Source of the DNA: Chloroflexi bacterium HGW-Chloroflexi-1
GTDB lineage: Bacteria; Chloroflexota; Anaerolineae; CG2-30-64-16
Direction: 5' to 3'
DNA length: 37,501 bases
NCBI GenBank assembly: GCA_002842085.1
Contig: PHCA01000002.1
Span: 1 to 37,501 of the forward strand
Under the pieces are notes generated by a model. That model did no database searches. It worked only from the letters and a program-made list of their open reading frames with translations, and was not told where the DNA came from. The position numbers and the translations under genes are program-made. Shown here piece after piece: positions 1-37,501 of this stretch; position 1 is the stretch's first letter, and each line of letters starts with the position of its first letter.

Positions 1-596
1 TCGTGGCTGGCATGGATCTCCTGCTCCGTCTCCGCATACAGGTTTCGGATGGGGGAGTCGGTCAGGTACTCCATGATGTTGAGCTCGTGGGTGGCCAGAT
101 CGAAGATCACTCCCACATCCATGATGCGGCTGGGGAAGGGCCCGACCCGCCGCGAGCGGATCTGGAACACCCGCCCGAGTTGGCCGCTGTCCAGCCGTCG
201 CTTCAACTCCAGGATGGCGGGGTTGAAGCGCTCGATGTGACCCACGCCGAGTTGCACGTCGGCTGTCCGCGCCGCGTCGATCATCATCTGGCACTCATCG
301 ATGCTGAAGGCCAGCGGTTTCTCGACAAAGACGTGCGCGCCGTAGCTCAGGGCGTCGAGGGCAACATCCTTGTGCATCCGCGTAGGAACCGCGACCAGTA
401 CGATATCGAGCTGCTCCTGATCCAGCATCTGCCTGTGATCGGTGTAGGCGCGGGTCTTGTAGGTGCGGGCGATCTGTTGAAGGGTCTCTTCATCGATATC
501 GGCCAGGGAAATCAGGTTCACGTCGGGCATGTGCGCCAGAACGCGGGCGTGATTGCGCCCCATCGATCCCAAACCGACCACGCCGGCATTTATCAT
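1..596 (-). CDS. Gfo/Idh/MocA family NAD-dependent dehydrogenase, UDP-GlcNAc 3-dehydrogenase-like (WbpB/WlbA type), 3' end cut off
   Basis: Probable oxidation of a UDP-N-acetyl-sugar at C3, the step before transamination and N-acetylation to a 2,3-diamino sugar. The visible 198 residues begin MINAGVVGLGSMGRNHARVL, a Rossmann NAD site (GxGxxG around residues 8-13). EKP follows at 92-94, the family signature containing the conserved lysine, then GVGHIERFNPA, a stretch I associate with UDP-GlcNAc 3-dehydrogenases. The start is the ATG at 596, preceded by GGAGG at 606-610. The C-terminal domain runs off the window. The gene lies about 100 bp downstream of a WbpD-like acyltransferase, which supports a shared diacetamido-sugar pathway. 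Other Gfo/Idh oxidoreductases remain possible because substrate specificity is inferred. Confidence 0.88.
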   Translation of the reverse strand, partial: MINAGVVGLGSMGRNHARVLAHMPDVNLISLADIDEETLQQIARTYKTRAYTDHRQMLDQEQLDIVLVAVPTRMHKDVALDALSYGAHVFVEKPLAFSIDECQMMIDAARTADVQLGVGHIERFNPAILELKRRLDSGQLGRVFQIRSRRVGPFPSRIMDVGVIFDLATHELNIMEYLTDSPIRNLYAETEQEIHASH

Positions 597-699
597 TTTC
601 GAAAGCCTCCAGATTAAACAAAAAAGGTGCGTCGAGCAGTGTCCCTGCCGGCGCGAGGGCTATTGTAACCCAGCAGACGCCGGAGGGCAAATCCCCGAG

Positions 700-1269
700 T
701 CATTGGGGTGGATTGGCGAAACTGCTGCCGCAGTGGGCGCACTTCAGACCCGCGCCATCCGCCCGCAAGCGCCGGCTGCACACACACACGTAGCCGACCA
801 GCCGGGCGGGATTGCCCACCACCAACCCGTGGGCCGGTACGTCACGGGTGACCACCGCGCCCGCGCCCACCAGGGCAAACGCCCCGACCGTCACCCCGGG
901 CAGAATCACAGACCCGGCCCCGATCGATGCCCCGCGGCAGATTCTCACCGGGCTGACCTCCCAGTCGGCGTCCCCCTTCAGGGTGCCGTCGGGGTTGATC
1001 GCCCGGGGGTAGAGGTCGTTCGTGATCACGACGTGCGGCCCGAGAAAGACGCCATCCTCCAGCACCGCGCCGTGGTAGATCGAGCAGTTGTTCTGGATCT
1101 TGACCCGGTTTCCGATGGAGACGTCGAAGTCGATGTAGACGTTCTTGCCGATGATGCACTCGCGGCCGATGCGAGCGCCGTTACGCACCTGGGCCTGGTT
1201 CCAGATCGAGGCGCCTTCGCCGATCTCGGCCTCTGGCGAGACTTCGGCAGTCGGATGAATGCGGATCAT
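700..1269 (-). CDS. WbpD/WlbB-like UDP-amino-sugar N-acetyltransferase (copy 1)
   Basis: Left-handed beta-helix acyltransferase of 189 residues, likely acetylating the 3-amino group of a UDP-2-acetamido-3-amino sugar with acetyl-CoA in the cytoplasm. Hexapeptide repeats run from residue 3 to about 155. They include the WbpD-like stretch NCSIYHGAVLEDGVFLGPHV followed by TNDLYPRAINPDG. The C-terminus has CxC (162, 164) and CxxC (177, 180), a probable small zinc ribbon. The ATG at 1269 overlaps the stop of the upstream glycosyltransferase remnant (ATGA), so the pair was once translationally coupled. A close paralogue lies at 20783-21355. This copy looks intact even though its partner transferase is broken. 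Confidence 0.88.
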   Translation of the reverse strand: MIRIHPTAEVSPEAEIGEGASIWNQAQVRNGARIGRECIIGKNVYIDFDVSIGNRVKIQNNCSIYHGAVLEDGVFLGPHVVITNDLYPRAINPDGTLKGDADWEVSPVRICRGASIGAGSVILPGVTVGAFALVGAGAVVTRDVPAHGLVVGNPARLVGYVCVCSRRLRADGAGLKCAHCGSSFANPPQ

Positions 1270-2340
1270 ACGTGTCGCTCCTGTGCACTATTCTTCGCCG
1301 GCCCACTGACCAGACGGTCGATCAAGGCCCTGTAGGCTTGCTTCTCGTGGCTCCAGTTGTGGGCTTCGAGGAAGCGCCGGGATCGGGCAACGAGAGCCCG
1401 GCGGCCTTTTTCCCAATCTCGGTGTAGCGTCAGAACCTGCCAGGCCAGATCCTCGGCGTTGCCCGATTTAAAAAAGCCCACCATGTCCGCGTCGAAGTAT
1501 TCGCCGATGGTGCTCGTGCGGGCCACGACCGCCGGGATCCCCAGGTAGGCGTATTCCATCAGCTTCGTTGCCAGGATGGTGTCGGTGAAGACGTCCCGGC
1601 GCACCGGCACGACGCCGATGTCGGCCGTGCGGATCAGGCCGGGGATCGCTTCGATCGGGACGTGGCCGTGATCAACACGTCGAGCCCGGAGCGTTCCAGG
1701 ATGCTCCCGTGGTAGGTCAGCGAAAACCCTTCGCTCTTTGTGTCCGGCGCCGGTTGATCGAAGATAACCTCGTCCGGGCAATTCATTCCGATCGTCATGT
1801 GATCTGGCGGGATGCCTCGTCGCGCCATAACGCCAGGCTGGTGCTCTGTGCAGACAGTCACCGCGTCGGCATAGGCCGATGCCCAGCGTTCATGGGCGCG
1901 TAGGGTTCGAGTGACGAGATGGTCGGGGCTCAAGTCGAAGCGGGATTGGAACAGCTCTGGCGCCATGTCCCGCACGTCCAACACCACGCGTGTACGCCCG
2001 AACATCCGCGGGATCAGCGTGCCGAACGTCAAGAAGTCTGGCGGGTTGTGAACCTGGATCAGGGCGTAGTGTTTCCTGAGATGGCGCAAGGTGATCTGCC
2101 AGCCAGCCGCCAGGAAGAAACGCAGGTATTCCCAGATGTAGGCAAGGCTGCCTTTGCCCTGATGGCGCGTTACCGGCAGGCGATGGATGGTCACGCCGTT
2201 CAGGGTCTCCTGGGCCGCTTCCCCTGTGTGCCGCAGGCAAAACAGATCGACGTCGTAACCATGACTGGCCAGAGCTTCCGCCATGCGCCGGGCGCGCGGT
2301 TCGATCGGGTATTGTGAGTGCGTGGCGATCCTGCCTTGCG
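1266..2340 (-). pseudogene. GT4 glycosyltransferase, broken by an internal frameshifting deletion and a lost 5' end
   Basis: Two reading frames together match the intact transferase at 21359-22528. The 5' part, from about 2330, reads IATHSQYPIEPRARRMAEAL, matching ITHSRYPVEPRARRMAEAC. It continues with VHNPPDFLTFGTLIPRMFG and VLDVRDMAPELFQSRF up to LTYHGSILERSGLDVLI near 1672. The other frame resumes at once with HGHVPIEAIPGLIRTADIGV and ends in AHNWSHEKQAYRALIDRLV at 1266. About 42 codons present in the intact copy (end of the sugar-nucleotide domain linker) are missing, and the frame changes at about 1668-1674. No good start codon or ribosome site precedes the homology, and the dispersed repeat begins 30-40 bp upstream. 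An assembly error is the main alternative for the internal break. Confidence 0.82.
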
Positions 2341-2371
2341 GTTGGCCGACCAGGTTAAATATGGCGCCTGC

Positions 2372-2526
2372 TGTCACTCTGAGCGGGGCGACGGCGCAAC
2401 ACGGGTTACGACACAATACCAGCGAAGCATGCCCTGAGTGAAATCGAAGGGAGTCTCCGGCACCGAGATGCTTCGCCAGGGCCTTGCCGTAACACAAGTT
2501 GAGCCGTTAACCCGCTCAGCATGACA
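2372..2526. repeat. Dispersed-repeat-like element with inverted ends (TGTCA..CTGAGCGGG)
   Basis: The ends are near-perfect inverted repeats of 16 bp. TGTCACTCTGAGCGGG at 2372-2387 pairs with CCCGCTCAGCATGACA at 2511-2526, with 14 of 16 positions matching. Inside are the pieces CCTGAGTGAAATCGAAGGG and GAGATGCTTCGCC. These resemble the 'TGTCAttCTGAGCgaAGcGAAGaATCT' intergenic repeats I know from Chloroflexota and other phyla. There is no coding capacity; a 99-residue reading frame across it is just translated repeat. It sits where the 5' end of the broken glycosyltransferase should be and may have helped disrupt it. Confidence 0.72.
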
Positions 2527-2644
2527 ACGAGAGAGTTCCTTGCTCGGGCGCATCCCGCCGCGGGGCATGGGTAACTCAGCATGACAACGGGGGGGCCTTG
2601 CCCGGGCGCATTTTGCCGCAGGGCATGGGTAACTCAGCATGACA
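2515..2644. repeat. Two tandem ~60-bp repeats plus a partial third copy, non-coding
   Basis: CTCAGCATGACAACG starts a 60-bp unit at 2515-2574 and a 58-bp unit at 2575-2632. A truncated third copy, CTCAGCATGACA, lies at 2633-2644. Each full unit contains a CCTTGC(C/T)CGGGCGCAT core and ends GGGCATGGGTAA. The array continues directly out of the right end of the inverted-repeat element at 2372-2526, so it looks like serial duplication of that end. Together the two elements fill the gap between the broken glycosyltransferase and the lipoprotein gene ending at 2664. Confidence 0.8.
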
Positions 2645-2663
2645 GCCGGCGACATTTTCAACG

Positions 2664-5600
2664 TCACCGGCACGTGTTGAGCACATCCGCCTGCGGAAAG
2701 ATCGTCCGCGCGTCCACCCCGTGGGCCCAGATGTTGGAGTAAGTCGGCACGTCGTCCACGCTGACCCAGAAAAAGAGCTTGTTCAGCGGATCGCGCGTTG
2801 CGCTGACAGCCACATCATTGAAATCCCACGCCAGGAACCTGACTCCGCCAGCCGTCGTGGCAATACGCGGCGTGCCGATCAGGCCGCTACCAGGCGCCAG
2901 CTCCGCCTCACTGTTCAGCGCCCAGTGGAGGCGCACCGTGGGCGACCAGGCCACATCCGGCGCAAACGCTTGCAACGTACCCTCTTCGAACAAAAAGGCC
3001 GTGATGTTGGCCAACGAGGCCTGGTCCAGGGGCAGGTTGTCGTGCGGCCAGACGATCTGGATGCGAGCGTCCACCGCGGTTGGCCTGCTCCAGACGGTGC
3101 TGGTGGGCACATCCTGCTGCGGGAACAGCGTGCGCGCGTCCGCCGCGTGGGTCCACACGTTGTGCAGGGTGCGGACGCCGTCCACGGTGACGAAGAAGGT
3201 CAGCTTGTTGGCCGGATCACGCGCCGCGCTGACGTCGATATCGTTGAAGTCCCAGGCCGGGAACGTGCGGCCACCTTCGCTGACGAAACGCTTCTGGCCC
3301 ACCGCCACGGGTCCGGCCGGCTGCGCGTTCAACGCGCGCCAGAGACGCACCGTGGGGCTCCAGTCGCACGCCGGCGCGTCCAGGGCCGTCGCGGGGTCGT
3401 TGCCATCCCCAGCCAAGAGGTATGCCGTGATGTTGGCCCGGTCGGCGTCGCGCACCGCGGCGCCATCGTGCGGCCACGCGATCTCGATTTTGGCCCGCAC
3501 CACGCTCGGCGTGGGTATGGGGGTGTGAGTGCGTGTGGGTGTCAGCGTGGCTGTGAACGTAGCCGTCACGGTCGGCGTGCGGGTGCATGTGGCGGTGGCC
3601 GTGCGGCTGGGCGTCGCGCTAGCCGTCGCGGTGGCCGTCCGGCTCGGCGTCGTGCTGGCCGTCGGAGACAAGGTGACGGTTGCGGTGGGCGTGCGCGTCG
3701 GAGTACTGGTGGGCGTGCGCGTCAGAGTACTGGTGGGCGTGCTGCTGGGCAACGGCGTTGGCGTGATCTCTGGCTGTAGGGCCACCGGGGTCAACCGGGC
3801 CTCGCAAACCGCGTCGTCGATGTAGGTGACGCTGCCGGCCGCATAATTCGCCACCGCGATCCGGTTATTCGCGGCCGCGATCCCCTGGCCGCCATCCTCA
3901 GCCCCTTGGGGCGGCAACGCGATCTGCCCCACGCCGCTGCCATCGGGTTCGATCACGTACAGCCGATCGTTGACGGCATCCACTGCAAACACGCGTCCTG
4001 TGCCCGGGTTCAGTGCAATGGCGTAGGCCGGGCCCGGAAGGGGGAAGCGAGCCATCTCGCGCAGCGTCTCGGTGCTCAGCGCAACGACGTAGCCCTCCTG
4101 ACTGCCTACGTAGAGTCGACCTCGCAATCGATCCCAGGCCAGGCCGCGCGTGCTCTTGATCCCGACCTGAGCCCGCGCCAGCACCCGGCCCTGCGCGTCC
4201 AGGTGCGTCAACTGTCCGTCCAGGTGCAGCACGTAGGCCTGGCTCTTGGCCGCCACAGCCACCACCGGGAGCGGATCAACCGGCACGACCGCCACAACGC
4301 TACGCGACACCAGGTCCAACACCGACACCGTATTGTCCCCGAAATTGGCCACGAAAGCGCGACCATCGGTCGCGGCGGCACCCCACGGCAACGCGCCCGC
4401 CGGCAGGACAGCGAGCTGCACGCCGGTAGCTGCGTCGTGCAGCGTGGCGGTACCCCCGTCACGATTGGTCGTCACGACAGTGTCTTGCCAGACGGCTACA
4501 CCGTTGGTGCGCCCCGGGCTCGTCTTGATCTGCCAGACCGTCTCGCCGCTCTCCGCCCGCGTCTGGGCCACCTGGCTCAGGTCGAACAGGCCCACGTAGA
4601 AATAACCGTCCCCGGCAGCAACACTCTTTGGTCCCGGTCCCAGCAACACGTTGGAGAGTGTGCGCGGCATACAGACCAAGGGGATGGGTGTGGGGGTGTG
4701 GGTGTATGTGGGTGTGGGGGTGCGCGTGGGCGTCGCGGTCGGCGTGAGCGTGCGGGTGGACGTCGCCGTCGGTGTTGCAGTCGGTGTGGACGTATGCGTC
4801 GACGTCGCAGTCGGCGTGGGCGTGTGGGTAGACGTCGCCGTCGGTGTTGCAGCCGGTGTGGACGTATGCGTTGACGTCGCAGTCGGCGTGGGCGTGTGGG
4901 TAGACGTCGCCGTCGGGGTCGCCGTCGGTGTGGATGTGCGCGTCGGCATCGCGGTCGGTGTGAATGTGCGGGTGGACGTCGCGGTCGGCGTGAATGTGTG
5001 CGTCGGCGTCGCGGTCGGCGTGAGTGTGCGGGTGGACGTCGCAGTCGGTGTCGGTGTGTGCGTGCGGGTGGACGTTGCAGTCGGCGTTGCCGTTGGTGTG
5101 GATGTGCGTGTCGGCGTCGCGGTGGACGTGAGCGTGCGCGTCGGCGTCGCAGTGGGCATTGAGGGCAACTCGCTATCCGCAACATCCACAAAGATCTCGT
5201 GCAGATACGTGGGCTGCCCGCCAGACGGGTTAGCGATCACGATAAAAGTATCGGCGTTCAACGCGTTGGCGATGCGCGCCGTTTGCGTCCAGGAATAACG
5301 CTTCCAGATGCCCTGGCCTTGCTTCCGTATCGATTGGCTGGCCGCAACGCCGGCAGCATAGGGGAGGCTGACGGTGAACAGATCAGCGCCGATATCAAGA
5401 TAGGAGACAGTGACGGTCACCGGGCGTGTCGTGCCGAAATAGGGCCAGTCCTCCGAGACCGCGATGCGCAGTGACGTGCCGGGGTCCAGCCGCCGGGCCT
5501 GGCGGTTGAAGAGCCGATTCATGGTATCCGCGCCGGGGCTGGGGGTCGGCGCAGGGGTGATGGCCGGCGTGGGCAGGGGCGTGCTGGGACAGGCGGGCGT

Positions 5601-7139
5601 CACCCGTAGCCTCCCGCTCACGAGCGCGTTGGCCGCCTGCGCGGTGGCCTGTAGCCTGGGTGAACACGCTTGCGGCGCGTCGTCGGGATTGATCAGCGTG
5701 AGGTACTTGCCCCAGTCGCCGATAGAACCGCTGGAGCCATAACCGGTCGTCCAATCGTAGGTGGGGTATTCGCGATCTCGAAACACCAGCCACGCGCGCC
5801 GGTCGCTGCCCAGCCAGTAATCCATGACCTCCCACATGAACGCGGAGTAGCTGTTGTTCCAGGCGCTGTGATGGAGGATGAAGTTCCCGCCGTTGCCGGC
5901 GCCGCTGAGCGTAGTCCAGTACATATCGTGGAGCGTGAGCCCGTATGCGCTGTAATACTCATACAGCATGGGATACTTCATTACTGTCAGGGTCTGCCCG
6001 ACGCGCCATTTGGTATAAGCCGTGTTCACATTCCCGGGTCGCTCGTCCACATCTGGTCTGTCAGGAGCGAGGTTGTTCATCGAGATGCCAATGGCTTTAT
6101 CAGACCAATCGTTCGTGTAAAGGCTCTTACGGTACGAATTGCTGCTGACTGTACTGCACGGTGATGGCCCTACCATGGCGACGACGGGCTTGTTCGGGAA
6201 TGCCTCATAGGCGGCTTCTGACAATTCTGTTATGAACGCCAGGTACTGGTTGCAAGTGACTGTCGCCTGATGCGCCTGCAATATGGCGGCTTGCGTATCG
6301 CCAGAACATGACAAACCCTCACCGCCAGCGGGAGCGGTCAGATCCCAACTTGGAGTACATGGTACGACTGGCTGGCTTTCGCCCTGAAACCCGAGAAACA
6401 CGCGAACCGCCGCAACCTGTGGATTTGTGTTGTAGCGCGCGCCAGCTTGCCGAACAAACTCGATCATTTTCTGCTTAAACAGACCATCATAACGCAGCGA
6501 TTGATAGTAATATCCGGACTGCTCTGCGTCCGCCATCCTGAAGGTAAAACGGTACGTGTCGTTCTGCATCCAGGCTGGAAGGTACAAACGGACTAAGGGA
6601 TTATCGATGGTGCCTGGCGCACCATGACCACCGGTTCTGTACCAGCGGGTGCCCGCATCGGTGAAACTGCTGGGGACCGTCAGGATGACCGGCTGCGGAG
6701 CGCTGCTGCCGTCCGGCAATGTGATGGTGCGCTCAGCCGCCATCCGCAAGCACCGGTCGAAAGGCCCCCAGTTGATGCTGCCGCTTTTTTCCCATGTCCC
6801 GGTCACACCCGTGTCACCTGAAGCCAGATAAGTGAGGCAGTCAAACCCTAACATCTGGTTTCCGGGGCCAGCCGGGTCGCCCGGTATCCGTGTTGGCGGG
6901 ACTGCCTTTTCTGGCACTGTCCAAGCGACATACGCGCCCCGAAAAGTTGGGCGCTGGGCCACACTCTGTGCAGGCGCTGGAGTCAACGACAGAATCGGTG
7001 GCGGAGTCCACCGCGGACGCGGCAGCTTCTCCAACTCCTGGCAAGCAGAAAGGAAGCCAATCAGCATGGCAAACAGCATGATTGTGAAAAGCAAGCGGCG
7101 GCGAGACGAGTCGCTAAGAAATGAGGAAATGGAATCCAT
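2664..7139 (-). CDS. Giant secreted lipoprotein: TIM-barrel-like glycosidase domain, beta-propeller and two tandem WPHD domains
   Basis: 1491 residues from the ATG at 7139, which has GAGG nine bases upstream; upstream in-frame codons lack a ribosome site. Residues 13-33 are RRR, a hydrophobic stretch and the lipobox LSAC (Cys33), so it is probably a lipoprotein. About 66-510 is a TIM-barrel-like domain with the motif GFQGESQP near 251, shared with the proteins at 7454 and 13470. About 540-656 is a beta-sandwich containing [12 protein letters not shown] Thr/Pro linker follows (about 660-822), then a YVTN/NHL-type beta-propeller (about 823-1115), a second Thr/Pro linker, and two copies of a WPHD...WDFND...DART domain (about 1211-1343 and 1350-1490). 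Role inferred: binding or processing the locus polysaccharide at the cell surface. Catalytic activity is unproven. Confidence 0.85.
3505..3780 (-). repeat. Thr/Pro-rich linker tract in the lipoprotein gene (second tract)
   Basis: Degenerate short tandem repeats of about 6 bp that encode Thr-Pro, Thr-Ala and Ser-Pro-type dipeptides on the minus strand. The tract joins the beta-propeller to the two WPHD domains. On the opposite strand it generates long valine/glycine-rich reading frames that are artefacts. Such tracts are normally extended, flexible and often O-glycosylated in secreted proteins; glycosylation here is inference. Confidence 0.85.
4672..5165 (-). repeat. Long Thr/Pro linker with 72-bp higher-order tandem repeat
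   Basis: About 490 bp encode some 160 residues built from TPT, TST and THT units. A 72-bp (24-codon) block recurs almost exactly. For example, GACGTCGCAGTCGGCGTGGG (plus strand) occurs at 4801 and again at 4873 with nearly identical flanks. This indicates recent segmental duplication inside the linker, which separates the glycosidase-like part from the beta-propeller. The exact copy number is at risk in short-read assembly. Confidence 0.85.
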
Positions 7140-7308
7140 GGCCGGCAACCTCACCCACACCCAAAACATCTTCGAAGCCTGAAGAGGCAGAGTATCTGCT
7201 ACATCGGAGCCGGCCAGCCGACCAGATTCCCTGTAGCAAGGTAGACCGGTCAGAATGTTTGGAGCAGGCCCCCACCGGTAGAGGTTCAGCAACAATAACA
7301 GGATAACA

Positions 7309-7336
7309 AGAATACCATACTCTGTCTAGAAGGCAA
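7309..7336 (-). promoter_or_regulatory. Possible sigma-70-type promoter with extended -10, upstream of the lipoprotein gene
   Basis: On the minus strand TTGCCT (7336-7331) is followed after 16 bp by TATTCT (7314-7309), preceded by TGG (extended -10). It lies about 170 bp upstream of the ATG at 7139, in a stretch that is AT-richer than its surroundings. The gap 7140-7453 also contains an 8-bp inverted repeat, GCCAAGCG/CGCTTGGC, at 7417-7424 and 7441-7448. That repeat is just downstream of the preceding gene's stop and could be a weak terminator without a T-run. Confidence 0.4.
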
Positions 7337-7453
7337 AACGCGCCAAACGCGCCGCAAACGCACGGCAATCGATGAGGAGTTGGAGTTGCCGCCTGCCAGA
7401 CAACCGATGCGGGGGCGCCAAGCGACCAAGGCACAATGGCCGCTTGGCCCACA

Positions 7454-10400
7454 CTAACGGGTGATGAGGATCCAGGGCAGGTAACTTCGATGCTTACCCG
7501 ATATCACCCCAAAGTAAGCTTCAGAGACCGTCCCTCCTTCGTAAACATCTACGATAACGCTTGCTGGGGTAGTTGGCTGCAAGTCAGGCTGTTCGGTCAA
7601 AGCCACCCGATACCGACCGGCTGTCAGCCCTGCGAATTGAAAGAAGCCGTTGACTTGTGTGAGGGCCTTGGCCAGGATCTCTTCCGAGGCAGCGTCTGCG
7701 CTAGTGGCGCGGGTCAAGACCAGGAGTACGCCAATAACACCGGGTTCATCTACATCGGGTTGGCCGTTGGCATTAAGGTCAAGCCATACTCGCCCGATAA
7801 CACGGCCTACAGAGGTGGGGGTGGGCGTGTCGGTCGGTGTCGCGGTGCTGGTCGGCGTGGTCGTGGGCGTATCGGTTGGCGTGGCCGTGGGCGTATCGGT
7901 CGGCGTCGGTATGCGGGTCGGCGTGGCCGTAGGCGTAGCGGTCGGCGTGGGCGTGTCGGTCGGCGTCGGTGTGCGGGTCGGCGTGGCCGTAGGCGTAGCG
8001 GTCGGCGTCGGTGTGGTCGTCGGCGTGGCCGTAGGCGTAGCGGTCGGCGTCGGTGTGCGGGTCGGCGTGGCCGTAGGCGTAGCGGTCGGCGTCGGTGTGC
8101 GGGTCGGCGTGGCCGTGGGTGTAGCGGTCGGCGTCGGTGTGCGGGTCGGCGTGGCCGTAGGCGTAGCGGTCGGCGTCGGTGTGGTCGTCGGCGTGGCCGT
8201 GGGCGTATCGGTCGGCGTCGGCGTGTTCGTCGGCGTGGTCGTGGGCGTATCGGTCGGCGTGGCCGTGGGCGTGTCGATCGGCATCGGCGTGGTCGTTGGG
8301 GTCCTTGTCGGTGTCGGCGTAGTGCTGGGGAACGGCGTCACCGGGTTAAACGACGCGCCCAGGATCAATTTCCCATAATCTGCGGGAGCGTTATAGGTGT
8401 TACGGCCCTCCCAAACCAGCCAGTTGTCGTTGCTCCCTTTGCGTTTACCGCCATCATCATCGTCATTCAGCCCGAGGTTGAATCCCATGATCTTGCCTTC
8501 AGTCAGCGCCCCGGCGGCCAGATAGTTGGTCGAAATCGCCAACTCCACATCATAACCATCGGGATGTCGTTGCACGGCCCGCATAACGGCCGCACCCGCG
8601 TCCGGCGGCAGTGCTATGCCCAGATCAGTCAACCAACCATCGATCGCCACGGTAAACTGGTGGTCATCGGTCTGGAGGCTCACCTGGTCATTGGCGCCAT
8701 CCAGGGCAATCTCGACGCTGTCGTCGTCCCAGATGTTATCACTGTCCCGCCATAACGCGTCGTCGGACACGTGCGCGGCAAAATAGAGCCAGTCGTTGTC
8801 CCAGAGACTACGCACGTCAGCGGAGATATCGTCCGTTGAAGGCGAGGGTTGCCCCATGACGAAGTCCGCGCTGTTCCCGTGCAAGGAGACCATCTCGGTC
8901 TGCCCCCATTCACTGAGGTCACCGTCAATGATCGGTGGGGTCGCCACATATCGGCTCACCAGCGAACGCGGCATCACAGTTGGTGTAGGCGTGAGCGAAG
9001 GGGTCGGGGTGCGCGAGGGAGTAGGCGTGTGCGAGGGGTTGGGTGTCAGGCTGACGGTAGGCGTCGGACTGGCGGTAACCGTAGGACGCGGCGTCCGGGT
9101 AGGTTCAGCCGCGTCGAAATAGTGAATCTCCATTCGCGGCCGAAAGCTCGTTGTCGTGTACTCGCTGGCGTGAAAATAGTATTGGACGTTGCTTTCAGCG
9201 GCGCCTTTCAGTAACAGGCCGTAGTTGTTCGCAGGCTCGGCAGCCCATCCTTGCACAAGGGAAGTTACATCCACCGATGCCCAGCCACTCGTCTGATACA
9301 AATAGGCCACCCCAGCCGCGATGACCTCGCGGTCAGTGCTGCCGGTTGCGCCCGGGCCTTCCCAGCGCGTGCTGGCAGTCGCGAAATCCCAGGTGGAAGC
9401 TAGCTCAGCCCAAGGGCGTAGCATCCGATGCGCACTCAGGGTGAGGCCCCGCGGGGGCTCACTTGAGCTTCCATACTGGTGCAGGTGCAAGGTTGCCGTC
9501 ATGACGCGCGCCTGGCGCGGCACTGCAGACAGGTCAAACCGCAGCAATGTATACATCACGCCCGGGGTACCGACCCACAATCGATTCTTTGCGCCATTGT
9601 TCGTGTCGGGATCCCAGGAGAGCAAGTAGGTATCTTGAAGGCCATCATAGCCGTCCACCCCGGTCTGTAACGTAATCACCTTTGGCGTGCCCGGATAGAC
9701 TACTACATCTACAAAGTGAATGATCTCATCACCATCCTGCGCATTCCAGATACGGAAATCACTATTGGGCCGAGTGCCACCTCCTGGCAGCCCGCCGGCA
9801 AATTCCGCATCCGGCAGATCGAAGACTGCTGTCTGCCAGGTGCGGGTGTTGCGCTTCTGCACGCTGCCTGCAAGCGCATCCTGACCGGATGTGCTATCGT
9901 AGCGAAGCTCCCAGCGATCGGTGCCCTGGTCGTAATACGTGACGCTGATCACGGCCCGGTTGCTGCCGCCGAAGACGTAGTCGTCGTCGACGTCGAAAAA
10001 CAAGTCGTTGTTGCCAGTGGCCTGACCGGTACGGCGCGCATAGCGACCTTCAGCCGTTGCATCAACCTTCCATAGCGGCACCGATTTTCCCCCAGGCACG
10101 GCATCGTTCTGATAGAGCCAGAATTCGAAGTTGCCATAGTCGGGGAACCCGCTATATTCCGTCTCGCGCAGTGCAACCCAGGCACTCGGAGTGTCTTGCG
10201 GAGTCCGGCCCAGGTACTTGCGGGTAAACTCCAGCAAGTCCTGACGATCGGGCGACGTGACGATTTTGGTATCGAGCATCAGGAAGTCTACGTGCTTGTC
10301 CAGGGCGCTGTAGAGTCCCCACATCGTCCCGGTGCGGCCCTCCAGGAAATTCGGCACATCTGAGCCTTCAAACGCCGTCGGCACCTGATTGCCCCACATG

Positions 10401-11221
10401 AGGATGGGATCGTACTGCCCAGAAAGGTAGGAAGACAGGTTAGGATCGGTGATGTAGGCATCCCCGCCGGCGTCCGGCTTGAGGCCGTTGTGCTTTAAGC
10501 CGACGCCCGCCTGAGCGGCATACTCGCTGAACAAGCGCCGCTCGCGCCGCTCCAGGTAACGCGGGGCATATTGCAGAAATAGCTGTTTGTGCGGAAACGC
10601 TTCACGGTAGAGGTCGACGGTCCAGTTGACGAAGCGCACCCAGCCGTCACTCGTGAGCCCGGCCGCCTTCAAGCAGGGATCATATTGATCCTCCGCTGGC
10701 GCAGTCTCGCCAAAGATACCCGCAGAAACCTCGACCCATGCCACGCGTGGATCGGCGCCGTAGCGTTGGCCAAAAGCGCGGATCAGCTTAGCGAAGGCCT
10801 CCTTGTAGGAAGGATCCCAGTAGCGCGGAATTTCGACGCCGTCGCACGAGATCACGATAGAGGGGTAAGTGCGCTTAAGATACTCGGGGACACTTGTGCC
10901 ACCGGCGCCGCCATCGTAGGAATTGATCGCGATCCCGGCACGCTTGCCCTGCGCTGAGATGCCCGAAAGCCAGCGATCGACTGCGCGCCAGTTGTAGACA
11001 CCCGCCGCGGTCTCGATGGTGAACCACTGATAGCTCATGTGGCCGCCGATGATCGGGTATTGTGTCGGGTCAACCTTGCTCCAGTCATAAAACACGTAAA
11101 TCCCGTTGGGGCCAATATCGGGGTTAGTGAGCACTTCTGGCTGCGAGGCCAGCCCGACACCGCCCGCGTAAGCCAGCATAAATAACAGGATCAAACCTAG
11201 GAACCGGGGAAATCCTCTCAT
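7454..11221 (-). CDS. Giant secreted protein: TIM-barrel-like glycosidase domain, DNRLRE, CBM9-like and SdrD/Cna-B domains
   Basis: 1255 residues with an N-terminal signal peptide (MRGF then a hydrophobic run ending [10 protein letters not shown]). About 30-400 is a TIM-barrel-like domain with [10 protein letters not shown] and GIFGETAP (near residue 170), the latter Glu being a candidate acid/base. About 400-510 is the beta-sandwich seen in both paralogues ([18 protein letters not shown]). About 514-700 is a DNRLRE/CBM96-type domain ([27 protein letters not shown]). A short TP linker follows, then about 754-960 a CBM9-like module ([19 protein letters not shown]). Next come a long TP linker (about 963-1135) and an SdrD/Cna-B-like domain ([17 protein letters not shown]). 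The C-terminus is [10 protein letters not shown]. There is no strong ribosome site at the ATG. It probably acts outside the cell on carbohydrate; this is inferred from the domains. Confidence 0.86.
7815..8330 (-). repeat. Thr/Pro linker with near-identical 42-bp tandem units
   Basis: Within this linker a 42-bp unit (14 codons, of the type [14 protein letters not shown]) repeats almost perfectly. Copies start at 7981, 8023, 8065, 8107, 8149 and 8191 on the plus-strand numbering, and a 60-bp variant starts at 7921. Differences are single bases (CGG/GTC codon swaps giving Arg or Thr). The regular period and low divergence indicate recent slippage or unequal recombination, so linker length should vary between strains. 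Confidence 0.9.
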
Positions 11222-11255
11222 GAAGGTGGAATTGAACCCTTTCCCGTAACTGCTC

Positions 11256-11559
11256 AGGCATAGAACCCTTGCGAAGGTTTGTGAGCAGATTTCAGGCCGG
11301 AAGTGCCCTCGTCAGCCAAGAATCGCTCTATCGGTAAGGCTATGGCCATTTGAAGCCGGCTTGTACATGGTCTGACCATTGCCATCCAACGTCTCCGATG
11401 GCGCATAACCGTTGATGTACGCCCCAGCAAACCTGCGATGCTCCTGGGGGTATGATCGCGGTTACGGGTCATCGAACGAAACTTAGAGAGCCAGAAAGGC
11501 CGGCCACCCCGCCCCGAACGCTTCTGAACATACAAGACCGGTCCCGGCGAATCTAACAG
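11256..11559 (-). pseudogene. Remnant of a bacterial sugar transferase (undecaprenyl-phosphate glycosyl-1-phosphate transferase, PF02397 type)
   Basis: Reading minus-strand from 11559 gives LLDSPGPVLYVQKRSGRGGR followed by PFWLSKFRSMTRNRD. This is the hallmark 'DSPGPVfy.Q.RvGr.G..F...KFRSM' core of initiating sugar-phosphate transferases. After a frame change at about 11448-11455 the homology goes on as QEHRRFAGAYINGYAPSETL, then MYKPASNGH, matching the 'HreYv..yI.G...vYKl..D' stretch. It then decays into stops around 11320. The hydrophobic N-terminal helix and the C-terminal 'VGPRP' end are absent. The remnant fills most of the 466-bp gap between two secreted-protein genes. No intact copy of this initiating enzyme is in the window. 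Confidence 0.75.
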
Positions 11560-11687
11560 CACATCATCGCAGGGTTGCTCGATCTCAGTATCGATGTATT
11601 GGTATTGTAGCATGCTAGCGTGAAAAAGCCTAGAATACACGAGGCGCGAAGATGAATATTTATCCATGATAGATCGGCCGGGACGCA

Positions 11688-13361
11688 TCATGGGGTGGAG
11701 GTGCCGCTGGGAAGCGTGTACGAAATGGCCAATTGCGGCCGCAGTACCAGTGTACCGTATTCTCGGCTCGCAAATTGAGCTTCCACATTGGCCTTGCTGT
11801 CACCAGCCTGGGCCAAAACAATCAGCCCATAATTACGCGTGGGGTCGCGGACCCACAGGCTGACCAGTTCAGTCACAGCGAAGTCGTACCAACGTTGCCC
11901 ATCCTGAATGCGTTGGGCCGCGGTCCCTGAGACGCTGTGATCCTGGCCTGCTGCCTGCGCACCGGGCAAAGCCCAGGCCTGCCCCGCTGCCGGTTGCTCC
12001 CAGGTGGCCGTAGCCTCCTCCCAGGCACGCAACAGCCCATGCACCCGTCCGCGCAGGTCGGCAGTCGTTGAGACCGGTAAGTACAGTTTGAGTTGTGCGA
12101 CGCCGATCTGGGCATCGATGGGCAGCAGATCGAGATCAAAGCGCAGCACCGGCGCCATCTGGGTGGTGACATTCGGTGGCCGCGCGTGAAACAGCCGCAG
12201 GTAAGGCGCTGCCCCATAGGCGGTATCCGGACGCCAGGCATACAGCGTTGTGTCCGCGCCCCCAAAGTAGCCGTTTACGCCGTGTTGCAGCACCAGACTA
12301 ACAGCCGTCGACGCGGGTGGACTGCGTAAGCTGAGCGGCAGATAGAGATGACGCGGCGTGCCCGTGGGCGACGGGGTGTAGGTCGGTGATGGGGTGTAGG
12401 TCGCCGTGACCGTAGGCGTTGGCGAAGGTGTCAAGGTCGGTGTCGGTGAGGCCTGCACCCCAACCGGGCAAGCCACCCGCAGGGTGAAGGTGCCTGCTGC
12501 GCCCCAGTAGCCATCGACCGCCAGAAAGTAGACACCGGGCTCGGCCGTATAAGTCAGATAGGAATCACCCGCAGCAACACATGACTCCGGATAGGCGTAA
12601 CGCAGCAGGAAGAGATCGATGTCTGCCGAAGCCGACAGTAGGGACACAGAGATGGGTTGACGAGCATCCAGCTCGACTCGGTAAACGATCTCCGGGCCGC
12701 TCTCATCCCACGCGGGACGGCAGCCGTAGCGACGGACGTTGGCCTGGCCGTTGTGGGTGTCCCCTTCGTAGACACCACCGCAATAAGCGCGCTCGGCATC
12801 CTGGACGTTGAGCGTCGGCGGCACAGTCGGGGTGGGGGTGGGGGTGGGCACGAAACGCGCGCCAAAGTCGATGGAAAGCGCAACGCCCGCTGTTACCAGC
12901 ACACCCAGTCTGTCGATCGTGGTCATCTCGTAACCAGGCGGAGGCGCCGCGACCACATTGTAGACGCCGGGAGGCAAGCCGATCAGTCGATAGCTGCCAT
13001 CGGCAGCGCTGGCATCAGTCACCGTGACTTGCCCGCACTGCGCAGAGACGAGCATTCCTACCAGCGGTGGCTCGCCCGGATCTCGGAAGCCGTTGCCATC
13101 CAGGTCGTCCCAGGCGCTACCCATCAGGGTACCCGTGCCAGGGATAGAGGTGGGGGTTGCAGTTTGCAGCGGGATGGCGTACGCGGTATTGGATGTAGAC
13201 ATGAATACGCCGGCCCCAAGACCCCCAAGGAACATGGCCGCAACCAGGCAGATGACCAGGGGCACGGCGCCGAGGCGTCGCGCAGGTGTCAGAGGAGATG
13301 CCTTCTCCATCCGCCCGAAAAGGTGTGACCGGGCCGAACGCAGGTCTCGGGTGGCCGACAT
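11688..13361 (-). CDS. Secreted or membrane-anchored multidomain protein: SdrD/Cna-B, PPC-like and DNRLRE domains
   Basis: 557 residues. The start is the ATG at 13361 because GAGG lies six bases upstream; a longer in-frame start at 13415 has no ribosome site. About 25 polar and basic residues precede one hydrophobic segment (LGAVPLVICLVAAMFLGGLG), either a long signal peptide or an anchor. Next is an SdrD/Cna-B-like domain (WDDLDGNGFRDPGEPPLVG, a probable calcium loop), a TP linker, and a PPC-like beta-sandwich (DIDLFLLRYAYPESC, YTAEPGVYFLAVDGYWG). A second TP linker ends in RHLYLPLSLRS, and a DNRLRE-type domain closes the protein (VTELVSLWVRDPTRNYGLIV). No catalytic domain is visible; a structural or adhesive role is likely. 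It follows the 13470 gene after two strong hairpins. Confidence 0.83.
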   Translation of the reverse strand: MSATRDLRSARSHLFGRMEKASPLTPARRLGAVPLVICLVAAMFLGGLGAGVFMSTSNTAYAIPLQTATPTSIPGTGTLMGSAWDDLDGNGFRDPGEPPLVGMLVSAQCGQVTVTDASAADGSYRLIGLPPGVYNVVAAPPPGYEMTTIDRLGVLVTAGVALSIDFGARFVPTPTPTPTVPPTLNVQDAERAYCGGVYEGDTHNGQANVRRYGCRPAWDESGPEIVYRVELDARQPISVSLLSASADIDLFLLRYAYPESCVAAGDSYLTYTAEPGVYFLAVDGYWGAAGTFTLRVACPVGVQASPTPTLTPSPTPTVTATYTPSPTYTPSPTGTPRHLYLPLSLRSPPASTAVSLVLQHGVNGYFGGADTTLYAWRPDTAYGAAPYLRLFHARPPNVTTQMAPVLRFDLDLLPIDAQIGVAQLKLYLPVSTTADLRGRVHGLLRAWEEATATWEQPAAGQAWALPGAQAAGQDHSVSGTAAQRIQDGQRWYDFAVTELVSLWVRDPTRNYGLIVLAQAGDSKANVEAQFASREYGTLVLRPQLAISYTLPSGTSTP

Positions 13362-13386
13362 TATCACCTCACAGATTCGTGCCCTG

Positions 13387-13446
13387 CTCGGGCGTTGCCA
13401 CCCGAGAAACCACACCCGCCGGGACGAAGAATATCATCCCGGCGGG
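13387..13446 (-). terminator. Two adjacent hairpins after the 13470 gene
   Basis: On the minus strand the first hairpin after the stop at 13470 has perfect 10-bp arms, CCCGCCGGGA and TCCCGGCGGG (13446-13437 with 13424-13415), and a 12-nt loop. A second has 6-bp arms, CTCGGG and CCCGAG (13406-13401 with 13392-13387), and an 8-nt loop. No T-run follows either, so they may be intrinsic terminators of the GC-rich kind, processing or stability elements, or an attenuator ahead of the next gene. Confidence 0.55.
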
Positions 13447-13469
13447 CCAGTGCATGCTCAACCAGTCAC

Positions 13470-16400
13470 TCAAAAGGGACTGACGAGGACGATCGGCAGG
13501 TAGACCTTGCGCTTTTCCGGTGTCGGTGTGAACGTTGCGGTTGGCGTCGCGGTCGATGTTGCAGTCGGCGTCGCGGTTGGCGTCGCGGTCGATGTTGCAG
13601 TTGGCGTCGCGGTCGATGTTGCAGTCGGCGTTGGCGCCGGCTGGTGGCCGACATTGAAGAAGTCACCGCTCAGCGTCTGGTTGGCGTTCACGAAGAAGAT
13701 GGGCCCAAAGCTTGTATTGTGCAGGTAACCGGGCGGCGGGCTCTTTTCGATGAGCTGATATTGGCCCGGCGCCACGGTCGGGAAGCGGAACAGGCCGGAA
13801 GCATCCGAGGTTGCGGTGTAGACCTCCGCGCCCGACTGCTTCAGCGCGAGCACTGCGCCGGCCAGTCCGGGCTCACCCGCGTCCATGCTGCCGTTGCTGT
13901 TGATATCATGGAAGGCCTTACCCTCCACGATGCCCGTGCTGGGGGTGGCTGTCGGTGTCACTGTCGGGGTAGGGGTCTGGGTCGCCGTAGGTGTCACCGT
14001 CGGGGTAGGGGTCGGCGGATTCTGAGCATCCAGCTTCTCTACCTCGACCATGTGTACCCACTCGTTCCCATCATTGGTGTTTGTGGTCGGATCCCGGCTA
14101 TCCAGATAGAAGTCTGCGCCGCCCGTGAGACCATTGGCAAACTTGCCGTCGGTGATGGTGAAGACAGCTTCCTTGCGCAGTTTGGTGTCGGTCTTGGTGA
14201 TTACGCCAGCAGTCTTTTCACTGGTGGCGCCCTGGCTATGGTACTTCAGCGACCACTTGTCGGCGCCGATGTCGAAGTACTTGACCCGAATGGTGGCTTT
14301 GTAGACCTGGTTCAGGACTGGATCCATGTAGCCGTCGTCGATCATGAAGAACATGAACGGGTTATCCTTCGCCGGATCACTGTTCTGATCAGTGCGACGG
14401 ACGATGTAGGCTTCCTTGCCCGACGTCAGAAAGTTCCTGGGCTCATACCATTTGGTGTAATCTGCCAGGTGCGCTGACGTCAACAGGGGGGGCAGGTCCG
14501 GGTTGTACGGCTCGGAATAGCACGGATAGTCCACCCCATACAGGTCCGTGCGGTAGCTGATGTTCGTGGGACAGGCGCCCAGGCCTGACAAAGGCCAGTA
14601 GGCGCTGCTGTTGCTCGGGTTACGCGCGTAACGACTGTCCGCGCCCTTATCGTTGGTCTCGGGCACCGTGCGTCCGCCGGGAATGCCGTCCACCTGGTAC
14701 AGCCAGTAGTTGAAGTTGCCGAGTTGTGGCCACATCCCACCGCCGGTCGCGTAGTAGAGCCCACCGGGACGACAGTTGAGCCGCGTCGGGTTGCGATGCT
14801 CGCGCATCACCGTCCAGACCTGCGGGGCGTTCTGCACGGTCTTACCCAGGTACTGGCCGGCCCAGTCGTAGAACGGTGCATTCTCGGTCAGCGAGCCATC
14901 CGACCAATTACGGATCAACGAGATGTCCGCACGGATGTAGTCTGCGTGCTTCTCTACACCGCCGATCAGCGCCCAATAGGCCAACACTGGCGAACACAGA
15001 TCACTCGGGTAGGACTCGAACGCGATGGGCACCTGGTTATAGTACTTGCGGATCGGGTCGTACTGACCGTCACCGTCGCTACGATACGCCTGCGTCCAGT
15101 CGGGGGCCAGGAAGTTGGCCGAGAGGCCGACAGCGCGCGAAGCTGCGTAATCGGTGGTCTTCTCGCGCTCGTCAACGCTCTTATACACTGGCGAGTATTG
15201 CAGCAACAGGTGCCGATTGGGGCCCTGGCCGGGCACCAGATTGAAGGCCGCAGCGTAGGAATCGGTGACGAAGTTGACGTAGTCAATCCAGCCCTGTTGG
15301 GTCAAGCCGGCATTGGAAACGACATGATCGAAATGGCTGTCGGGATAGTTGTCGCTTTGGGTGGGCTGGTTCTCGCCGTATACGCCGGTACCCATGGCGA
15401 CGAACTGCAAGTCCGTGTTCGTTTTGTAGCGTGCCCCCAGGGCGTTGATAAACGTCTTGTATGCGTTGGAGTATGCAGCTCCCCAATACTTCGGGATCAG
15501 GTGGCGCACGTTAAGTGTGACGGCGTCCACGTAGAACGTCGTCGGATTGGCGGCGTCGGTGACCGAGCGGAAGGCGACGCGCACACTGCGTTCAGTCGCG
15601 AAACTGCTCACATCGAACGTATAGCTCTTCCAGGTGTTATTCGCGTGGGACAGGTTGTTGATGTCCAGTTGAGTTCCACCCAGTTTGTTGTTGCTCGTGT
15701 CCCAGATCTCGACATACAGATGGTCGTTGGGATTGGGGTCGGTGGTCGCAATATGTACACGCGCCGTCACGTACACCGTCTGTGTCGGACTGATGCCCGC
15801 CGGCATGGCGGGGATGCGCTCATCGTTGTGCCAAAGGGTATCGGTAGCGCTGTCTGCACCACCGAGCTGCGCGGCATAGCCGCTGGCGATGCTGTCAGGG
15901 TCGGCCGGCGGATTGGGAATGACCGCGGTGTTGCCCGTCAGGTTCCATACATAGTCGTGGGGCGAGTAGTCAAAGCCGGCGTTATAGCGGGCAGCCTTCC
16001 AGTAGTTAACATAATGTGGGTACTCTGGCCCAAAAGTCGTACACGCGGCGTTTGTGCATTCCTTGGCTGTAGCCGGCAGGACCGCGTCCGGCGTCTTGAT
16101 CACAAAATTCGGGGTCGAGCGGATATCGCCTGACCCGGACCCATCGTAGGTCGTGATCATGATCCCGGTACCGAGGCCCAGCGCTTTGCGTTCAGCGAGC
16201 CAGTCATCGAACCGCGGCCAGTTGTAGGCTCCGCTGGCGGTATTGAGTTCGCTCCAGCCAAAAAAGCGGATACCGCCGTCCACCGGGTACACCGCAGGGT
16301 CGAATCTATAGGCCGAGCCGCCATAATCCAGGTAGTAGATGCCAGGCCTGGCATTGGCGGTATGGATGATGCGCTCGGGATCAGATGCACTACTGGGGTT

Positions 16401-16517
16401 GCCGACGTCCTGCAAACCCGTTGCACTGAGGCTCCCCGGCGCGCTTGCCAGCATGAAGGCTAACAGCATGCAGGCTGTAGCCAACTTGCCAGCCAGAGTC
16501 GTAGGTTTTCTATTCAC
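13470..16517 (-). CDS. Large secreted protein: TIM-barrel-like glycosidase domain with inserted jelly-roll, beta-sandwich, Cna-B-like domain
   Basis: 1015 residues from a GTG at 16517 with AGGAG six bases upstream. A signal peptide is clear (MNRKPTTLAGK then LATACMLLAFMLASAPGS). The TIM-barrel-like domain begins near residue 58 (YNWPRFDDWLAERKALGLG). It is interrupted at about 190-338 by a carbohydrate-binding-like jelly-roll (VYVTARVHIATTDPNPNDHL, FYVDAVTL). It resumes with IPKYWGAAYSNAYKTFI and carries GVYGENQP near 380. A beta-sandwich follows (VKYFDIGADKWSLKYHSQG), then a TP linker and an SdrD/Cna-B-like domain (AFHDINSNGSMDAGEPGLAG). A second TP tract ends in RKVYLPIVLVSPF. It is a paralogue of the 7454 and, more distantly, the 2664 proteins. 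Catalysis on a polysaccharide is inferred. Confidence 0.86.
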   Translation of the reverse strand: MNRKPTTLAGKLATACMLLAFMLASAPGSLSATGLQDVGNPSSASDPERIIHTANARPGIYYLDYGGSAYRFDPAVYPVDGGIRFFGWSELNTASGAYNWPRFDDWLAERKALGLGTGIMITTYDGSGSGDIRSTPNFVIKTPDAVLPATAKECTNAACTTFGPEYPHYVNYWKAARYNAGFDYSPHDYVWNLTGNTAVIPNPPADPDSIASGYAAQLGGADSATDTLWHNDERIPAMPAGISPTQTVYVTARVHIATTDPNPNDHLYVEIWDTSNNKLGGTQLDINNLSHANNTWKSYTFDVSSFATERSVRVAFRSVTDAANPTTFYVDAVTLNVRHLIPKYWGAAYSNAYKTFINALGARYKTNTDLQFVAMGTGVYGENQPTQSDNYPDSHFDHVVSNAGLTQQGWIDYVNFVTDSYAAAFNLVPGQGPNRHLLLQYSPVYKSVDEREKTTDYAASRAVGLSANFLAPDWTQAYRSDGDGQYDPIRKYYNQVPIAFESYPSDLCSPVLAYWALIGGVEKHADYIRADISLIRNWSDGSLTENAPFYDWAGQYLGKTVQNAPQVWTVMREHRNPTRLNCRPGGLYYATGGGMWPQLGNFNYWLYQVDGIPGGRTVPETNDKGADSRYARNPSNSSAYWPLSGLGACPTNISYRTDLYGVDYPCYSEPYNPDLPPLLTSAHLADYTKWYEPRNFLTSGKEAYIVRRTDQNSDPAKDNPFMFFMIDDGYMDPVLNQVYKATIRVKYFDIGADKWSLKYHSQGATSEKTAGVITKTDTKLRKEAVFTITDGKFANGLTGGADFYLDSRDPTTNTNDGNEWVHMVEVEKLDAQNPPTPTPTVTPTATQTPTPTVTPTATPSTGIVEGKAFHDINSNGSMDAGEPGLAGAVLALKQSGAEVYTATSDASGLFRFPTVAPGQYQLIEKSPPPGYLHNTSFGPIFFVNANQTLSGDFFNVGHQPAPTPTATSTATPTATSTATPTATPTATSTATPTATFTPTPEKRKVYLPIVLVSPF

Positions 16518-16826
16518 TGTCTACTCCTGTCTTTCGTTGTTGCCACGTCGAGTCGGTTTCCGTGTACAACACGTACTGGGACACAGCATCACTGCCGCCA
16601 CAAAATCCGACTCGCAGGGACACAAGATTGGGGTTGTTGGGCAGAGGGTCCCTTGATAATTGGACCCATTCGCCGGATGAAAACAACAAACGCAGCTTCC
16701 TATGTATACCGAATCTATGTGAAAAAAGGATGAAAAATACCCCATATGGTCATGACTATTTCTCAAGGAGTACGCGCCAACTCCAGTTTTCTATCATATT
16801 GCGGCCCATCGGCAAAATCGCGCCGT
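16518..16826. other. 309-bp AT-richer intergenic region with two inverted repeats
   Basis: No gene is visible. It separates the methyltransferase gene from the first of the large secreted proteins and must hold the leader of the latter. An 8-bp perfect inverted repeat, CGAGTCGG/CCGACTCG, lies at 16549-16556 and 16607-16614, and GGGTCC/GGACCC lies at 16646-16651 and 16662-16667. On the minus strand there is an AT-rich stretch around 16700-16740 with a TATACAT box, but no convincing -35 at a proper distance, so I do not call a promoter. Confidence 0.5.
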
Positions 16827-17846
16827 TCAGGCCTCTGTCAGTTCGGGTTTGTATCCTCGCACAAGCTCATGGTCCGAAAGGATCGTATCGCTCCGTCGGC
16901 CCAGGAAGAAGTAGCCGGACGCGGCTTTGAGCGCGCCAGGGCGATCGACCAGGAAGCCATCAAAATACTTCCAGAAAAAGGATGTGAGGCTGGCAAAGAG
17001 GCGTACTGCGTGGCGTGCCCATCGTGCGCGCACGAAGCTCAGCAGGAAATAGGTGTAGGACCAAGCCAACGCCATGCCTGGGCCGCAGACCACACCGCTG
17101 TCCACCTCAGCAAATCGACGAAACAGGCGACGATGCCCCCAATAGCTAAACCGCACAAAATCGTAGCGTCCGCCGTGCATCTGTTGCATGAAAGGCGTCT
17201 CGGCATACACCAGACCGCCCGGTCGCAGCACGCGATGCATCTCTTCGACCACGCGATACGGGTCAACGACATGTTCCAATACTGCCTGGGCGATGACTGC
17301 GTCCACGGAGCCGTCTTCTAGCGGGATGTCGTGGCCATCGCAAATCAGCGCCGTGCGCGGCCCAAATGAGATATCGCTCTCAATAAGCGCGATGGCCGGC
17401 CGTTCGAGCAACGCTTCCATGCCCACGCCCAGGACGCTGCCCCCCAGCACCAGGACCCGCGGCGCGGGCGAATCAGACAGCAGCAACTCGGTTAGCCGGC
17501 GATAGTTGGCCTTGCTCTTGACATTTCGGTTGATGCTGGGAGAAATGCGATCCAGCAACTGGCTCCGCCAACTCGGCGCCAGGTTGAAGAACGTCGTGCG
17601 CCGTTCGGTGAAATCAGCAAGGGTGAAGATGCTATTGGCTTCGTGGATAAGGACCGGGACGCCTTCGATGATCGGGTAGCGCGTCGCGCAGGTGGCACGC
17701 TGGCAAACAGCTACTGTGGGGCTGAGCTCCAACCGGGCATGACACACCGGGCAGCGTAGCAGGCCTTGCATGCCAGGCGCTAACTTCAGAGGCCGGTTAT
17801 CAATAGGCAGGGGGAACGGTTCCCCCTGCGTAGCGCGTCGATTCAT
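16827..17846 (-). CDS. Class I SAM-dependent methyltransferase with N-terminal zinc-ribbon (Trm112-like) segment
   Basis: Likely transfers a methyl group from S-adenosylmethionine to a sugar or lipid intermediate of this locus. Numbering from the ATG at 17846 (GGA seven bases upstream), CPVC (32, 35) and CQRATC (48, 53) form a probable zinc ribbon. RYPIIEGVPVLI follows, as in Trm112/YcaR-like segments. The Methyltransf_11 core has motif I as VLVLGGSVLGVG, then DGHDIPLEDGSVDAVIAQAV and LEHVVDPYRVVEEMHRVLRP. An upstream ATG at 17894 adds 16 residues but has poor ribosome-site spacing. The C-terminal hydrophobic stretch (about 265-310) might be membrane-associating. Acceptor unknown. Confidence 0.84.
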   Translation of the reverse strand: MNRRATQGEPFPLPIDNRPLKLAPGMQGLLRCPVCHARLELSPTVAVCQRATCATRYPIIEGVPVLIHEANSIFTLADFTERRTTFFNLAPSWRSQLLDRISPSINRNVKSKANYRRLTELLLSDSPAPRVLVLGGSVLGVGMEALLERPAIALIESDISFGPRTALICDGHDIPLEDGSVDAVIAQAVLEHVVDPYRVVEEMHRVLRPGGLVYAETPFMQQMHGGRYDFVRFSYWGHRRLFRRFAEVDSGVVCGPGMALAWSYTYFLLSFVRARWARHAVRLFASLTSFFWKYFDGFLVDRPGALKAASGYFFLGRRSDTILSDHELVRGYKPELTEA

Positions 17847-17961
17847 CGTGATTCCGTCAAGCCTTCTGGTCTTCCTGCTGTCCGGCGTTCTCATAACCTG
17901 ATCAGCAATTGCGCTCAGCTACTCGAACCAAATGAGCAGACGAGCAAAGCGAAACTCAATT

Positions 17962-17980
17962 ATCGGGCAAATCACCCGAT
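17962..17980 (-). terminator. Small hairpin between acetyltransferase and methyltransferase genes
   Basis: Perfect 6-bp arms ATCGGG/CCCGAT with a 7-nt loop lie 12 bp beyond the acetyltransferase stop (17992). The following sequence (AATTGAGTTTC) is only mildly T-rich, so it is a weak terminator or processing hairpin at best. Confidence 0.35.
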
Positions 17981-17991
17981 TTCGCAAATTC

Positions 17992-18453
17992 TCAGCTACG
18001 CTTGTCCGAAAGCGTACGCACCACCCGAGCCGGTACGCCCGCGACCACCGTCCAGGGCGGCACATCCTGCGTGACCACCGAGCCAGCGCCCACGACAGCC
18101 CCATCGCCAATCGTCACATTCGGCATGACGCTGACCCCCACCCCCAGCCAGGCATCCTGCCGGATAACAATCCGCCCGCGCACCGGGGGGAAGATCGCCG
18201 CCAGCCGCGACCAATTCGGGTCGGAAGCCGTCACCAGGGTGACGCGCGGGGCAATGGCGACGCGGTCGCCGATCACCAACTTCTCGGTAAAGTCTTCCAG
18301 CTCCTCGCAGATAATGAGGTCCTCGCCGATGTAGACGTGATGGCCGATGGTGTAGCCGCAGTGCCGCAGCAGCCACAGGCGCAGACCCAACCCCGGCGCC
18401 AAGCGGGCCGCGGTTTTGAAGAGCTTTCGTCGCCAAACGCGCAACGATGGCAT
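17992..18453 (-). CDS. Left-handed beta-helix O-acetyltransferase (WbbJ/LacA-like)
   Basis: 153 residues. The ATG at 18453 has GGAG eight bases upstream. A GTG at 18471 that overlaps the previous stop (GTGA) is an alternative adding six residues. Hexapeptide repeats cover about 40-150 (TIGHHVYIGEDLIICEEL, IGDRVAIAPRVTLVTAS, VMPNVTIGDGAVVGAGSVV), ending in the usual VVAGVPARVV. The protein is expected to acetylate a sugar hydroxyl of the repeat unit with acetyl-CoA. At the position where relatives often carry the catalytic histidine (TASHP or similar) this protein has TASDP, so activity or mechanism may differ. It follows the FemAB-like gene directly. Confidence 0.84.
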   Translation of the reverse strand: MPSLRVWRRKLFKTAARLAPGLGLRLWLLRHCGYTIGHHVYIGEDLIICEELEDFTEKLVIGDRVAIAPRVTLVTASDPNWSRLAAIFPPVRGRIVIRQDAWLGVGVSVMPNVTIGDGAVVGAGSVVTQDVPPWTVVAGVPARVVRTLSDKRS

Positions 18454-18467
18454 ATGATAGACTCCGC

Positions 18468-19478
18468 TCACAAAAACCGCCGGAGCAGACCGTACCCGGC
18501 TTCGCTCAGCTTCAGCAATCCTGGCGCGTGGACACAGATGTCCCGGCCGAAATTCACCAGTTCACCGCCAAACTTGGCCTTGAAATCGCGTACCCCGTAC
18601 GGTTCATCCGGCCGGCCCGCACCGCCAAAGTCAAAGACCTGGTAACCGTTGGCACTACCCCATTCCAGGACGTGCCACACCAGCAGGTCACCGGCCCGAT
18701 ACGCGGCGTAAGCCTTATCCACCCCCGTGTACCAGTAGATGATCGTGCCCTTGTACAGCAGCAAGGTCAGCGCGCCGGCCAGCGCACCCTCGGCTTTGAC
18801 CAACAAGATCTTGAACATCCCGGCCGGGTGCAACACGTCGAAGGCTGCGCGAAACAACGATTCGTCAGCCAACGGCACCTGGATGCGCTGGTAGACATCC
18901 TTCAGCAGCGCATAGGCTGGTCCCACCTGAGCAGCCTCAGTGACCTCTTCGATCAGCACGCCCAGCTTTTGGGCCTTGCGGATGTTGCGCTGGGCATTGG
19001 ACTTGATGTCCGCCCACAGCGCCGCGCTGGGCCGGGCCAGATCGATCAGGTAGTTCAAGTGTTCCTCGTGTGCGAACCCTGCTGCTCTCATCGTCGGGCG
19101 CAGCGCACCCAGGTCGTACGGGTTGCGTAGCTCCGTAAAGAGCGCACGATGGCGCACATGACGGGTGTAGACCACCAGCAACCGCCCCAACGCCTCTGTA
19201 CCCCCGGGTCCTGGCTCGGCGAGCACACTGCCGTAGACCACAGCCCGCGTGGTAAGCCGTCGCAGTGGCCCGCCGAGCACGGCGATTTCTACCGGCAGCA
19301 ACAGGGCGAGCACGCGGTCCGCGTCGACGGTCGCAGCCCACAGGGTAGGCCGGTACCCATCAGCGCGGGCGAAGACCTGGAACATCTCCGGCGTATGGAA
19401 GATATTGCCCTGGGGGTGCGTCTCGACGAAGCTGCGCCAGGCGGCAGCAGGCAGCAGATTGACGATCTCGATGCTCAT
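18468..19478 (-). CDS. FemAB-like GNAT-fold aminoacyl/acyltransferase (Acetyltransf_6 type)
   Basis: 336 residues with two GNAT-like halves, the layout of FemA/FemX and of FemAB-related proteins of exopolysaccharide loci. Visible features are PQGNIFHTPEMFQVF near the N-terminus, SNAQRNIRKAQKLGV in the middle, ALTLLLYKGTIIYWYTGVD, and the C-terminal VFDFGGAGRPDEPYGV with FKAKFGGELV. The start at 19478 has GGAGG just upstream. It lies 7 bp after the deacetylase gene. The same deacetylase-FemAB pairing occurs in exosortase-linked EPS clusters, but no PEP-CTERM protein or exosortase is seen here. The likely job is adding an amino-acyl or acyl group to an amino sugar exposed by deacetylation; the substrate is unknown. 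Confidence 0.84.
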   Translation of the reverse strand: MSIEIVNLLPAAAWRSFVETHPQGNIFHTPEMFQVFARADGYRPTLWAATVDADRVLALLLPVEIAVLGGPLRRLTTRAVVYGSVLAEPGPGGTEALGRLLVVYTRHVRHRALFTELRNPYDLGALRPTMRAAGFAHEEHLNYLIDLARPSAALWADIKSNAQRNIRKAQKLGVLIEEVTEAAQVGPAYALLKDVYQRIQVPLADESLFRAAFDVLHPAGMFKILLVKAEGALAGALTLLLYKGTIIYWYTGVDKAYAAYRAGDLLVWHVLEWGSANGYQVFDFGGAGRPDEPYGVRDFKAKFGGELVNFGRDICVHAPGLLKLSEAGYGLLRRFL

Positions 19479-19485
19479 GCGCCTC

Positions 19486-20766
19486 CTATGCTCCCACCAG
19501 GCGCAAGGCGTAATCCCATACGGTCAACGAGTCGATGTCTCCCGTCACTGCCAGCACGCTCTGCGCGTCGTCCGGCCAGCGCGCAAAGCGTACCAACGGG
19601 CCGGAGGACGCCTCGACATGAGCCAGCACCGCCAGGGCGTCTTCAGCCGAAAAGTTGGTCTGAGCCACAAACACAGTACAGTCGCCGGGCCGGTCGGTCA
19701 TCACAACAGCGTAACCTTCAGTTGCCAGGAATTGCGCCAACGCCGGCGATGCCGCGGGTGACACGCCTACGCAAGGACAGGCATCGGCCCCCAAGACAAA
19801 ATCCCGCCCCGGAGCAGGCTGATAACGCGCCTGGGACGTATCGTTGGCGCGCACTTGCAGCGAAGCGCGCGCCGGCCCTTCGGCACGAACCAGCCACCGG
19901 CCGGCCTCTGTCCGCGCCAGCGCCACACGACATGCCCGTTTCTCCTGCCACCAGGCCGCGATATCGCCCAAAGTAGCCAGCCAAACGGCCGGCCGCGCGG
20001 CGTGCGCCCGGGTCAGCACTGCCTCCAACGCCTCGGCGCACAAAAAGAAACGCTCCGGGTGAAGCTGCAACACGAACATCTCGCCGCGCGCGTGACATTG
20101 TTCGAACGCGGCCAGCCAAAGCGCTGCCTGCTGCGGCCCCTGGGTTAAGTCCAGGCGCTCCACCAGCATCTCGTCATCGGGGAAGGAGACCGGCAACTCC
20201 AATAGGCCGTCGACCCAACTCGGCAGAACCGGGACCGCCTCCGCAGGTTGCGGGCGGCAGAAGTCCAATAAGAGGCGGGCTTTGGCTGCCTGAGCTGGCG
20301 CCAGCGTGGCGAGATTCACCACCGGCCACAGGGCGCTCCGGCTGCTGTCGTAAGTGAAGCCAGCTTCGCCCAAGGCGGCGATCAGGCTCTCGTCCCAACG
20401 TAGATAGGGCGCGCGAAAGCCGGTAAAGGGCGTTCTTGTGGCCGTGAACAACGCCCGTGCCCGGCGCAACTCGGCAGCTTGCGCGGCCGGAGGCAGCAAG
20501 CTCATGTCAACGTGCCGATAACCATGCACAGCCAACTCGAGGCGTGCCGAGCCGGTTGCTAACGCCTGGAGCACCTTCGGGTTGCGACGCAACGTCAGCG
20601 CGGGCACCGGAAAAGTTACTGGCGCGTCGTAGCGCGCCAGCAACGCGGTAAAGGCGTGCAGCAACTGCACCATTTGCCCCGGGGTCAGCCCCACCCGTTC
20701 CACGATGGCCGGGCCGCGGCGAACGATATTGAGCGGACCTTTGGAGCGCAGCAGATGTCCCAGCAA
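19486..20766 (-). CDS. Polysaccharide deacetylase-family protein (NodB/CE4-like) with its Asp motif at the C-terminus
   Basis: 426 residues, TTG start at 20766 with AGGA nine bases upstream, 16 bp after the acyltransferase stop. The CE4-like metal motifs are HGYRH (His81, His85) and GFRAPYLRWD (Arg118-Tyr121), following TFPVPALTL at 51-59. The first NodB motif (TFDD), which should lie before TFPVP, is absent: the N-terminus is a helical stretch (GPLNIVRRGPAIVERVGLTP). Instead LAVTGDIDSLTVWDYALRL closes the protein at 405-423, with Asp410 and Asp412. Expected role: removing N-acetyl groups from an amino sugar of the polymer or its precursor. No signal peptide is seen, so a cytoplasmic site is likely. 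Confidence 0.8.
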   Translation of the reverse strand: MLGHLLRSKGPLNIVRRGPAIVERVGLTPGQMVQLLHAFTALLARYDAPVTFPVPALTLRRNPKVLQALATGSARLELAVHGYRHVDMSLLPPAAQAAELRRARALFTATRTPFTGFRAPYLRWDESLIAALGEAGFTYDSSRSALWPVVNLATLAPAQAAKARLLLDFCRPQPAEAVPVLPSWVDGLLELPVSFPDDEMLVERLDLTQGPQQAALWLAAFEQCHARGEMFVLQLHPERFFLCAEALEAVLTRAHAARPAVWLATLGDIAAWWQEKRACRVALARTEAGRWLVRAEGPARASLQVRANDTSQARYQPAPGRDFVLGADACPCVGVSPAASPALAQFLATEGYAVVMTDRPGDCTVFVAQTNFSAEDALAVLAHVEASSGPLVRFARWPDDAQSVLAVTGDIDSLTVWDYALRLVGA

Positions 20767-20782
20767 GTCGATTTGTCCTATC

Positions 20783-21355
20783 TCACGCCGGTGGATTGTC
20801 GTACGTCCGGTTGCAGCCGGTACAAACCAGTCCCACGCCAGTACCGGGGCGCAGCCGGCACCCGCACGCGCACACGTAACCGATCAAGCGCGCCGGGTTG
20901 TCGACCACCAGCCCGTGGGCCGGCACATCGCGCGTAACCACTGCGCCCGCGCCTACCATGGCAAACCGGCCAATGGTGACCCCTGGCAGCACAACCGAAC
21001 GCGCACCGATGGACGAGCCATAGCAGATGCGGATCGGCGCCACCTCCCAGTCGTCGTTGCCCTTCAGCGTGCCATCCGGGTTGATCGCGCGGGGATACAG
21101 GTCGTTGGTGAGCACAACGTGCGGCCCCAAAAACACACCCTCTTCAATGATCACGCCATGATACACCGAGCAGTTGTTCTGGATTTTGACCCGATCGCCG
21201 ATAGATACATCAAAGTCCACGTAGACGTTCTTGCCCAAAATGCACTCACAGCCGATGCGCGCGCCCTCGCGCACCTGGCACTGGTGCCAGATGGCGGTGT
21301 GGTCGCCGATTTCGGCCCTGGATGAGACATCGGCGGTGGGATGGATGCGAATCAT
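20783..21355 (-). CDS. WbpD/WlbB-like UDP-amino-sugar N-acetyltransferase (copy 2)
   Basis: 190 residues, closely similar along its length to the product at 700-1269. Shared stretches are IGKNVYVDFDVSIGDRVKIQ (IGKNVYIDFDVSIGNRVKIQ in copy 1), FLGPHVVLTNDLYPRAINPD and GAGAVVTRDVPAHGLVV. It is a left-handed beta-helix enzyme expected to acetylate the 3-amino group of a UDP-diamino sugar. The C-terminus has CxCxC (162, 164, 166) and CxxC (178, 181), a likely zinc ribbon. The ATG at 21355 is 3 bp after the stop of the matching GT4 gene, repeating the GT-acyltransferase order seen at the other end of the window. Two copies may serve two related sugars or reflect recent duplication. Confidence 0.88.
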   Translation of the reverse strand: MIRIHPTADVSSRAEIGDHTAIWHQCQVREGARIGCECILGKNVYVDFDVSIGDRVKIQNNCSVYHGVIIEEGVFLGPHVVLTNDLYPRAINPDGTLKGNDDWEVAPIRICYGSSIGARSVVLPGVTIGRFAMVGAGAVVTRDVPAHGLVVDNPARLIGYVCACGCRLRPGTGVGLVCTGCNRTYDNPPA

Positions 21356-21358
21356 GGA

Positions 21359-22528
21359 TCAAGCTCCTAACAGATGATCGACCAACCTCAGATAGCCGGC
21401 CTTCTCGTGCGCCCAGTTGTGTTCATCGATGAAGCGCCGAGCGTTTGCGGCCAACTGCGCGGCACGCATTGGGTCGCGATAAAGGGCCAAGATCTGGGTG
21501 GTCAGATCAGCCACGTTATCCGGCGCGAAGTACTGCACCATGTCATCAGCGAAGTACTCCGTCGTTGTCACCGTGCGCGATACCACTGCCGGGATGCCCA
21601 GCGCGACATATTCCAGAAGCTTTGTGGGCAGGCCGCAGTCGGTGAAGATATCCTTGCGCATGGGCACCACGCCCAGGTCAGCCCCTTGGATGGCCGCCGG
21701 GATTCGCTCCAAGGGCACGTAACCGTGAAAATGGGTGATGGAGTCCACGCCCAACTCACGGGCGAGCGCCTCCAGGGCCGGCTGCGTGTCGCCGAAGCCG
21801 ATAATGTCCAGGCGCAGGCCCGGAATTTCGCGCGCCAACTGCGGCAGCGCCCGGATGAGCAAATTGACGCCATAGCGATGGGGCAGCGTCCCGTGATAGA
21901 CCAGGCGGAGACCATTGGGTTTAGGTTGCAGGGCAACCGCGCCAAAAAATCGGTCGTCGGGGCAATTCATGACGATGGTGAGCTTCTCTGCCGGCACGCC
22001 ACGGCCGGTAAGCACGTTGAAGGCATGGGTGGTGCAGCAGGTGATCCCGTGTGCATAGCGGCAGGCCCATCGCTCACTGGCATACAAGGTGCGGCCCAGC
22101 AGGTGATCCGGCGCGGCGTTGAAACGTGACATGAACAGTTCCGGGGCCAGGTCACGCACATCGTACAGGATACGCGCTCCCAAAATCCGCGGGACCAAGC
22201 TGGCGAAAGCCAGTACATCCGGGGGGTTGTGTACCTGCACCATGTCATAACGTCGACGCAAGTGTTCTCTTGCCACGCGCCAGGCCGCCAACAGGAAGAA
22301 CTGCAGGTACTCACGCAGATAGACCAACGCGCCCGCGCCGGGGTGACGCGCAACAGGCAGCCGACGGATGGCGACGCCGTTGACCACGGCCTGCACCGGC
22401 TCATCCCCTTCGCGCAGGCAGAAAACATCCACTGCGTATCCCTGCTCCGCGCAAGCCTCGGCCATGCGCCGGGCGCGCGGCTCGACGGGGTAACGGCTGT
22501 GGGTGATGACAGCAATGCGTTTGGTCAT
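21359..22528 (-). CDS. GT4-family glycosyltransferase (intact paralogue of the broken gene at 1266-2340)
   Basis: GT-B fold transferase of 389 residues. The true start is the ATG at 22528 (MTKRIAVITHSRYPVEPRAR), overlapping the upstream stop as ATGA; an 18-residue longer frame is not needed. The N-terminal acceptor domain includes VHNPPDVLAFASLVPRILG and VRDLAPELF. The C-terminal nucleotide-sugar domain has LRLVYHGTLPHRYGVNLLI, FHGYVPLERIPAAIQGADLG and GLPTKLLEYVALGIPAV, the last with the conserved Glu. It ends EHNWAHEKAGYLRLVDHLL. It probably adds one sugar of the lipid-linked repeat unit. Donor not predictable; adjacency to the WbpD-like gene suggests the diacetamido sugar. Confidence 0.87.
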   Translation of the reverse strand: MTKRIAVITHSRYPVEPRARRMAEACAEQGYAVDVFCLREGDEPVQAVVNGVAIRRLPVARHPGAGALVYLREYLQFFLLAAWRVAREHLRRRYDMVQVHNPPDVLAFASLVPRILGARILYDVRDLAPELFMSRFNAAPDHLLGRTLYASERWACRYAHGITCCTTHAFNVLTGRGVPAEKLTIVMNCPDDRFFGAVALQPKPNGLRLVYHGTLPHRYGVNLLIRALPQLAREIPGLRLDIIGFGDTQPALEALARELGVDSITHFHGYVPLERIPAAIQGADLGVVPMRKDIFTDCGLPTKLLEYVALGIPAVVSRTVTTTEYFADDMVQYFAPDNVADLTTQILALYRDPMRAAQLAANARRFIDEHNWAHEKAGYLRLVDHLLGA

Positions 22529-23547
22529 ATCACTTTCCGATACACCGCCTCGATCTTCTCGGCCACTCCATCTAACGACCACGGCAGGATGCGCGCCCGG
22601 CTGGTCGACCGCGCGCGGCGAGTCAATGACTGTGCCAACTTATCGGCCAGGTCTTCCTCGGTCGCTGCGGCGATGTGGCAACCTGCCAGTCCATCCAGCA
22701 ACTCCGGCACGTCACCCACATCGGTGGAAACCACCGGTAAATCGCACGCCAACGCTTCCCGCACCACCATGGGGGAACCCTCGGCGGTGGAGGCCAGCAC
22801 CAGCACGTCGCAGGCGCTCATATACAGCGGAATGCGCTCGCGCGGTTCTCCGTGTACCAGCAGCAGCCGAGCAGCCGGTAAGCGCACCTGCAACCGGGCC
22901 ACGGCGGCCTGGATCAAGGGGATGCGTTTTTCGGGCCGCGGGTCGCCGACGAAGAGCACCAACGGCGTGTCTGCGGGCAAGCCCAGCGCCTGGCGCGCTA
23001 TATCACGCGGCAGGGGTCGAAACAGGTCGGTATCCACGCCGCAAGGGATCACCTCCTGGCGCACGCCGGGCAACGCCGCGGCGACCCGCGACGATGTTGC
23101 GATGGTATACGCCGTCCGTCGACTCGTCCAGCGGCACAGCGGCGCGGTCCAACCCTGCTGCGCCTCGATGCCGTGCTGGGTGACCACGATGGGTAGCTGG
23201 CACCGGGCCATGGCCGTGCTGGCGATGGTCAGCATGGCGCTGAACACATAATGCGCGTGGATCAGGCCGTAGGGCGCCGATAGCGCGATCCGTCGCACGT
23301 CGGACAGGCCGCTCGCATAATTTATCTTGCTGCCTGGGCCGTCCACGAACAGCACGTCTAGCACCAAGCCGCGGCACCGCAGCGATGCGACCTGTTCGGC
23401 AACGAACGAGCCCATCACTGGCCGATCGGCCGTCGGGAACATATTGGTCACCACCAGCACGCGCAGCGGAGCCACCTGGACAGCGATAGGAGTGACATCT
23501 GATGGCTGGCGATAAAACGCGCCGCTGGAGAGCCGAGCTACGTTCAT
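22525..23547 (-). CDS. GT4-family glycosyltransferase
   Basis: 340 residues, ATG at 23547 overlapping the upstream stop (ATGA) and itself overlapping the next gene by the same 4 bases. N-terminal domain: VAPLRVLVVTNMFPTADRPV then MGSFVAEQVASL, with IHAHYVFSAM and PIVVTQHGIEA. C-terminal domain: VLFVGDPRPEKRIPLIQAAV and the E-x7-E donor motif in AEGSPMVVREALACDLPVVS, followed by TDVGDVPELL. It is expected to work in the cytoplasm on the undecaprenyl-linked oligosaccharide. The first 25 residues are extra relative to the usual start at LRVLVVT and may indicate a later true start. Confidence 0.86.
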   Translation of the reverse strand: MNVARLSSGAFYRQPSDVTPIAVQVAPLRVLVVTNMFPTADRPVMGSFVAEQVASLRCRGLVLDVLFVDGPGSKINYASGLSDVRRIALSAPYGLIHAHYVFSAMLTIASTAMARCQLPIVVTQHGIEAQQGWTAPLCRWTSRRTAYTIATSSRVAAALPGVRQEVIPCGVDTDLFRPLPRDIARQALGLPADTPLVLFVGDPRPEKRIPLIQAAVARLQVRLPAARLLLVHGEPRERIPLYMSACDVLVLASTAEGSPMVVREALACDLPVVSTDVGDVPELLDGLAGCHIAAATEEDLADKLAQSLTRRARSTSRARILPWSLDGVAEKIEAVYRKVI

Positions 23548-25427
23548 GATTCAGGCCGCCTGGTCGCGTCCTCTGCGCTGCACGGCTTCTCGCTGTCCCC
23601 TAAGGCCGTTTGCCAATCCACGGTCAGCGGCCTGGGATTGGTCCAAAAGAACGCGTTCAGCAGCGTGCGATGCGCGTCCAGGTATTCGCGCAGAACCCCA
23701 GTCACCAGGCATGCGCTGATGACGTCGGGCGGCAGCGTCCCATCGATGCGGCTTGCGCCCAACTCGGCCGCCAGCGCAGGCAGCAGCTCAGCCTGCCTGG
23801 CCAGATGTGCAGCCGACTCCTCGCCACCCCCTCGCGCTGCCGCGACCGCAACGGGCACATCCAGCCAAAAGCTGTGGCGCGGGGTCGGCGCCAGGAAACG
23901 GAGCCAACGACCCGCTGCGCTGCGAGCGACATTGGGCCGTCCCAACCGTGCGCCCAACTCAGCCAGCGCCGAAAGGAGGTAACGATCGGCCACCACCACT
24001 TCCCCGCGCAGCAGCGGCCAGCGGATGCCGCCAAGATAGCGGACGCCCAGCTCCAACGCGATCAGCCACGGCCACAGGCGCTGCACCAGTGGATGTGAGA
24101 ACAGCACGGCCCGCCCAGCTTCGCGCGGTGCGCCTGATGCCCCTTCGGCTGGCTCTTCGGAGGTCAGCGCCCCGCGAAGATCGCGCCTGGAACGACTCAA
24201 CACGCGCTTACCCAGGCGCAGGAACGGCTGTAACGCGTCCGAGCTGCCCCCGCGCGACCACACGATGCGGTGCCGTACCGCAGCGCCGGTGAGCGCCCGG
24301 TCCAGGAGTTGCGTCTGCAGCGACTTGCCGCATCCGTCCAACCCGTCCAGGGCGATCAACATGGGGCGTTGGCTCCGCAGGCGGAGGCGGAGGCGCGTGC
24401 CGGCCAGGGTGTGAAAAACGGTATCTCGCAGCCGCCCTCGCAACAGCAAGGTCGTGTCGGCCAACATCTTCGCGTAAAACAGGCGCTTGCTCTCGACAAA
24501 CGAGATGCGCAGCGGCGTAGCCCGGAGGTCACCAGAGGATGCTTCCACGTAGGCCCGCAGCCGAGGCGGCAACTCGCGCCAGGCGTGCTCCAGCAGCGCA
24601 GCGGGCAACGTTCGGACGCCGTAGAGCGTCTCTTCAAAACGGTCACACAACACCAACCCGAACCACAGGCCATCAGCCCATCCTTTGCGGCGCGCCATCG
24701 CGATGGCTCGTTCCCAATCTACTTCCAGCCGGCTGGCCGCGTACAGCACCTTTGCCAGCTCCGACAGCTTCAAACTCTTGTTCTCATAGATGGCGTGGGC
24801 CAGCGTGATCAGCACTGCGTCGCCCGCGGCAGGAACGGCTGCCAGCGCCGTATCAGGTGCGAGACGGCTGTGCTGCCAGACCTCTGCCTCGTCCAAGAAT
24901 GACACGGTCCACTCTAGCCGCCCATGCACATGAATATCAAACGCGCTTTCACCCAGGTGAAAGCGGCGGAACAGGAATTTGTTCGGTTCCTCGATGTGGC
25001 GCAGCTCCACGTAACCCAAGTCGCGCACGATCTTGCGCGCCGCGTCCTGTTGGGCCTGCGGTACCAGGACATCTAGATTGCTGCTGGTATAGGCGAAGGT
25101 CGGCTGTGGGCCCAAGGCTTTGACAAAGAGCGCCGGGATGCCGGCGGCCTGCCACCGGGCCACGATCTCGCCGAAGGCCACCTCCTGGCAAGCCAGGTCG
25201 CGCCGGTCCTCGTCCAGTGCGGCGGCAAAAGCTGGCGTCGCTAACAGGGCCGCCGCGTCCGGACGCGGGTCGCCCGCCAGGGTCAGCAGGGGAACGCTGT
25301 TCCGGCGCAACAGTCTTACGACAGCGGCAGCATCGACTTCCTGGGGGCCGGGCGCGGCCGGACCGCCCCACCAGCCGGCCAGCAAGTAGGCAGCCCATGT
25401 TAGTTGCGTAAACGAAAAATCACTCAC
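23544..25427 (-). CDS. Fusion of nucleotidyltransferase-like (NTP_transf_5 type) and thymidylate-kinase-like P-loop domains
   Basis: 627 residues from the GTG at 25427, chosen because GAGG lies six bases upstream; the longer frame to 25535 would run into the preceding gene. Residues about 1-330 resemble uncharacterised nucleotidyltransferases of polysaccharide loci (IPALFVKALGPQPTFAY, SSNLDVLVPQ, FDIHVHGRLEW); one Asp of the usual DxD appears as Asn. From about 355 there is a kinase-like domain with Walker A GLDGCGKS (about 361-368) and VVADRYLLSALAELG (about 480), the DRY motif of thymidylate kinases. Substrate unknown; context suggests phosphorylation or nucleotidyl transfer to a sugar, lipid or protein in polymer assembly rather than dTMP metabolism. 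Confidence 0.8.
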   Translation of the reverse strand: MSDFSFTQLTWAAYLLAGWWGGPAAPGPQEVDAAAVVRLLRRNSVPLLTLAGDPRPDAAALLATPAFAAALDEDRRDLACQEVAFGEIVARWQAAGIPALFVKALGPQPTFAYTSSNLDVLVPQAQQDAARKIVRDLGYVELRHIEEPNKFLFRRFHLGESAFDIHVHGRLEWTVSFLDEAEVWQHSRLAPDTALAAVPAAGDAVLITLAHAIYENKSLKLSELAKVLYAASRLEVDWERAIAMARRKGWADGLWFGLVLCDRFEETLYGVRTLPAALLEHAWRELPPRLRAYVEASSGDLRATPLRISFVESKRLFYAKMLADTTLLLRGRLRDTVFHTLAGTRLRLRLRSQRPMLIALDGLDGCGKSLQTQLLDRALTGAAVRHRIVWSRGGSSDALQPFLRLGKRVLSRSRRDLRGALTSEEPAEGASGAPREAGRAVLFSHPLVQRLWPWLIALELGVRYLGGIRWPLLRGEVVVADRYLLSALAELGARLGRPNVARSAAGRWLRFLAPTPRHSFWLDVPVAVAAARGGGEESAAHLARQAELLPALAAELGASRIDGTLPPDVISACLVTGVLREYLDAHRTLLNAFFWTNPRPLTVDWQTALGDSEKPCSAEDATRRPES

Positions 25428-25455
25428 ACCATACCTCAAAACAAGCCCAGGGGTT

Positions 25456-26505
25456 TCAGCTCCTGGAAGCAGGCGGCAAGGCATCCAAGATGCGCTGCCC
25501 CGCTGCCTCCCAACTGAACGGCAGCGCCAGGTCACGAGTGGCGGGGTGCGCCGCCTTCAGGCGCATAAGCCCGGCGCGCAGCCCCGGCACATCATCGTAG
25601 AATATCACATCCGGCCGGTCGGGCCACAGATCGGGCAAGGCGCCGAAGCGCGTGGCCAGGATCGGCAGGTTGCACGCGGCAGCCTCCAGCACCGACAGCG
25701 GCAAATCGATGCTGCCGGGCTCGGTCGGATCGGGCGGCGTCGGGAACAGGTAGGCGTCAGCGAGCTGGTAAGCCTCGCGCACGTCTGGCAGATAGGCAGT
25801 GACCAGGTACACGCCCGCAGCCCGTAGCTCATCGGCCAGTGCGGCATCCTGGGGCGTGCTGGTGCTGGCAACCAGCACCGGATAGGCCAGGTCGGCCAGC
25901 GCGGCAAGGGCGGCTACGCCGCGGCGCCGGTTGAGGTGCCCCACGTGTACAACCACCCAGGCATCGGCTGGGATGCCGTGTTGGGCACGCAGCACAGCGC
26001 GCTGCTGGGGCGAGACTGGGTGAAAAGCATCTGCATCCACGCCCGGCAGCACGCGCACAACCCGCCAACCCAACGCACAGGCCTGCATCTCGGTAGTTAA
26101 CGACTGGACCACGCACAGGTCGGGGCGGATCAGTCTGCCGACCCACCGGGCAAAGGGGCTATGCCGCCGGCCCTGAGTTGCAATCAGCGCCACAGGCGCG
26201 CCGTTTGCGTGATGCTTCAGCACCCGGCTGCGGATGGCGCTGGCGACAGTCAGAGACGCCGTAGGCACGTAGCACACTGCCTGGGGTCGAAACCTGGCGA
26301 TGCGTTGCGCCAGCGGCCGCGACCAGAGCAGACGGCCCGCCGGCTGGTTGGTCACTTGCTGCTCAGGCCAATCGGCTCCGTCGGTGGTCAGCGCCAACAC
26401 AGCGTGACCCTTGCGCCGCAACGCGGCCGCCAGGCTCAAAGCTAGATTTTTGATGCCCTCATCGGGTGGCGGCGCCAGGCGCTCGCTGAAGACTAGCACG
26501 CGCAT
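25456..26505 (-). CDS. GT4-family glycosyltransferase
   Basis: 349 residues, MRVLVFSERLAPPPDEGIKN at the N-terminus, typical of the acceptor domain of GT-B enzymes. The C-terminal donor domain shows WVVVHVGHLNRRRGVAAL, LVTAYLPDVREAYQLADAYL and PGSIDLPLSVLEAAACNLPI, followed by TRFGALPDLW. The spacing around the conserved Glu is slightly longer than the standard E-x7-E. The gene sits between two other transferase-linked genes, 13 bp after one and 28 bp before the fusion gene, with no promoter visible, so it is part of the same operon. Confidence 0.85.
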   Translation of the reverse strand: MRVLVFSERLAPPPDEGIKNLALSLAAALRRKGHAVLALTTDGADWPEQQVTNQPAGRLLWSRPLAQRIARFRPQAVCYVPTASLTVASAIRSRVLKHHANGAPVALIATQGRRHSPFARWVGRLIRPDLCVVQSLTTEMQACALGWRVVRVLPGVDADAFHPVSPQQRAVLRAQHGIPADAWVVVHVGHLNRRRGVAALAALADLAYPVLVASTSTPQDAALADELRAAGVYLVTAYLPDVREAYQLADAYLFPTPPDPTEPGSIDLPLSVLEAAACNLPILATRFGALPDLWPDRPDVIFYDDVPGLRAGLMRLKAAHPATRDLALPFSWEAAGQRILDALPPASRS

Positions 26506-26518
26506 GCTGAAGACGCCC

Positions 26519-27655
26519 CTACGCCAGGGCCGCCCGGTAGGCGGCCAGGTACGCGTCTACAACTTTGTCCAGGCGAAAGCGCGCTTCGGCAGCCGCAACT
26601 GCCGCCTCGCTCATGGCCCGGTAGCGTTCCGGTGCGTCCAGCAATTCGCAGATGGCGTCGGCCAGGGCCACGGCATCCCCCACGTCGACCACGCGGCCGG
26701 TACACCCGTCTTCCACCACGTAGCCCGCGCCGCCTGCGCGCGTCGTCACCACCGGGATGCCAGCAGCCAGCGCCTCAATGGCCGACATCGGTGAGACCTC
26801 CTCACGGGAGGAGAGCACCACAAGCTGCGCCTCGCTGTAACGTTGACGCATCTGCGCCTGGCTCTGCACACCCAGGAACGTAACGTGCTCGGTTACACCC
26901 AGGTTTTGACAGGCCGCCTGCACCTGTGCTACGTAGGCTGCTTCATTGGTGCGTCCGGCGATCTGCAGGTGCAACTCGGGTATCCGCTGGCGGGCCAGGG
27001 CCAGAGCGCGCACCAGGGTGATCGGATCCTTGCGCGGGATGACCGACGCCGGTAGCAGCAGCCGCCCCGGTACCGGGTGGTGCGGCAACCCAAACAAGTC
27101 ATCGGGGGCTGGGTTCTCGGTGACGTGCCAGCGCGCACGCGTTCTCGAAGCCAGGCGCTGGCGGATGTACGGGCTGATGGCCGTGATCTCGCGCACCTGG
27201 GCCAGCGCCTGGCGCTCGTAATAGCCGCCCAATGTGAAAGCCAGCCTGTTGAACAGACCAGGGTTGTAGCGCGCCTCCTCGCCGGAGATGCCGTGAATCG
27301 TCCACACCGGGCTGTAGCCAGCCTTTAGCGCCGCGATGGCGTAGCTGGGGTTGTGAGTGTTCACCACGTCGGGCCGGATAGCGCGTAGCTGGCGGCCGAT
27401 GCGCCCAATCGCGGTGACCATGTTCGGCGCCAGGCGGCGTCTCGGCTGCGCAAGGTAATGCAGCGTCACCGAGCCGTCGGTGACGCTGCGATCCGCGGAG
27501 ATGTCGGAATGGCAGTGGACGACGTGAATCTCCAACTCGGTACGGCGGCGAAACCCTGTCACCAACTGGTGGACGACCGCCCGGATGCCGCCCGAGATGC
27601 GGTTGACATCGGGCGGATAGAGGCTGACCAGGGCGATGCGTAATGGCTGACTCAT
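26519..27655 (-). CDS. GT4-family glycosyltransferase
   Basis: 378 residues, ATG at 27655 overlapping the upstream stop (ATGA) with GAGG seven bases before it. N-terminal domain: LRIALVSLYPPDVNRISGGI and VVNTHNPSYAIAALKAGY. Donor domain: LLLPASVIPRKDPITLVRAL, VTFLGVQSQAQMRQRYSEAQ and the E-x7-E site in EEVSPMSAIEALAAGIPVV. The end, ARFRLDKVVDAYLAAYRAAL, closely matches that of the next gene upstream (27652-28821), so the two arose by tandem duplication. It should add successive sugars to the repeat unit; linkage unknown. Confidence 0.87.
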   Translation of the reverse strand: MSQPLRIALVSLYPPDVNRISGGIRAVVHQLVTGFRRRTELEIHVVHCHSDISADRSVTDGSVTLHYLAQPRRRLAPNMVTAIGRIGRQLRAIRPDVVNTHNPSYAIAALKAGYSPVWTIHGISGEEARYNPGLFNRLAFTLGGYYERQALAQVREITAISPYIRQRLASRTRARWHVTENPAPDDLFGLPHHPVPGRLLLPASVIPRKDPITLVRALALARQRIPELHLQIAGRTNEAAYVAQVQAACQNLGVTEHVTFLGVQSQAQMRQRYSEAQLVVLSSREEVSPMSAIEALAAGIPVVTTRAGGAGYVVEDGCTGRVVDVGDAVALADAICELLDAPERYRAMSEAAVAAAEARFRLDKVVDAYLAAYRAALA

Positions 27656-28821
27656 GCCTTGCCCTCCAGGGTGTGGCGGTAAACGGCCAGTGTCGCCTCC
27701 ACGACCGCGTCCAGGCGAAAGCGCGCCTCAGCCGCAGCACGCGCGGCTTGCCCCATGCGCGCCAACCGGACCGGGTCGGCCAACAACGCGCCAGCGGTCG
27801 CGGCCAGCGCGACAGGATCGCGCGGGGGGACGACGTGTCCCGTGACGCCGTCCGCCACCATAGCCGCGCAGCCACCCACGTCCGTCGCCACAACCGCGCG
27901 ACCGATTGCCATCGCCTCAGCGATGCTGACCGGCGCGGTCTCCTGCTCGCTGGACAGCAGCACCAGGTCGGATGCCGCATACTGCGCCAGCACGGCATCG
28001 GGCGACAACGCGCCGGTGAATTCCACCCGTTCCGCCACGCCGAGCTCCGCGGCCAAGGCACGGCACTGCGCGGTGTAATCCGGGGCAGTTTCCGTCTCGC
28101 CGACCACGACCAAGATCGCGGCCGGCCGAGCCTGCGCGAGCTGCCCGAAAGCGCGCACCAGGGCCAGGATGCCCTTACGCGGGATGAGCCGTGCCACACA
28201 GAGCAGCCGCTCGCGGCCGGGCGGCGGCGCTTTCACAGCAAAAAAGCGGTCGTCCACGGGGTTCTCCACCCCGTGGAAGCGCGCGCGCGTGCGGCCATGA
28301 AACTCAGCGACTATGTAAGGACTGATGGCGATGATCTCCGGCGCACGGCGTATCACCGCGCGCTCAAACAGAGCATCGCTGAGCCAGCGCAGCCGGGTGG
28401 GCCAAGAGCTGGTCGGCCAGGCCTGCTGCATCTCCCGGCAAATGACGCCGTGCAAAGTGATGACGGCCGGCCGGCCACTGACCAGCGCCGCACGGGCATA
28501 GATGCCCGCGATGTGCCCATGGACGACATCAGGCGCAAAAGCAGCAATTTGCTGGCGCAGGTTGCGGACCACCTGTCGCTGGCCGGTGAGCCGACCCCCG
28601 CGCGGCCGCGGAACGCAGGACAGCAGGAAGCCGCCGCCATCGACCTGAACCGGCGTAGTCAACCCAGAAACAGCCGTGATCACGCGCAGCTCGAGGCCAG
28701 GCCAACGCGCCAGCCCGCGGGCGAGGGCCAACACGACCGCATCGACACCACCGGGCAGAGGAGGCTGACCAGCCGGGACGCGCGGGTCCACCGGGTATGG
28801 GCCCAGCAATGCGACCTTCAC
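27652..28821 (-). CDS. GT4-family glycosyltransferase (tandem paralogue of 26519-27655)
   Basis: 389 residues from a GTG at 28821 that overlaps the polymerase stop (GTGA); GGAGG is seven bases upstream. N-terminus MKVALLGPYPVDPRVPAG, then VVHGHIAGIYARAALVSGRP and VITLHGVICREMQQAWP. Donor domain: LLCVARLIPRKGILALVRAF, VEFTGALSPDAVLAQYAASD and the E-x7-E motif in ETAPVSIAEAMAIGRAVVAT. It ends ARFRLDAVVEATLAVYRHTL, almost the same tail as its downstream neighbour. It lies directly after the polymerase gene in the core of the locus. Confidence 0.87.
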   Translation of the reverse strand: MKVALLGPYPVDPRVPAGQPPLPGGVDAVVLALARGLARWPGLELRVITAVSGLTTPVQVDGGGFLLSCVPRPRGGRLTGQRQVVRNLRQQIAAFAPDVVHGHIAGIYARAALVSGRPAVITLHGVICREMQQAWPTSSWPTRLRWLSDALFERAVIRRAPEIIAISPYIVAEFHGRTRARFHGVENPVDDRFFAVKAPPPGRERLLCVARLIPRKGILALVRAFGQLAQARPAAILVVVGETETAPDYTAQCRALAAELGVAERVEFTGALSPDAVLAQYAASDLVLLSSEQETAPVSIAEAMAIGRAVVATDVGGCAAMVADGVTGHVVPPRDPVALAATAGALLADPVRLARMGQAARAAAEARFRLDAVVEATLAVYRHTLEGKA

Positions 28822-30281
28822 GACACAGCCTCCGACACAAACGCTCTGTCATTCTGCGCCTCGTACGCGCCAAAGACCGCGCCGACGATCATAAAGAAAT
28901 ACATGTTGCCGAGTTGAGCGCGATATGCATCGAACGAGACAGCAAGCACCCCATAACCCATCAGCAGGCCCAAGACTGCAGCCGGCCAATCGCGATCGCG
29001 GTTGGTGCGCAGCAACCCCAGCGCACGCCAGCCGATCAGGCCCAAGAGCGCTAAGAGCGGCAACAGCCCAACCAACCCGGCTGAAGTCAGCACATAGATA
29101 AACATATTGTGCGGGTGATCCACCGGTTGGAGCACTGCCCCGGAAACGGGGCGCCAACCGGCTGCAAGCGCCGCCTCGCCGTAGTTATCTAACCCTAACC
29201 CAAACACCGGCGACTGCACTGCAATCTGCAGCCCGATCTCGATTGCATCGACACGATAGTCGATCGGCTTCTGTGATTGGAGCCGCTCTTCAATCGCGCG
29301 CGTGTCCACCCCCCCGTAGGTGACGATCAGTGCCAGGATCAGGAACAGCGGCGCCACGTACAACGCGTAGCGTTGCGCCCGGCGGCTCAGAAGGGCCGGC
29401 ACAAGCAAACTCGGAAGGGCCGCAGCCCACCCGCCTCGAACGTAGGTCAGCAGCAGCCCAGCAAGAATCGCGACCAGCGCGGCGCTCCACGCGAGACGGC
29501 TCCCCAGCTTACGGGCGCGCACGGCGCCCAGAAAAGTAACTGCGACCGTCACGGCGAGCGTCATGGACATGATGGCGGCAGATCCAAAAAGGCTATTAAC
29601 CTTCACGGAGTATCGCCCGTAGGCCTGATGAAAAAGGTTGGGGGAAAGAACTGTCTGCAGGGTGAGTTGCTCACGCGCGGCAATCAGACCCATGGCTGCC
29701 CCGGCGATGGCGATGGCGATGGCCAGGCGAGCCAGCCCCTGTTTGCTGCCGAGCAAATTGCGCGCGAAATAGAACCAGAGCAGCGGCAAGACCACGAAGT
29801 CGAAGACGTTCTGAATACCACCAACGATGCCCAGTCGAGAGGCCGGCACCGAGAGCAACATGCCAAGCGCAAACAGTCCGCTAAGAACTTCGATGGCAGT
29901 GAAGCGCAAGAGCCGACGCCGATTGGCGGCCCGCTGCGCCATGAGCAGCAAGAGCAGAGACAGCGCCACAATCCGGTGCAAGCCCAGGTTGGGCAACCCG
30001 CTCCCCATGTCCAGGTTGAAAAAGCGATGAAACGGCGCCAGCACCACCCATAGCAGGAGGCCCTGGTCAGGTGCCACCACCAACAGGAGCAACAAGGTCG
30101 CAAGGCCTAGCACGACCGATGCCAACTGGACTTGATCAGACGTAAACGCGCTTGTCAACGCAGCGGCAACCCCGATCGCGACAGCCGCGCCCACCACATT
30201 CACGCCGGCCGAGAGGAGACGGTCGCTCACTGCGGCCAACGCGGATGGTTGCCCGCCCGGTGTGGCCGATCCCCCGTTCAC
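28818..30281 (-). CDS. Wzy/O-antigen ligase-like polysaccharide polymerase
   Basis: 487 residues with roughly ten to twelve hydrophobic segments, an integral membrane protein of the O-antigen ligase/polymerase (Wzy_C, PF04932) family. The family core is visible as LLLTYVRGGWAAALPSLLVP. The large periplasmic loop holds SQKPIDYRVDAIEIG, FGLGLDNYGEAALAAGW and DHPHNMFIYVLTSAGLVGLL, where the conserved His and Gly residues lie. It should join lipid-linked repeat units on the outer face of the cytoplasmic membrane, or ligate a chain to an acceptor. The GTG at 30281 overlaps the Wzz-like stop (GTGA). Between Wzz and glycosyltransferases a polymerase role is more likely than ligase. Confidence 0.85.
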   Translation of the reverse strand: MNGGSATPGGQPSALAAVSDRLLSAGVNVVGAAVAIGVAAALTSAFTSDQVQLASVVLGLATLLLLLVVAPDQGLLLWVVLAPFHRFFNLDMGSGLPNLGLHRIVALSLLLLLMAQRAANRRRLLRFTAIEVLSGLFALGMLLSVPASRLGIVGGIQNVFDFVVLPLLWFYFARNLLGSKQGLARLAIAIAIAGAAMGLIAAREQLTLQTVLSPNLFHQAYGRYSVKVNSLFGSAAIMSMTLAVTVAVTFLGAVRARKLGSRLAWSAALVAILAGLLLTYVRGGWAAALPSLLVPALLSRRAQRYALYVAPLFLILALIVTYGGVDTRAIEERLQSQKPIDYRVDAIEIGLQIAVQSPVFGLGLDNYGEAALAAGWRPVSGAVLQPVDHPHNMFIYVLTSAGLVGLLPLLALLGLIGWRALGLLRTNRDRDWPAAVLGLLMGYGVLAVSFDAYRAQLGNMYFFMIVGAVFGAYEAQNDRAFVSEAVS

Positions 30282-31465
30282 GCCTGCTCCTGTTGGCGAC
30301 GCGGTGTGCGGCGCAGTATCTGCTCCAGGAACTCCAGCACGAATGCCAAAACAACGCCTGCAACCAGGCTCAAACCGCCGCCGAGGAGCGCGGTTCTCAC
30401 TGTGCGGGTGGCGACCTGGCTGCGCGGGGTGCTGGGCGAACTGATGATTTGCAAGTAGCCGATGTTACGACTCTGGCTCACCTTCAGCCGTGCCTCACGT
30501 GCTTTGGCCGCCAGGAAGTTGCGGGAGTCCTGCTTTTCCTGCACTGCATCCACAAGTTGCCGATATTGGCCGGCGATCGTGATCAATGAAGCCAGGTTGG
30601 TTTGATGCTTTGCCACAAGCGCGTACGCGTTGGCGGCGCGCGCACGCTGGCCGGCGGCCTCCACACGGCGGTTGACAGCCGTCACGTTGAGATCCTGGGC
30701 CAACTTGGTCATGTATTGCGCCTCGGGACCATCGGCCGCCTGGGCAGAAGCCTGAGCCTGGGCATCTTTGACCTGCTGTTCCAGCGCTTCGACGATTGCA
30801 CCGAGACGTTGAGCCTCAATATTGGCCTCCTCCTGCGCGGCGATGAGGCTGCGGATGGCGTCCTGTTCGGCAATAATCTCCCGATCCACATATTCTAGCT
30901 CGTTGGCCAGTTTGAAGCGTAGCAGCTCTTCCTGCGCAGCGTCGAGCTCCCGGTCAGCAGCCGCAAGCGCGGCATCGAGGAACCGGCCCAAGGTCTCCAA
31001 AGGCCGCGCACGGCTCTGACGCAACTCCTCAAGCGCCAGCTCAACTTGTTTAACGAGCAGCGTCTCTGCGTCCTCTGGCTTCTCCGCCGCTACAGACACT
31101 GTCAACAGATCAATCCAGGGATCGCGCACGACCGACACACTTGCGGCCAGGTCATCTGCCGTCACATCAATGCCAGTTTCGGCCTGGGTTTGCTGAGCGA
31201 TCTTCGAGCTGCGCACCAGGTAACTGAACTGGAAGAAGATCTGATTAACGATGTCCGATGCCGTAGCCGTATTCAGCCGCGTGTAAAGGGTGACCTCTTC
31301 CGGCTCCAACGGGAGCAACTGAAGCACCAGCGAAGACTGATAGATTGGCGGGCTCAACCAATCGCACCCCAGGATGATCGTCATCGTCGCCGCAAAAAGC
31401 AGCAGGATCACCCACAGCCGTTTCTTGAGGATCGCAATATATGTCCAGAAGCTTGTCGTTTCCAT
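30278..31465 (-). CDS. Wzz/PCP-family chain-length determinant (co-polymerase)
   Basis: 395 residues with the two-helix topology of polysaccharide co-polymerases. TM1 is at about 17-37 (KRLWVILLLFAATMTIILG) and TM2 at about 365-385 (GGGLSLVAGVVLAFVLEFLE). A long periplasmic coiled coil occupies about 150-330. The Pro-containing run IISSPSTPRSQVATRTVRTA just before TM2 is typical. There is no fused tyrosine kinase and no Tyr-rich tail, so it resembles the kinase-less or split type. It should set polymer length together with the adjacent Wzy. It is the first gene of the 31465-16827 run; the ribosome site at the ATG is weak. Confidence 0.87.
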   Translation of the reverse strand: METTSFWTYIAILKKRLWVILLLFAATMTIILGCDWLSPPIYQSSLVLQLLPLEPEEVTLYTRLNTATASDIVNQIFFQFSYLVRSSKIAQQTQAETGIDVTADDLAASVSVVRDPWIDLLTVSVAAEKPEDAETLLVKQVELALEELRQSRARPLETLGRFLDAALAAADRELDAAQEELLRFKLANELEYVDREIIAEQDAIRSLIAAQEEANIEAQRLGAIVEALEQQVKDAQAQASAQAADGPEAQYMTKLAQDLNVTAVNRRVEAAGQRARAANAYALVAKHQTNLASLITIAGQYRQLVDAVQEKQDSRNFLAAKAREARLKVSQSRNIGYLQIISSPSTPRSQVATRTVRTALLGGGLSLVAGVVLAFVLEFLEQILRRTPRRQQEQA

Positions 31466-31510
31466 GATGCACTCATCTTAAACCGTTTTCAGAGATATCC
31501 ATTTGACAAA

Positions 31511-31580
31511 GCCTAACCAAGAACTGACCGGACGCTGCGCGGCCTCACCGCGCAGCGTCCGGTTAAGCGACTTGTTGGGC
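31511..31580. repeat. Integron attC-like recombination site (70 bp), isolated
   Basis: The element starts with GCCTAAC (31511-31517, consensus RYYYAAC) and ends with GTTGGGC (31574-31580, consensus GTTRRRY). Between them lies a perfect 16-bp stem, ACCGGACGCTGCGCGG (31527-31542) and CCGCGCAGCGTCCGGT (31548-31563), with a 5-nt loop. The segments between the R boxes and the stem are unequal, 9 nt on one side and 10 on the other, as expected for the extrahelical base that sets attC polarity. It lies 46 bp upstream of the Wzz-like start. No integrase or second attC is in the window, so it would be a lone attC. Confidence 0.78.
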
Positions 31581-31648
31581 AGCAGCGGCCGAAATCTATC
31601 CGGCGCAATACACGACAATGCCGCGATTACGCCCTGCGCGGGCTGGCT

Positions 31649-31768
31649 CGCAACTTGCCAGTACAGTTGGGCGTAAGTCCTTTGGCAATTGCAGAACACG
31701 CCGCCCAACTGTTTAAAGTACTTTGCGCATACCCTTCAACTGCACAAGGATTTCCGCCGCAAAGTACT
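31649..31768. repeat. Interleaved inverted repeats at the end of the radical SAM gene
   Basis: Three complementary pairs lie in 120 bp. ACAGTTGGGCG (31663-31673) pairs with CGCCCAACTGT (31702-31712), 11 of 11. AGTACTTTGCG (31717-31727) pairs with CGCAAAGTACT (31758-31768), 11 of 11. TTGCCA (31655-31660) pairs with TGGCAA (31683-31688) and interleaves with the first pair. The right arm of the second pair lies inside the last codons of the radical SAM gene. As RNA from the minus strand this could fold as competing hairpins or a pseudoknot; function unknown, possibly terminator or attenuator. Confidence 0.6.
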
Positions 31769-33178
31769 AAGCCATTGAGGACGATAGCGCTTCCAGTAGA
31801 GATCCCGCAGGATGTGGTACTGGCGAGGGCCGGCCGTGGTCACGATGTCAACGAGGTTAGGGAGCACCACATGGCGCAGGCTTGCATTGTAACGTCGCAT
31901 GTTGCTGGTAATGTACTGATTGAGCTCAACGCGCTGGGAGTCGGTCAGGTAGTCGTAGATGACGCGGGGGCGCTGGCCAACGCCAAAACGGCCTTTGATG
32001 AGTCCCTTCGCCTGCAGTTCCTGTGTGATAGGTGTGCCAGGCAGGGGGATGAACATGCCCCAATTCACATAAGTTGGTTTGCTCCGGAAGATAAAATCGA
32101 TCGTCTCCTTCGCGGTCTCCATGTCCTCGCCGGGGTACATGAAGAAGATATCGGCGAAGACCTTCAAACCATGCCGCTGCATAATTTCCATGGCTCGGTA
32201 GTTGGTGGCGACAGTGGTCTTCTTGCCCATCAAGCTGAGCATCCGATCCGAACCGCTCTCGAAACCCACCGCGACCCCCGTGACACCTTTGGACACGAGG
32301 TACGCACAAATATCATCATTGATGGTATCGACGCGGGCTCTCACCTTGAAATGTATGCCCCAGCCTGGATCAATCGGATCCAAGACTGCCTTCACGCGCT
32401 TGAGGCTCGATACGAACAAGTCGTCCTGAAACATGATATTCCGGGTGCCGAGGCTCCGGATGTGCTCTATCTCGGCGTGGATAGACGCGCTGGGACGCAA
32501 ACTGGTCTTCCGCGTGACCTTGAAGCAGAAGCGGCAGGCGAAAGGGCAACCGCGCGAGGAGACAATGATATCGGTCGTGCCGCGTTGGCCGAGACGCCAG
32601 TACGTGCCCTGGGTGTAAGCCTCGCCGAGCAGACCGCGATCCGGGTAGGGGACCTGGTCCAGGCCGGTGAATGGGGCAACGCAGTTCATGACCCACGAGG
32701 CGCCTTTTTGAAAGCCGAGACCGGGGATATCATCCGTGTCCTGCTGAGCGCGCAAACGCTCGGCCAAAGTACGCAGGGTCCACTCGGACTCGCCGGCTAG
32801 AACGTAAGGAACGTCCGGGAAGTCGGCATGGACAGTCTCGGGGTCTGCTGTGACCTCGGGGCCGCCGAGGACGATAGGACAACTCACCTCCGCCTTCCGA
32901 AGCTCGCGCAGCGTAGCGGCGGTGTCATCGTAAGTGTTGTAGAAGACGGGAAGACCCAGGAGCGAGGGGTCATACGCGACCACGGCATGCACGAGCGCGG
33001 CACGATCGCCCTTGAAGGCATCGATGTCGAAAAGGCGCACTCCGATCCCGGCATCCCGCAAAACTGTAGCCAGGCCCAATAGGGCATAGGGCGGCGAACA
33101 ACCCCCCGTAGCTTCTTTGATCGTGGGATATATGAGCGCGACCCGGAAACTGGATGCGGGGACAGGGGTCAAGGACAT
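31736..33178 (-). CDS. B12-binding-domain radical SAM enzyme
   Basis: 480 residues, ATG at 33178 with AGGAGG four bases upstream. Residues about 1-150 form a cobalamin-binding-like Rossmann domain (FRVALIYPTIKEATGG, LGLATVLRDAGIGVRLFDID, CPIVLGGPEVTADPETV). The radical SAM core follows with SSRGCPFACRFCFKVTRKT near 205-220, the CxxxCxxC that ligates the 4Fe-4S cluster. It continues with FQDDLFV, GVAVGFESGSDRML, FFMYPGEDMETAKETIDFI and WGMFIPLPGTPITQEL. Members of this class methylate or rearrange unactivated carbons in lipids, cofactors and antibiotics; the substrate here is unknown. It stands alone between gaps with its own promoter. Confidence 0.86.
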   Translation of the reverse strand: MSLTPVPASSFRVALIYPTIKEATGGCSPPYALLGLATVLRDAGIGVRLFDIDAFKGDRAALVHAVVAYDPSLLGLPVFYNTYDDTAATLRELRKAEVSCPIVLGGPEVTADPETVHADFPDVPYVLAGESEWTLRTLAERLRAQQDTDDIPGLGFQKGASWVMNCVAPFTGLDQVPYPDRGLLGEAYTQGTYWRLGQRGTTDIIVSSRGCPFACRFCFKVTRKTSLRPSASIHAEIEHIRSLGTRNIMFQDDLFVSSLKRVKAVLDPIDPGWGIHFKVRARVDTINDDICAYLVSKGVTGVAVGFESGSDRMLSLMGKKTTVATNYRAMEIMQRHGLKVFADIFFMYPGEDMETAKETIDFIFRSKPTYVNWGMFIPLPGTPITQELQAKGLIKGRFGVGQRPRVIYDYLTDSQRVELNQYITSNMRRYNASLRHVVLPNLVDIVTTAGPRQYHILRDLYWKRYRPQWLSTLRRKSLCS

Positions 33179-33329
33179 AGGGCCTCCTGGAGGATTTTCG
33201 CATGGAGCAAATCTACCATGATCTGTCGTTTTGCCTCATTACGCGGATAGAATCAACATGGATACTGCGTTATCTTCTCTCAAGTCCGTCAGCTCGCAGC
33301 GGTGTCTTGGCAAAGGTATCAATCGATAT

Positions 33330-33358
33330 CATTCTAGCTCAGATAGGGGCCTCAGTCA
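33330..33358 (-). promoter_or_regulatory. Sigma-70-type promoter of the radical SAM gene
   Basis: On the minus strand TTGACT (33358-33353) and TAGAAT (33335-33330) are separated by exactly 17 bp, each differing from consensus at one position. They lie about 150 bp upstream of the ATG at 33178, in a 228-bp gap otherwise without genes. This is the best promoter match I found in the window and it makes the radical SAM gene the start of a transcript. Confidence 0.68.
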
Positions 33359-33406
33359 AACCCAAGTGGCGAGCATGGCATCCTGCCTTCAGCATGGGCC
33401 GGCATC

Positions 33407-34534
33407 TCACTGACGTGAACGCAGCACATCCTCGTAAAGAGCCAGGTTATCGACCGCAACGCGCGCCCAATTGAACTCGGCCAGCAGCCGTTGGCGGAGA
33501 CCGGTTGGCGCTGGGCTTGAGAGTGCTGCCTGTACCCCGGCCCGGATCGAGGCTCGATCATAGGGATCGCAATACCAGGCCTGATCACCCAGCAGTTCGG
33601 GCAGCGGCGAAATCCTGGTAGAGACGATGCGCGTGCCGCTAGCGCCGGCTTCCAGGCTGGACAAGCCCGGCAGTTCCACCCAACTGGCCATGATATGCGC
33701 GGCCGCGCCGGCGTAGAGCAGCGGTAGTTCAGCTTCGGGCAGCCAGCCCAGGAAATGTACCCGGCCGCGTCGCCGGCCCAGCTCGTAGCAGCGGTCGGCG
33801 TAGTCCGGCGCAAAGTATGGCGAAACCTTGCCCACAAAGACCAGTGGCACGGGATCATCGTAGAGCGCCTCGATGACGGCGAGCTGGTTCTTCTTTTCCT
33901 CGATGCGCGCGACCTGGGCCAGGTAACCTTCCTCCAACCCGTAACGTGCGCGGAACTCGGCCAGCTCGACCGCGCTGAAGGTCTGTCCGTAAAGATCGGC
34001 ATCGATGCCCAGTGGGCTCAGGCGCATACGCGCACGGACACTGGGTGGCAGCCGAAAGTGCTCGGCGATCCAGGCGTTCTCCCAGCGGCTGCTGGTGGCG
34101 ACGGTGTCAGCACCCAGCAAGACCGAGCGTATCGTGCGCCAGCTATGCTGGAACGGCAGGCGCGCCGTCTGCCATGTCCGGTAGACCTGCCACGCCCGCG
34201 CCTTGCCCAGCCAGCGCACCAGCAGCCGCCAACGCGGGGCCGAATGCATCGCCCGCTCGAACCAGTCGCGAAAATCGTTGTAATACAGCGGCGAGACGAC
34301 GATGGCGTTGCCACCTGCTCTGGCCCAGGCGACCATCCGCTCAACATGAGGCACCGGAGCCGCGGTAAAAATGTGCAACAGGTCAAACTCGCGCGCGGGA
34401 GGCATCTCCTCCATCTGCCCGATGACCACCTCTGAGCCGAGCCTCACCATGGCCGCGCTCATCTTCTGCATGACGACAGTGTCACCCCCGAAGACGCTGT
34501 CGGCGTCGGGGCGCAGGATCATGGCAATCTTCAT
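33407..34534 (-). CDS. GT4-family glycosyltransferase
   Basis: 375 residues, MKIAMILRPDADSVFGGDTV at the start with the glycine-rich loop of GT-B acceptor domains. The donor domain shows YLAQVARIEEKKNQLAVIEA, VPLVFVGKVSPYFAPDYADR, VHFLGWLPEAELPLLYAGAA and the E-x7-E site in ELPGLSSLEAGASGTRIVST. The ATG at 34534 overlaps the upstream transferase stop (ATGA). It is the last gene of the first transcription group, followed by the radical SAM promoter region. It is expected to add a sugar to the lipid-linked intermediate. Confidence 0.86.
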   Translation of the reverse strand: MKIAMILRPDADSVFGGDTVVMQKMSAAMVRLGSEVVIGQMEEMPPAREFDLLHIFTAAPVPHVERMVAWARAGGNAIVVSPLYYNDFRDWFERAMHSAPRWRLLVRWLGKARAWQVYRTWQTARLPFQHSWRTIRSVLLGADTVATSSRWENAWIAEHFRLPPSVRARMRLSPLGIDADLYGQTFSAVELAEFRARYGLEEGYLAQVARIEEKKNQLAVIEALYDDPVPLVFVGKVSPYFAPDYADRCYELGRRRGRVHFLGWLPEAELPLLYAGAAAHIMASWVELPGLSSLEAGASGTRIVSTRISPLPELLGDQAWYCDPYDRASIRAGVQAALSSPAPTGLRQRLLAEFNWARVAVDNLALYEDVLRSRQ

Positions 34535-35712
34535 GGTCGAGTGTTTCCCGCCAACGCTTCGGTCAAATAGTCGGACAGCGTCTCCACCCGCGCCTCCCAG
34601 GTGTGCGCCACAATCGCTCTACGGCGAGCAGTGCTCATCTCCGGTGTGTGCTGTGCCAGGCCAGCGGCGATGGCAGCCTCCCACTCGGGGAGCGCTGAGG
34701 CCATCGCCAACACATCCACGAACTGTCGTGCGCCCGGCACATCGGCAGCGACCACGGGCAGCCCGGCCGCCAGGTACTCATAGACCTTGAGCGGGCTGGC
34801 GTGGATCGTCTCGCGCGTGACGCGATAGGGTACCAGCCCCATGTCGAACGCCCGCACGTAGTCGGGCACCTCGTTGGCCGGCACAGGCGGCAGCAGATGC
34901 ACGTTGGGCCGCGTCCCCAGCCGATCGAGCAGCTCGCCGCACCCGCTCCGAGCAATGGCGCCCACGAGCACCAGTGTCCATTCGGGATGGGCAACAGCCA
35001 GGGCATCGAGCAGGGCCAGGTCGAGCCGCACGCTGATCAGCCCAATGTAGCCCAAGATCGGTCGCGGCAACTCAGCGAGCACAGGTGCCTCTCGCACAGG
35101 ACGCTCACGGTAGGCCGCGGCATCTACTGCGTTGGGCAGCAGCCTAAACTTACGATTGCCCGCGCCTTTGCTCGCCATCAACTCAGGCGAGACGGCGATC
35201 ACCAGGTCCGCCCAGTCGATGAGGTCGTGCTCCTTCCTTGCCCAGGCGACCTGCTGCGCATCGGACAGGTCGTGGTAGGCCAGGTAGTCATCCACGATGT
35301 GATAGACGCGCAGGAGTGCCGGCAGGTCAAACCGGGCGTCGAGCTGGGTGGGCGTGGACAGCCAGACGATGGGCCGCACCGCGCCGATATGCGCCAACGC
35401 GCGCCGCAGGTGGCCCCGCCGCAGCGCATGGGTTACGGCGCGCATCGGCGGAGGACCGCCCAATGCGGCGTAACGCGGTACCCGGTAAATCCACAGATTC
35501 TCTGCTTCCGGCAGCAACCCGCCCGCGGCCAGCTCTGCCCAGCCGAACTCCCGGCGACGCAGGCGGTTGATCACCTCATCCACATAGGGCCGGGGCTCAA
35601 CGTACACGGCCCGATTCGTGCGCGCAAGCCGGCTGAGGAGCTGGTGGCGGTTACGCCACATGCTCTGCCAGGGCTCGGGGCCGTAGTAGACGAAGGTTTC
35701 GCCGCGAATCAT
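34531..35712 (-). CDS. TuaH-like glycosyltransferase (GT-B), copy A
   Basis: 393 residues, beginning MIRGETFVYYGPEPWQSMWR, the pattern of TuaH-like transferases named for teichuronic acid synthesis. Donor-domain signatures are ILGYIGLISVRLDLALLDAL, VHLLPPVPANEVPDYVRAFD and SPLKVYEYLAAGLPVVAADV, the last with the conserved Glu. The ATG at 35712 overlaps the stop of copy B (ATGA). The two genes are clear paralogues from tandem duplication, both starting MI-x-GET and sharing RNRHQ in the N-terminus. Naming after TuaH is by family resemblance, not evidence for teichuronic acid. Confidence 0.85.
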   Translation of the reverse strand: MIRGETFVYYGPEPWQSMWRNRHQLLSRLARTNRAVYVEPRPYVDEVINRLRRREFGWAELAAGGLLPEAENLWIYRVPRYAALGGPPPMRAVTHALRRGHLRRALAHIGAVRPIVWLSTPTQLDARFDLPALLRVYHIVDDYLAYHDLSDAQQVAWARKEHDLIDWADLVIAVSPELMASKGAGNRKFRLLPNAVDAAAYRERPVREAPVLAELPRPILGYIGLISVRLDLALLDALAVAHPEWTLVLVGAIARSGCGELLDRLGTRPNVHLLPPVPANEVPDYVRAFDMGLVPYRVTRETIHASPLKVYEYLAAGLPVVAADVPGARQFVDVLAMASALPEWEAAIAAGLAQHTPEMSTARRRAIVAHTWEARVETLSDYLTEALAGNTRP

Positions 35713-36911
35713 CCCGCAACACCACCCACTTTGCGTTGCAACGCCTGGACCAACAAGCCCTCGATCTGTGCCACGCGCATGTCCCAGGTGTTGGCGGCTG
35801 CAGCGGCACGGCGCGTGTCCACTAATGCTGGCGAGTGTTCGGCCAATGCCATTTCAATAGCTGCCACAAATCCGCCACCTCCTTCAACGATATGCACCAA
35901 CCGCTCGAACACACGCGCCGCCGGCACATCGGTTGCTACAACGGGCTTGCCGCACGCCAGGTATTCATACAGTTTCAGTGAATCGATGTTGGCCGTCCAG
36001 GTATCGCGCTGATAAGGCAGCAGACAAACATCCATAGCGGCGATCACCGCGGGCACCTGTTCGACGGGCAAGCGTCCCAACCAATACACATTAGGCAAAG
36101 GCTGCACGGCCTCGATGAGTCCGGGACGCCCAGTCTGGTCCAACGCGCCGACCATCACGAACTGCCAATCGGGTCGCGCGCGAGCGATCTCGGCGATCAG
36201 TTCAAAATCGACCTTCTTGTTTAGCGCGCCCACATAACCGATGCGGGGTCGCCCCTTCGCGGTCGGGAGCGCGTCCAGCGCAGGCAGACGATGGCCCGCG
36301 GCCAACGCGGCCTGAAACCCCGCATAATCCACCGCATTCGGCACTAGATAGGTGTGTGGGTTAAAGCACCCCTTGCTAGTTAACAGACCGGGCGATGTCA
36401 CCAGCACCAGGTCAGCCCGCCGAATCAGCGCCTCCTCCTGGCGGGCAAAAGCGACTACATCCGTGACCGCAGGAAAACAACTGTACTCGTCGGTGACATG
36501 ATAGACCACTAGCTTCTCGCTGTAATGCCCGATTTGGTCGGCATGGAACGGCCGGAGCAGCCACAAGATCGGCGCAGCGCTACCCAGCTTCTTCAGTGCC
36601 CGACGCATGGCGCTCCGGCGCACCCACGCGGTCAGCGCCCCGCCGCTCAATCGATCCGCATACGGCGCATAGATCGGGTCGCGATAAAGCCACAGCCCGT
36701 CTTGCTGATGCACCAGGGTCGGCCGGCGCAGGTCAGCCAAGCCGATCTGGCCCGCACGCAACCGCCGAGACAATTCGCGCAGGTAGATGCGCTGCTCGAT
36801 GTACAGGACCGTGTTGCGCTGCGCCAGCCGGGTCATGATCTGGTGCCGGTTGCGCCACAGCCCCGCCCACGGATCGGGCGCGTAGCACAGGATGGTTTCG
36901 CCGGTGATCAT
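35709..36911 (-). CDS. TuaH-like glycosyltransferase (GT-B), copy B
   Basis: 400 residues from the ATG at 36911, preferred over one four codons earlier. GGAGG lies five bases upstream of it and the product then starts MITGETILCYAPDPWAGLWR, in register with copy A. The donor domain includes RIGYVGALNKKVDFELIAEI, VYWLGRLPVEQVPAVIAAMD and DSLKLYEYLACGKPVVATDV. It lies 15 bp after the flippase gene. It probably acts in the cytoplasm on the undecaprenyl-linked chain. Divergence from copy A over the middle of the N-terminal domain suggests a different acceptor. Confidence 0.85.
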   Translation of the reverse strand: MITGETILCYAPDPWAGLWRNRHQIMTRLAQRNTVLYIEQRIYLRELSRRLRAGQIGLADLRRPTLVHQQDGLWLYRDPIYAPYADRLSGGALTAWVRRSAMRRALKKLGSAAPILWLLRPFHADQIGHYSEKLVVYHVTDEYSCFPAVTDVVAFARQEEALIRRADLVLVTSPGLLTSKGCFNPHTYLVPNAVDYAGFQAALAAGHRLPALDALPTAKGRPRIGYVGALNKKVDFELIAEIARARPDWQFVMVGALDQTGRPGLIEAVQPLPNVYWLGRLPVEQVPAVIAAMDVCLLPYQRDTWTANIDSLKLYEYLACGKPVVATDVPAARVFERLVHIVEGGGGFVAAIEMALAEHSPALVDTRRAAAAANTWDMRVAQIEGLLVQALQRKVGGVAG

Positions 36912-36926
36912 CGGACCCTCCATCGC

Positions 36927-37501
36927 TCACTCGCCATTGCCCACCTGGGGTGTTTCCATGATGGCCGCGCTGGCAACCGGCCGCTGGCTCAGCAAGCGAC
37001 GGGCCTGCTGGATGCCTTTCTGGATGGTCACCCGTAGCTCGCGGTCGGTCAGCCAGAGCAGCCCGGCATAGACGAACCAGGGAGCGGTCACCAGGCGCCC
37101 CACTAGGCTGGCCGAAATCACGAAATCCACGACCGCGACGACCAGCGACAGCGCGCTGACGCCAGCGATGCCCCAGCGCATCGTGACGGGGTATAGGAAG
37201 ACCAACATGGTGGTCAGCCGCCAGGCCGCGATGTAGGTCAGCCATTGCGGCTTGCCCATCGCGCGAAAGATGCTGCCCATGTTGGCCGCGATCGAGCGGA
37301 TCAACCCGTAGCCGGCCAGCAGTTGCAGCGGCAGGATCACCGGGGCCCATGTCTCGCCGTAAAGGGCCATGACGAACTCCGGCGCAAACAGGATCGTCGC
37401 GGCGGCGATGGGCAGCGTGATCCAGCTCACGTAACGGACGACGGTCAGGTAATAGCGCGCCCGGGCCTGCCCTGCTTTCTCACCTGCCAGCCTGGAAAAC
37501 G
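36927..37501 (-). CDS. Wzx-type polysaccharide flippase, C-terminal part
   Basis: The frame is open to the window edge, so only the last 190 or so residues are seen. It contains several hydrophobic helices: LPIAAATILFAPEFVMALYG, VILPLQLLAGYGLIRSIAAN, LVFLYPVTMRWGIAGVSALS and LVVAVVDFVISASLVGRLV. The texture (FSRLAGEKAGQARARYYLTV then a helix, GETWAPVILPLQLLAGYGL) matches the C-terminal half of oligosaccharide flippases of the MOP superfamily. It would move the finished lipid-linked repeat unit across the membrane. About two thirds of the gene, including the start, lies beyond 37501. Confidence 0.85.
   Translation of the reverse strand, partial: FSRLAGEKAGQARARYYLTVVRYVSWITLPIAAATILFAPEFVMALYGETWAPVILPLQLLAGYGLIRSIAANMGSIFRAMGKPQWLTYIAAWRLTTMLVFLYPVTMRWGIAGVSALSLVVAVVDFVISASLVGRLVTAPWFVYAGLLWLTDRELRVTIQKGIQQARRLLSQRPVASAAIMETPQVGNGE

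Follow-up and report, generated by a model that had tools for sequence, protein, structure and literature searches.

Gene context of a hairpin in a surface-polysaccharide operon

The window, that is, the whole 37.5-kb stretch of DNA analysed here, corresponds to the entire contig C365 of the host genome (G000; 4.45 Mb in 419 contigs). It carries a surface-polysaccharide operon in which the minus strand reads, in order, glycosyltransferases, a radical-SAM protein, a hairpin, a Wzz-like protein, a Wzy_C protein and more glycosyltransferases. The features relevant to this hairpin are the following:

30278-31465, minus strand: Wzz-like chain-length determinant gene, downstream neighbour of the hairpin (weak PF02706 match, E 0.0017; TIGR01006/TIGR03007)
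31478-31708, minus strand: 76-codon frame through the hairpin, read from the sequence, with a TTG start (about 31708) inside a repeat element and a TAA stop
31511-31580, minus strand: attC site with OXA-2-type structure, R'' side at 31580 and R' side at 31511 (blastn, reciprocal search, covariance model, alignment-based orientation)
31511-31517, minus strand: R' box GTTAGGC, the same as R' of the OXA-2 attC in pB8
31527-31563, no strand assigned: perfect 16-bp stem and 5-nt loop, comprising the L boxes and terminal structure (inverted-repeat search, fold)
31574-31580, minus strand: R'' box GCCCAAC, the same as R'' of attC-oxa2
31662-31769, minus strand: dispersed 108-bp repeat with two palindromes (97-98% identical copies at G000:C160, about 9561-9668, G001:C294 and G001:C163)
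31736-33178, minus strand: B12-binding radical-SAM protein gene, upstream neighbour of the hairpin (Pfam PF04055, PF02310)
33407-34534 and upstream, minus strand: glycosyltransferase genes of the surface-polysaccharide operon

The matches that identify the Wzz-like gene (to Wzz, the CspC family and XrtA chain-length proteins) are weak but consistent, and the hairpin does adjoin this gene, as the initial annotation had placed it. For the radical-SAM protein, the nearest NCBIfam model is a PhpK-type P-methyltransferase, which it matches far under the cut-off.

On the plus strand the hairpin is bounded by GCCTAAC (31511-31517) and GTTGGGC (31574-31580), which match the RYYYAAC / GTTRRRY consensus of attC R boxes and complement each other with 6 of 7 Watson-Crick pairs and one mismatch or wobble. 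Between them lies a perfect 16-bp inverted repeat (31527-31542 / 31548-31563) with a 5-nt loop, flanked by unpaired spacers of 9 and 10 nt. Boxes, stem and loop are exactly as first described. The initial annotation had also read the one-base difference between the spacers as an extrahelical base; the difference itself is there, but the reading is wrong, since such bases belong to the R''-L'' arm of the stem and not to the spacers.

With arms of 16 bp as against 13 bp for the runner-up, this is the strongest hairpin in the window, and it is present only once in the host genome. Its folding energy as a single DNA strand is -29 kcal/mol, compared with a mean of -12.6 for shuffled sequences (z -7.5; 0 of 200 shuffles equally stable), and both strands are equally stable in this form (-29.0 and -29.4 kcal/mol). 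Neither an R-box and fold scan nor the covariance model described below found a second attC-like hairpin in the 37.5 kb, in agreement with the earlier description of a lone site. The 76-codon minus-strand frame that had been pointed out as running through the site is present and contains NKSLNRTLRGEAAQRP; no relatives of it were found and it is probably not a gene.

The hairpin is homologous to attC sites of the OXA-2 type

When the 101-bp region of the site was compared by blastn with 72,556 plasmids, the best matches were attCs of integron cassettes. At the top stood a 1,983-bp Marinobacter circle (75% over 80 nt, E 1e-4), followed by blaOXA-21/OXA-2 cassettes (76% over 75 nt, E 5e-4) and other cassettes of the OXA-2 family. 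The plasmid matches that were inspected coincide with the 3' end of the cassette gene, which is the attC position, and the reversed sequence, used as a control against the same plasmids, picked up no attC, with no E-value under 0.07. Conversely, attC-oxa2, a site whose recombination has been published (PMC2727003), had four matches in 396 Anaerolineae genomes, one of which was the window site, aligned over all 70 positions (E 6e-6). Searches of Rfam and of phage records gave nothing useful and no meaningful match, respectively.

The alignment with the attC of blaOXA-2 / blaOXA-21, known from class 1 integrons, is collinear over the full 70 nt at 76% identity, and includes an R'' box of GCCCAAC and the same GGACGCTGCGCG...CCGCGCAGCG core. 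The score of the window site against attC-oxa2 is 49 on the minus and 40 on the plus strand, whereas its score against the other attCs compared is at most 27. Among 20,000 scrambles in which the R boxes and a perfect stem were kept, none reached 49, the maximum of 48 being close to the observed value.

To make a covariance model, R1, we took 26 attCs that an R-box pattern had picked out from genomes of the class and from plasmid integrons. This model scores the window site at 21.7 bits on the plus strand and 19.6 on the minus strand, with an E-value of 2.5e-6 in 301 bp that becomes about 0.04 when scaled to the genome, and the best scores in four relatives without strong attCs are 15.5-20.4 bits. 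Taken alone this score is borderline, and it is the sequence homology that decides the identification as an attC. With R1, the covariance-model check that the initial annotation had proposed is equivocal at the genome scale; genuine OXA-2-type attCs, however, score no better (OXA-2 23.9, OXA-21 17.1 and Marinobacter 20.3 bits), so that the modest score reflects the OXA-2 subtype and not a missing attC character. R1 is ambiguous as to strand, and the minus orientation was assigned because homology to attC-oxa2 scores higher on that strand.

It could be argued that the hairpin is no attC but a chance structure, a transcription terminator or a REP-like palindrome whose outer arms read GCCTAAC and GTTGGGC by coincidence, given that its stem is perfect, unlike those of other aligned attCs, and its covariance score borderline. 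No T-run follows the stem on either strand, though, nor does a terminator scan report the hairpin, and a dispersed palindrome would not be single-copy; the dispersed element here is the neighbouring one at 31662-31769. Moreover, the collinear full-length homology to attC-oxa2 spans stem, spacers and both R boxes, and hairpin-preserving scrambles fall short of its score. We therefore regard such an origin as very improbable. The sequence comparisons support reading the 31511-31580 hairpin as a true integron attC with OXA-2-type structure and in minus-strand orientation. That it is an attC had been proposed in the initial annotation from its boxes and stem.

The host genome encodes an intact integron integrase

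An intact integron integrase of 320 aa is encoded elsewhere in the genome, near a contig end (C220:27144-28106). It scores 490 bits against TIGR02249 (cut-off 265), and is 67% identical to the integron integrase on a Kovacikia minuta plasmid and 55% identical to IntI1. R1 additionally found 11 further attC hits on five contigs of the host genome, namely C376 (4), C222 (2), C381 (3), C244 and C216, with scores of 17-61 bits. The genome-wide search for an IntI gene and more attC copies, suggested earlier as a check, was therefore positive on both counts and adds to the case for the site being an attC. Within the window itself there is no IntI, and the combination of intI and attI adjoining an attC that marks a complete integron is absent.

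That Chloroflexi carry integrases is long established (PMC2426708). Among relatives of the same genus and family, we observed incomplete integron-integrase matches at G001:C376 and at G006:C16, C52 and C112.

Two of three extrahelical bases are altered

Whereas attC-oxa2 has three extrahelical bases, only one such position is left in the window site, and the definition of an attC asks for two to three on the R''-L'' arm (PMC2727003). In the alignment, the extrahelical T of L'' is deleted, while the extrahelical A of GGAC is paired by a new T in L'. By our reading, the conserved first extrahelical position is kept, with T replacing C on the top strand, beside a mismatch; the identity of this first base is of little weight for activity (PMC2727003).

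Mutagenesis of another attC has shown what such changes can do: once its extrahelical bases had been deleted, recombination of attC x attI dropped about 6-fold and attC x attC deletion 130- to 490-fold, and strand polarity was lost (PMC2727003). Since two of the three bases are lost and the stem is fully paired, the window site is predicted to be a poor recombination substrate that hardly favours either strand. By analogy with the mutants, it should be weak and poorly polarised, yet not necessarily dead. We conclude that this attC is probably decaying, and it may be a natural case of an attC losing its extrahelical bases, so far a topic of mutagenesis only.

Cassette boundaries and the dispersed repeat

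Because the attC lies on the minus strand, the cassette body would have lain to its right, that is, upstream on the minus strand. Crossover would be expected after the G at 31517 in the R' box. Between the glycosyltransferase gene and the attC, however, no GTTRRRY left junction was found except inside the radical-SAM gene and the dispersed repeat. For the radical-SAM gene, considered as a candidate cassette gene, a search of 297 other genomes of the class brought up no homologue at E 1e-60, and the 3' end of this gene runs into the repeat. Another candidate was a short non-coding cassette spanning about 31709 to 31517, suggested by the GTTGGGC at 31709, which complements R''; it was rejected, since that GTTGGGC belongs to the repeat, which has copies elsewhere. 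As neither a left junction nor a cassette gene was found, cassette insertion is one candidate history and rearrangement from an array an equally possible other.

The 108-bp repeat is fused to the 3' end of the radical-SAM frame and lies 81 bp upstream of the attC; no relatives of these 81 bp were found. Its other copies apparently have a 3-bp flanking duplication, which is missing on the attC side of the window copy, and this suggests loss or rearrangement on that side. As to the element itself, its palindromes are AGTACTTTGCG...CGCAAAGTACT and ACAGTTGGGCG...CGCCCAACTGT, its copies are 97-98% identical across two species of the genus, and no transposase was seen beside it.

The corresponding operons of relatives lack the attC

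Orthologues of the Wzz-like gene occur within orthologous operons in G002 (60% identical) and G007 (56%). A scan of 84,980 genomes for this Wzz family returned two relatives only, both already known; among its relatives with a name are 'Chloroflexi bacterium ADurb.Bin325' and 'Anaerolineae bacterium MO66'. As MO66 matches a genome from the host's own family, we assign the host to class Anaerolineae. What lies between glycosyltransferase and wzz is variable, with a direct junction in G002 (G002:C163), a methyltransferase in G007 (G007:C139), and the radical-SAM gene and hairpin here. No attC lies in this slot in either relative: the two have the operon in common with the host, but not the attC.

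A variable slot next to an attC is what one would see if the site were still in use, with the native IntI inserting and removing cassettes before wzz and thereby swapping polysaccharide tailoring genes. The R boxes are intact, as is the integrase in the genome, and the one extrahelical position that remains is the one whose identity matters little. Were this true, surface-polysaccharide tailoring genes of Anaerolineae would be exchanged as cassettes at a nearly perfectly paired attC. Against continued use stand the single site, the lack of a bounded cassette or of a left junction outside the radical-SAM gene and repeat, the loss of two extrahelical bases and the relatives' slots without an attC. 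Gene turnover in polysaccharide operons is, besides, common without integrons. Present use of the site thus appears very unlikely, and the cassette-type shuffling of this polysaccharide locus put forward in the initial annotation is not supported by what we found.

The site as a probable relic of a former cassette

In our assessment, the observations are best explained if the site is a genuine OXA-2-type attC that formed the 3' end of a former cassette in the polysaccharide operon and is now a decaying relic, a reading to which we assign a probability of roughly 0.85. The simplest route into the operon would be insertion of an attC-bearing cassette by the integrase outside an integron, at a target other than attI. 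The insertion point would be 31517/31516, and the empty site would end in TTAGGCTTTGTC. Off-target activity of IntI has been reported (PMC10127599), and attG sites, at least as they are cited in PMC12444791, offer a precedent for entry of cassettes at non-classical targets; by analogy, entry of the window attC through such a target is plausible. The cassette body on the right of the attC would since have been lost, rearranged or obscured by the dispersed repeat, and the attC would persist between the radical-SAM gene and wzz with its stem perfectly paired.

Alternatively, the site could be the last attC of a former cassette array or of a larger rearranged segment, and not of a single inserted cassette. 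Broken integrase remnants in G001 and G006 point to decay of integrons in this family, and the repeat apparently has no 3-bp duplication where it faces the attC, as might be expected after a deletion. Such a history would, however, have left no further attC or integrase on the 37.5-kb contig, and the surrounding operon is otherwise syntenic with that of relatives. We therefore consider an array remnant rather unlikely, though a more serious contender than either a chance hairpin or a site in current use.

Relation to known attC sites

The window site, which we favour as a single-cassette relic, is new, but lone attCs are already known, and the site establishes no new mechanism. Like a CALIN, it is an attC without a linked integrase; unlike a CALIN, for which at least two attCs are required by default (PMC9024848), it is alone in 37.5 kb. 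A single attC can nonetheless be a true positive (PMC9024848), and under the default two-site threshold of standard software lone attCs inside ordinary operons go unreported.

With the native attCs of the genome and family (C376, C222, C381) the site has the R-box consensus and general architecture in common, but those are mostly 70-130 nt long, have an L'' such as TTCCAGCTGAC and keep the extrahelical A. It differs from the blaOXA-2 / blaOXA-21 attC, apart from its bases, in having no adjoining cassette gene. These comparisons indicate that OXA-2-type attCs, known from the clinic, also occur in Anaerolineae genomes with integrons of their own.

The best plasmid match, the 1,983-bp circle of Marinobacter sp. 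M3C (NZ_CP092287), has three attC-like sites and several small genes, in contrast to the solitary window site. In this record (NZ_CP092287.1) the three sites share one orientation and lie between toxin-antitoxin and cupin genes, with no annotated replication gene; the record resembles excised integron cassettes joined into a circle. Finally, the search with attC-oxa2 also found an Anaerolineae attC at G117:C10:7188-7257 (43 bits) that shares the GGACGCTGCGCGATAAAACCGCGCAGCGC stem. In its terminal stem this attC is almost the same as attC-oxa2, whereas the outer half differs, and terminal structures may be exchanged between attCs.
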